Shown here in pieces: positions 1 through 43,295 of a stretch of DNA of 43,295 nt (position 1 is its first letter; each line of letters begins with the position of its first letter). The notes beneath the pieces were generated by a model, which saw only the letters and a program-made list of their open reading frames with translations, was not told where the DNA came from and ran no database searches. Position numbers and translations under genes: made by a program. Source of the stretch: Candidatus Omnitrophota bacterium (GTDB taxonomy: Bacteria; Omnitrophota; Gorgyraeia; Zapsychrales; Fredricksoniimonadaceae); assembly GCA_903836515.1 (NCBI GenBank), contig CAILQW010000029.1:1-43295 (forward strand), read 5' to 3'.

Positions 1-73
1 ACTCAAATAAACTGAAGAATTGTTCTTTAAAAACACGGATTAAAATCGTCGCCCTTCGGGCTCCGGGGCCGCT

Positions 74-138
74 GGTCAAAGATAGCGGAATGGATGGTCA
101 AACTTTATCGGAATGACTGGTCAAAGTTGTCGGAATCC
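74..138. mobile_element. IS21-like element end: three tandem ~22-bp transposase-binding-type repeats
   Basis: Three imperfect direct copies of a unit of the form GGTCAAA-N5-7-CGGAAT lie head to tail at 74-95, 96-118 and 119-138. Arrays of this kind (GGTCAAAG..CGGAAT) are typical of IS21-family ends, where multiple short repeats bind the IstA transposase. No transposase gene is in the window, so the element body must lie to the left of base 1, or this is a solo end. The outer edge near 138 interrupts a minus-strand reading frame. The family call is from pattern memory. Confidence 0.5.
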
Positions 139-214
139 GCAGAATGCTCGCATCAACATTCTGACGGTCTTTTTCTTGTTCTAAAATGACTTCTTTAAGA
201 ATTGCCTTCTGCAT
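98..214 (-). pseudogene. 5' fragment of a gene cut off by the IS21-like end
   Basis: The minus-strand frame starts at ATG 214 with a good ribosome site (GGAGGG, 7 nt upstream) and begins MQKAILKEVILEQEKDRQ. It runs only 38 codons, and the last ten or so are read from the IS-like repeats before a TGA at 98-100. The start resembles the N-termini of AAA ATPases of the DUF4143 type (a charged helix before the P-loop), but too little is left to be sure. It has a strong promoter with two palindromic operators at 231-280, so a real gene was once expressed here. It was probably truncated by insertion of the element. Confidence 0.45.
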
Positions 215-230
215 AACGCCCTCCATTTAT

Positions 231-280
231 TCTCATTGATAATGAGAGGATAACACCTAAAGTTCTCATTGTCAATGAGA
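231..280 (-). promoter_or_regulatory. Promoter with two identical Fur-box-like palindromes
   Basis: Two 17-bp palindromes of the form TCTCATT-N3-AATGAGA lie at 231-247 and 264-280, 33 bp apart (about three helical turns). Read on the minus strand, TTGACA (plus 270-275) sits inside the distal palindrome. A 17-bp spacer leads to TATCCT (plus 247-252), and the second palindrome follows directly, over the expected start site. The half-site resembles the GATAATGAGA form of the Fur box. One dimer over -35 and one over the start site is a classic repressor layout. It drives the truncated frame starting at 214. Confidence 0.55.
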
Positions 281-344
281 GCTAAGCAAGCAGCCAAACG
301 CCTCTTTTGACAACCTATTTACAGTTGATAATGAACTATAGATA

Positions 345-402
345 ATGTTTAGCCGGTAGTTGTAATAGGCCATTTAATTATTGCCCGCCCCCTGATGGGG
401 CA
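345..402. repeat. Left copy of a short repeat also found at the right end of the window
   Basis: ATGTTTAGC, then GGTAGT, then an AT-rich stretch, then GCCCGCCCCCTG and a G-run. The same order of motifs recurs at 43160-43221 in the same orientation. The C/G runs can pair, so the unit may act as a transcription terminator. The rest of 281-423 holds a TTGACA (plus 308-313) but no gene. Confidence 0.45.
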
Positions 403-423
403 AGCAATCTCGCTGACGATGTT

Positions 424-1331
424 TTAAAATCTATCAGCAGCTTTGGGACGGTCGCCGTAATACTGGTAATAATTGACCTCGATGGCACCGTTAAAAAGCT
501 TGCGGACCTTGTCGGGGCGGGCGCGCTTGAAGAAGTCGGGGAAACGGTCGTCGGCTGTCAGGATGTAAAGCGACCAGCCTTTCTTGTTCTTAAACATATG
601 GTGCAGTAACACATAAATCCCGGTTAACTCCTTGAGGTTCCCCATCTTGACGCCGTAAGGAGGATTAGAGATCAATATCCCGTGGGTCTGGCTGATCCAC
701 AGACCCTTAAGATCTTTCTGTTCAAACACAATATCCTTGTCAACACCGGCTTTCTTGGCATTCGCCCGGCAATCCTTGATCCGCTCCGGATCAAGGTCAG
801 AACCAAATATCTTAAGGCTGCCCTCGGGCAGGATCGCTTGACGCGCCGGTGAAGCCCCGGGCCCGACGTATCCAGGGTGAGCAGGGCCACATCCTTCTGC
901 AAGGCCACCTGGATGGTGAATGCCGCCCCTGTCTCGGGTAAAGTATCCGTATGCCATGCGGCTTTCAACCGTTCAACCACCGCCTTGTGGGCGATCGACT
1001 GGCTGGAACGCACACTGGCCAGCGTGGAACGGACGCATTTCCCGATGACCGTCAGCTTACCGTCCCGGGGGATCCATTCTTCCCACGGAAGCTCTTTGGT
1101 GCGGTCAAACAACTGCCCGAAATCCGTGGCGGGAAATTCACCCACCCGAACGAGAACCCTGTCGGCGGTCCTTAAACCTATATTGAGGCGCGGGATATCC
1201 CCCGCCACCGCATCAAACTCTACCCGCCCGTCTGTCACCGCGATCCCGCCAAACCCCATGGCTTCGACTTCACGTCGGACAAGCGCCTCTAACCCGAAGG
1301 TGGATGTGGCGATCAGGCGCAACGGTCCCAT
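424..1331 (-). pseudogene. THUMP-domain RNA methyltransferase (RlmL/YpsC-like), internal deletion and frameshift
   Basis: Residues 1 to about 165 from ATG 1331 form a THUMP-type N-terminal half ending at the family's 'DTSGPGLHRR' segment near 845-870. The second half (SAM-binding strand 'FGSDLDPERI', catalytic 'SNPPYG') is in another frame, ending at TAA 424-426. Between them roughly 100 residues are missing, including the usual DPFCGSG SAM motif. Intact members are about 375 residues. In other bacteria this family makes m2G in 23S rRNA. Without the glycine-rich SAM loop this copy should be inactive; an assembly error is the alternative. It starts 1 nt after the upstream stop, so it was the last gene of the 3777-424 operon. 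Confidence 0.75.
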
Positions 1332-1332
1332 A

Positions 1333-2205
1333 TCAGGCCGCCTTCCCGGAAGGCGGCGGGAAAATATCCCGGCACGCCTGGCTCAATTCGATACCAACGG
1401 CAGTAAGACCTGAGGCATCCACCCCGGGCCGTGGCACAACGACCAGCTTGATGGTTGGCGCCCCCCCGACCCCGTATAACAGCTTGAATGTCGATTGCGG
1501 ATGAAATACCGGACTGCCCAAGACTAGCTGCAGCTTGGGAAAAATAAAATTCTTCACATAATTGATCCACCCGGCCTTGATGATCGCTGCGGCGGCAGCT
1601 TCGCCAGCCAAAAGTTCCTCACCGCACCAGCCCTTCCTGAACTCCGCCTCAAGCTGTACCACAACCCTGACCTTGACATGCGCCGGCACAGGCACATGCT
1701 GATCAAGCTGGGACATCAACTGTCCCATCAAATGAACCATCCCCTGCCAGGCCTGGTCCACGCGATCAAACGTGCCCGCCTGTTTGAATACACCCACACT
1801 TTCAGGTGCAGGAAACCATATCTTCCACGCCTGCAGGATCTCATCCCATATCCCCTTGAGGGAAGGATCTGCCTGCAGGGCGCGGCGCATGATATGCACG
1901 ACATCAACACGAAGATCATAGGGAATGTCGCGGATGAAATGCGCCTCGAGCGCCGAGGCCGCATCCGCAGGGTCCTGATGGCCGACATGCAAGATAGCCC
2001 CATCGCTGCGGATCACCGTGCCATTGGCACTGCCGGACACCTGCAGGGGAACCACCAGCCCCCGTGCCACACGGACGCGCACCGACGCCACACCATGCGC
2101 CATGGCGGAAGGAAGGCTCAACTCGATCTCATGATCAATGAGTTCCCGGGGAAACTTTTTTTCATCCGAAAAACCGGACTCTCTTAACCTGCCCTGGGGA
2201 ATCAT
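1333..2205 (-). CDS. Uncharacterised 290-residue protein
   Basis: I do not recognise the family. The start at 2205 is chosen because GGAAGGG lies just before it and it follows the permease stop by 17 nt; a longer frame to 2304 would run into the permease gene. The protein has no signal peptide or membrane segment. It is rich in beta-like stretches at residues 25-75 and 180-215 and contains a 'YGVGGAPTIKLVVVPRPG' segment near the C-terminus. It ends one base before the methyltransferase start, so it is translationally coupled within an operon with the ABC-2 exporter. It could be an accessory of that exporter; this is only inferred from position. Confidence 0.6.
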   Translation of the reverse strand: MIPQGRLRESGFSDEKKFPRELIDHEIELSLPSAMAHGVASVRVRVARGLVVPLQVSGSANGTVIRSDGAILHVGHQDPADAASALEAHFIRDIPYDLRVDVVHIMRRALQADPSLKGIWDEILQAWKIWFPAPESVGVFKQAGTFDRVDQAWQGMVHLMGQLMSQLDQHVPVPAHVKVRVVVQLEAEFRKGWCGEELLAGEAAAAAIIKAGWINYVKNFIFPKLQLVLGSPVFHPQSTFKLLYGVGGAPTIKLVVVPRPGVDASGLTAVGIELSQACRDIFPPPSGKAA

Positions 2206-2222
2206 AGGCCCTTCCAAAATAG

Positions 2223-3026
2223 TTATCCTAAATTCTCGGCGCTGTAACGGGCAATAAGCCCGGTACGCACCGCATGACGGTACGTTCTTGTAAAAACAAC
2301 ACACGCCAGCACAACGTCAAAAACAGCCAGGCACAGGCTTGACACCATGGCTCCTGCCGGCACGTTGCCCCCGGCCACAAGCGTGCGCATCCCCTCAAAC
2401 ACATACGCGGGCGGCAGAAAATGCGCTACATACTGCATCCATGCGGGCAATGTTGTCAACGGATAAAAAACGCCGGCAAAAGGGGCTATGAGCGCAGGAA
2501 TGGGCCAGATGAACCACTCGGCCGCTGGCCCGAAACGGAGCACGATCGAACATCCCAAGATCCCCAATGCAATGCCGAACAAGAAAAGGACCAGGACAAA
2601 CGGCACCAGCATGGCCCCGTAAACCATGAACGACAACCCGAAAACTCCCGTCGCCAGAACGACCATCGTGACAAGCCCGACACAGCTTGTGGCCATGCTC
2701 GATAGCACCAGGCCCGTCACATATTCCGATATCAACAGCGGTGTCGCAAAAATATTGAGGAAATTGCGCGACCAGACATCCTCAAAGAACGCCATGGTCA
2801 CCCCCTGCATAATGCGTAGAAAAAAATCCCACAACAACACCGCCCCCAGGATCATGGGGACAAAATCAAGGCCCGAGGACGTGACGGTATTCAGATACTT
2901 TGTCATGAACCCCCAGAGCACAATATCCACCACCACCCACACAAAAAGGGGCAGGACGCGCGTGAAGCTCCCCCGGATGAGGTAATATTGACGCAGCAGG
3001 ATGGCAAGAACGCGATGGAACGACAT
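2223..3026 (-). CDS. ABC-2 type transporter permease
   Basis: A 267-residue membrane protein with six hydrophobic segments, typical of ABC-2 (NodJ/DrrB-like) exporters: a cytoplasmic start, a first helix 'LPLFVWVVVDIVLWGF', then pairs of helices around residues 60-85, 110-170 and 185-250. The start at 3026 lies 4 nt after the ATPase stop, with GGATAAGG as ribosome site. It pairs with the ATPase at 3031-3777 to make a half-size exporter; the substrate cannot be told from sequence. The longer frame reaching 3380 overlaps the ATPase and is not used. Confidence 0.8.
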   Translation of the reverse strand: MSFHRVLAILLRQYYLIRGSFTRVLPLFVWVVVDIVLWGFMTKYLNTVTSSGLDFVPMILGAVLLWDFFLRIMQGVTMAFFEDVWSRNFLNIFATPLLISEYVTGLVLSSMATSCVGLVTMVVLATGVFGLSFMVYGAMLVPFVLVLFLFGIALGILGCSIVLRFGPAAEWFIWPIPALIAPFAGVFYPLTTLPAWMQYVAHFLPPAYVFEGMRTLVAGGNVPAGAMVSSLCLAVFDVVLACVVFTRTYRHAVRTGLIARYSAENLG

Positions 3027-3030
3027 GGCC

Positions 3031-3777
3031 TTATCCGTTAGCAAGTGTGAGCGGTTCACGGGCAACCGCAATGAAAAGGTCTTCCAGGGCCTTCTTCCCG
3101 TGCTGGGCCGGCAGGGTTCGGGGATCCCCCTGCAGCAGGATCTTCCCATGCGAAAGGAAAAGAACCCGGTCACACACCGCCTCGACCTCATGCATGTTGT
3201 GCGATGTCCACAGGACGCCGCCTGTGCCGCCGGTGGTGAAAGTCCGGATTTTCGTGCGGATATCGCGCGCGGTAGACGGGTCAAGCGAGGCGGTGGGCTC
3301 ATCCAGCAACAAGAGCTGCGGCCGGTTGAGCATGGCTTTGGCCAGGCACAGGCGCGTTTGCTCGCCGGAAGAAAGCGCACCGCACTTCACATGACGGAAT
3401 GCCGCAAGGCTAAACTGCGCCACAAGTTCCTCAATGCGCCTGGGGATATCTTTGACCCCGTACAACAAACCGAAGAAGTTCAAATTCTCGACCACCGTGA
3501 GATTGCCCGGCAAGGGCGCGTAAACCGCCGCGAAATTTGTACAGGCCAAAGCTTCAGAACGGCGCGACTGGATATCCAGGCCGTTGATACGGACCGTGCC
3601 GGCAGAAGGTTCAAGGACCCCCAGGATCATGTTGATGGTCGTGGTCTTCCCCGCCCCGTTAGGTCCCAAAAGACCCACGATCTCCCCGGGCGCCACGTCG
3701 AAGGAAACTCCCTCCACCGCAGCCTTCGTCCCGTAATTCTTGCACAAACTGGTAACAGAAAGGACATGGTCAAGCAT
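3031..3777 (-). CDS. ABC transporter ATP-binding protein (exporter type)
   Basis: 248 residues with a Walker A 'GPNGAGKTT' near residue 38, a degenerate signature 'SSGEQTRL', Walker B 'LLLLDEPTASLD' and a switch histidine in 'TSHNMHE'. This is the DrrA/NodI-type ATPase of ABC-2 exporters and drives the permease encoded 4 nt downstream. No Shine-Dalgarno sequence precedes ATG 3777. A TATAAT (plus 3786-3791) lies only 8 nt upstream, so transcription may begin at or very near the start codon (a leaderless mRNA). It is the first gene of an operon running to 424. Confidence 0.85.
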   Translation of the reverse strand: MLDHVLSVTSLCKNYGTKAAVEGVSFDVAPGEIVGLLGPNGAGKTTTINMILGVLEPSAGTVRINGLDIQSRRSEALACTNFAAVYAPLPGNLTVVENLNFFGLLYGVKDIPRRIEELVAQFSLAAFRHVKCGALSSGEQTRLCLAKAMLNRPQLLLLDEPTASLDPSTARDIRTKIRTFTTGGTGGVLWTSHNMHEVEAVCDRVLFLSHGKILLQGDPRTLPAQHGKKALEDLFIAVAREPLTLANG

Positions 3778-3845
3778 AGAAAAGATTATATAGGAATACC
3801 GGGCTGGACGCTTCTATAATTTGAAAAGGAACCCAAGACCGCGTC

Positions 3846-4553
3846 TTATTTGTGCTTAAGGAGGCTGATGCCACGGCTCTCCATGGCGATCACGCGTTCT
3901 TTGTACAGCAGGCCGATGGCCATCTTGAACTTTTTCTTGCTCACGCCAAAAAGCCGGTAGATCTCTTCGGGCGGGGTTTTATCCGTCAGCGAATTCGAAC
4001 CGCCAGAGGCCTTAAGATGCGCCAGGATCTTCTGCGACAGACTTTCCACCGGCGCATACCCGGGCTTCTGCAGGCAAAGGTCTATCTTGGCGTCCTCCCG
4101 GACCTTCTTGACAAAGCCCTCGCACCGCTGGCCGTAAGACAATGGCTGGAACACTTCCTGCGCGTACACAAGCCCCCACCAGGCATTATTGACAATGGCC
4201 TTATACCCCAGCGGCGTTTCATCACAGATCAAGAGATCAACCGTGTCGCCGTCATTGACATCAATGGGCGAACTCCCAAGGAATTTTTCAAATTTGGATG
4301 ACCCGGCCAAACGCCCGGTCTTTTCATCCGCGTAAATGTATACAATATACGATTCCCCTTCTTTCATCCGCCGCGCCTGTTCCACCCACGGGACAAAAAG
4401 ATCCTTGGGGAACCCCCAGTCCAGAAAAGCACCGAACTCGGTCACGGAAACGACCTTGAACATATCGAACATCCCTACCAGCTGGGCCGGATCTTCAATA
4501 AGGTCCGGGTTCTTCACGATCTTTGATCCCGCGGGTTTTTTCACCTGGGCCAT
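3846..4553 (-). CDS. CvfB-like RNA-binding protein (S1 domains plus winged helix)
   Basis: 235 residues. The first half has S1-like beta-barrel repeats ('VTEFGAFLDWG', 'GDTVDLLICDE'), followed by a third S1-like unit ('SYGQRCEGFVKKV') and a C-terminal winged helix ('IYRLFGVSKKKFKMAIGLL') that ends near a conserved 'ESRGISLL'. This matches the CvfB/YitL family, RNA-binding regulators of virulence or translation in Gram-positives. The start at 4553 follows GAGG with 9 nt spacing; an in-frame TTG further upstream lacks such a site. It stands alone between the copper ATPase and the exporter operon. Confidence 0.75.
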   Translation of the reverse strand: MAQVKKPAGSKIVKNPDLIEDPAQLVGMFDMFKVVSVTEFGAFLDWGFPKDLFVPWVEQARRMKEGESYIVYIYADEKTGRLAGSSKFEKFLGSSPIDVNDGDTVDLLICDETPLGYKAIVNNAWWGLVYAQEVFQPLSYGQRCEGFVKKVREDAKIDLCLQKPGYAPVESLSQKILAHLKASGGSNSLTDKTPPEEIYRLFGVSKKKFKMAIGLLYKERVIAMESRGISLLKHK

Positions 4554-4616
4554 AGGATAATTCCTCAATGCATTAAAAATGATGCTGCCTTACGCCCTGA
4601 CTTCCTCACGATCCGC

Positions 4617-6890
4617 TCATGACAAGCGTGCATCCTTGAGCCGCAGGGCATTACCGATCACGGACACAGAACTGAAACTCATGGCAGCTCCGGCGATAAC
4701 CGGACTCAAGAGGATGCCAAAGAATGGGTACAGTATACCTGCCGCAACAGGGATTCCCAGAAAATTATAGAAGAAAGCAAAGAAAAGATTCTGGCTGATG
4801 TTCCGCATGACCGCGCGCCCCAGGCGCAAGGCCTTGACGATACCGTCGAGATTCCCCTTCACCAGGGTTATGCCGGCACTCTCCATGGCAATATCGGTCC
4901 CCGTTCCCATGGCCACGCCCACATCCGCCGCAGCGAGCGCCGGCGCATCATTGATGCCGTCCCCGGCCATCATGACCACCGCACCCATGGCCTTAAACTC
5001 CCTGACGATCTTTTGCTTGTCACCGGGGCTAAGCGCGGCCCTGACATCATCGATCCCCAGCCCCCTGGCCACGGCCGCCGCGGTTTGAAGATTATCGCCC
5101 GTCAGCATCACGATCCTCAATCCCATGGCATGCAGATCCCGCACGGCTCCGGGGGTCGACGCCTTGACCGGATCGGAAAAACCCAAAAAACCCGCGGCTT
5201 TACCGTCGATGGCAACCCAGACGATACTGTGCGCCGCATGCTGCAGCGCCAAGGCCCTTGCTCGTTGTGCCGCGGCAATGACAATCCCCATGTCTTCCAT
5301 GAAAGATTCCTGGCCGGCCATGACCACCACCCCATGATCCAGCCCCCGGACCCCGCCGCCCGTTACAGACTGAAAATTTTCCACCGGGGATGCCATTATA
5401 TTCTCTCCCGCGGCAAAGGCCATGACAGCCCGGGCCAGGGGATGCTCGCTATTCATTTCCAATGATGCCGCCACAGCCACCAGCTGGCGTCGATCCACAC
5501 CCTCCGCCGGAACACAGGCCGTCACCCGGGGCTTCCCCTCGGTCAAGGTGCCTGTCTTATCGATCAAGAGAACCGTCACACGCGAGGCATGCTCCAGGGT
5601 GGCCGCATCCCTGATCAGAATGCCGGCACGCGCCCCCCGTCCGATCCCCACCATCACCGACATGGGTGTGGCCAACCCCAGCGCGCAAGGGCACGCGATG
5701 ATCAGGACGGACATGGCATTCACCCAGGCGCTGGCCAGCCTTGAGGCAGGCGCCAGGAAAAACCATGCCGCAAACGTCACCATGGCCGCCAGGACCACCA
5801 GCGGCACAAAATATCCGGACACCGTATCCGCCAGTTTCTGGACAGGCGCACGGCTCCGCTGGGCCTGCGCTACCATCGCAATAATGCGGGATAAAAGTGT
5901 TTGCGCGCCAACCTTTTCCACACGCATTAAGAAACTCCCTGTCTGATTGACAGAAGCCCCCACCACCTTATCCCCCGTACTTTTTAAGACAGGAACCGGC
6001 TCGCCGGAGATCATGGATTCATCCACTGCGCTTTTCCCATCGATCACAACCCCGTCGACAGGGATTTTTTCTCCAGGCCTGACACGCAACACATCACCGG
6101 GGACGACCGCATCCAGAAGGACTTCCTCTTCCACGCCATCATGCCAACGGTGTGCGCCCGTTGGCGCAAGCCCCAACAAAGCCCTGATGGCCGCGCCTGT
6201 CTTGCGTCGCGCCCGGCCTTCCAGCCATTGCCCCAGAAGCACCAGCACCGTGATCACGGCCGCGGATTCAAAATATAGATGCCCTTGCACCGCCGGTAAC
6301 GCTGTGCCGTGGGACCCTATCCCCAGAAGCACAGCCACCGCACTGTACCCATACGCGGCCCCCACCCCCAGGGCAATGAGCGTGAACATATTGGGACTGC
6401 GGTGAACAAGCGACTGCCACGCCCGGCCAAAAAATATCCCCCCTGCCCAGAACACAACGACAGTGGCCAGGAGCAGTTGAAACAAAGGATTTAAGCCTGA
6501 CGGGATCAACGTGATACGACCAGACCCCATTTGATCCAGGGACAAGATCACAACGGCAACCGCCAGGACAGCCCCCATCCAAAACCGGCGCCACAGGAAG
6601 CGCTCTTCGGCCGCAGGAACATCCTCTGCGGTATATGTCTGGGGTTCAAGGGCCATCCCGCACATAGGACAATCAGCAGGATGATCCTCCACGATCAAAG
6701 GATGCATCGGACAAATATATTGGCCGCCAGGCAGGGTCCCCGCGACCACGGAACCCTGGAGCCCTGCCTGCCCCATGAATTTTTCTCGGCAATGCGCACA
6801 GCAGAAATAGAAAACCTGCCCGTCACGTTCAGCCCGGATCGCGCCGGCATCTTCCGCCACAAGCATCTGGCATACAGGGTCTATGGCCAT
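4617..6890 (-). CDS. Copper-translocating P-type ATPase with N-terminal YHS and metal-binding domains
   Basis: 757 residues. Order: a YHS domain (residues 1-45, with 'DPVCQM' and 'FCCAHC'), a heavy-metal-binding segment ('[15 protein letters not shown]', about 55-85), eight membrane helices, the CPC ion-path motif at residues 400-402, the phosphorylated aspartate D444 in DKTGTLT, the HP motif (SEHPLARA), the TGDN motif and '[10 protein letters not shown]' before the last helices. CPC marks a type 1B Cu(I)/Ag(I) pump of the inner membrane. The start is supported by AAGGAAA before ATG 6890. No metal regulator is adjacent. Silver or another soft metal remains possible. Confidence 0.9.
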
Positions 6891-7189
6891 AACATTTCCT
6901 TACCGCATTAAAAAACATGGGAACAATGATTACAGTTTCATTATATATGACTCATGGCCATGAAAGAAATTATGTATCACACCCATGCAGATAATGCGGC
7001 TTGTTTTTAATGATCGTATTAATCAAATAATACGATATCTTATCTCCAAAAAAAATGAACCCTCACAGAACAAATACTTTCCAGGAACGATCCTGCCTAA
7101 TCATCGTAATATCTGGATATTACACTAATAACCCCCGCTTGTCAATGCCCCATCCCGGCACGCATCCGACAAACGTCAAAACACTCCCG
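6891..7189. other. 299-bp AT-rich intergenic region
   Basis: No gene is visible. A TATAAT-like -10 on the minus strand (plus 6941-6946) could serve the copper ATPase, without a clear -35. A perfect 8-bp inverted repeat lies at 7013-7036 and is listed separately. Confidence 0.5.
7013..7036. promoter_or_regulatory. AT-rich inverted repeat ATCGTATT-N8-AATACGAT
   Basis: A perfect 8-bp inverted repeat with an 8-bp spacer, about 125 bp upstream of the copper ATPase start and 155 bp past the PilZ stop. It could be an operator or the end of the PilZ transcript. There is no U-run, so an intrinsic terminator is unlikely. It does not match the CopY or CsoR sites I know. Confidence 0.3.
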
Positions 7190-7522
7190 CTACTTAAGGA
7201 GTTTGTGCAGGCGGCGCGCGGAAGCCTTGTCCATGTCCGTAAAATAAATGGCCAGGCCGTCGCCCACGGCAATACGTGAAACGCGGGCCAGCCCGTGGAT
7301 GGCATCCTCGGCATCATCCGGCGAACACTGGATGGAAAACCCGACTTCGTCGTTGTTTTTCAGGTACACACTGCTTTTCATGATAATGAACGCACTCTTT
7401 TCCGAGATGTCCTTGAGCTTGCCCTGGATGGTCAATTGCGATCCGACGCTGATCTGCGCCGGCAGTTCAAGCCCGACACGCGATTCCTGACGCTGTTCAT
7501 TTGCTTTTCGTGAATGATCCAT
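7190..7522 (-). CDS. PilZ-domain protein
   Basis: 110 residues, single domain. An N-terminal RQESR (RxxxR) and a later 'DISEKS' (D/NxSxxG-like) fit the two c-di-GMP contact motifs of PilZ, with a short beta-barrel pattern between them. The third position of the second motif is imperfect (S in place of G), so ligand binding is likely but not certain. GGGGGAG precedes ATG 7522. It lies 21 nt downstream of the rubrerythrin gene on the same strand, so the two are probably co-transcribed. Confidence 0.7.
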   Translation of the reverse strand: MDHSRKANEQRQESRVGLELPAQISVGSQLTIQGKLKDISEKSAFIIMKSSVYLKNNDEVGFSIQCSPDDAEDAIHGLARVSRIAVGDGLAIYFTDMDKASARRLHKLLK

Positions 7523-7543
7523 GTTCTCCCCCGCCGTGCCTGT

Positions 7544-8161
7544 TCAATAATTCTCTGCCCTGAGTTCAAAAACGGACTGCGGGTTCTGACAGGTGGGACA
7601 GGCTTTGGGCGCCTGTTTGCCCGTATGGATATACCCGCACTCACGGCAGATCCACGCCGTTTCCTCTTCTTTCACAAAAACCTTGTGTTCCTTCACATTG
7701 GCGGCAAGCTTCCTGAAACGCGCCTCATGTTCTTTTTCTATCCTGGCCACCATCCGAAACTGATTGGCGATTTTCTGAAAACCCTCTTTATCGGCGACAT
7801 CCGCGAAATGCGGATAAAGTTCGGCAAATTCTTCATGTTCCCCGTCGGCCGCCGCCACAAGATTATCATACGTGCCGGCCACAGCCCCCGCCGGATACCC
7901 CGCAACGATCTCCACCGCCTCGCCTTCCAGGAAGGCAAAAAAAATCTGGGCATGATGCTCTTCATTATGCGCCGTTTCCCTGAATAGTGCGGCGATCTGG
8001 TCAAAACCTTCTTCTTTGGCGGCCCCGGCAAACATATCGTACCTGTTACGCGCCTGTGACTCACCGGCGAACGCCTTCAACAGATTCTTTTCCGTTTCAG
8101 TGCCCTTGATAGACTTCCCGCCCTTATATGAAGTAAATTTTTCCCTCAGATCCTTCTTCAT
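7544..8161 (-). CDS. rbr: Rubrerythrin
   Basis: 205 residues. An N-terminal four-helix di-iron domain has two ExxH-type pairs ('FAGESQARNRY' and 'TAHNEEHHAQIF', then 'EHEEFA' and 'RIEKEHEARF'). A C-terminal rubredoxin domain has CRECG and CPTC at about residues 169-190. The enzyme reduces hydrogen peroxide in anaerobes. Two ATGs compete; 8161 is chosen because AGGAGG lies 8 nt away, against 2 nt for the ATG six bases earlier. It has its own promoter with a palindrome over the -10. Confidence 0.9.
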   Translation of the reverse strand: MKKDLREKFTSYKGGKSIKGTETEKNLLKAFAGESQARNRYDMFAGAAKEEGFDQIAALFRETAHNEEHHAQIFFAFLEGEAVEIVAGYPAGAVAGTYDNLVAAADGEHEEFAELYPHFADVADKEGFQKIANQFRMVARIEKEHEARFRKLAANVKEHKVFVKEEETAWICRECGYIHTGKQAPKACPTCQNPQSVFELRAENY

Positions 8162-8225
8162 GTTCATGACCTCCTGATCATATTGATCCCCAAGCATCAA
8201 CTTGATACGCAGACAGTTTCTTTAT

Positions 8226-8259
8226 CCTATAAGATATAGGGCTGAACCCTGTCTGTCAA
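8226..8259 (-). promoter_or_regulatory. Rubrerythrin promoter with palindrome over -10
   Basis: On the minus strand, TTGACA (plus 8254-8259), a 17-bp spacer and TATCTT (plus 8231-8236). A perfect palindrome CCTATA-AGA-TATAGG at 8226-8240 covers the -10. This suits control by a peroxide or redox regulator such as PerR, though the sequence is not a textbook PerR box. Confidence 0.5.
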
Positions 8260-8303
8260 TCCCCATGCCGCGCATTTTACGCCACCATCCGAACCTTATA
8301 TTT

Positions 8304-8452
8304 ATCCCGCATTTTGCAATAGGAACAGGTGAATGCGGGATAACCCCGGCTTTTCTGGATGATAAAAGATCTGGAAGCCGACGATTTTGCATCCGCACAA
8401 TTTTGTGCGCATGGATGCGTCGATAAAATTGCGCTACTGCAAAATCTGGGTT
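8304..8452 (+). repeat. Dispersed ~150-bp hairpin repeat, copy 1
   Basis: This unit recurs in inverted orientation at 28965-29113 with high similarity by eye. It folds as two hairpins. One is a 10-bp stem ATCCCGCATT/AATGCGGGAT (8304-8342). The other is a long stem whose arms begin ATTTTGC and end GCAAAAT (8383-8445). It fills most of the gap between the rubrerythrin and rrf2 genes. Reading frames across it are shadows. It may be a non-autonomous mobile element or an intergenic structured repeat. Confidence 0.65.
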
Positions 8453-8492
8453 TATTCATGCCAAGAACGTGCCCTCTCACCAGGATGCGCGC

Positions 8493-8545
8493 TTGACATT
8501 TAAAAAATATAATATATGTTATATTAAACTAATAGAGATAATAGG
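8493..8545 (+). promoter_or_regulatory. Promoter of the first Rrf2 gene with candidate autoregulatory site
   Basis: TTGACA 8493-8498, 16-bp spacer, TATGTT 8515-8520, then an ATATTAAA..AATAGAGAT..ATAG site directly downstream (8521-8545). The same layout and a near-identical downstream site precede the second Rrf2 gene at 15122-15175, which argues for a conserved operator. The plus-strand gene starts at 8553. Confidence 0.6.
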
Positions 8546-8552
8546 ATTTGAA

Positions 8553-8993
8553 ATGAAAATCACGCATAAAGGCGATTACGCCCTGAAAGCAGTCCTGGAT
8601 CTGGCCATTCACTATGACGAAGGGGTCGTCACCATTCAAGCCATTGCCAAGCGAATTGATGCGCCCTCTAAATTTCTCGAACAGGTTTTGCTGGAATTGA
8701 AAAGAGGCGGTTTTATCGAAAGCCGCAGGGGCAAGATCGGCGGATACATGCTGTCCAAGCCCCCCCAAAGCATCACCCTTGGAGAAGTCATCCGTTTTGT
8801 CGACGGTCCGCTTGAACCCATTGCCTGCGTCAACAAAGGCTATTCCGATTGCAACGACCTGCATAAATGTGTCTTCCGCCCCGTCTGGCAAAAAGTATTC
8901 AAGGCAACCTCCGATATTGTGGACCACATCACATTCGAAGATCTGGCCAGACAGATTGAAGCCGTGGATCGCATGCCCACCTATTCCATTTGA
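8553..8993 (+). CDS. Rrf2-family Fe-S-type transcriptional regulator (copy 1)
   Basis: 146 residues, the usual Rrf2 length. An N-terminal winged helix (residues 1-60) with the wing at 'SRRGKIGGYML' is followed by three cysteines C92, C100 and C106 (CX7CX5C), placed like the IscR/NsrR cluster ligands, so it probably binds an Fe-S cluster. The start at 8553 is chosen because it begins with the family's MKITHKGDYALKAV and sits right after the promoter. It is about 85% identical by eye to the protein at 15183. It faces the HPr-metY operon tail to tail. A role sensing sulfur or Fe-S status for the island is inferred from the shared operator sites. Confidence 0.85.
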   Translation: MKITHKGDYALKAVLDLAIHYDEGVVTIQAIAKRIDAPSKFLEQVLLELKRGGFIESRRGKIGGYMLSKPPQSITLGEVIRFVDGPLEPIACVNKGYSDCNDLHKCVFRPVWQKVFKATSDIVDHITFEDLARQIEAVDRMPTYSI

Positions 8994-9006
8994 CCTGATC
9001 AGGTCC

Positions 9007-9270
9007 TCATATCCCTCCGCCATCCTCAAAGGTATGGGCTAACTCGCGCATCGCCTCTTTTTCATCCGGCCCATCAATGACCAGCGTCACTTCCGAATGC
9101 TGCGGCACCGCCAGCGCCAGGACATCCAGGATCGAACGCGTATCGGCCTTGGATGCATTATGCCAAAGCTGGATCTTGGAACTGAACTTTTTGGCAATGG
9201 TCACAATCCGCGCCGCTTCCCGCAAATGCAAGCCGTGAAGGGTCAGGATGCGTATCCTCTTGATTTCCAT
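9007..9270 (-). CDS. HPr-like protein with C-terminal DGGGI tail
   Basis: 87 residues with the HPr fold pattern. His15 and Arg17 of the active-site loop (HGLHLREA) and Ser46 (RSILDV) are in the canonical positions, so phosphorylation is plausible, but Pro18 is replaced by Glu. Instead of the usual FGE-type end it finishes EDGGGI. It lies 6 nt after MetY and is the last gene of operon I. No PTS enzyme is in the window. The GGG-Ile tail is shared with the two DUF2292 proteins and resembles the processed glycine tails of ThiS/HcyS-type sulfur carriers. It could be a phosphocarrier, a regulator, or a carrier for MetY; only the HPr family call is solid. Confidence 0.75.
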   Translation of the reverse strand: MEIKRIRILTLHGLHLREAARIVTIAKKFSSKIQLWHNASKADTRSILDVLALAVPQHSEVTLVIDGPDEKEAMRELAHTFEDGGGI

Positions 9271-9276
9271 TCCAGC

Positions 9277-10593
9277 TCACGCATCTTTCCCTGATGACTT
9301 CTCAAAAGCCTGTCCGATATCCCAAAGAAGATCATCGATGTTTTCTGTCCCGACGGAAAACCTGATCTGCTCAGGCTTCACCCCCGCCAGGCGCTGTTCG
9401 GCCTCGGTGAGCTGGCCGTGCGTGACCGTGGCCGGATGCACCACCAGCGACTTGGAATCGCCCACGTTGGCGAGAAATGAAAAGATCTTCAGGCTTTCGA
9501 TGAATTTTTTCGCGCGCGCCAGGCCTCCCTTGACGCCAAAAGCCAGGATCGCCCCTGGGCCTTTGGGAAGATACTTCTTGGCTAAAGCATGATAGGGACT
9601 GGTCTTCAAGCCCGGATAATTGACCCATTCAACCTCAGGATGTGCGGCCAGATATGCCGCGATACGCTGGGCGCTCGCCACCTGACGCTCCAGCCGGAAC
9701 GAAAGCGTTTCCAGTCCCTGGAGGAACAAGAACGCGTTAAAGGGGCTCATGCACGCGCCAAAATCGCGCAGGTAATGCAAGCGCACCTTGATGATGTAGG
9801 CGATATTCCCCGCCCCGGGATAATTGCCCCAACGATCCCAGTGCACAAACCCGCTGTACGCAGGATCGGGTGTCGTGAAATCCGGGAACTTGCCGCTCTT
9901 GGACCAGTCAAAATTCCCGCCGTCAACGATCAGCCCGCCGATGCTGGTTCCGTGGCCGCCGATATACTTCGTGGCCGAATGGACAATGATGTTGGCACCG
10001 TAATCGAAAGGCCGGAAAAGATAGGGCGTCCCGAACGTGTTATCCACGATCAACGGGATGCCGTTCTCCTGCGCAATGCGGGCTACTTTCTCGAAATCAA
10101 TGATGTTGATGTCCGGATTCCCGATGGTTTCGATGAAAATGGCGCGCGTCTTTTCATTGATTGCTTTTCTGAAATTCTCAGGATCGCTGGGGTCCACCAG
10201 CCGGGTTTTAACACCATGTTTGGGCAAGGTATTCACGAATAAATTGAAGCTCCCGCCATAAAGCGTTTTGGCCGCAACGATCTCGTCGCCAGTATGCGTG
10301 ATATTCAAAATCGAATACGCCGTGGCTGCAGACCCCGACGCCAGTGCCAGTGCCCCAGAACCGCCTTCCAGGGCTGCGATGCGGTTTTCCAGGACTTCGC
10401 AGGTCGGGTTGGTGATCCGGCTGTAATCGAAACCGAACTCCTCCACCGAGCTTATCAAACGTGCCTGTTCGAAATTCTTGAACACAAACGATGTTGTCTG
10501 GTAGATGGGAACCGCCCTGGCGCCCGTTGTCGGATCAGGCACCTGCCCCGCATGGACCTGCAATGTGTCAAAATGCAATTTTCTTTCGCTCAT
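9277..10593 (-). CDS. metY: O-acetylhomoserine aminocarboxypropyltransferase (homocysteine synthase)
   Basis: 438 residues, the long form (about 430) that separates MetY from 380-residue cystathionine enzymes. The PLP lysine is K209 in HSATKYIGGHGTS, with 'DNTFGTPY' upstream and 'VVHPATVTHGQL' downstream as the substrate-binding end. It makes homocysteine from O-acetylhomoserine and sulfide or a sulfur carrier, in the cytoplasm. It overlaps the AhpD-like gene by 4 nt and leads the HPr-like gene. A second MetY lies at 41414-42712. Confidence 0.9.
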   Translation of the reverse strand: MSERKLHFDTLQVHAGQVPDPTTGARAVPIYQTTSFVFKNFEQARLISSVEEFGFDYSRITNPTCEVLENRIAALEGGSGALALASGSAATAYSILNITHTGDEIVAAKTLYGGSFNLFVNTLPKHGVKTRLVDPSDPENFRKAINEKTRAIFIETIGNPDINIIDFEKVARIAQENGIPLIVDNTFGTPYLFRPFDYGANIIVHSATKYIGGHGTSIGGLIVDGGNFDWSKSGKFPDFTTPDPAYSGFVHWDRWGNYPGAGNIAYIIKVRLHYLRDFGACMSPFNAFLFLQGLETLSFRLERQVASAQRIAAYLAAHPEVEWVNYPGLKTSPYHALAKKYLPKGPGAILAFGVKGGLARAKKFIESLKIFSFLANVGDSKSLVVHPATVTHGQLTEAEQRLAGVKPEQIRFSVGTENIDDLLWDIGQAFEKSSGKDA

Positions 10594-11165
10594 ATTTTCT
10601 CCCCCTTGGTATAGTGCGATGAACCGGCAAAAGCGACCTCAGGCTGGATCTGATAGGCTTCCAGCGACGTATCAAGGTCCACCTGCAGGGCACTGTTAAA
10701 AACATTGTTAACGATCATGAGCGCGCCAAAGACCGTGAGCTCGACGATCTGCGCCGGCGTCAGAAATTCCTGCAATTTCTTGAAAAGCGTATCGGTGACA
10801 CGGTTAGGATCGGCGGCAAGCTGGCGTCCAAAGGCGATGACGGCCTGATCGCGCTCGTCCAGTTTCAGGGCACGCGGGTCCTCCCCCCCCTTGACGATCG
10901 CCCGGTTCATGAACGTCGCACAAAGCGTGCACGCGTTCTCCCGTGAAATGGCGTCGCAAAAAAGGATGGTACGCCGCTCACCCAGGACCGGTTTAACCTT
11001 GGCGTAGAGGGTATACCACTCCAGCACCGCCCGCAACGCTGCCGGCGAATGCAGCAGCGTGGCTTTCATGTTGGTGACGACCCCGTGTTCTTCGACGATC
11101 TTGTTATATTCCGCCCGGATCTCGGACGATGCGTCCTCGTAAGCAACTTGTGCAATGCGTGCCAT
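10590..11165 (-). CDS. Carboxymuconolactone decarboxylase / AhpD-like protein
   Basis: 191 residues, all-helical. The active-site motif is 'ENACTLCATF' with a CxxC, as in AhpD-type alkylhydroperoxidases. It is the third gene of operon I and overlaps metY by 4 nt (ATGA), so the two are coupled. A peroxidase or disulfide role protecting thiol metabolism would fit, but the family is functionally broad. The ribosome site AAAGGGGAT precedes ATG 11165. Confidence 0.75.
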   Translation of the reverse strand: MARIAQVAYEDASSEIRAEYNKIVEEHGVVTNMKATLLHSPAALRAVLEWYTLYAKVKPVLGERRTILFCDAISRENACTLCATFMNRAIVKGGEDPRALKLDERDQAVIAFGRQLAADPNRVTDTLFKKLQEFLTPAQIVELTVFGALMIVNNVFNSALQVDLDTSLEAYQIQPEVAFAGSSHYTKGEKI

Positions 11166-11208
11166 AAAATCCCCTTTCCCATACCGGCGCAGCCCCTAAG
11201 GCCCGCCC

Positions 11209-12579
11209 TTATTTCCCGGAACCCACCACCGCCGTCACCGCTTCGGTAACGATCCGGACCATACGATCGATTTCTTTTTCACTGATCACCAACGGCGGCG
11301 CCAGACAGATCACCTCATCCAGCACACGCGTATAAAGGCCGCGTGCGAACAACTCCTGGCGCAGGCGCTTGCCGATGGCACGTTCCGCGGGAAAACGCGC
11401 CTTGGTCTTTTTATCAGCGACCAGCTCGATCCCAACAAGCAGCCCCAAGCCGCGAACGTCTCCCACATGCGGATGCTCCTGCAAACCGCGCAGGCCTTTA
11501 AGCAGCCTGGCCCCCAGACGCGCCGATCTCTTGACGAGGCCTTCTTTCTGAATAATAGCCAAATTAGCCAATGCCACCGCACAGCCCACCGGATGCGCGG
11601 AAGCCGTATAACCATGCCACCAGCGTTTCCCGGATTCCACCGTGTCGAGCGTTTCCTTGATCGCTTTGGATACCCCGATTCCACCCAGCGGAAAATAGCC
11701 GCTGGTGATCCCTTTGGCAAATTGGACAATATCCGGCTGTACCCCCCAATGCTCCAGCGCGAACCAGCGGCCCGTACGGCCAAACCCGGTAATGACTTCA
11801 TCGCTGATCAAAAGGACATCATAACGATCACAAATTTCCCTGATGCGCGGAAAATAATCATCCGGCGGGACAAGGACGCCGCCGCCGCCGCCTTGCACCG
11901 GCTCGGCAATGAACGCCGCCACCGTTTCAGGTCCTTCGCGCAGGATAAGCTCCTCTAAGAGATCCGCTGCCGCCACGCCGGGAGAAACATCCTTCCTTGA
12001 CGTCGTGAAACGATACGGATTGGGCGAATCGATATGCAAAAACCCGGGCAGCCTCGGTCCAAACCCCTGGGAAAACTCATCCACGCCTGTCGCTGAAGCG
12101 GCTCCCACCGTGGAACCGTGATAACTCAATTGCCGCGCGATGATCTTGAGTTTTTGAGGACGGCCTTTGGCCCCCCAGTAAAACCGGGCGGTCCGTATGG
12201 AAGTATCCGTCGCATCCGACCCCCCAAGCGTGAAATAAAACGCTTCTATGTTGCCGTACACCAGCTTCTTCAACGTCCTGGCAAGTTCAATGGCCTGCAG
12301 ATTCGTTGACCCCGCATACGCTGTGGCAAACGCCAGTGTTTTCAGCTGGGCGGCGGCGGCCTTGACCAATTCCGGACGGCCATGGCCTGCATAGACATTC
12401 CACATGCCGCTCAGTCCGTCGAGATACGACTTTCCCTCTATATTCGTCAGCGTCACACCCTTGCCGGAAACCCAGATATGCGGATCCTGGTGTTCGCTGG
12501 GATGATGCTGAGGATGGATCAGGTGATGCCGATCACGCTGAACCAGCGCTGGTTTTCCATTGGCTGATCCACGAGTCAT
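11209..12579 (-). CDS. Class III PLP-dependent aminotransferase
   Basis: 456 residues from ATG 12579, chosen for its GGAAAGG site 6 nt upstream. Family marks: 'YLDGLSGMWNVYAGHG', 'GSDATDTSIRTARFYW', the cofactor aspartate in 'LISDEVITGFGRTG' and the PLP lysine in 'FAKGITSGYFPLGG'. This is the omega-amino acid or beta-alanine:pyruvate group; the substrate is not evident. The frame stays open 5' of this start through a 14-bp palindrome (12613-12626, GGGGACATGTCCCC), so a longer form from 12654 overlapping the permease is possible. Its position after a permease suggests it degrades or interconverts the imported amino acid. Confidence 0.8.
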   Translation of the reverse strand: MTRGSANGKPALVQRDRHHLIHPQHHPSEHQDPHIWVSGKGVTLTNIEGKSYLDGLSGMWNVYAGHGRPELVKAAAAQLKTLAFATAYAGSTNLQAIELARTLKKLVYGNIEAFYFTLGGSDATDTSIRTARFYWGAKGRPQKLKIIARQLSYHGSTVGAASATGVDEFSQGFGPRLPGFLHIDSPNPYRFTTSRKDVSPGVAAADLLEELILREGPETVAAFIAEPVQGGGGGVLVPPDDYFPRIREICDRYDVLLISDEVITGFGRTGRWFALEHWGVQPDIVQFAKGITSGYFPLGGIGVSKAIKETLDTVESGKRWWHGYTASAHPVGCAVALANLAIIQKEGLVKRSARLGARLLKGLRGLQEHPHVGDVRGLGLLVGIELVADKKTKARFPAERAIGKRLRQELFARGLYTRVLDEVICLAPPLVISEKEIDRMVRIVTEAVTAVVGSGK

Positions 12580-12646
12580 ATAAACCTTTCCGATTTCGGA
12601 TTTTGGGATTTCGGGGACATGTCCCCGCTCTAATGCCGATTCAAGG

Positions 12647-14089
12647 TTATCCATTAAACCGCGCATTAATAGCGAGAGAATCCTGGCGAATACCTTCGAC
12701 AACATGCGGCCTGAACGCATGAATGATCGTGATCCATGCAACTCCCGCCACCCAAAGGCCGAGGAAAATATACGGCAGCAGGTTGTACGGCGCCGGCGGT
12801 ACAGGATAAATATTCCCCAGGATCGCCAGGCCCAGCGCGATGACTGCTACGGCTGACGTGAGAATATGCTGGGCTTTCAACTCGCCACGGCGCTTGAGAT
12901 AAACCGGCGCCGCGATCGAAATGATGATGTAGGTCACAATAAAGCCGAGTGTGGCGATAGTGCCGACCCAGCCGTAAATATCAAAATCACCCACACCGCG
13001 CAGCGACAGGATCGCCGCAGGAACGAAGGCCAATACTGACGCGATCGTGACAGCGATATGCGGCGTTTCATTCTTGTGATGCGCGTCCCCGGCGGAAGCA
13101 TGGAATATGCCGTGACGGCCCATCAGGAAAAGTACACGTGCTCCTGCATTGATGCTCGCCAGAACACAGGCAAAGAAACTGATCACAGCACCAATATCAA
13201 TGAACAGCCCGATGGCCGAAAGTCCGGCCCGATCCGCCAGGACATTGAGCGGTGCGGTACTTTTATCCAGCGTTTCGGTGTGCCCCTGGAAACCAACCAC
13301 CTGGGCATACGAAGAAACCACGAACAAGGCCCCCACGATCAAGGCACTGCGAACAATGGCCCTGGGGATACTGTGCAACGGCTCCCTGGCTTCTGATCCG
13401 AGGGTGGCCGCGCTTTCAAAACCGACAAAACTGAAAATAGCCAGCACCAGACCGCCGCGCAAGGCGTCCAGGCTGGTTCCCTTCAGTGTCAGCTGATCCC
13501 AGTCCAGATTGAATCCATGGCGGTACAATGTCACCCCCACGAGCAGAAGAATTAAAGACACCGAAGCGAATTCAAGCCCCAGCGACAAACGCGCTGAAAG
13601 TTTGATGTCTTTATACGCCACATACCAGGCCGCCAGCACGCTCAGTCCGATCAACAGGACCGCCGGGATCTGAAAACCGAACACGCTCTTTAAAAACACG
13701 TTGGAATAATTGGAGAAACCGCTTGTTACCGCGGAAGCACAGCCGATATAGGCAATGAGAAGCGCCCAGCCTGTCACAGAACCCCAGAACGGCCCCAGCC
13801 CGGTAATAATATAAGAGTAGAAGGACCCGGGTGACGCGGAACGCCGGGCAAATTGATTGATACTGGAGGCCACCAGCAAAATGCTGACCGTGGCGATCAG
13901 GTATGCCAGCCATGTGCTCGCGCCAGACACCGCAAACACCAGGGGAATAACCACGGTTGGCGTCGCCGTGGGAGCAATATTGGCGATCGATTGTCCCAGC
14001 GTTTCCAGCGGGCTTAAGGTCGCGGACTTCAGCCCATAGGAATGTCCCCCGCGATTCACTTCTTGTTGCGATCTTGCTTTAGCACTCAT
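12647..14089 (-). CDS. APC-superfamily amino acid permease (copy 1)
   Basis: 480 residues with about twelve hydrophobic helices. The first helix region has 'GQSIANIAPTATPTVVIPL' and is followed by 'ARRSASPGSFYSY', typical of APC amino acid/cation symporters. The start at 14089 (MSAKARSQQ) is chosen from AGGAAAAAGAG and from alignment to the paralogue at 22080-23519, which is very similar over its length. It is the first gene of operon I, behind an operator-controlled promoter and a structured leader. The substrate may be a sulfur amino acid, from context only. Confidence 0.85.
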   Translation of the reverse strand: MSAKARSQQEVNRGGHSYGLKSATLSPLETLGQSIANIAPTATPTVVIPLVFAVSGASTWLAYLIATVSILLVASSINQFARRSASPGSFYSYIITGLGPFWGSVTGWALLIAYIGCASAVTSGFSNYSNVFLKSVFGFQIPAVLLIGLSVLAAWYVAYKDIKLSARLSLGLEFASVSLILLLVGVTLYRHGFNLDWDQLTLKGTSLDALRGGLVLAIFSFVGFESAATLGSEAREPLHSIPRAIVRSALIVGALFVVSSYAQVVGFQGHTETLDKSTAPLNVLADRAGLSAIGLFIDIGAVISFFACVLASINAGARVLFLMGRHGIFHASAGDAHHKNETPHIAVTIASVLAFVPAAILSLRGVGDFDIYGWVGTIATLGFIVTYIIISIAAPVYLKRRGELKAQHILTSAVAVIALGLAILGNIYPVPPAPYNLLPYIFLGLWVAGVAWITIIHAFRPHVVEGIRQDSLAINARFNG

Positions 14090-14122
14090 ACTCTTTTTCC
14101 TTTCCTCTTTGTGTGTGTAAAA

Positions 14123-14182
14123 TAAAAAAGCCCAAAACACACCCGGTCTTTCCGGGAATATCTTGGGCTTCCAGATATCTGG
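14123..14182 (-). terminator. Leader RNA of operon I: CCAG hairpin plus terminator
   Basis: Read on the minus strand, CCAGATATCTGG (14171-14182) is followed at once by a hairpin from AGCCCAAGATATTCCCGG to CCGGG..TTTTGGGCT (14130-14168) and a run of U (14123-14129). This sits about 40 nt before the permease start and 110 nt or more after the promoter, so it looks like an attenuator. The same arrangement precedes the permease at 23519, the DUF2292 gene at 31268 and (without the U-run) the giant protein at 20484. It does not show S-box or T-box landmarks. Confidence 0.65.
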
Positions 14183-14293
14183 TACGCCTGTCTATTCTGG
14201 ACGATCGAAACTCACTATAACCAAAAAACTTACCCTCTTACTACTCTCCAGGAACAATCTTTGTCTTAGCTTTCCTTGAGGAATCGCTAATCA

Positions 14294-14346
14294 CTACTAT
14301 TCCAGTAGGAATGGTAGAACTATAACACGCCGCAACAACTTGTCAA
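14294..14346 (-). promoter_or_regulatory. Operon I promoter and Rrf2-type operator
   Basis: Minus strand: TTGACA (plus 14341-14346), 16-bp spacer, TATAGT (plus 14319-14324), then directly a 24-bp palindrome CTACCATTCC-N4-GGAATAGTAG (plus 14294-14317). Spacing and operator position match those of three other operons here. A repressor bound there would block open complex formation. The span 14090-14417 otherwise holds the leader and a terminator, with no gene. Confidence 0.65.
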
Positions 14347-14362
14347 GAATTTTTTACATGTT

Positions 14363-14397
14363 AAAAAAGAGCCCGCCATTTTCAGACGGGCTCTTTT
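14363..14397. terminator. Bidirectional-looking intrinsic terminator
   Basis: An 11-bp stem AAAAGAGCCCG/CGGGCTCTTTT (14365-14375 and 14387-14397) with an 11-nt loop and T-runs on both sides. It lies 20 nt past the stop of the Met-rich gene and just upstream of the operon I -35, so it insulates the two transcripts. Confidence 0.8.
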
Positions 14398-14417
14398 ATC
14401 ATAAAATTAACACGCTA

Positions 14418-14888
14418 TTACTTCGACGAACCACAGCAAACAGGCGTATTGTTCATCATCATGCAGCAGGTGCAACCGGATTCCATCATGGTCATCATAC
14501 ATGTGCAGCAATCCTGGATCATCTTGGCGCACATCATGTCGCCGCTGGTGCACATCATGCACATTCCGTCCTTGGTCATTTCCATCTTGCACATACCCAT
14601 CATCATATTGCAGGTCATCATGGTCATGCCATTCATCATCATCTGAAAACTGACCATGCCGCCGTTCAGCATCGTGCCAAGATTCTGCATCATGGAGGCC
14701 GCCATCTCATCGGAAGCCATGCACATGATCTTCATGCCGTCCTTCATCTTTTCCATCTTGAACATGCAGCGCGGGATCATCATCATGTCCATCGTTCCCA
14801 TGGGCATCCCTGACGGCGCCATGCTGGGCATGCCCATCATGTTGCGCCCCATTGTCATCATCTGATTCATTTTCATTTCCGATTTCAT
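14418..14888 (-). CDS. Methionine- and cysteine-rich protein
   Basis: 156 residues from ATG 14888 (site GGAGAAGGAAG). By my count about 52 are Met and about 15 are Cys, so over 40% of residues carry sulfur. There are runs such as DMMMIP and NMMMGMCKMEM, and a Cys-rich end (DCCTCMM, GCTCCMMM, VCCG). It has no signal peptide; a longer N-terminal extension to 14957 lacks a ribosome site. It has its own promoter and terminator. Two readings: a soft-metal (copper/silver) buffer, or a sulfur amino acid reserve that suits the surrounding island. I know no named family for it. Confidence 0.75.
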   Translation of the reverse strand: MKSEMKMNQMMTMGRNMMGMPSMAPSGMPMGTMDMMMIPRCMFKMEKMKDGMKIMCMASDEMAASMMQNLGTMLNGGMVSFQMMMNGMTMMTCNMMMGMCKMEMTKDGMCMMCTSGDMMCAKMIQDCCTCMMTMMESGCTCCMMMNNTPVCCGSSK

Positions 14889-14985
14889 CTTCCTTCTCCT
14901 TTTATCTACCACTGGTATGGTAAGAATTTTTTTCGGTGATAAACATATAGCGTTCATGACTATTTTGTTTCACCGACATATTAGA

Positions 14986-15014
14986 ATATTAACGAACAAC
15001 AGCCATGATGTCAA
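14986..15014 (-). promoter_or_regulatory. Promoter of the Met-rich gene
   Basis: Minus strand: TTGACA (plus 15009-15014), 17-bp spacer, TAATAT (plus 14986-14991). The operator seen after the other -10 boxes of the island is not obvious here. The transcript would carry a leader of about 90 nt with an imperfect ACCATACCAGTGGTAG hairpin. Confidence 0.6.
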
Positions 15015-15121
15015 GGAATATTTGTCGTAAGTTGTTTATTTTCAATACTTTATATGCTATATCTCCACTAGGAGAAGTAGATTATTAATCGTTCTAAGAA
15101 AATAAATCCAGAAATCCTCAC

Positions 15122-15175
15122 TTGACAAATCCGATAAGAAAATATATACTATATTAAATCAATAGAGATTATAGT
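15122..15175 (+). promoter_or_regulatory. Promoter of the second Rrf2 gene with candidate operator
   Basis: TTGACA 15122-15127, 17-bp spacer, TATACT 15145-15150, then ATATTAAATCAATAGAGATT and ATAG (15151-15174). The downstream site is nearly the same as at 8521-8545. Its reverse complement (ATAATCTCTATTGATTTA) resembles the operator of the 43131 promoter (ATAATCTCGATAGAGTTA). Confidence 0.6.
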
Positions 15176-15182
15176 GTAACAT

Positions 15183-15623
15183 ATGAAAATAACACACAAA
15201 GGTGATTACGCGTTAAAAGCAGTTCTGGACATGTCCGTGCATTACGATGAAGGGTTGGCGACGATTCAGGAGATCGCCAAACGCATTGATGCCCCGGGCA
15301 AGTTCCTGGAACAGGTATTACTGGAATTAAAGAAAGGCGGCTTTATCGAAAGCCGTCGAGGAAAAATTGGAGGATACCAGTTATCCAGACCCCCTCAGCA
15401 GATCACGCTAGGTCAGGTCATTCGCTTCGTCGATGGGCCGCTCGAACCCATCGCCTGCATCAATGAAGGCTACTCCGACTGCGGCGATCTTCATCAATGC
15501 GCATTCCGCCCCATCTGGAGGGACGTGTTTCAGGCAACGTCAAACATTGTCGACAACATTACCTTTGCGGATCTGGCCAAGAAGATTGAAGCCGCATCTA
15601 AAGTGCCAACATATTCAATTTAA
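15183..15623 (+). CDS. Rrf2-family Fe-S-type transcriptional regulator (copy 2)
   Basis: 146 residues, with the same helix-turn-helix, wing ('SRRGKIGGYQLSRP') and C92/C100/C106 triad as the protein at 8553. It probably carries an Fe-S cluster and binds the palindromes downstream of the -10 boxes in this island. The two genes also share promoters, so each may regulate both. A small gene follows 11 nt downstream. The duplication may separate two operator classes: the ATTCC type (operons I, II) and the CTC-GATA-GAG type (operons IV, V). Confidence 0.85.
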   Translation: MKITHKGDYALKAVLDMSVHYDEGLATIQEIAKRIDAPGKFLEQVLLELKKGGFIESRRGKIGGYQLSRPPQQITLGQVIRFVDGPLEPIACINEGYSDCGDLHQCAFRPIWRDVFQATSNIVDNITFADLAKKIEAASKVPTYSI

Positions 15624-15634
15624 AGGTGAACCGC

Positions 15635-15859
15635 ATGTCGCGAATCGATAGATACTTCCACCAAAAATCTGACAACTTCACATCCGATCCCTCCTTGGAC
15701 TCCTTTGTGATCTGCCCAGCCGCCTTGTTCCCTAAAATGAGCCATGAGCAATTCGCGGCAACACAGCAAATCTACAAAGCGGCCTACGAAAAGGCCTGGG
15801 CAAAAGTCTATGGGAATGGATCAAATCCCGATGACTTCGACCTGGGCAGCGGCATTTAA
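15635..15859 (+). CDS. Small uncharacterised protein downstream of rrf2
   Basis: 74 residues from ATG 15635 (AAAGGTG upstream; an in-frame GTG at 15626 is a weaker choice). I do not recognise it. It is hydrophilic with one predicted helix ('SHEQFAATQQIYKAAYEKAW') and an acidic end 'PDDFDLGSGI'. It follows the second Rrf2 gene by 11 nt and is probably co-transcribed. Its TAA overlaps the TAA of the convergent giant gene. Confidence 0.5.
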   Translation: MSRIDRYFHQKSDNFTSDPSLDSFVICPAALFPKMSHEQFAATQQIYKAAYEKAWAKVYGNGSNPDDFDLGSGI

Positions 15860-18800
15860 CCCGCTGATAATGCCGACGCTGTTGTTAATTCAGATAATAT
15901 CGGCATATTTATCGGTGTCATCGGCGCAATATTCCTGATAACCGGCTCCAGACCTTGAATATTGATCATCGCTGGATCCTGTAATTGCAACGGCAGCGGC
16001 ATCCCCCCGCCATCAACCTTAATACGCAAATACTCATCCCTAAGGTCAATACCGCCATTAACCAACTCCGCCGAATCAGGCGCAGAATGCCCCCGATAAA
16101 TAACCGATAATGCCGACAGCAACGGCGCCCGCGTCGCGATGGATGTAAACGTGCGCCGGCCAAATAACTTTGTCGCCCACGCCTCTCTGGGAGCAACAAT
16201 AACAGCAGCCACATTCTTTCCGTAAGGATTGTTGAATCTGTCCAAAACAATATCAGCATCCTTTGATTTGATCGGATGAAAGCCCTCTATAAATCCGCGA
16301 GAATTAACCACCGCAAGACAGCTATGCCCCGCCTTGGCCCTGATCGCCCGGAACAGGCGTGTTTTTCCATCCGGCTTGTCGAGAAACTCGTCAACAAGAA
16401 CAAAATCCGTATCGCGATGGATCCTCTCGAGAAAATTACGGCCCTCGGCATCGGGCGTAATCACGGAAAACTCAACGCGGCGCTCTCCTTTTAACAAAAA
16501 TAATCCTTCATAAATATTCTTAAACTTTCTGGCCCTCTCATCCACCGCAGAGCCTTGTTGCGCGATCACGGCAATACGCACCGGACCGGACTTCCTGGTG
16601 CTTTCATCCTGAAAAGCAACACTTTCCCCAAGGATATCAAACGCCGCTTCAAACGTTGGAACGGAAACCCCTTGCACATCCTGATTCACCCCGGGCAGTA
16701 CGCCCGCCTCTATGGAAGCAACCGTATATTCCGCCGAACGGGCATCCGGATTGCCCAAACGGCCATAACCGCCGTACAACCCCTTGACGACGGGCGACGA
16801 TCTCTCCTTTGACGGCTTCCCGGCTTCCAACGGCGCCTTGAATATCTCGGCGAGAACATCCGCATCCTGCACCACATCCGCATTGGACCTGCCGGCACCG
16901 GGTGTCACCGCGTACAAATTTCCGCTCAACGGCCCCCAAAACACATTCGAAATAACCGCCAGCGTTTTCGGGGAATACCGGTCCAGGCGCGTTGCCTCAT
17001 GAATGATCCGAAGAGACAACAGCGTATCGTCCAGACGTTTTTTCGACTTGCCAAAATTCAACACAGATTTAATACCCAGCGGCCATGACGTTGCTGCCCG
17101 CTCAAGGTCCCCAATAGCTTTCTCGATCTTGGGTTCTGCCAGGAATTCTCCTGAACCCTCGTCTTCACCAACTTCAGGGAAAAGACGTCCGACGTGCTCG
17201 ACGGTCATGCCGTCAGGCTGTACAACAGGATGCATCAAATACTTTCTCAGCTCGGCCAACGGAAAAGAACCTTCCCTGCCTTTAAACAATCTCAGCAGGC
17301 GCAAGGCCGTGTCGAAATCATTGATGATATCCTTTGAATCTTCGATGCCGACGGAAATACGGACATCCGCAACATTCATGCCCATCGACGGGAGTTTCTG
17401 CTTGGCTTCTTCCGGCATTGTAGAAGCGACTCCCGCCAGAGGCAGCTGGACCTGGGTCCTGGCCTCACCAAGGCTGACAGAATGCTTTGGCACACGCAGG
17501 AACGTCAGGATCTTGATAAACAGTTTGGCCGACTCCAGGCCGTCTTTAATCGTAAACTTGATCATGTTCCCGTAGTTCTCCCCCTCCGCCTGCCTTAAGG
17601 TAATATCAAACTGCGGATGGTCCGGATCCCCCGGATAACTGAGCGACGATACAACATCCTGTTGCTGTTTTAACCACTTGACCAGATTGCGGGTATTATC
17701 CAAAGATGTCCGGTACCGCTCAAAGAACGTCGATACCCCGTATTCAAAAATATTCCTGGCATCATCCTCATGTATCTGCGCCGAGCGCACATACTCCAGA
17801 TCCGCGGCAATCTCCTTCTTGGCGACGGCCACTGTCCCAAACGCATTGCCGGTGCCCAGCATCTTGGTCACGACCTGAATAACAATATCCACACCGAACT
17901 TGAGCGGCTGCTGTCCCGCCGGGGTGGCAAAAGCGCCATCAAAGATGGTCAAGGCCCGCGGCGCGTTGGCTTTGACGGTCCTGACAATTTTTTCAATATC
18001 CCAAACTTTAAGCGGAGGATTATTGGGCGATTCAAAAATAACGGCCACCGTGTTCTCGTCAAGAACGCCGGGACGGCTGCGGTCAGAAACACCTACCAGC
18101 TCTTTATCTGGATCCGTCACATAACGGACATCCAAACCGTATTTTCTATAAAACTCCAGATTCGCATCGGTACCGCCATACGCCGAACGGATCAACACAA
18201 TATTGGGATTAAGAATATCTTTATTACGCAAGAAGAGATACCTGAGCACGTCCGCCATACCCGACACCCCGGAGACGGAATTGACGCCTCTATATTCCCG
18301 ACGCGCCTGTTCATTGCCGCTCAGCCATTGTGTTTCAAGAAAAGCAATGGCCAACTCTACCTTTTTATTAATATCCAACGACGCATCCTGAAGACGCGCG
18401 AGATAATTTTTGAACGCTGTCTCACGATCAGCATCCTGCGGATACGGGATGCCGGAAGACGGATTCTTTCCATTCGAAGAAAGCACCTCACGATCCGGCG
18501 CTGTCACAAAAATACTGTCGGTGTTTTCCAGTCTTCCGGATGCTGTCAGTGTTGTCGTTACGGCCGCCGTTGCCGATACAACAGCCACAACATCAGGCAG
18601 CGCGATTTCCATGGGCGGCTGAACCGCCTCCTTTTGCACCCCTGCGATTCCCGGCGCAACATACTCCTTTTTAAGCGCATCCAGCCGATGCCAGGCTTCT
18701 TTGGGGTGCATCGGCGCTACCTGGCGGCTATCGCGATGTTCGCGCAGCCTGTCTGAAAGCACCTCTTCGGACACCACGATCACCCCCTTAGGGGCTTCAT

Positions 18801-20484
18801 TCTTGTTCTGGCTGCCATTTCCGGAGATCAATGGATCCGGCTCAAGACGAGCATCGCTGAACGCCAGGAGCGTTTGAGGGCTTTTTTCCCCTGCCATCCG
18901 GGACACTTCCTGAAAACGTTCCGATTTTGAAAATGGGAAAAACACAATCGCCGTTTGGTATGATAAGGCACCCTGCAACGCGTCCAAACTCCTGACAATA
19001 ATCACCTCGGTTGAATTCCGGGCGGCATAGTGCACAAATAAACTGTCCGCTGGCGCATCCTCGGGTATATAAAAAATGACTTCTTTTTTCCCGGAAGAAA
19101 CTTCCAAGAACTCCTGGGCCATTTGGATCAAATTATCGACCGCCGATACCCTGGCCGCATAACTGACCCCGTCAAACCTGCCTTCGGCCCCCTGAGAATG
19201 AACTTGCGCTGTCAACTGTTCCACAGCCCGCACTGTTTCATGGTTTAGATCCTCACGCCGGGCCACAAGATCAGCATGTGTCCTTTCGATCGCCCTGACC
19301 AAATCGGTATCAACGATCTCGCGCCCAGGCTTGGAGAGAAATTCATTCCCTGCTCCCTGACTCGCGTCCGATATAATTTCCGGGGCCACACCCGCCATAC
19401 CGCCGGAGAAATACTTTCTCGGCGCCGTCTCATGGGTTAACGGGTCTGCCTCGTCCTTGATATAGTTGAACACCCCGACTTTAAAGGCTTCCAGGTACCT
19501 CTCATAAATCTTTTCTTTGGATTTCGGATCATTCGCCTCGACACCGGCGACTTTGTTCTTGTCTGAATACACCTGGCTCAAAAGACTTTCCTTGAGGGTC
19601 TTCTTGAACCATGTTGCCAGGATCATGGCCGTGTAAATCTGACGCAGCGGCGCAAAGTTCTCCCCTTCGTTCACTTCCTTCTCAATGATCGGGATAATGA
19701 TCTCACGGACAGCATTGACCGTAAATTCCCTGGTTTCCGCGGGAGCCGAGGATTCCGCCATGTCCTTCTGATGGGACATGGCTACGTCCCCGGCGGGAGC
19801 CGAGGATTCCGCCATGTCCTTCTGATGGGACATGGCTACATAATCGCTTTCCAGCATGACTTTCAAATGGCTTTTGACAAGGAATGCGGCTCCATCTTTC
19901 TCATAAACTTCTGCCGCATCAGCCCTGATCCAGATCTTGTTAAAGGTATCAACCGGAATATCGGTCGTCCCCAGCTTGTCATAGGCCTGAGCATAAACCT
20001 TCTGCCAAAAGCCTCGGCCCACATCTTCCTCGGGATACATCAATGAGGCGGTGAACTGTTTAAGCACATAGTCTTGCCCCAACAATTCCTGCCCGGTAGC
20101 GGTTTTCGCGAAATTGTCACCGATGATACGCTGCGCTTCATAAGGTGACAGATTGACCCACACATCCTTGTTGGGGATCGTCAGCGCTGCCAGAAAATGT
20201 TTGATCAACTTTCGATATTCACCCTTCTTTCGATCATCGCCAAGGGCGGCATCTCCCTTGTCCATGACAAAATAAAAATGGAACGGATCTTGCCGATCCA
20301 CTTTCAACCCCACGATCTGGACAGGATTAAAAGCGCCCGTCGGATGCAGTCGTACGCCGGGAACCGGCAACGGCAGAGCCACCTGCGCATAACCGGACTG
20401 CACCGGTATGGCGCTCAACATCGCTGCAATAAGTGCGGTGGCGATAACCTTAAATCCATGGTTTTTCTTTGCATCCCGATACAT
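15856..20484 (-). CDS. Giant secreted protein with an embedded cystathionine-synthase-like PLP domain
   Basis: 1542 residues from ATG 20484 (AAAAGGAG upstream). A signal peptide covers about residues 1-34 ('ATALIAAMLSAIPVQSGYAQ'), then a proline-rich start and a domain I associate with Omnitrophota. An 18-residue unit repeats in tandem near residues 215-250. A Cys/Met-metabolism PLP-like domain spans about 640-1060. It keeps 'AYGGTDANLEFYRKYG', 'FDGAFATPAGQQPL', a lysine at about 874 in VVTKMLGTGNAFG where PLP would attach, and a C-terminal 'ISVGIEDSKDIINDF'. The last ~480 residues are unknown. It is the third gene of operon II with CBS. Exported PLP enzymes are rare; enzyme or former enzyme is undecided. 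Confidence 0.75.
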   Translation of the reverse strand: MYRDAKKNHGFKVIATALIAAMLSAIPVQSGYAQVALPLPVPGVRLHPTGAFNPVQIVGLKVDRQDPFHFYFVMDKGDAALGDDRKKGEYRKLIKHFLAALTIPNKDVWVNLSPYEAQRIIGDNFAKTATGQELLGQDYVLKQFTASLMYPEEDVGRGFWQKVYAQAYDKLGTTDIPVDTFNKIWIRADAAEVYEKDGAAFLVKSHLKVMLESDYVAMSHQKDMAESSAPAGDVAMSHQKDMAESSAPAETREFTVNAVREIIIPIIEKEVNEGENFAPLRQIYTAMILATWFKKTLKESLLSQVYSDKNKVAGVEANDPKSKEKIYERYLEAFKVGVFNYIKDEADPLTHETAPRKYFSGGMAGVAPEIISDASQGAGNEFLSKPGREIVDTDLVRAIERTHADLVARREDLNHETVRAVEQLTAQVHSQGAEGRFDGVSYAARVSAVDNLIQMAQEFLEVSSGKKEVIFYIPEDAPADSLFVHYAARNSTEVIIVRSLDALQGALSYQTAIVFFPFSKSERFQEVSRMAGEKSPQTLLAFSDARLEPDPLISGNGSQNKNEAPKGVIVVSEEVLSDRLREHRDSRQVAPMHPKEAWHRLDALKKEYVAPGIAGVQKEAVQPPMEIALPDVVAVVSATAAVTTTLTASGRLENTDSIFVTAPDREVLSSNGKNPSSGIPYPQDADRETAFKNYLARLQDASLDINKKVELAIAFLETQWLSGNEQARREYRGVNSVSGVSGMADVLRYLFLRNKDILNPNIVLIRSAYGGTDANLEFYRKYGLDVRYVTDPDKELVGVSDRSRPGVLDENTVAVIFESPNNPPLKVWDIEKIVRTVKANAPRALTIFDGAFATPAGQQPLKFGVDIVIQVVTKMLGTGNAFGTVAVAKKEIAADLEYVRSAQIHEDDARNIFEYGVSTFFERYRTSLDNTRNLVKWLKQQQDVVSSLSYPGDPDHPQFDITLRQAEGENYGNMIKFTIKDGLESAKLFIKILTFLRVPKHSVSLGEARTQVQLPLAGVASTMPEEAKQKLPSMGMNVADVRISVGIEDSKDIINDFDTALRLLRLFKGREGSFPLAELRKYLMHPVVQPDGMTVEHVGRLFPEVGEDEGSGEFLAEPKIEKAIGDLERAATSWPLGIKSVLNFGKSKKRLDDTLLSLRIIHEATRLDRYSPKTLAVISNVFWGPLSGNLYAVTPGAGRSNADVVQDADVLAEIFKAPLEAGKPSKERSSPVVKGLYGGYGRLGNPDARSAEYTVASIEAGVLPGVNQDVQGVSVPTFEAAFDILGESVAFQDESTRKSGPVRIAVIAQQGSAVDERARKFKNIYEGLFLLKGERRVEFSVITPDAEGRNFLERIHRDTDFVLVDEFLDKPDGKTRLFRAIRAKAGHSCLAVVNSRGFIEGFHPIKSKDADIVLDRFNNPYGKNVAAVIVAPREAWATKLFGRRTFTSIATRAPLLSALSVIYRGHSAPDSAELVNGGIDLRDEYLRIKVDGGGMPLPLQLQDPAMINIQGLEPVIRNIAPMTPINMPILSELTTASALSAG
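19741..19840. repeat. In-frame 54-bp tandem duplication inside the giant gene
   Basis: A 54-bp unit (19741-19794) is repeated immediately (from 19795, about 46 bp identical), adding two copies of an 18-residue unit DVAMSHQKDMAESSAPAG. The unit holds GCCATGTCC and GGACATGGC arms 7 bp apart, so it is itself a hairpin-forming repeat inserted in coding DNA without breaking the frame. Confidence 0.75.
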
Positions 20485-20507
20485 AGCCACTCCTTTTAAA
20501 ATTATGA

Positions 20508-20561
20508 AGCCCAAAATACTCCGGAATCATTCCAGAATATTTTGGACTTCCAGTTATCTGG
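20508..20561 (-). promoter_or_regulatory. Intra-operon copy of the leader element, without a U-run
   Basis: Minus strand: CCAGATAACTGG (20550-20561) followed by a near-perfect ~19-bp hairpin from AGTCCAAAATATTCTGGAA to TTCCGGAGTATTTTGGGCT (20508-20549). It matches the leaders at 14123-14182 and 23551-23609. It is not followed by U residues; the ribosome site AAAAGGAG comes 8-15 nt later instead. It lies in the 104-bp gap between the CBS gene and the giant gene and may control translation or processing of the latter. Confidence 0.6.
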
Positions 20562-20588
20562 TAAGACCTGTTCCTAAAGTTCTATGCG

Positions 20589-21959
20589 TTACACATCTCT
20601 TTTCCTCTTCAGGTAATTCAACAAATCGATCCTTGTGACGACACCATAAAACCTTTCCTTATCCTGAATGATCGCGGTGTAACCTATTTTCAAGATCGCC
20701 ACCAGGCTTTTCAGGTCATCTTTGGGTTCGAGAATCTCCAGGTCTTCCGTCATGAATTTTGAAACTTTCTCCTCAAACTTATGCGTATCCAGATCTTCCA
20801 ATGCCAAAAGGACGTCTGACTCATCAATGATGCCGATCACTTTCCCATTTTCAATCACAGGAAGCTGGGAAATATCATATAATTTCATTCTGGAATACGC
20901 CGTCCCAATCGAATCCTGCAGCTGGACAGAAACGACACTATTTGAACTGTACGTCCGGGTAATAATATCCCGCAAATCTCCCTCTTCTTTTCTGTCCAGC
21001 AATCCCTGCTCCAGCAGCCAATGGTCGTTATACACCTTGGAGAGATACTTGTTCCCGCTGTCGCAGACAAAGGTCACAATATTCTTGGGAACAGTCTGTT
21101 CTTTGGCATAGCGTATCGCTGCGCCGATAAGAACCCCTGTCGACGAACCAGCCAAAATCCCTTCTTTTCTCAACAGATCCCTCAATATCCCAAAGGACTC
21201 TTTATCCGAAATTGAATACGCCGCCCTGACCAAAGAAAAATCTGCCTGAGAAGGAATAAAATCTTCACCTATCCCTTCGATGCGCCAACTGCCGGCGGCA
21301 CCAAACTTGCCGGTCTTGACGTGATCAACCAGTATCGAACCTTCAGGGTCAGCCAGAATAAACTCTACCCTCGGGTGCACTTTCTTAAAATAATCGGTTA
21401 ACCCCCTGATCGTCCCAGCTGAACCGACACCCACAGATATGGCATCAACCTGATGCCCCATCTGTTCCCAGATCTCGGGCCCTGTCGTGGTGCTGTGGGC
21501 CAACGGATTAGCCGGATTGTTGAACTGGTCGACAAAGAACGAATGGGGGATCTCCCGGGAAAGTCTCAGCGCATAATCCTGATAATACTCCGGATGCCCC
21601 TTCTCCACGTCGGAACGCGTCATGACGATCTCGGCACCCATGGCTTTCAGGCACGCGATCTTTTCCTGACTCATCTTGTCGGGGATCACCAACAAAAGCC
21701 GGTACCCCTTCCTGGCCGCGACCAAGGCAAGGCCAAGCCCCGTGTTCCCGGCTGTCGCTTCGATGAGCGTATACCCTTTCTTGATCTTCCCTTCCCGCTC
21801 TGCAGCCTCGATCATGGACAGGCCGATCCTGTCCTTGATGGCTCCTGACGGATTCAAATTTTCAAGCTTGAGAAAAAGGCGGCACACCCCAACGTCAAAA
21901 CTTTTAACTTCGACGATCGGCGTGTGCCCGATCGACTCCAGGATATCCTTATAAACCAT
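20589..21959 (-). CDS. cbs: Cystathionine beta-synthase with two CBS domains
   Basis: 456 residues. Residues 1-320 are a cysteine-synthase-fold PLP domain with K42 in PSGAIKDRIG, 'TAGNTGLG' and 'GVGSAGTIRG' phosphate loops and 'GSSTGVLIGAA'. Residues 335-456 are a pair of CBS domains ('QLPVIENGKVIGIIDESDVL', 'IIQDKERFYGVVTRID') that usually bind adenosyl ligands such as SAM. It condenses serine with homocysteine, or acts as a cysteine synthase. It is the second surviving gene of operon II. A metY remnant fused to its upstream flank shows a deletion placed it here. Confidence 0.88.
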   Translation of the reverse strand: MVYKDILESIGHTPIVEVKSFDVGVCRLFLKLENLNPSGAIKDRIGLSMIEAAEREGKIKKGYTLIEATAGNTGLGLALVAARKGYRLLLVIPDKMSQEKIACLKAMGAEIVMTRSDVEKGHPEYYQDYALRLSREIPHSFFVDQFNNPANPLAHSTTTGPEIWEQMGHQVDAISVGVGSAGTIRGLTDYFKKVHPRVEFILADPEGSILVDHVKTGKFGAAGSWRIEGIGEDFIPSQADFSLVRAAYSISDKESFGILRDLLRKEGILAGSSTGVLIGAAIRYAKEQTVPKNIVTFVCDSGNKYLSKVYNDHWLLEQGLLDRKEEGDLRDIITRTYSSNSVVSVQLQDSIGTAYSRMKLYDISQLPVIENGKVIGIIDESDVLLALEDLDTHKFEEKVSKFMTEDLEILEPKDDLKSLVAILKIGYTAIIQDKERFYGVVTRIDLLNYLKRKRDV

Positions 21960-21962
21960 TTC

Positions 21963-22042
21963 TGCTTTCCCGCAGCCAACCGCTGCGCAACTTCACGTAA
22001 CTGTCCGTGCGTAACCGTTGCCAGATGCACCACCGACGCGTT
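21963..22042 (-). pseudogene. Remnant of a metY C-terminal region
   Basis: Between the permease stop and the CBS start the minus strand reads ASVVHLATVTHGQLREVAQR in one frame. It matches MetY residues 'LVVHPATVTHGQLTEAEQR' of the copy at 9277-10593. The frame runs out into the CBS start region. About 26 codons remain. It shows that operon II once had a metY downstream of its permease, as operon I still does. Confidence 0.75.
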
Positions 22043-22079
22043 GATGTTTCTTAACGACCTTTTTCTAACTTTCTACGGG

Positions 22080-23519
22080 TTATATCCCTTCCCCAAATCG
22101 CGCATTGATCGCAAGGGAATCCTTACGAATATCCTCAACCACGTTAGGCTGAAACTTATGAATAATGGCAATCCAGGCCACGCCGGCCAGCCAGATCCCC
22201 AGGAAAATATACGGCAATATGTTATACGGCGCCGGAGGAACGGGATAAATATTCCCCAGAATGGCCAACCCTAACGTAAAAACAGCCAACCCCGAGATCA
22301 CCAGATGTTGAACTTTCAACTCACCACGATGTTTGAGATAAACCGGTGCCGCAATAGATATAATGATGTAGGTAACGATAAACCCGAGTGTCGCGATCGT
22401 CCCCACCCAGCCGTAGATATCAAAATCGCCTGTTCCATTGAGCGAAAGGATCACCGCTGGAATAACTGCCAGAATGGAGGAGATCGTGACGGCGATATGC
22501 GGTGTTTCATTTTTATGGTGCGCATCCCCGGCGGCAGCATGGAACAACCCGTGGCGGCTCATTAAAAACAATACACGCGCTCCAGCATTGATGCTTGCCA
22601 GGACGCACGCAAAGAAACTGATGATCGCGCCGATATCGATCAGCAAGCCGATAGAAGAAAGGCCGGCCCGGTCAGCCAGAACGCTCAAAGGAGCGGTGCT
22701 TTTATCCAGCGTCTCGGCATGTCCCTGAAATCCAACCACTTGAGCATAAGAAGAAACAACGAAGAGTGCACCAACGATCAAAGCACTGCGCACAATCGCC
22801 TTCGGGATACTGCGCAACGGATCTTTAGCTTCTGAACCAAGCGCCGCGGCACTCTCAAATCCGACAAAACTGAAGATCGCAAGAACCAAGCCGCCGCGCA
22901 GCCCGTCGAGACCCGCCCCCTTGAGTGTCAGCTGATCCCAGTCCAACTGCCATCCATAGCGATAAAGTGTCACGCCAACCAGAAGGACAATAAGGGATAC
23001 TGAAAAGAACTCCAACGCGAGAGATACGCGCGTTGAAAGCTTAATATCCTTATAGGCGATATACCAGGCGATCAAAACGCTGGCAGCGATCAGAATGGCC
23101 GCCGGAACCTTAAATCCGAATACACTACTAAGGAAGACATTGGCATAGTTCGAAAATCCAGATGTCACCGCAGAAGCGCAGCCAATATAGGCGATCAAAA
23201 GCGCCCAACCGGTCACTGAACCCCAGAACGGCCCAAGGCCTGTGATCGCGTAAGAGTAGAACGAACCTGGAGATGCCGAGCGCCGCGCAAACTGGTTAAT
23301 ACTTGACGCCACCAGCAAGATGCTCACCGTGGCAAACAAATACGCCAGCCAGGTGGCCCCACCCGACAAAGCAAACACCAAGGGGATAACAATGGTAGGT
23401 GTCGCTGTGGGCGCGATATTGGCAATCGACTGGCCCAGCGTTTCCAATGGTGTCAGTGTGGCGGACTTCAGGCCATAAGACTGGCCACCTCGATTTACTT
23501 CCTTTGATTTAGCACTCAT
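22080..23519 (-). CDS. APC-superfamily amino acid permease (copy 2)
   Basis: 479 residues, twelve hydrophobic helices, close paralogue of the permease at 12647-14089 in every segment ('GQSIANIAPTATPTIVIPL', 'ARRSASPGSFYSY', 'GWALLIAYIGCASAVTSGF'). It leads operon II behind the same type of promoter, operator and leader. GGAAAAAGGT precedes ATG 23519. Two nearly identical permeases heading two operons of the same regulon point to segmental duplication. Confidence 0.87.
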   Translation of the reverse strand: MSAKSKEVNRGGQSYGLKSATLTPLETLGQSIANIAPTATPTIVIPLVFALSGGATWLAYLFATVSILLVASSINQFARRSASPGSFYSYAITGLGPFWGSVTGWALLIAYIGCASAVTSGFSNYANVFLSSVFGFKVPAAILIAASVLIAWYIAYKDIKLSTRVSLALEFFSVSLIVLLVGVTLYRYGWQLDWDQLTLKGAGLDGLRGGLVLAIFSFVGFESAAALGSEAKDPLRSIPKAIVRSALIVGALFVVSSYAQVVGFQGHAETLDKSTAPLSVLADRAGLSSIGLLIDIGAIISFFACVLASINAGARVLFLMSRHGLFHAAAGDAHHKNETPHIAVTISSILAVIPAVILSLNGTGDFDIYGWVGTIATLGFIVTYIIISIAAPVYLKHRGELKVQHLVISGLAVFTLGLAILGNIYPVPPAPYNILPYIFLGIWLAGVAWIAIIHKFQPNVVEDIRKDSLAINARFGEGI

Positions 23520-23550
23520 ACCTTTTTCCTTTCCTTTGTTTTCTTCAAAT

Positions 23551-23609
23551 AAAAAAGCCCAAAATAAATCCGGGTTTGCCGGAAATATTTTGGGCCTCCA
23601 GATGTCTGG
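23551..23609 (-). terminator. Leader RNA of operon II: CCAG hairpin plus terminator
   Basis: Minus strand: CCAGACATCTGG (23598-23609), then a hairpin from GCCCAAAATATTTCCGG to CCGGATTTATTTTGGGC (23557-23595), then six U (23551-23556). The stem is conserved with the operon I leader while the loop differs, which supports a working structure. Confidence 0.68.
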
Positions 23610-23671
23610 TCAGCCTGCCTATTTGTTACACCTTGAACACCAAAAATGCCGCGCCGTGATTTGATTAATCT

Positions 23672-23724
23672 CGACTATCCTTGTAGGAATAGTAGAAATA
23701 TACCACGCCTGTTGTAATTGTCAA
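23672..23724 (-). promoter_or_regulatory. Operon II promoter and Rrf2-type operator
   Basis: Minus strand: TTGACA (plus 23719-23724), 16-bp spacer, TATATT (plus 23697-23702), then CTACTATTCC..GGATAGTCG (plus 23672-23695). This is the same layout as at 14294-14346, with one base inserted in the palindrome centre. No gene is seen in 23520-23801. Confidence 0.65.
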
Positions 23725-23801
23725 GTTTATTTTTCTTGTCGATCACCTCAAACCATCCAATGTCACCAAGTAATGTCGTTTGTGCTCTTGAACATAAAAT
23801 T

Positions 23802-24485
23802 TCATCCGATAAACAGCCCCTCGATCCTGATCTGCGTGAAATCTTTTCTTTTATTGATAAAATTAATAAGCCCGCTATGACGCCACTGAAGCATGCACCG
23901 ATGCGGCAAAAACCAATAGCGCATCCCGATCTTCAGCTCTTTGTTCGTCGCCCTGACCAATCCATCATAAGCTTCCGCAGAATAATACCCGACATCCTTA
24001 TGTTCTTTGGCGCGCGAATTCAAAGGCCCGGTGACACACCAAACAATGACCCCGTTCACATAATCAGCATTGACCACGACACCGCAATGTGTAATAGGAC
24101 AGCCGCATGACATGCCCAATGGCCTGCCGATAATGATATCCCCCGGCTTCAACCCCAGCTCTTTGGTCCGGGCAGGATTATGGGGGATGATCGTTTCTCT
24201 CGGGCCCGCCTCATTGGGAAAAGTATCCAGAATGAAATCGAATTCGCGGCCAAGAGAGTCCTTCCAGTTTAACTTGGACTCAAGCGGCTTATCCGATGAA
24301 CAACTGCCGCAGACAGCGTTGCAATCAACCTTTTCGACCGCAATCGTTTCAGTATGATTCATGTGAACGCACTTAACGATATCTTTAGGATTCTTCGCGA
24401 TCACCTGCGCGAATTGTCGGCACGTCCTCTGTCCGCATGAACCACAATCCAGCCCTGGCAATTGAGTCAATAATTCTTCCGGCAT
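23802..24485 (-). CDS. Fe-S cluster-binding protein (DxCGxCG type), last gene of operon III
   Basis: 227 residues. The N-terminus has C14, C17, C22 and C39 (DCGSCGQRTC..KC), the four-cysteine domain (PF04060-like) found in electron-transfer and metallocofactor proteins. More cysteines follow in 'CNAVCGSC' and 'MSCGCPITHCG', so a second cluster is likely. The C-terminal half has an SH3-like look ('LGLKPGDIIIGRPLG'). It follows the cysteine desulfurase by 13 nt. A 3' remnant of a paralogue lies at 39546-39644. The function is not known to me; cluster scaffold or sulfur-relay protein is an inference from its partners. Confidence 0.75.
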   Translation of the reverse strand: MPEELLTQLPGLDCGSCGQRTCRQFAQVIAKNPKDIVKCVHMNHTETIAVEKVDCNAVCGSCSSDKPLESKLNWKDSLGREFDFILDTFPNEAGPRETIIPHNPARTKELGLKPGDIIIGRPLGMSCGCPITHCGVVVNADYVNGVIVWCVTGPLNSRAKEHKDVGYYSAEAYDGLVRATNKELKIGMRYWFLPHRCMLQWRHSGLINFINKRKDFTQIRIEGLFIG

Positions 24486-24498
24486 CTTTTCCCCTCCA

Positions 24499-25665
24499 TT
24501 AAAAAACGGATGTTAGCGGTTTCAAACTTCCCAAAACGTGTGCAAGCTTCGAAAGAAAGACATTCACGTCGTCTTCCGTGTTAAAACGCCCCAGCGAAAT
24601 TCTCAGCGCACCGCGGGCCCTGACAGGATCCAGGCCTATGGCGGAAAGAACATGCGAGGTCTTATGCCCGCCGCCATTGGCAGAACAGGCTGAGCCGCTG
24701 GACACCGCGATCCCCATTTCATCAAGCTCCAGCAAAAGCCTGATGGCATCCCCCTCCAGACCAGCGAACCCGAAGCTGATGTTGTTTGGCAGCCTGTGCT
24801 CCCGATGACCGTTCAAATACGCAAAAGGATAATCATGCAGCACGGCATCAATGATCTTTTCCCTCAACCGTAATTCTCTTTTGGCCTCGCCGGACATCTC
24901 CTCAACACATAACTCAGCGGCCTTGGCAAAGCCCACGATCGCCGGGATATTCTCTGTCGCTGACCTCAGACCCATTTCATGACCGCCACCCTGCTGCCAG
25001 GGCATGATCTTCGTCCCTTCCCTGACAAATAAGGCGCCAATTCCTTTGGGGCCATAGATCTTATGCGCATTGATCGTTAGCAGATCCAAACATGGCCCAT
25101 GAACATCAACGGGTATTCTGCCAAACGATTGACAGGCATCACTATGAAAATAGATCCCGCACGCCCGGCAGATCTTTCCCGCTTCGCGGATCGGTTCAAT
25201 CGTGCCGATCTCGTTATTGGCCTGCATGACCGAAACTAGGATCGTTTCTTTCCTGATCGCCTTTTGCAAATCATTGATGTCGATCAATCCGTCGACATCA
25301 ACGGGCAAATAAGTGACTATAAATCCCTGCCCTTTGAGCCATTCACAGGGACTGATCACCGAATCATGCTCCAGCGCTGTTGTAATGATATGATTCCCTT
25401 TGTCTCTATTGGCAAAAGCAATACCTTTCAGCGCAAAATTATTCGATTCCGTCCCGGAAGAAGTAAAAACAATTTCCTGAGGTCCGGCCCCGATCAGCGC
25501 GGCAATTGTGGCACGAGAATGTGCCATGACCTCTTTTACTTCCCGGCCAAAGCCATGCAAACTTGAGGCATTCCCGTAAAACTCCGAAAAATAAGGCAGC
25601 ATGGCCTCGACGACCCTGGGGTCGGTCCGCGTACTGGCGCTATTGTCCAGATATATCCTTTTCAC
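24499..25665 (-). CDS. Cysteine desulfurase (NifS/IscS-like)
   Basis: 388 residues. The PLP lysine is K202 (NAHKIYGPKG) and the persulfide cysteine C327 lies in SSGSACSANG, a long-loop class I enzyme. It takes sulfur from cysteine for Fe-S clusters or thiolation. It starts with GTG at 25665, directly after the TAA of the GTPase gene with no intervening base, supported by GGGAGAA. Its neighbours (GTPase, ABC ATPase, Fe-S protein) suggest a dedicated cofactor-assembly module rather than the housekeeping isc system. Confidence 0.9.
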   Translation of the reverse strand: MKRIYLDNSASTRTDPRVVEAMLPYFSEFYGNASSLHGFGREVKEVMAHSRATIAALIGAGPQEIVFTSSGTESNNFALKGIAFANRDKGNHIITTALEHDSVISPCEWLKGQGFIVTYLPVDVDGLIDINDLQKAIRKETILVSVMQANNEIGTIEPIREAGKICRACGIYFHSDACQSFGRIPVDVHGPCLDLLTINAHKIYGPKGIGALFVREGTKIMPWQQGGGHEMGLRSATENIPAIVGFAKAAELCVEEMSGEAKRELRLREKIIDAVLHDYPFAYLNGHREHRLPNNISFGFAGLEGDAIRLLLELDEMGIAVSSGSACSANGGGHKTSHVLSAIGLDPVRARGALRISLGRFNTEDDVNVFLSKLAHVLGSLKPLTSVF

Positions 25666-26367
25666 TTATTCTCCCTGGTAAAAAATATCGCCTTCCAGCG
25701 GCCTGACGACACCAAAATGCTGCTGCCAGCCGATTTCTTTCTTACCAACACAAACCGTACAGGTCCCTACCGGCGGATTACCCCGTAATATCAAAGGATC
25801 GGCTATCTCGGATGAAGCCTGGATCTTTTTCACCACGGCATCGATCCCAATGCCATGGAGGGCGTTGGTTTCGCAGATTGAAATATCACTCGCCGCGCTG
25901 ATAACCCTCGCCCGGAAAACCTCACGCTCGGCTTGAGAGATCAGATCGATCTTGGTGACGACCGCGACATCCGCTAACGTGAGCATCGAGCCGATCTTCC
26001 GAGGCAAATTCATGCCGCTGGTGGCCTCCAGAACAACGATACCGAGCGAACCTTCAATATAGGGAGAACAGCGCAGGCACAAACCGGCCGTCTCGACCAG
26101 CAAGTATTCCGCATTGTTCTTCTGGGCCCACGTGATGGCGTCACCCAGAACCATCACATTGCAATGGTCAGGGCACAATTCACCTGAATAGACCTTTTTG
26201 ACAGGAATCCCGAATTCCTTTTTGAACATCTCATCTTCCACAGCATACTGAACATCGATCTTTAAATAAGCGACCTGAGAACCAGCGGCGATCAGCCGTT
26301 TCGTCACTTGCTTTAAGACGGTCGTTTTTCCTGTTGTCGGCGGTCCCGCACAAATAACTACTTTCAT
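25666..26367 (-). CDS. G3E-family P-loop GTPase (HypB/CobW-like)
   Basis: 233 residues. Walker A is 'GPPTTGKTT' at residues 8-16, with a G3-like 'LVETAGLCLRCSPY' and G4 'VTKIDLISQ'. Cysteines in 'CLRC' and 'GTCTVC' could bind metal, as in HypB-type metallochaperones. The CxxC right after the G3 loop is characteristic of metal-insertion G3E proteins. AGAGG precedes ATG 26367. It is coupled to the ABC ATPase upstream and the desulfurase downstream. The client is unknown. Confidence 0.75.
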   Translation of the reverse strand: MKVVICAGPPTTGKTTVLKQVTKRLIAAGSQVAYLKIDVQYAVEDEMFKKEFGIPVKKVYSGELCPDHCNVMVLGDAITWAQKNNAEYLLVETAGLCLRCSPYIEGSLGIVVLEATSGMNLPRKIGSMLTLADVAVVTKIDLISQAEREVFRARVISAASDISICETNALHGIGIDAVVKKIQASSEIADPLILRGNPPVGTCTVCVGKKEIGWQQHFGVVRPLEGDIFYQGE

Positions 26368-26392
26368 GTTCTGACCTCTTGATTAAATGTTT

Positions 26393-27199
26393 TCATCTAC
26401 CCGCATAGCCCAGTGCTGCAAGCCTCTCTTCCAGCATGTCCCCGTCCAGCTGCTCGCCATTGCGGATCAATTGCCTGAAATGCAAAATAACATCATCAAG
26501 CTTCTTGATCTCCTCGGCGACCACCAATTCCTCTTTATTGGAATGCACGATCCCGACCATCGCACCATTCTTCATAACAACACGGAAGTCCGACAGTAAC
26601 GCAATGCGTGGATCATGCGTGACAAAGATGAAGATCTTGTCGTATTTCTTCAATAATTCCAGCGCCTTGGTGCGGTGGATCCCGGCATTCTCGATCTCAT
26701 CAAGCAAAATGATGGGTGAATTGCCGATAATAACAGCATCCGCGATCAACAGCGCGCGGGTCTGCCCGCCGGACAAATCCGTCATCCCATTAAGCGGATT
26801 GATCGGCTCTCCGGTCAACTGATTGGCAAAATCAAGCGTTTCTTCAATAACAGCCGCCGCATTACCCCTCTGGCGTATCCCCGCGTGGATTTCAAGAAAC
26901 TCGTTCACCGGAAGGTCGGACAAAAAATTAGTATGCTGGGTAATAAACGCGATCGGATTCTTGGATGGGTCTGTCATGAATTCTTCGGGAGCAAACGCTC
27001 CGTTGATCAAAACCCGTCGGTTTGTTGGGGTATTCCTATTGGCAAAAAGGGCAATGTCATCGATCAGGGTTGTTTTACCTGAACCCGTCGGCCCTACAAT
27101 GCTGATCACATCCCCCATTTTAAGCGTGATCTCTTCAACCAGATCCGGTTGACTGCTCTTCCCGACCCCTCCAAGAATTTTCAATTCATCGATCTGCAT
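26393..27199 (-). CDS. ABC-type ATPase of the Fe-S/GTPase module
   Basis: 268 residues from ATG 27199 (GAGGAAGGA upstream; a GTG nine codons earlier is rejected). Walker A 'GPTGSGKTT', signature 'LSGGQTRALLIAD', Walker B 'IILLDEIENAG' and 'FVTHDP'. No permease is adjacent, and Walker B has the DEIE form rather than DEPT, so it may be a soluble, SufC-like or assembly ATPase rather than a transporter. It is the first gene of operon III. The 108-bp gap upstream has a GACTAATCCCATAGGAAAAC stretch that vaguely resembles the island's ATTCC operators. Confidence 0.75.
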   Translation of the reverse strand: MQIDELKILGGVGKSSQPDLVEEITLKMGDVISIVGPTGSGKTTLIDDIALFANRNTPTNRRVLINGAFAPEEFMTDPSKNPIAFITQHTNFLSDLPVNEFLEIHAGIRQRGNAAAVIEETLDFANQLTGEPINPLNGMTDLSGGQTRALLIADAVIIGNSPIILLDEIENAGIHRTKALELLKKYDKIFIFVTHDPRIALLSDFRVVMKNGAMVGIVHSNKEELVVAEEIKKLDDVILHFRQLIRNGEQLDGDMLEERLAALGYAGR

Positions 27200-27307
27200 T
27201 TGATTTCCTTCCTCATTTTGGGACACGGATCCCGTCCCCTACTAAAATTGTAGACTTATACGTTTTCCTATGGGATTAGTCATATAACATACCAAGAAAA
27301 TATTCCT

Positions 27308-27709
27308 TTAGACCAAGTCCGCGAGTGATATATTCTCGAGCTTCCTGGACACATAATCCCTGATGTCTTTAAATACCCTGATCAAGTTCTTCTCCTTCTC
27401 TATGGGAGTATGTTCAAAGAAATAAACACTGACAGATTCTGTCGGCGCCAGGGCGCCGTCAAACAAACGCACCACTTCAGCCAGGCTGATCTTATCGGCA
27501 GGCTTGCCCAGAGCATACCCCCCGTGCTGCCCCTTTGAACTTTTTAAATAGCGGGCCCTTTTGAGCGTCAGCAAGATCTGCTCAAGAAACTTCGGGGGGA
27601 TGGCTTGCGCCTTGGCAATGGTGTCGACCGAAACAAGCCCCTGGGCTTCATGCCGGGCAAGATAAAGAAGAGCAAGCAATGCATATTCGCTACGCGATGT
27701 GAGCTTCAT
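27308..27709 (-). CDS. Cysteine-free Rrf2-family regulator (CymR-like)
   Basis: 133 residues with an Rrf2 winged helix ('IPPKFLEQILLTLKRARYL', wing 'SSKGQHGGYAL') and a C-terminal dimer helix. It contains no cysteine at all, so it cannot hold an Fe-S cluster itself. CymR, the Bacillus and Staphylococcus cysteine repressor, is also an Rrf2 protein without cluster ligands and works in complex with cysteine synthase. Two CysK-fold proteins are encoded in this window. The same role is likely but not shown. It has its own promoter. Confidence 0.82.
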   Translation of the reverse strand: MKLTSRSEYALLALLYLARHEAQGLVSVDTIAKAQAIPPKFLEQILLTLKRARYLKSSKGQHGGYALGKPADKISLAEVVRLFDGALAPTESVSVYFFEHTPIEKEKNLIRVFKDIRDYVSRKLENISLADLV

Positions 27710-27734
27710 ACCTCAGTCTCCAAATATGACTGTA

Positions 27735-27763
27735 AATATAGGATAACTCACAATAGATGTCAA
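27735..27763 (-). promoter_or_regulatory. Promoter of the cysteine-free Rrf2 gene
   Basis: Minus strand: TTGACA (plus 27758-27763), 17-bp spacer, TATATT (plus 27735-27740). The start codon follows about 25 nt later, with GGAGACTGAGG as ribosome site. Confidence 0.6.
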
Positions 27764-27798
27764 TCAAATTAATCGCAACTCTAATAGCCATAAAAATA

Positions 27799-28947
27799 TC
27801 ATCCCTGAATCGCGGCCAAGGCGTTCTTTAAATCTTCTTTCAGATCATCTTTATGCTCGATCCCGACAGAAATCCGCAGAAATTCATCCGTGATCCCGCG
27901 CCGGTATCTCTCCTCACGCGAAACAGAACCATGGGACATCTTTGCCGGATATGTGACCAGCGATTCAACCCCGCCAAGACTCTCTCCAAGAACAAAGATC
28001 TTAAGCTCCTTTGTGAACGCCTCGACAGCAGAGATCCCGCCGTGAAGCTCAATGGAAACAATACCGCCAAATCCGTTCATCTGCCTTTTAGCCAGATCAT
28101 GCTGCGGATGCGACGGCAGGCCTGGGTAGATAACTTTCTTTACACGAGGATGTCCCTTTAAATATTTGGCTAAAAAGAGCGCATTGGCAGAATGCTCTCT
28201 CATCCGCAAAGACAGTGTCCGCAGGCCGCGGATCACCAGCCAGGAATCCCATGGGCCGGGTATGGCTCCAGTGGCATTCTGGTAAAACTTCAATTCCTGA
28301 TAAAGTTTCTCATCATTAACAACCAGCGCCCCGCCGATGATATCACTATGCCCCGCGATATATTTTGTCGTTGAATGAACCACTATATCCGCGCCTGAAA
28401 GAAGCGGTTTTTGCAAGTAAGGACTGGCAAAGGTATTGTCCACCGCGAGTAAAACCCCGGTTTTTTGGGTGATCGCACTGAGCGCCTTCAAATCAACCAG
28501 TTTCAACAAAGGATTTGTCGGCGTTTCAACCCAGACCAGTTTTGTGTTCTTGCGGATCTGCTTCTTGAAAGAAGCAGGATCGTCGATCCGGGCGTATGTC
28601 GCATCGATCCCAAACTTGCGAAAAACCTTCTCAAACAAGCGGTATGAACCGCCGTAGAGATCATCCCCGACCACAATATGATCCCCGCTCTTAAACAGCG
28701 TAAGAACCGCAGCACTGGCCGCGAGACCCGAGGCAAACGCGAGTCCAAACCGCCCCTCTTCCAGAGATGCCATGGCCGTTTCCAGGGCTGTACGGGTTGG
28801 ATTGCCTGTTCGAGAGTACTCATAGCCTCGATGAACACCAAGGCCATCCTGCTGATACGTTGATGTCTGGTAGACAGGAACAATAACTGCCCCGGTCTGC
28901 GGATCCGGCTGCTGCCCATCATGAATTGCACGCGTTTCAAATCGCAT
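27799..28947 (-). CDS. Cystathionine gamma-synthase/gamma-lyase
   Basis: 382 residues, the standard length. PLP lysine K195 lies in HSTTKYIAGHSD, with 'DNTFASPYLQ' before it and 'ESLGGVESLVTYPAKMSHGS' after it. The serine in the ESLGGVESL region fits both synthase and lyase. It is the last gene of operon IV after metX-metW, which favours methionine synthesis, though with CBS in operon II a lyase step in reverse trans-sulfuration is equally possible. GAGGG precedes ATG 28947. A hairpin repeat separates it from metW. Confidence 0.85.
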   Translation of the reverse strand: MRFETRAIHDGQQPDPQTGAVIVPVYQTSTYQQDGLGVHRGYEYSRTGNPTRTALETAMASLEEGRFGLAFASGLAASAAVLTLFKSGDHIVVGDDLYGGSYRLFEKVFRKFGIDATYARIDDPASFKKQIRKNTKLVWVETPTNPLLKLVDLKALSAITQKTGVLLAVDNTFASPYLQKPLLSGADIVVHSTTKYIAGHSDIIGGALVVNDEKLYQELKFYQNATGAIPGPWDSWLVIRGLRTLSLRMREHSANALFLAKYLKGHPRVKKVIYPGLPSHPQHDLAKRQMNGFGGIVSIELHGGISAVEAFTKELKIFVLGESLGGVESLVTYPAKMSHGSVSREERYRRGITDEFLRISVGIEHKDDLKEDLKNALAAIQG

Positions 28948-28964
28948 ATATACCCTCTTTCATT

Positions 28965-29113
28965 AACCCAGATTTTGCAGTAGCACCATTTTATCGACGA
29001 ATCTCTGCGCACAAAATGGTGCTACTGCAAAATCGTCGGCTTCCATATCTTTTATCATCCAGAAAAGCCGGGGTTATCCCGCGTTCATCTATGCCTATTG
29101 CAAAATGCGGGAT
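28965..29113 (-). repeat. Dispersed ~150-bp hairpin repeat, copy 2 (inverted)
   Basis: Inverted copy of 8304-8452. Here the inner hairpin is perfect: ATTTTGCAGTAGCACCATTTT (first base 28972) pairs with its exact complement ending near 29032, 21 bp in all. Against copy 1 at least one stem pair changes in both arms (C:G to A:T), which supports selection or gene conversion for structure. The metW stop codon lies at the outer edge. Confidence 0.65.
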
Positions 29114-29718
29114 TAACCCCGTACATTCGATGAAATCAAAAATAACCCGGTCTGTGCAAATACATTCGGAAAGAAGCTGATCCGCCGCTCGCCATCCAAA
29201 AAAACCTTTTGTTCGATCCTGATCTTTCTCGAACGGCAATAATCGAAGAAATCCGAAATACTGAAAAAATGCAAATTCGGCGTTTCATACCACTGATACG
29301 GCAAAGACTCGTTCACCGGAGTCTTGCCGCCAAAGAAAATCTGGGCACGTGACCTGAAATAGGCAAAATTAGGAAACCCGACAATGACCTTTTTCCCGAC
29401 CCGCAACGCATCCTTGATCACCGCATCCACGGAACGGATCTGCTGCAGGCTCTGGTTAAGGATCACATAATCGAAAGACCGGCTCTTGTAATCCGACAAA
29501 CCTTTTTCAACGTCGCCATGTAAAATATTCAGCCCCTTGGCCACGCACCTATAAATCTCCTGCTCATTGATCTCCAGCCCTTGCCCGCGGACACTTTTAC
29601 GTTTGATCAAAACATATAAAAGGTCGCCGTTACCGCAACCAAGATCCAGCACTGTCGCATCAGGGCTTACCCACTGCGCAATGATCTGATGGTCAGGCCG
29701 GATGTTTTCATGCCCCAT
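29113..29718 (-). CDS. metW: MetW-like methyltransferase-fold protein
   Basis: 201 residues from ATG 29718 (AGGTGG upstream), overlapping metX by 11 nt. SAM-type motif 'VLDLGCGNGDLLYVL' near residue 25, then 'HGDVEKGLSDYKSRSFDYVI' and 'ILNQSLQQI', all standard for MetW. MetW is encoded beside MetX in many bacteria and is needed for full homoserine acetylation. Its stop codon falls in the edge of the hairpin repeat, so the C-terminus may be slightly altered. Confidence 0.85.
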   Translation of the reverse strand: MGHENIRPDHQIIAQWVSPDATVLDLGCGNGDLLYVLIKRKSVRGQGLEINEQEIYRCVAKGLNILHGDVEKGLSDYKSRSFDYVILNQSLQQIRSVDAVIKDALRVGKKVIVGFPNFAYFRSRAQIFFGGKTPVNESLPYQWYETPNLHFFSISDFFDYCRSRKIRIEQKVFLDGERRISFFPNVFAQTGLFLISSNVRG

Positions 29719-30868
29719 AGCCACCTGTGACCGCATACTCATAAAACACCTTCTTCAAGAAATGTTCAATCAGGTGGGTCTCTTCATCAACCTCCAGCAA
29801 AAAAGCGTCGTGTCCATATGTCGAATGAACTTCACAATAACTGGTTTCAACCCCGGCGATCTTGCAGGCACGAACGATCTCCTGGGACTGATAGGCCGGA
29901 TAAAGCCAATCCGACTTGAACGCGATCACCAGAACCTTGGCTGATACATTCCCAAAAGCCTCCTGGATCGGCTTGCCGTCAAAAGCATCAAACAAATCCA
30001 TGGCCTTGGTGATGTACAAATACGAGTTGGCGTCGAACCGACGGACAAAACTATCACCCCGATAACGTAAATATCCTTCCACTTCAAAATCGGCGCGGAA
30101 TTTTGTCACCGGAAGATTTGTCTTCTTTTGACGACCGAATTTTTCCGTCATGGACACATCACTCATGTAGGTAATATGTCCGATCATCCTCGCGACGGAT
30201 AACCCCTTGGCCGGAGGGTTGCCATCGTAATAATTCCCCAGCCTCCAGTCCGGATCAGCCATGATCGCCTGACGACCCGCCTCGTTAAAAGCGATCTGCT
30301 GGGGCGAATGTTTGGCGGTCGTGGCAATGGGAATCGCACTGCGCACCCTGTCTGGATATTTCACCAGCCAGGACAATACCTGCATCCCCCCCATGGATCC
30401 GCCGACGACCGACAATAACCGCCCGATACCCAAGTGATCGATCAATTGCCTTTGGCACTCGACCATATCACCAATGGTGATCTGCGGAAAATCAAGGGCG
30501 TAGCGCTTGCCGGATTTCGGATCAATGCTTGCCGGCCCTGTCGATCCTTTACATCCCCCCAGGACATTTGAACAAATGACAAAATACTTGTCGGTGTCAA
30601 ATGCCTTGCCAGGCCCGATCAGTACATTCCACCAGCCGGGATCCTTATCGCCTTCATGATACCCGGCAGCATGCGCATCTCCGGAGAAGGCATGAAGAAC
30701 AAGGATAGCATTAGCCCGGTCCTCATCCAGCTGACCATAAGTTTCATACGCCATGGTCACCGACTCAAGCGTTTCACCATTCTCAAGCAAGACCCGCGGG
30801 ATCTTGAAATATGCTGTTTGAACAATACCCAGATCACGCTGAAGTATCGCTTCCGTGACTCCCGTCAT
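29708..30868 (-). CDS. metX: Homoserine O-acetyltransferase
   Basis: 386 residues, alpha/beta hydrolase fold. The nucleophile is Ser158 in GGSMGGMQ, with an oxyanion region '[14 protein letters not shown]' and late '[11 protein letters not shown]' (Asp) and 'YGHDAFLLE' (His) completing the triad. It makes the O-acetylhomoserine used by the two MetY enzymes and by the cystathionine synthases. Its ATG overlaps the TGA of the cysK remnant, so translation was coupled to the former cysK. It is in operon IV behind the DUF2292 gene. Confidence 0.9.
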
Positions 30869-31003
30869 ACTTTAACCTCTTGAAACAACCAGGTCGAAAG
30901 ATACCGTTCACCAGTATCAGGAATAACAACAACGATCGTTTTCCCTTTGTTTTCCGGCTGCTTGGCCACTTGGACTGCGGCCCACACGGCCGCACCCCCC
31001 GAA
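30865..31003 (-). pseudogene. 3' remnant of a cysK gene
   Basis: The minus strand reads [20 protein letters not shown], then [14 protein letters not shown], then TWLFQEVKV and a stop. This is the last ~46 residues of CysK and nearly equals the end of the copy at 40440-41375. The rest, including the PLP lysine, is gone; the homology stops abruptly near 31003. The TGA at 30865-30867 overlaps the metX start. It implies that DUF2292-cysK-metX was once a complete operon here. Confidence 0.85.
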
Positions 31004-31010
31004 AAGTTAA

Positions 31011-31076
31011 TTAGAAAGCGTACTGGGTGCTAAGGACAAAACCCTTCCCCAACCCGGTCTTGGCCTGGTCCAGCTT
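31011..31076 (-). pseudogene. Possible 3' remnant of an outer-membrane beta-barrel gene
   Basis: One frame reads [20 protein letters not shown], then F and TAA (31011-31013). A final aromatic residue, with alternating hydrophobics before it, is the usual C-terminal signature of porin-type beta-barrels. Only about 21 codons lie between the DUF2292 stop and the cysK remnant. The call rests on a short pattern. Confidence 0.35.
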
Positions 31077-31268
31077 TCAGATCCCGCCGCCTTCCTGTGT
31101 CGTCCAGCCGTCGTCGAAACGGCTCTTTTGAGAGACCTCGATCTGGACTATCTTTGAGTTATGTATGATGATCGTCACAGTTCCGAAACTTAACCCGTGA
31201 ATGGCATCGCTGATTTTCTTGATGATCGCATCATTCACGATATTCTTATTGATCTGCTGAGCTGCCAT
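31077..31268 (-). CDS. DUF2292/YezD-like small protein with C-terminal EGGGI tail (copy 1)
   Basis: 63 residues from ATG 31268 (GGAGAAGGAGC upstream). A helix (residues 8-22) is followed by two strands ('GTVTIIIHNSKIVQIEVSQ') and 'KSRFDDGW', the DUF2292/YezD pattern. It ends TTQEGGGI. The copy at 42781 has the same length and tail. DUF2292 genes are often found beside sulfur assimilation genes, without a known activity. It is the first gene of operon IV. The glycine tail suggests a sulfur carrier that loses its terminal Ile and is activated by an E1; this is inference. Confidence 0.8.
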   Translation of the reverse strand: MAAQQINKNIVNDAIIKKISDAIHGLSFGTVTIIIHNSKIVQIEVSQKSRFDDGWTTQEGGGI

Positions 31269-31321
31269 GCTCCTTCTCCATTTATATATATTCTCGCCCA
31301 GCAAGAACGTTAGCATGACCC

Positions 31322-31388
31322 AAAAAGAAAAAGGTCAAGAACGCCCCTTAAAGTGAACCAAGGGCGCTCTTGACCTCCAGATGTCTAG
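31322..31388 (-). terminator. Leader RNA of operon IV
   Basis: Minus strand: CTAGACATCTGG (31377-31388), then a hairpin from GGTCAAGAGCGCCCTT to AAGGGGCGTTCTTGACC (31333-31375), then a U-rich run (31322-31332). The stem sequence differs from the operon I and II leaders, but the order and the ACATCTGGAGG block are kept, so this is a diverged member. No gene is seen in 31269-31515. Confidence 0.6.
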
Positions 31389-31435
31389 TCGGTCACGGCA
31401 ACAGGATCTAACGATACGTTACGTTTAATCCATAC

Positions 31436-31484
31436 TAACTCTATCGAGTTAATGGAAATATATCATGTAAATACATTTTGTCAA
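31436..31484 (-). promoter_or_regulatory. Operon IV promoter with TAACTC-N4-GAGTTA operator
   Basis: Minus strand: TTGACA (plus 31479-31484), 16-bp spacer, TATATT (plus 31457-31462), then a perfect 6-4-6 palindrome TAACTC-GATA-GAGTTA (plus 31436-31451). Same geometry as the other island promoters but a different palindrome class, shared with 43083-43131. Confidence 0.65.
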
Positions 31485-31515
31485 GAAAATATTCTTTCCC
31501 GCAAGGCAGAGAAAT

Positions 31516-32667
31516 TCACACCCCGATCGCCTGCTTGAGATCCTTGAGAATATCCTGAGGATCTTCAAGGCCGGCCGACAGGCGCAGGAGCCCATCCGAG
31601 ATGCCGCGGGCATGGCGTTCCTGGGGCAGCATGACGGCATGTGACATTTTGGCGGGATACGACAGGATGCTTTCGACACCCCCGAGGCTGACACCCGGAA
31701 AACACAGTTTAACTCCAGCCAGCGCGCGGCGCGCGGCAACCCCGTCCTCCAACTCGAAAGACAACACCGCCCCCGGCCCGGCACTCTGACGCTCATTGAT
31801 CGCCCGTCCCGGATGATCCTTAAGGCCGGGATAATGCACCTTGAGGACTTGCGGCCATTGCGCCAACCCCTCAGCAATGGTTTGGGCAGCACGCTGCTGG
31901 GCTTCCATGCGCACCGCAAGTGTTCGGATCCCGCGCAGGACGATCCATGAATCCTGAGGTCCCAGGATGCCGCCCACCCCATTCTGAACGGCCTTCATCC
32001 GGCGGCCAAGTTCTTCATTCCGTGTAACCGCAAGACCTGCGATCACATCGCTATGCCCACCGATAAATTTGGTGGCACTGTGGACTACAATGTCAAAACC
32101 ATGTTCGATGGGACGCTGCAAAAATGGCGTCGGGAATGTATTATCGATGATGGTCAATAGGCCGTGTTCACGCGCGATCGCGGCCACTGTGTCAAGATCC
32201 GTGATCTTTAACAGCGGATTCGACGGGGTTTCCACAAAAATGGCCTTGGTATTAGGCAAAACCACCTGCGCAATACGCTCCGGGTGCGTCATATCCACAA
32301 ACGTCGTCTGAAGTCCCCACTGCTTTAACAACGTCGAAAGGATCCGGTACGTTCCACCGTAAACATCCTCGGGCGCGATCAGATGGTCACCGGACTTAAG
32401 CATAAAGAACGCCGCAGATATTGCCGCCATGCCGGAAGCAAACGCGAAACCGCTGGTGCCGCCCTCAAGTTCCGCAATCGATTTCTCCAGCGCCTCGCGG
32501 GTCGGATTGCCGCTGCGGCTGTAATCGTAGGCCCCGGGATGATCCGGATCAGGCTGGGCAAATGTCGAGGCCTGGTAAATGGGCACACTCGACCCGCCGG
32601 TGAACGGGTCCCGGTCCTGCCCGGAATGAACGAGCCGTGTATGAACTTGAAGATCCTTGTCTTTCAT
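31516..32667 (-). CDS. Cystathionine beta-lyase/gamma-lyase-like enzyme (MetC-like)
   Basis: 383 residues of the Cys/Met PLP family. The lysine is K200 in [12 protein letters not shown], with 'DNTFPTPFLQ' and 'VSLGGVESILSYPAKMSHAV'. Its ATG overlaps the stop of the upstream homologue by 4 nt. The two genes match the layout of Bacillus metI-metC, so this second member is most likely the cystathionine beta-lyase. A gamma-lyase role cannot be excluded. It ends just before the promoter of operon IV. Confidence 0.8.
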   Translation of the reverse strand: MKDKDLQVHTRLVHSGQDRDPFTGGSSVPIYQASTFAQPDPDHPGAYDYSRSGNPTREALEKSIAELEGGTSGFAFASGMAAISAAFFMLKSGDHLIAPEDVYGGTYRILSTLLKQWGLQTTFVDMTHPERIAQVVLPNTKAIFVETPSNPLLKITDLDTVAAIAREHGLLTIIDNTFPTPFLQRPIEHGFDIVVHSATKFIGGHSDVIAGLAVTRNEELGRRMKAVQNGVGGILGPQDSWIVLRGIRTLAVRMEAQQRAAQTIAEGLAQWPQVLKVHYPGLKDHPGRAINERQSAGPGAVLSFELEDGVAARRALAGVKLCFPGVSLGGVESILSYPAKMSHAVMLPQERHARGISDGLLRLSAGLEDPQDILKDLKQAIGV

Positions 32668-33836
32668 CGCGCTGACTCCAATGCCTGTTCCAGGTCCGCG
32701 ATCAGGTCAGCCGCGTCCTCGATACCGATAGAAAGCCTCACCAGCCTGTCATTAATGCCGAACCTCACACGCCGCGCCGGATCAATATCCGCATGGGTCT
32801 GCACCGTCGGATAGGTGATGAGCGACTCAACTCCGCCCAGGCTCTCGGCAAAAATAAATACGCCCACACGCGCGAGGAGATCCTTCACAGAAACCCCCTC
32901 AGCCACTTCAAAAGACACAATGCCGCCAAAACCAAAACCCATGGAACGCAGGCGCGCATGCCCCGGATGCGTGCTCAACCCCGGATAATGCACGGCCTTC
33001 ACCAAAGGATGCTGCGCAAGCCAGGCCGCGATCCGCACTGCGTTTTCAGCCTGCCGATGGATCCGCAAAGGAAGCGTCTTTAACCCGCGCAACACCAGCC
33101 ACGCGTCCTGGGGACCCAGAACAGCGCCCACCGCATTCTGCAAAAAGGCCACTTTCTCGGCGATATCATGATCCTTAACAACAACAGCGCCGGCCACCAC
33201 ATCATTGTGCCCGCCCAGAAATTTTGTAGCGCTGTAAACCGTGACATCCGCACCCATGTCAAAAGGCTTCAGAAATAGCGGCGTTAAAAATGTATTGTCG
33301 ACAATGAATGTCAGGCCGCGTGCTTTGGCCAGCTTCCCCAGCGCCGGAAGATCAGCAACACGCAGCATCGGATTGGTCAGGGATTCCACAAAAAGCCCTT
33401 TGACAGATGGATCCATGGCCGCGTGCACCGCGTTAATATCCGAGGTGTCGACAGGGATGATCCTTACCCCGTAGGGCGCAATCACCTTCTCCAACAGCCG
33501 ATGGGTACCGCCATAAAGATCTTCGGTCACGATCACGCTGTCGCCTGGTGCAAAAAGCCTGAAAATCGTGTCAATGGCGGCTAATCCGGAAGCAAAAGCA
33601 AACCCGCGCACGCCGCCTTCGAAACGTGCCAGCGTCTCTTCCAGCACAAGGCGTGTGGGATTGGATGAGCGGGAATAATCAAACCCCGTACTTTTTCCAA
33701 GCTCAGGATGCCCGAAGGTCGCCGTCTGATAAATGGGCACCGACACCGCGCCCGTACGCTTATCCCAGTCAGATCCCGCCTGGGCGAGAAGTGTTTCAAC
33801 CGCCAATTTTTTATCTTTCAAGTTTCGCTGACTCAT
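32664..33836 (-). CDS. Cystathionine gamma-synthase-like enzyme (MetI-like)
   Basis: 390 residues of the Cys/Met PLP family, lysine K205 in YSATKFLGGHND, with 'DNTFLTPLFLKP' and 'ESLGGVESLITYPTVQTHAD'. The ESLGGVESL..QTHADI pattern is typical of gamma-synthases such as MetI. It heads a two-gene operon. ATG 33836 has no clear ribosome site, and I find no island-type promoter in the 255-bp gap upstream, only a large hairpin, so control may differ. Confidence 0.8.
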   Translation of the reverse strand: MSQRNLKDKKLAVETLLAQAGSDWDKRTGAVSVPIYQTATFGHPELGKSTGFDYSRSSNPTRLVLEETLARFEGGVRGFAFASGLAAIDTIFRLFAPGDSVIVTEDLYGGTHRLLEKVIAPYGVRIIPVDTSDINAVHAAMDPSVKGLFVESLTNPMLRVADLPALGKLAKARGLTFIVDNTFLTPLFLKPFDMGADVTVYSATKFLGGHNDVVAGAVVVKDHDIAEKVAFLQNAVGAVLGPQDAWLVLRGLKTLPLRIHRQAENAVRIAAWLAQHPLVKAVHYPGLSTHPGHARLRSMGFGFGGIVSFEVAEGVSVKDLLARVGVFIFAESLGGVESLITYPTVQTHADIDPARRVRFGINDRLVRLSIGIEDAADLIADLEQALESAR

Positions 33837-33899
33837 CGTGCTGTCAATACTTTCTATAACCGCTAAACATTTTACTTTGTTATAAACAAATACGTACTA

Positions 33900-34006
33900 G
33901 AAGCTGGCGGCATGCCTGGATGCGAGTTCAGAAACCAAGCTTTCCTCAATACCTTTCAAGAAAAGCTGTTTCTGCTGTCTGAGCAGACAGGCATGCCGCC
34001 AGCTTC
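33900..34006. repeat. Large hairpin: perfect 19-bp inverted repeat
   Basis: GAAGCTGGCGGCATGCCTG (33900-33918) and its exact complement (33988-34006) flank 69 bp that contain a smaller TCTGCT..AGCAGA hairpin. It lies between the sulfite reductase stop and the metI-like start. It has no poly-U. It looks like a small mobile or REP-like hairpin element, or the end of the long operon V transcript. Confidence 0.7.
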
Positions 34007-34091
34007 AATCATGACATGTACGGCTATATTTACCATCGTTTCACTGTGCACATCCTGTTAATCATAACTTCAAGAAGGATTTTTGCCAAAA

Positions 34092-36044
34092 CTATTTCTT
34101 TTCGATGAGCACTTTCCAGTAAGTTCCAGCTTTCTCCTGGGACAGGATATTGTGGCCTTCGGCTTTGACAGATCCCGGGACATTCTCGATCGGCGCCCCA
34201 TCGTCCAGCCAAACTTCAAGCACATCACCGGCTTTAAGCTTGGAAAGTTCAACCTTGGTCTTGACGAAATTAAGCGGGCACAACACCCCCCGCAGGTCTT
34301 TGACAATTACCGTGAACTCTTTACCCGCCGAACATTCCCCCGCCCCGCGCCCCTCAAGCGAAAATATCTTGTCAGCGCCCCAGTCAAAATAATAATTCTT
34401 GTCCAGCTCAAAATCCGGCACAGCCTGATGTTGTTCCAGGATACGGCGCAGATCTTCCCGGCCTTCACCCTGGATATACGCACGGAACGACGCGTGTTCC
34501 CCGGACTTTGAAATGTATCCCGCGAAAAACGCTTGCACCACGCCCGGCAGGGCCTTGGCCGGGACATCCCCGAGCGCCTGAGCCAATACCGTACCCGTAG
34601 CGTGAATCATCGCGCCGGTAAAAATTGTATACGCCGGCAGCATGTGTCCGTCCTTGCGCAGGGTTTTACCCGCAAAACCAAGGTCTGCCGCCTGGTGATG
34701 GCCGCAGGAATTCGGGCATCCGGAAATATTCAACTTGATCCCGCCGACCGCATCAAGGTCAAGTTTAGCCGTATCGAACATCCGCAACAATGCCTTGGCG
34801 AGCGACCGCGAGAGGCATATGCCCAGCTGACACGTCGACGCCCCGGCGCACGAAAGCAGGCTGCCGTAAATCGCCGGCTTGCGCACGGCAGGGAAATCCG
34901 CTTGCAGCACCTGATAAAGAGGGCCCAACGCCGGCGCCGGAATATGTCTGAGAAAGAAGTTCTGATCTTTGGTCAGGCGCACCTCATCACTGCCCAGCGT
35001 TTCCAAAAACTCTGCCAGGCGCGCTGTGGCCGCACAGCCCACAAACCCCAGCTCAACCGGCACCAGCACCGCATAAAAGCCAGGCTGCGGCTGAGACCTT
35101 ACACAACGCTTTTGCCACAAGGCAAAACCCTGCCCGTCACCGGGATCAACCGGCACATTCCCCTGCGGGAGCACGCCGCCCTTCTCCGGAACGTTGATCT
35201 CAAGGGGCAGATACCCCGCACTTTCGATGGCGCCAAGCTCTTCGTGAAAGCACTTCCTGAAATCTTCTTCACCAAGCGTGTGCCACAAAAACCGCAGGCG
35301 CGCCGCATGCTTGTTGTGACGATTGCCGTATTTCCAGAAAATATTTCTCAATGCCTTGGCCACGGGATACACCTTGTCCGCGTCGATAAACTCAAGCAGA
35401 AGATGGCTGGCCTCCGGCTTCCCGCCCAGGCCGCCCGCCGCATACACAGCAAATCCCCTGCGGCCATCCTTGATCTGCGCAAGAAAACCCGCATCCGATA
35501 ACGTTGCATAGCCTTTGTCCTGCGATGACCCTGAAAACGAGATCTTGAATTTGCGCGGTAAATTCCATGAATCCGGCTCGGCAATAAACCGGTCCGTAAG
35601 TGCCAGGGCATACGGCGTCACGTCAAAGACTTCATCGGGATCAATGCCCGCGTCCACCGGGACAACGATATTCCTGACGGTATTCCCGCCGCCGCCGCGT
35701 GTGGCCAGCCCGATCTCCTTCAAACGCCGCATGACCGTCACCAGATCATCGAGCTTCACATAATGGATCTGCAGTTCCTGACGGGAGGTGATATGAAGAT
35801 CCCCCACGCCGTATTGCGCCGCGATCGCCGCTACCGCCTTGAGCTGGGACACGGCAATGGATCCCCCCGCACAGCGGATCCTTACCATATATGTATCAGG
35901 CTCACGCTGTTCATACACGCCAAAAGGCACACGGTGCGTCTTAAGTTCCGCCGCCGAGATCTTTCCGGCCTTGAATTTGAAGATCAACGCTTCAAGCGCA
36001 CCGATCTCATCGCCCAAATTGGGCGGCAATTTATAACCGCTCAT
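34092..36044 (-). CDS. Siroheme sulfite (nitrite) reductase fused to a TusA domain
   Basis: 650 residues from ATG 36044 (GGAGG upstream), overlapping the E1 gene by 4 nt. Residues 1 to about 540 form a nitrite/sulfite reductase with two ferredoxin-like repeats. Cluster-siroheme cysteines lie in CAGASTC (near 400) and CPNSC (near 443). Residues 575-650 are a TusA sulfurtransferase domain with its catalytic Cys at about 589 in LRGVLCPLNF, ending 'DDGAPIENVP' and 'EGH'. It would reduce sulfite to sulfide and hand sulfur on as a persulfide. Last gene of operon V. Nitrite reduction is possible but the context is all sulfur. Confidence 0.88.
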   Translation of the reverse strand: MSGYKLPPNLGDEIGALEALIFKFKAGKISAAELKTHRVPFGVYEQREPDTYMVRIRCAGGSIAVSQLKAVAAIAAQYGVGDLHITSRQELQIHYVKLDDLVTVMRRLKEIGLATRGGGGNTVRNIVVPVDAGIDPDEVFDVTPYALALTDRFIAEPDSWNLPRKFKISFSGSSQDKGYATLSDAGFLAQIKDGRRGFAVYAAGGLGGKPEASHLLLEFIDADKVYPVAKALRNIFWKYGNRHNKHAARLRFLWHTLGEEDFRKCFHEELGAIESAGYLPLEINVPEKGGVLPQGNVPVDPGDGQGFALWQKRCVRSQPQPGFYAVLVPVELGFVGCAATARLAEFLETLGSDEVRLTKDQNFFLRHIPAPALGPLYQVLQADFPAVRKPAIYGSLLSCAGASTCQLGICLSRSLAKALLRMFDTAKLDLDAVGGIKLNISGCPNSCGHHQAADLGFAGKTLRKDGHMLPAYTIFTGAMIHATGTVLAQALGDVPAKALPGVVQAFFAGYISKSGEHASFRAYIQGEGREDLRRILEQHQAVPDFELDKNYYFDWGADKIFSLEGRGAGECSAGKEFTVIVKDLRGVLCPLNFVKTKVELSKLKAGDVLEVWLDDGAPIENVPGSVKAEGHNILSQEKAGTYWKVLIEKK

Positions 36045-36856
36045 CCACAACCTCCAAATTTTGTGCCACACACGGCCGATCGTTCATCCGACAACGCCTT
36101 GATCGATGGCTGATCGCCGCATACAGGGCAATGCGGATCCCGCTTGAATCCCACCTCGCGGAATTTCATGTCCAGGGCGTTGAAGATCAATATCCTGTCC
36201 ACCAGAAGCTTGCCCCGGCCGATGAGGTAACGCAGGACTTCGGCCGCCTGGATCGTCCCGAGCATCCCCGCGACCGCACCCAAAATCCCCGCTTGCGAGC
36301 AAGTCGGCACCGCACCGGGCGGCGGCGGGGCCTTGAAGATGCAGCGATAACAGGCATGGCCGGGCACATAGGTCAACGTCTGTCCGTCGAAACGCAGGAT
36401 CCCGCCATGCGAAAAAGGCTTACCGCCAAGAACGCACGCGTCGTTGATCAAAAACTTGGCGGCAAAATTATCAGTCCCATCAACAACAAAATCGTAATCC
36501 TTAATGATGCCGGCGATATTGGAAGCATCCACCCGCGTTTGATAGGTGATCACATTGACGTCAGGATTAATGGCCGCGATCTTTTCTTTGGCGGAAAGCA
36601 CTTTGGCGCGGCCCACATCGGGTGTGAAATGGATGACCTGACGCTGCAAATTGGAAAGATCGACCACATCCCCGTCTGCCAACCCGATGGTCCCCACACC
36701 GGCTGCCGCCAAATACAACGCGACCGGAGCACCCAGGCCGCCGGTCCCGATGATAAGAACCTTGCCGGCCAGGATCTTTGCCTGACCCTCAACGCCGACA
36801 TCGCCCAGGATGATATGCCGGCTGTAACGCTCAACCTGTGCCTCATTAAGCTCCAT
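36041..36856 (-). CDS. ThiF/MoeB/HesA-type E1-like adenylyltransferase
   Basis: 271 residues from ATG 36856 (GGGAGG upstream), overlapping the ABC ATPase by 11 nt. Nucleotide loop 'GTGGLGAPVALYL', 'DGDVVDLSNLQRQ' with the catalytic arginine region, zinc CxxC pairs in CYRC and CPVCGD, and the acceptor cysteine in 'PTCSQAGILG'. These enzymes adenylate the C-terminal glycine of ThiS/MoaD/HcyS carriers. Thiamine and molybdopterin genes are absent, while sulfite reductase, CysK and MetY are in the same operon, so a cysteine/homocysteine sulfur carrier is the likely client. The DUF2292 proteins are candidates. Confidence 0.87.
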   Translation of the reverse strand: MELNEAQVERYSRHIILGDVGVEGQAKILAGKVLIIGTGGLGAPVALYLAAAGVGTIGLADGDVVDLSNLQRQVIHFTPDVGRAKVLSAKEKIAAINPDVNVITYQTRVDASNIAGIIKDYDFVVDGTDNFAAKFLINDACVLGGKPFSHGGILRFDGQTLTYVPGHACYRCIFKAPPPPGAVPTCSQAGILGAVAGMLGTIQAAEVLRYLIGRGKLLVDRILIFNALDMKFREVGFKRDPHCPVCGDQPSIKALSDERSAVCGTKFGGCG

Positions 36857-37679
36857 CAGAGAGCCTCCCGGCCTTACCCCACGCCCCCCGACTTTTACAT
36901 AATTCGTCGTCGGGGACAATCAGCACATACGGCTTGCCTGACACAGGATTCCTGTTCACCACCACAATCGTCTTGTACACTTCCTCGATCACCCGGTAAT
37001 CGACAACCTCTTGCGGGGTCCCCGCCGCAAAGATCTCCCCGGCACGCAGGAGCGCCATCCGGTCACAATATTCACTGGCGAGGTTAAGGTCATGCAAGAC
37101 CATCACCACCGTCAGATTCAATTCCCGGACAAGCTTCCTTAAAAGATCCATGACCGCCACTTGATGCGTAATATCCAGATGTGCGGTGGGTTCATCCAGC
37201 AAAAGCAGGCGCGGCTCCTGGGCCAACGCGCGGGCAATAGCGGCCAGCTGCCGTTCTCCGCCGCTTAAATGATCCAGCGGTTTATCTTTAAAACGGAGCG
37301 AATCAGTTAAGGCCATGCATCTGACCGCCACCGCCATATCATGCTTCGATTCAACAAATTGCATGGCGTTGAAATAAGGCAGCCGGCCCAACAGGACAAA
37401 CTCTTCCACAGTCAAATCGACTTCCGGGAGGACCTGGGATACCACCGTGACCTGTCGCGCAAAATCCCGTACAGGAATATCCCCGACATTCTTGCCATCG
37501 ATCAAGACCGCGCCGTTCATGGGCGCGATCTCACGCGACAAAGCACGCAATAATGTGGTCTTCCCCGAGCCATTGGGGCCGATGAGCCCGAAGAATTCAC
37601 CGCTTTTGACATGAAGACTGATCGCTGAAATGATAACCTTATGCCCATAGCCGCAGGTTAATCCGTCCACCTTAAGCAT
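36846..37679 (-). CDS. ABC importer ATPase (BtuD/FecE-like)
   Basis: 277 residues: Walker A 'GPNGSGKTT', signature 'LSGGERQLAAIARAL', Walker B 'LLLLDEPTAHLD', 'VLHDLNLA'. This is the FecCD-partner type of ATPase for corrinoid, heme or iron-chelate import. ATG 37679 overlaps the permease stop by 8 nt, with GGAGGG upstream. The C-terminal ~25 residues after 'VLIVPDDEL' exceed the usual end and read into the E1 start. Substrate, see the binding protein. Confidence 0.83.
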   Translation of the reverse strand: MLKVDGLTCGYGHKVIISAISLHVKSGEFFGLIGPNGSGKTTLLRALSREIAPMNGAVLIDGKNVGDIPVRDFARQVTVVSQVLPEVDLTVEEFVLLGRLPYFNAMQFVESKHDMAVAVRCMALTDSLRFKDKPLDHLSGGERQLAAIARALAQEPRLLLLDEPTAHLDITHQVAVMDLLRKLVRELNLTVVMVLHDLNLASEYCDRMALLRAGEIFAAGTPQEVVDYRVIEEVYKTIVVVNRNPVSGKPYVLIVPDDELCKSRGAWGKAGRLSDGA

Positions 37680-38676
37680 GGCTCAACCCTCCCCGGTGTG
37701 CCAGCGCATAAAGAAAAACACTGCCGCCCACAATGCCGGTGATCACCCCGACGGGAAGCTCGAGAGGGGCAATAATGGTTCTGGCCAAGGTGTCGCTCCC
37801 GATCAAAAAAAGCGCCCCTGCCAGGAACGAAGCCCCCAGCAATATCCGGTGATCAGAGCCGACCAGCTTGCGCATCACATGCGGCACCACCAACCCGACA
37901 AAACCGATCATCCCGGCGATCGACACACAAAAACCCGTCAAGACAGCGCAAAAAACAAACAATATCTTCTTCACCTGCTCAATAGGAACGCCCAGATGAC
38001 GTGCCTCTTCTTCTCCCAGGGCCAGCGCATTAAGCTGAAGACAGAAAAAATAACCCGCCGCCAGTGAAGCCAGGGAAACAAGCACCATAAAGTGAACAAG
38101 AGAAAGATCCGACCCTCCCAACGACCCCATCATCCAGAACACGATCCCGTGCAGGCTGTCGCTGCTGGCAATCGACATCAACAGCATAACAAGCGAAGAA
38201 GAAATAAAACTGATCATGACCCCGTTGAGCAAAAGGCCCTGTAGCTTGACGACACCTGTCCTAAGGCTGGAAACATACAAAAACAAAATGACCCCGCCCG
38301 CGCCAAGCAACCCGCAAACAGGCAGTGTATAGGCACCGACAGCAGAAAGACCAAGGACAATATTGACCGCCACCCCCAGCGCCGCACCGCCCGATATGCC
38401 CAGGGTATACGGCTCGACAAGCGGATTGCGAAAAAGCCCCTGAAGGATGACCCCGGCCAGGCTCAGGCATCCGCCGACAGCAAACCCCAGGATGATCCGG
38501 GGAAGTCGGATATCAAAAATGATGCTGTGTTCTACCGGGCTTCCCCCCTGGCACAATATACGGACCACCCGGGCGGCGGAGATACCCGAAGCGCCGACCG
38601 ACAAAGACCACACCATGACCGCCCCCAAAAGCAAGATCAGAAAAACAAGCCAGGATGCCCAGCGCGCGTATTTCAT
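37672..38676 (-). CDS. FecCD/BtuC-type ABC importer permease
   Basis: 334 residues from ATG 38676 (GGAGG upstream), overlapping the binding-protein gene by 4 nt. It has about nine to ten hydrophobic helices, the family's 'RLPRIILGFAVGGCLSLAG', 'YTLGISGGAALG' and 'GMIGFVGLVVPHVMRKLVG' segments, and a late 'ELPVGVITGIVGGSVFLY'. It forms the inner-membrane channel with the ATPase. The frame reaching 38751 runs into the upstream gene and is not used. Confidence 0.85.
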   Translation of the reverse strand: MKYARWASWLVFLILLLGAVMVWSLSVGASGISAARVVRILCQGGSPVEHSIIFDIRLPRIILGFAVGGCLSLAGVILQGLFRNPLVEPYTLGISGGAALGVAVNIVLGLSAVGAYTLPVCGLLGAGGVILFLYVSSLRTGVVKLQGLLLNGVMISFISSSLVMLLMSIASSDSLHGIVFWMMGSLGGSDLSLVHFMVLVSLASLAAGYFFCLQLNALALGEEEARHLGVPIEQVKKILFVFCAVLTGFCVSIAGMIGFVGLVVPHVMRKLVGSDHRILLGASFLAGALFLIGSDTLARTIIAPLELPVGVITGIVGGSVFLYALAHRGGLSHA

Positions 38677-39545
38677 CGATCGACCTCCGGATGCAGATAG
38701 CCCATGATCGCCTTGAGCGCCGTCACACAGCGGACCGGTGTCGGACTGCACATCAGATATTCATCCAGGATATACACCCTGCGGCCGGCCACAGCCCTCA
38801 GAGAATTGAATCGCTCCCATGCTGCTTTTTCCCGTTCCCCGTCGAAGCCCATGCTCGATATCAGAATGACATCAGGGTCCCGGTTGAGGACCATTTCCCT
38901 GGCATACTGCAGATAACCGGGCTCAGCCACAATATTGTGCCCACCGGCCAGATTGATAAGATCATTGACGAAAGACCCCTGCCCGATGGTGACCAGGGGA
39001 TTCAACCCTACCTGAACAAAAACACTGACTTTGGACGCGGCCTTCAGCTTCAATGTCAAGGCCTGCACCTTTTGCCGTGCATCAGCAATGATCGCATCCG
39101 CTTGTTGTTCCTTGCCGAGTATCTTGGCGATCATCCTGAAAACATCACAGATCCCGTTAAAATCCCGGGCATTGGGCACATCGACAACACGTATCCCCAG
39201 ACGCCGCAACTTTTCTTTAGCCCGGGGATCCGTCAGCACGGTCGCCAAAACAAGATCCGGTTTCAATGCCACAACCTTCTCGATATTGATGTCCTGGATA
39301 CTGCCCACACGCTCTTTTAATTTCGCCGCTTCAGGCCGCGTACAATACGTCGTCACCCCCACAAGCCTGTCTTCTGCGCCGAGCAAATAAATCTCCTCGG
39401 TCAGCACAGGCCCCAGGGACACGATGCGTCCCGCCGGACGCTCTTCCGCCAACGCCAACGGCGCGCAAAACAACATATAAACACTTAACAGCAACAGATG
39501 TTTCATCATCATGATCCCCATGCCCCTGCGCATCACCCTGCCCAT
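38673..39545 (-). CDS. Periplasmic substrate-binding protein, BtuF-like
   Basis: 290 residues from ATG 39545, which overlaps the TGA of the remnant gene; the ATG cluster 12-14 codons further in, just before the hydrophobic signal 'KHLLLLSVYMLFCAPLALA', is an alternative start. The mature part has the class III binding fold: 'RIVSLGPVLTEEIYLLG', 'VGVTTYCTRPEAAK', 'KPDLVLATVL'. A YC.xP element is typical of cobalamin binders (BtuF), so corrinoid import is my first choice; siroheme-related iron or another chelate is possible. Why it sits in a sulfite-reductase operon is not clear. Confidence 0.8.
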   Translation of the reverse strand: MGRVMRRGMGIMMMKHLLLLSVYMLFCAPLALAEERPAGRIVSLGPVLTEEIYLLGAEDRLVGVTTYCTRPEAAKLKERVGSIQDINIEKVVALKPDLVLATVLTDPRAKEKLRRLGIRVVDVPNARDFNGICDVFRMIAKILGKEQQADAIIADARQKVQALTLKLKAASKVSVFVQVGLNPLVTIGQGSFVNDLINLAGGHNIVAEPGYLQYAREMVLNRDPDVILISSMGFDGEREKAAWERFNSLRAVAGRRVYILDEYLMCSPTPVRCVTALKAIMGYLHPEVDR

Positions 39546-39644
39546 TCACCCCATCAATAGACCATCGTCCCTGATCTGAATGCTGTCTTTTCTTTTATGG
39601 ATGAGATTAACCGGGACGCTATGGCGCCATTGTAGCATACAGCG
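39546..39644 (-). pseudogene. 3' remnant of a second Fe-S protein gene
   Basis: The minus strand reads RCMLQWRHSVPVNLIHKRKD, then SIQIRDDGLLMG and TGA. This matches the end of the intact Fe-S protein at 23802-24485 (RCMLQWRHSGLINFINKRKD ... IEGLFIG) in frame and at the stop. The N-terminal ~195 residues with all cluster cysteines are lost. It lies between the PP-loop and BtuF genes, so operon V once held this Fe-S protein too. Confidence 0.8.
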
Positions 39645-39655
39645 GGACTGATTGA

Positions 39656-40432
39656 TCACAGCCTCAAGGGGTCCAGCTCTTTTTCCGGCAAAGGCGCTGC
39701 CTTGACAACAGCTGTTGCACCGCCCGGCTTTGTATGGGCCAAATCCGCTGCGGGACGACCGCCCAAGTCCGCATAACGGCAAACAACCCCTGCAGAAAAT
39801 CCAATCTGAACCGTTGAGAAATCACCCCGACCCAGCGCTACCGGGCCAGGAATATTGATGGTCTTGAAAAGATGGTCATCGGATTTGGCCAGAGCTATCT
39901 GGGGCTTGCGCGAACGCCCGGATATGGCCAGCAAACGATCCCGGTTGACCCAGCCTTTTTCCTCCGGGATGCTCAACGGCAGAAGCTTCGCCGACAAAGG
40001 CCGCAGCACCAACCCTTCCAGGCCTGCCTCCTTCTCGATCAGCGCGATCTGGCGCTTAAGCTGGCTCATCGGACGCTGGCCAACCACTTCGCCGGTGATA
40101 ATAAAAGACGCGCCGATCTCGGCCATGATCTCTTTCGCTTTCCTGAAGAACAATATCCGGCAGTCCTGGCACGGGTTCATGTTGGCCCCATAACCATGCT
40201 TGGGATTCTTGAGGATCTCCAGAAAATCATCGCCGGCATTGATCACCCGGCAGGCGATGCCCAGCCGGCTCGCCACGGTCAAGGCCGTATGTGCACAGCC
40301 ATGGATGTGCTTGTCACACTGACAAAACGGCGTCTTGTAATTGACTGCCAGAAGCTCGACCCCCTCGTTAACCATCAACTCGGCGACAAGCGTGCTGTCA
40401 AGGCCGCCGGAGAGCAACAGGACCGCTTTCAT
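39656..40432 (-). CDS. PP-loop ATPase, tRNA-thiolase-like (ThiI/NFACT-R type)
   Basis: 258 residues from ATG 40432. The PP-loop SGGLDS at residues 8-13 activates a substrate with ATP. A CQCDKHIHGC segment and NPCQDC (near 120) give cysteines that could bind a cluster or carry persulfide, and 'GEVVGQRPMSQ' is conserved in the family. Related proteins thiolate tRNA. The C-terminal ~60 residues are a small beta domain of the kind seen in RNA-binding NFACT-R_2 modules. It lies between cysK and the btuF remnant in operon V. Use of a sulfur carrier from the operon as donor is an inference. Confidence 0.7.
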   Translation of the reverse strand: MKAVLLLSGGLDSTLVAELMVNEGVELLAVNYKTPFCQCDKHIHGCAHTALTVASRLGIACRVINAGDDFLEILKNPKHGYGANMNPCQDCRILFFRKAKEIMAEIGASFIITGEVVGQRPMSQLKRQIALIEKEAGLEGLVLRPLSAKLLPLSIPEEKGWVNRDRLLAISGRSRKPQIALAKSDDHLFKTINIPGPVALGRGDFSTVQIGFSAGVVCRYADLGGRPAADLAHTKPGGATAVVKAAPLPEKELDPLRL

Positions 40433-40439
40433 AGCAATG

Positions 40440-41375
40440 TCACGCCTTGACCTCCTGGAAAAGCCAGGTCGAAAGATAACGTTCGCCGGTATCCGGAAGG
40501 ACGACGACGATCGTTTTCCCCTTGTTTTCCGGGCGTTTGGCAGCTTCCAGCGCAGCCCATACGGCGGCCCCGCTTGAAATACCGACCAGAATCCCCTCGA
40601 GCTTGGCCAATTGCCGCGCTGTGGCGCCGGCATCATCCGTCTTGACCTGGATGATCTCATCGATAACAGCGGCATTGAAGACCGCCGGCACGAATCCCGC
40701 GCCGATGCCCTGGATCTTGTGAGGCCCGGGCTTGCCGCCGGAAAGGACCGGCGAATCAATGGGCTCAACGGCGATCGCCTTGAACGTAGGCTTGCGTTTC
40801 TTGATCACTTCGGAAACACCCGTGATCGTACCGCCCGTGCCTACGCCCGCCACCAGAATATCAACCTTGCCGTCGGTGTCCTTCCAGATCTCCTCCGCTG
40901 TAGTCTTGCGGTGAATCTCGGAGTTCGCCGGATTGGCAAACTGCTGCAAGAGAACAGCGTTAGGTGTCGCCGCGGCCAGTTCCTCGGCCTTCCTGACAGC
41001 GCCTTTCATGCCTTCGGATCCAGGTGTCAACACAAGCTGTGCCCCGAAAATCGCCAGCAACTGCCGGCGTTCGATCGACATGGTTTCCGGCATGGTGAGG
41101 ATCAGCTTGTACCCCTTGGCCGCCGCGACGAAAGCGAGCGCGATACCGGTGTTGCCGCTTGTCGGCTCAACGATCACGGAATCCTTGTTCAGGACCCCGC
41201 GCTTCTCGGCATCCTCGATCATGGCCAGGCCGATGCGGTCCTTGACGCTGGAGAGCGGATTGAACGATTCGATCTTGGCCAGGACCTCGGCGCCAGCCCC
41301 CTCGGCGATGCGGTTCAGGCGGACCAGCGGCGTACGGCCGACCGTTTTGGTGATATCACTGTAGATAGTGCTCAT
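40440..41375 (-). CDS. cysK: Cysteine synthase (O-acetylserine sulfhydrylase)
   Basis: 311 residues. PLP lysine K45 in SSVKDRIG, '[12 protein letters not shown]', '[11 protein letters not shown]', '[12 protein letters not shown]' and the end '[10 protein letters not shown]'. It makes cysteine from O-acetylserine and sulfide. GGAAGGAG precedes ATG 41375. It follows MetY in operon V. A truncated near-identical 3' end at 30865-31003 is its duplicate. If the CymR parallel holds, it may also signal to the cysteine-free Rrf2 protein. Confidence 0.92.
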
Positions 41376-41413
41376 ATGTTTCTCCTTCCAACGATGTTGT
41401 TTGAAAATACAGG

Positions 41414-42751
<1,338 letters not shown>

Positions 42752-42780
42752 TCATCCCTGATTGAAAAAACCGCGTATGT

Positions 42781-42972
42781 CTAGATCCCCCCGCCTTCCT
42801 GAACCGTCCACATGTCATCGAAACGGCTCTTTTGGGAGATCTCGATCTGCACGATCCTGGCATTGTGAACCGTGATCATCACGGTGCCGTAACTTAACCC
42901 ATGGATCGAATCACTGATGTTCTTGATGATCGCGTCGTTCACAATGCTTTTATTAACCGGCTGAACCGCCAT
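42781..42972 (-). CDS. DUF2292/YezD-like small protein with C-terminal EGGGI tail (copy 2)
   Basis: 63 residues from ATG 42972 (GGAGAAG upstream). Same helix-strand-strand pattern as the copy at 31077 ('GTVMITVHNARIVQIEISQ', 'KSRFDDMW') and the same end, TVQEGGGI. Codons for the three glycines differ between copies (GGC GGC GGG against GGC GGG GGG), so the residues may be under selection. It is the first gene of operon V, whose later genes include MetY, CysK, an E1 and Sir-TusA. No protease to trim the terminal Ile is in the window. Confidence 0.8.
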   Translation of the reverse strand: MAVQPVNKSIVNDAIIKNISDSIHGLSYGTVMITVHNARIVQIEISQKSRFDDMWTVQEGGGI

Positions 42973-42998
42973 TGTCTTCTCCATTTTGTTCGAATAAT

Positions 42999-43050
42999 GA
43001 AAAAGGTCAAGAATTTCTCTCGCAAGAGATCGAGAACAGCCTTGATGGCC
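42999..43050 (-). terminator. Candidate attenuator of operon V
   Basis: Minus strand: TCAAGG (43039-43044) pairs with TCTTGA (43007-43012), enclosing TCTCT..AGAGA, and GACCTTTTTC follows at 42999-43009. It sits where the operon IV attenuator sits and shares its CTTGACCTTTTTC end, but the CCAG hairpin is not recognisable. It is a diverged or degenerate leader. Confidence 0.4.
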
Positions 43051-43082
43051 TACTTCATTGATGTTAGCGCTCTAATTCCCAC

Positions 43083-43131
43083 TAACTCTATCGAGATTAT
43101 GGAAATATACCATGCCGTATGGATTTGTCAA
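43083..43131 (-). promoter_or_regulatory. Operon V promoter with CTC-GATA-GAG operator
   Basis: Minus strand: TTGACA (plus 43126-43131), 16-bp spacer, TATATT (plus 43104-43109), then TAATCTC-GATA-GAGTTA (plus 43083-43099). It is nearly the same as the operon IV promoter and also resembles the sites in the two rrf2 promoters. 42973-43295 otherwise holds no gene. Confidence 0.65.
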
Positions 43132-43159
43132 GGGGCTTTTTGAGAGGGAATTAATGAAC

Positions 43160-43221
43160 ATGTTTAGCGGGTAGTCAAAAAGGGTCTTCTTAATTGATGC
43201 CCGCCCCCTCTGTGGGGCGGG
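43160..43221. repeat. Right copy of the end repeat, with a GC-rich hairpin
   Basis: ATGTTTAGC, GGTAGT, then TTAATTGATGCCCGCCCCCT, in the same order and orientation as 345-402. Its last part is a perfect 8-bp stem CCCGCCCC/GGGGCGGG with a 6-nt loop (43200-43221). The two copies are about 42.8 kb apart and enclose nearly the whole window. Confidence 0.45.
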
Positions 43222-43295
43222 ACGGGGTGGGGGGCTTTAATCCCGTCGACAAGTCTTTACATCCTGTTCAAAGAAAGTTCTAAAGATTGTTGAAA

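Follow-up and report, generated by a model that had tools for sequence, protein, structure and literature searches.

The DNA analysed here (43,295 nucleotides from Candidatus Omnitrophota, hereafter the window) encodes a small protein, one third of it methionine, which belongs to an undescribed family common to Omnitrophota and Planctomycetota. Members are linked to Rrf2-family regulators and to genes of cysteine and methionine metabolism, and it is very probable that the gene takes part in sulfur amino acid physiology in some form. Its protein may act as a cytosolic reserve or sink of methionine and cysteine under an Rrf2 regulator, an interpretation to which we give nearly even chances. The gene and its expression signals are the following.

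14418..14888, minus strand: gene of the Met/Cys-rich protein (156 aa), a Met-rich N-terminal tail followed by two tandem repeats (~41-93 and 100-154)
14986..15014, minus strand: sigma-70-like promoter of this gene, TTGACA-17-TAATAT, with TTGACA conserved in the related loci L004 and L005
14889..14979, minus strand: leader RNA of ~91 nt with two conserved hairpins (14933-14976 and 14906-14923)
~14365..14398, minus strand: intrinsic terminator, AAAGAGCCCGTCTGAAAATGGCGGGCTCTTTT, with an equivalent in L005

The reading frame starts with an ATG at 14888, ends with a stop at 14418 and begins with MKSEMKMNQMMTMGRNMMGMPSMAPSGMPMGTMDMMMIPRCMFKMEKMKDG; AGGAGAAGGAAG precedes the ATG. For 14418-14888 the first-pass annotation had given 156 residues with about 52 Met and 15 Cys; these counts (33% Met, 9.6% Cys) and the coordinates are exact, the strand being minus. 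The protein contains no His, Trp or Tyr and two Phe, and the next highest Met fraction among the open reading frames of at least 100 aa in the window is 5.9%. In agreement with the same annotation, which had seen no transport signal, an N-terminal signal was not apparent in a hydropathy scan of the first 60 residues (19-residue mean at most 0.53). A promoter and a terminator of its own had likewise been claimed; the TTGACA-17-TAATAT match and the terminator hairpin were both found, and they occupy the same places in the relatives. Two other Omnitrophota carry the gene, with 87% identity in the same genus and 96% in another genus of the family, and the 5' regions of all three align with conservation of TTGACA, the leader hairpins and the ribosome-binding site. 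The leader has a structure z-score of -2.7. Its hairpin at 14906-14923 sits just 5' of the ribosome-binding site, and translational control is possible. The transcription unit is monocistronic, since the amino-acid permease gene that comes next in this orientation is preceded by a separate promoter match (14346-14319). A role of the frame as leader peptide or attenuator was rejected because no co-oriented gene lies between the frame and its terminator. An Rfam scan across the window gave no match at gathering score, and permissive matches near 14360 were discarded as terminator-like chance matches.

A His-rich frame of 157 aa on the plus strand (14340-14813) overlaps the gene and represents the complement of the Met codons (ATG/CAT). 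The Met run could in principle be a by-product of this antisense frame or of low-complexity DNA, a reading that retains practically no probability: dN/dS of the minus frame against the window copy is 0.048 for L004 and 0.20 for L005, homologues with 35-60% identity occur in another phylum, and start, ribosome-binding site, promoter and terminator are all conserved. These results refute the non-gene reading, and the minus frame 14888-14418 is a real gene under selection.

Sequence searches of Pfam, NCBIfam and PDB returned no match to the family; in Pfam-A no family was hit by the window protein at E up to 10, and none convincingly by five relatives. Plasmids and viral contigs yielded no homologue. 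An initial search for related loci retrieved two Planctomycetota (58% and 55% identity), and planctomycete homologues share 35-60% identity with the window protein. The gene was not found in 89 other relatives searched, and a profile search of 384 Omnitrophota genomes had just two positives, the genome of the window and the relative from the other genus. In Planctomycetota, profile searches were positive for five of 392 genomes across the phylum of G092, for 10 of 170 in one order (a count that includes L036, a different, weakly similar protein) and for 16 of 45 in another order. Patchy in Omnitrophota and wide in one planctomycete order, this distribution may point to a transfer from Planctomycetota.

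The alignment comprises the Met-rich N-terminal tail and the two repeats, with the pattern PxC...E(K/N)xxxGxKxxCxxxDxxxxxxxQNLC...NG in repeat 1 and CExTxDGxCxxCTSGDxxCxxMIQxCC...GCxCC...NxxPVCC in repeat 2. An AlphaFold model of low confidence (mean pLDDT 46), used for the repeat pattern of secondary structure alone, shows strand-strand-helix-strand-strand twice; a PDB fold search with it gave no match at E <= 0.001. We infer a fold with two beta-beta-alpha-beta-beta repeats in tandem, densely filled with Met and Cys.

Both sulfur residues are exchanged within the family while their sum is held at 21-45%. Omnitrophota members have 33% Met and 10-12% Cys; in those from the order of G092 the values are ~18-26% Met and 16-20% Cys. 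On the same scaffold, one clade of other planctomycetes combines 2-7% Met with 19-25% Cys, most Met being replaced by Cys and aliphatic residues and the Cys being clustered in CC and CxC motifs. Where the window protein has Met, this clade shows Cys at 22% and Leu, Val or Ile at 33% of the positions, and where the window protein has Cys the clade retains it at 92%. Of the two sulfur residues Cys is thus the better conserved, and in the alignment Met seems to be layered onto hydrophobic or Cys positions. In the tree, Omnitrophota members form one clade (support 95/100), as do the Cys-rich members (88/89).

The gene is placed in the window among the following sulfur amino acid and transport genes, and further homocysteine synthase(s), MetX, CysK and gamma-synthase-like proteins are encoded as well.

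15183..15623, plus strand: Rrf2-family regulator with a Cys triad (CINEGYSDCGDLHQC), divergent from the Met-rich gene; position conserved in L004 and L005
12647..14089, minus strand: APC-type amino-acid permease with an operator box in its promoter
22080-23519: second amino-acid permease with an operator-like box over the predicted +1
20589..21959, minus strand: cystathionine beta-synthase-like protein with CBS domains (TIGR01137, E 1.5e-121, below the curated cutoff)
9277..10593, minus strand: homocysteine synthase (O-acetylhomoserine sulfhydrylase)

Some neighbours have features of their own. Both permease genes share the leader ACCAGA-ATCTGGA-GCCCA...CCGG...CCCGG...TTTTGGGCTTTTTT (14080-14200 and 23530-23640, minus strand), which has a terminator-like hairpin immediately 5' of the start codon and has no Rfam match; its sequence suggests transcription attenuation or an undescribed riboswitch. 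Very large proteins of 1373-1744 aa (window 15856-20514, L004 1260-6494, L005 2748-6869) combine an Omnitrophota-type N-terminal domain with PLP-dependent cystathionine-synthase-like regions, and that of L004 seems to contain a serine acetyltransferase-like part too. A CopA-type ATPase with a YHS domain (4617-6890) and a rubrerythrin-like gene (7544-8200) lie at the edge of the sulfur island.

Across the family, an Rrf2 gene is found within ~1.1 kb in 17 of 25 loci, versus 0.06 expected by chance on the basis of 1-8 Rrf2 genes per genome. Counted conservatively by lineage, the linkage occurs in three of seven (P ~3e-7, with per-lineage chances rounded). In all three Omnitrophota this gene is divergent from the Met-rich gene, at a distance of ~295 bp in the window and 270-450 bp in the two relatives, the latter taken from ORF calls. 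In the order of G092, an Rrf2 protein of a 136-aa type without the Cys triad is encoded divergently upstream (L006, L061, L063, L066, L067, L069, L070 and L072-L076). A second Rrf2 gene, with the Cys triad, is located downstream and tail to tail in seven loci (L063, L066, L068, L070 and L072-L074), in most of which the family gene is hence flanked by both types; the triad of the downstream protein is a possible iron-sulfur ligand.

The sulfur genes attached to these regulators differ between the branches of the family. The Cys-rich members L023, L024 and L031 have Rrf2 and then cysK beside them, and cysK is adjacent in L028 and L030; the assignment relies on TIGR01139 above cutoff in L023, L028, L030 and L031 and, in the genome G870 that contains L024, on a TIGR01136 match above cutoff. 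The Met-rich members L067 and L069 are divergent from a cluster of Rrf2, cystathionine beta-synthase and cystathionine gamma-synthase/lyase genes, and in G975 and G976 Rrf2 and CBS-like genes are located 10-14 kb from the family gene. The dominant sulfur residue thus matches the neighbouring pathway, Cys with cysK and Met with transsulfuration, though the independent events behind this are few, all Cys-rich members falling in a single clade. The first-pass annotation had placed the gene among those of sulfur amino acids and proposed to see whether homologues sit beside sulfur or copper genes; Rrf2, cysK, CBS and gamma-synthase/lyase neighbours, with no copper exporter linked in other genomes, support the sulfur setting. 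This linkage of an Rrf2 regulator with cysK or transsulfuration genes corresponds to that in Rrf2/CymR-type sulfur regulons, and the CymR regulon of Firmicutes likewise joins its regulator to cysK and amino-acid uptake genes. CymR is among the best-scoring named relatives of the adjacent Rrf2 proteins, but these fall well below the CymR equivalog cutoff, and we know of no Met/Cys-rich structural protein in the CymR regulon.

Two operator-like motifs (no strand assigned) occur in the window at the following positions.

15057..15080: palindromic operator-like box CTATATCTCCACTAGGAGAAGTAG, between the divergent Rrf2 and Met-rich genes, at ~-78 to -101 of the predicted Met-rich start
14294..14317: copy of the 24-bp palindromic box, covering the predicted +1 of the amino-acid permease 12647-14089
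23672..23695: copy of the 24-bp palindromic box, covering the predicted +1 of the second permease 22080-23519
15151..15174: second operator-like motif ATATTAAATCAATAGAGATTATAG, at the Rrf2 promoter
8521-8544: copy of the second motif, at an Rrf2 paralogue
31432-31455: copy of the second motif, between metX and a gamma-synthase-like gene
43079-43102: copy of the second motif, upstream of the homocysteine synthase at 42712

The palindrome has the approximate consensus CTACNWNTCCTANNRGRNWANTNG. In a matrix scan of the window its three sites scored 24.7-27.4, the next best site 10.8 and shuffled controls up to ~13; as the matrix was built from the three sites and relatives, their own scores are high by construction, and what is informative is how far the next best site falls below them and where the three are placed. 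An approximate palindrome pattern, one position off in its right arm, matched just these three sites in the whole genome, but its backwards control gave 16 chance matches, so the matrix scan is the result relied upon. The box between the Rrf2 and Met-rich genes is recognisable in both Omnitrophota relatives, and most planctomycete family promoters had no significant match to this matrix. The second motif, learned solely from the promoters of two Rrf2 genes and the two met-gene sites of this window, recurs 5' of the planctomycete family gene in L006, L061, L069 and L076 (reached by 0 of 60 shuffles each) and at the promoter of L067 (1 of 60); the other seven planctomycete family promoters gave no good score. 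Together, these shared sites point to a common regulation of the Met-rich gene, the permeases and the homocysteine-synthesis genes.

In the CymR paradigm, cysteine biosynthesis genes are repressed under ample sulfur (PMC5480029). The adjacent Rrf2-type (CymR-like) regulator would wire the Met/Cys-rich gene into sulfur amino acid metabolism, and the protein would be made when cysteine or methionine is plentiful. One bound regulator, with its box upstream of the Met-rich promoter and over the +1 of both permeases, could shut import and favour the sulfur-rich protein. Such placement allows opposite action by a single regulator and hence fits a protein made under plentiful sulfur, the direction of regulation being inferred. 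Each chain would lock 52 Met and 15 Cys in an inert form and proteolysis would give them back; in Met-rich lineages, the adjacent transsulfuration enzymes may turn the released Met into Cys. Several observations argue against storage. If the gene were simply co-repressed with the permeases, the protein would be produced when sulfur is short, contrary to what a store requires. The conserved positions other than Met and Cys, along with the clusters of Cys-Cys motifs, suggest that the protein has a particular fold and ligand beyond the needs of a store, the correlation of residue and pathway stems from few events, and there is a weak similarity to a domain of metal-resistance islands.

This domain is represented by the distant match L036, which has the same order of two repeats without richness in Met or Cys and whose domain (640-1110) is fused to a methyltransferase and a DsrE-like domain. 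Judged by their N-termini, L036-type relatives are mostly exported. In L078 the domain (1237-1926) lies beside a CusA-like RND efflux gene, and on plasmids it lies beside mercury, arsenic and cadmium resistance genes, its neighbours including mercury reductase and cation P-type ATPase genes; as an uncharacterised two-repeat domain it recurs in Hg/As/Cd and RND-efflux islands of plasmids and planctomycetes (L036, L078 and L080-L084). Profile comparison between the family and this type gave P 0.0035-0.011 and an hhalign probability of 4-9%, collinear and in register over 99 columns, with a real score of 21.9, where the highest among 120 controls with shuffled columns was 17.8. Statistically this relationship is insecure, and the domain was not accepted as ancestor but retained as a weak lead.

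The main rival is a metallothionein-like buffer of soft metals (Cu(I), Ag, Hg, Cd), in which the Met and Cys of the two repeats would form thioether and thiolate sites and the link to cysteine genes would reflect cysteine supply for the protein and for thiols under metal stress. We regard it as unlikely, yet as the most serious of the alternatives. Its best argument is the collinear profile match to the exported domain of the metal islands, which itself is not rich in Met or Cys. Clusters of Met and Cys, the near absence of His, Trp and Tyr, and the CC and CxC motifs of the Cys-rich members also favour it, and high Cys, few aromatics or His and a cytosolic location are traits of bacterial metallothioneins and Csp proteins, some of the latter being cytosolic too. 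The metallothionein pattern of 15-30% Cys with CC/CxC motifs and few or no aromatics or His is seen in the Cys-rich planctomycete members (19-25% Cys) but not in the window protein, with its 9.6% Cys and 33% Met. Unlike these, the family lacks a Pfam or NCBIfam match, is Met-dominated in Omnitrophota, has predicted beta-beta-alpha-beta-beta repeats instead of a four-helix bundle, and neighbours Rrf2 and Cys/Met genes. A CopA-type ATPase gene 7.5 kb off in the window also speaks for this rival, but it has no counterpart in any other locus examined, and the consistent neighbour is Rrf2, not a metal-sensing regulator such as CueR, CsoR, CopY, ArsR (SmtB/ArsR) or MerR. SilE and PcoE, periplasmic silver and copper sponges, share Met-rich repeats and the sponge-like proposal; the window protein, however, has neither His nor an export signal. 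SilE, in comparison, contains ten conserved His plus a pair of His/Met motifs, and in the absence of metal it is disordered (PMC5008109).

An oxidant sink, whose surface Met and Cys would be sacrificed to oxidants and then regenerated by methionine sulfoxide reductases and thioredoxin, would make the protein a cytosolic counterpart of MrpX/BcrX (MXKDX peptide, MsrPQ; Azospira, Brucella). These share small size, extreme Met content, a single gene beside its own regulator and a possible role as redox sink, and the one third Met, the rubrerythrin-like gene of the window and the MrpX precedent speak for such a role. So does L006, where msrA lies beyond the Rrf2 gene, two genes from the family gene, and encodes an MsrA with an N-terminal signal-like stretch; msrA was beside no other locus examined. 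MrpX resides in the periplasm, is governed by a sigma/anti-sigma pair and has msrPQ (yedYZ) as linked genes (PMC8315932, PMC4623255), whereas no such genes were recognised beside the family gene, and the window protein lacks an export signal by hydropathy and an NCBIfam match, contains Cys as well and lies beside Rrf2 and Cys/Met genes. With Cys-rich members having just 2-7% Met, we consider this role improbable. Still less probable is a function in buffering or carrying sulfane sulfur or sulfide on persulfidated Cys, protective at high sulfide and feeding cysteine synthase; the cysK adjacency of the Cys-rich clade and the DsrE-like fusion of the weakly related L036 domain agree with it, but the Met-dominated composition remains unexplained because Met carries no sulfane sulfur.

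Bacteria bank nitrogen, carbon and phosphorus, and to our knowledge no ribosomally made protein has the role of banking methionine and cysteine. A functional analogy to the proposed reserve is offered by the sulfur-storage proteins of plant seeds (Met-rich zeins and albumins), a polypeptide reserve of Met and Cys (e.g. PMC3420316) with which no sequence relationship is expected and for which the literature searched held no bacterial counterpart. Tentatively, and with somewhat less confidence than for a reserve or sink as such, we propose a dedicated bacterial family for sulfur amino acid storage, a ribosome-made counterpart of cyanophycin that is controlled by Rrf2 and swaps Met for Cys according to the coupled sulfur branch. 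The family is conserved and regulated and consists of up to 45% sulfur residues. Whichever function holds, reserve, metal buffer or redox sink, the regulator next door gives a genetic handle on it, and complete planctomycete genomes seem to exist for some hosts. With this family, two phyla whose sulfur regulation has been little studied gain a candidate Rrf2 sulfur regulon.
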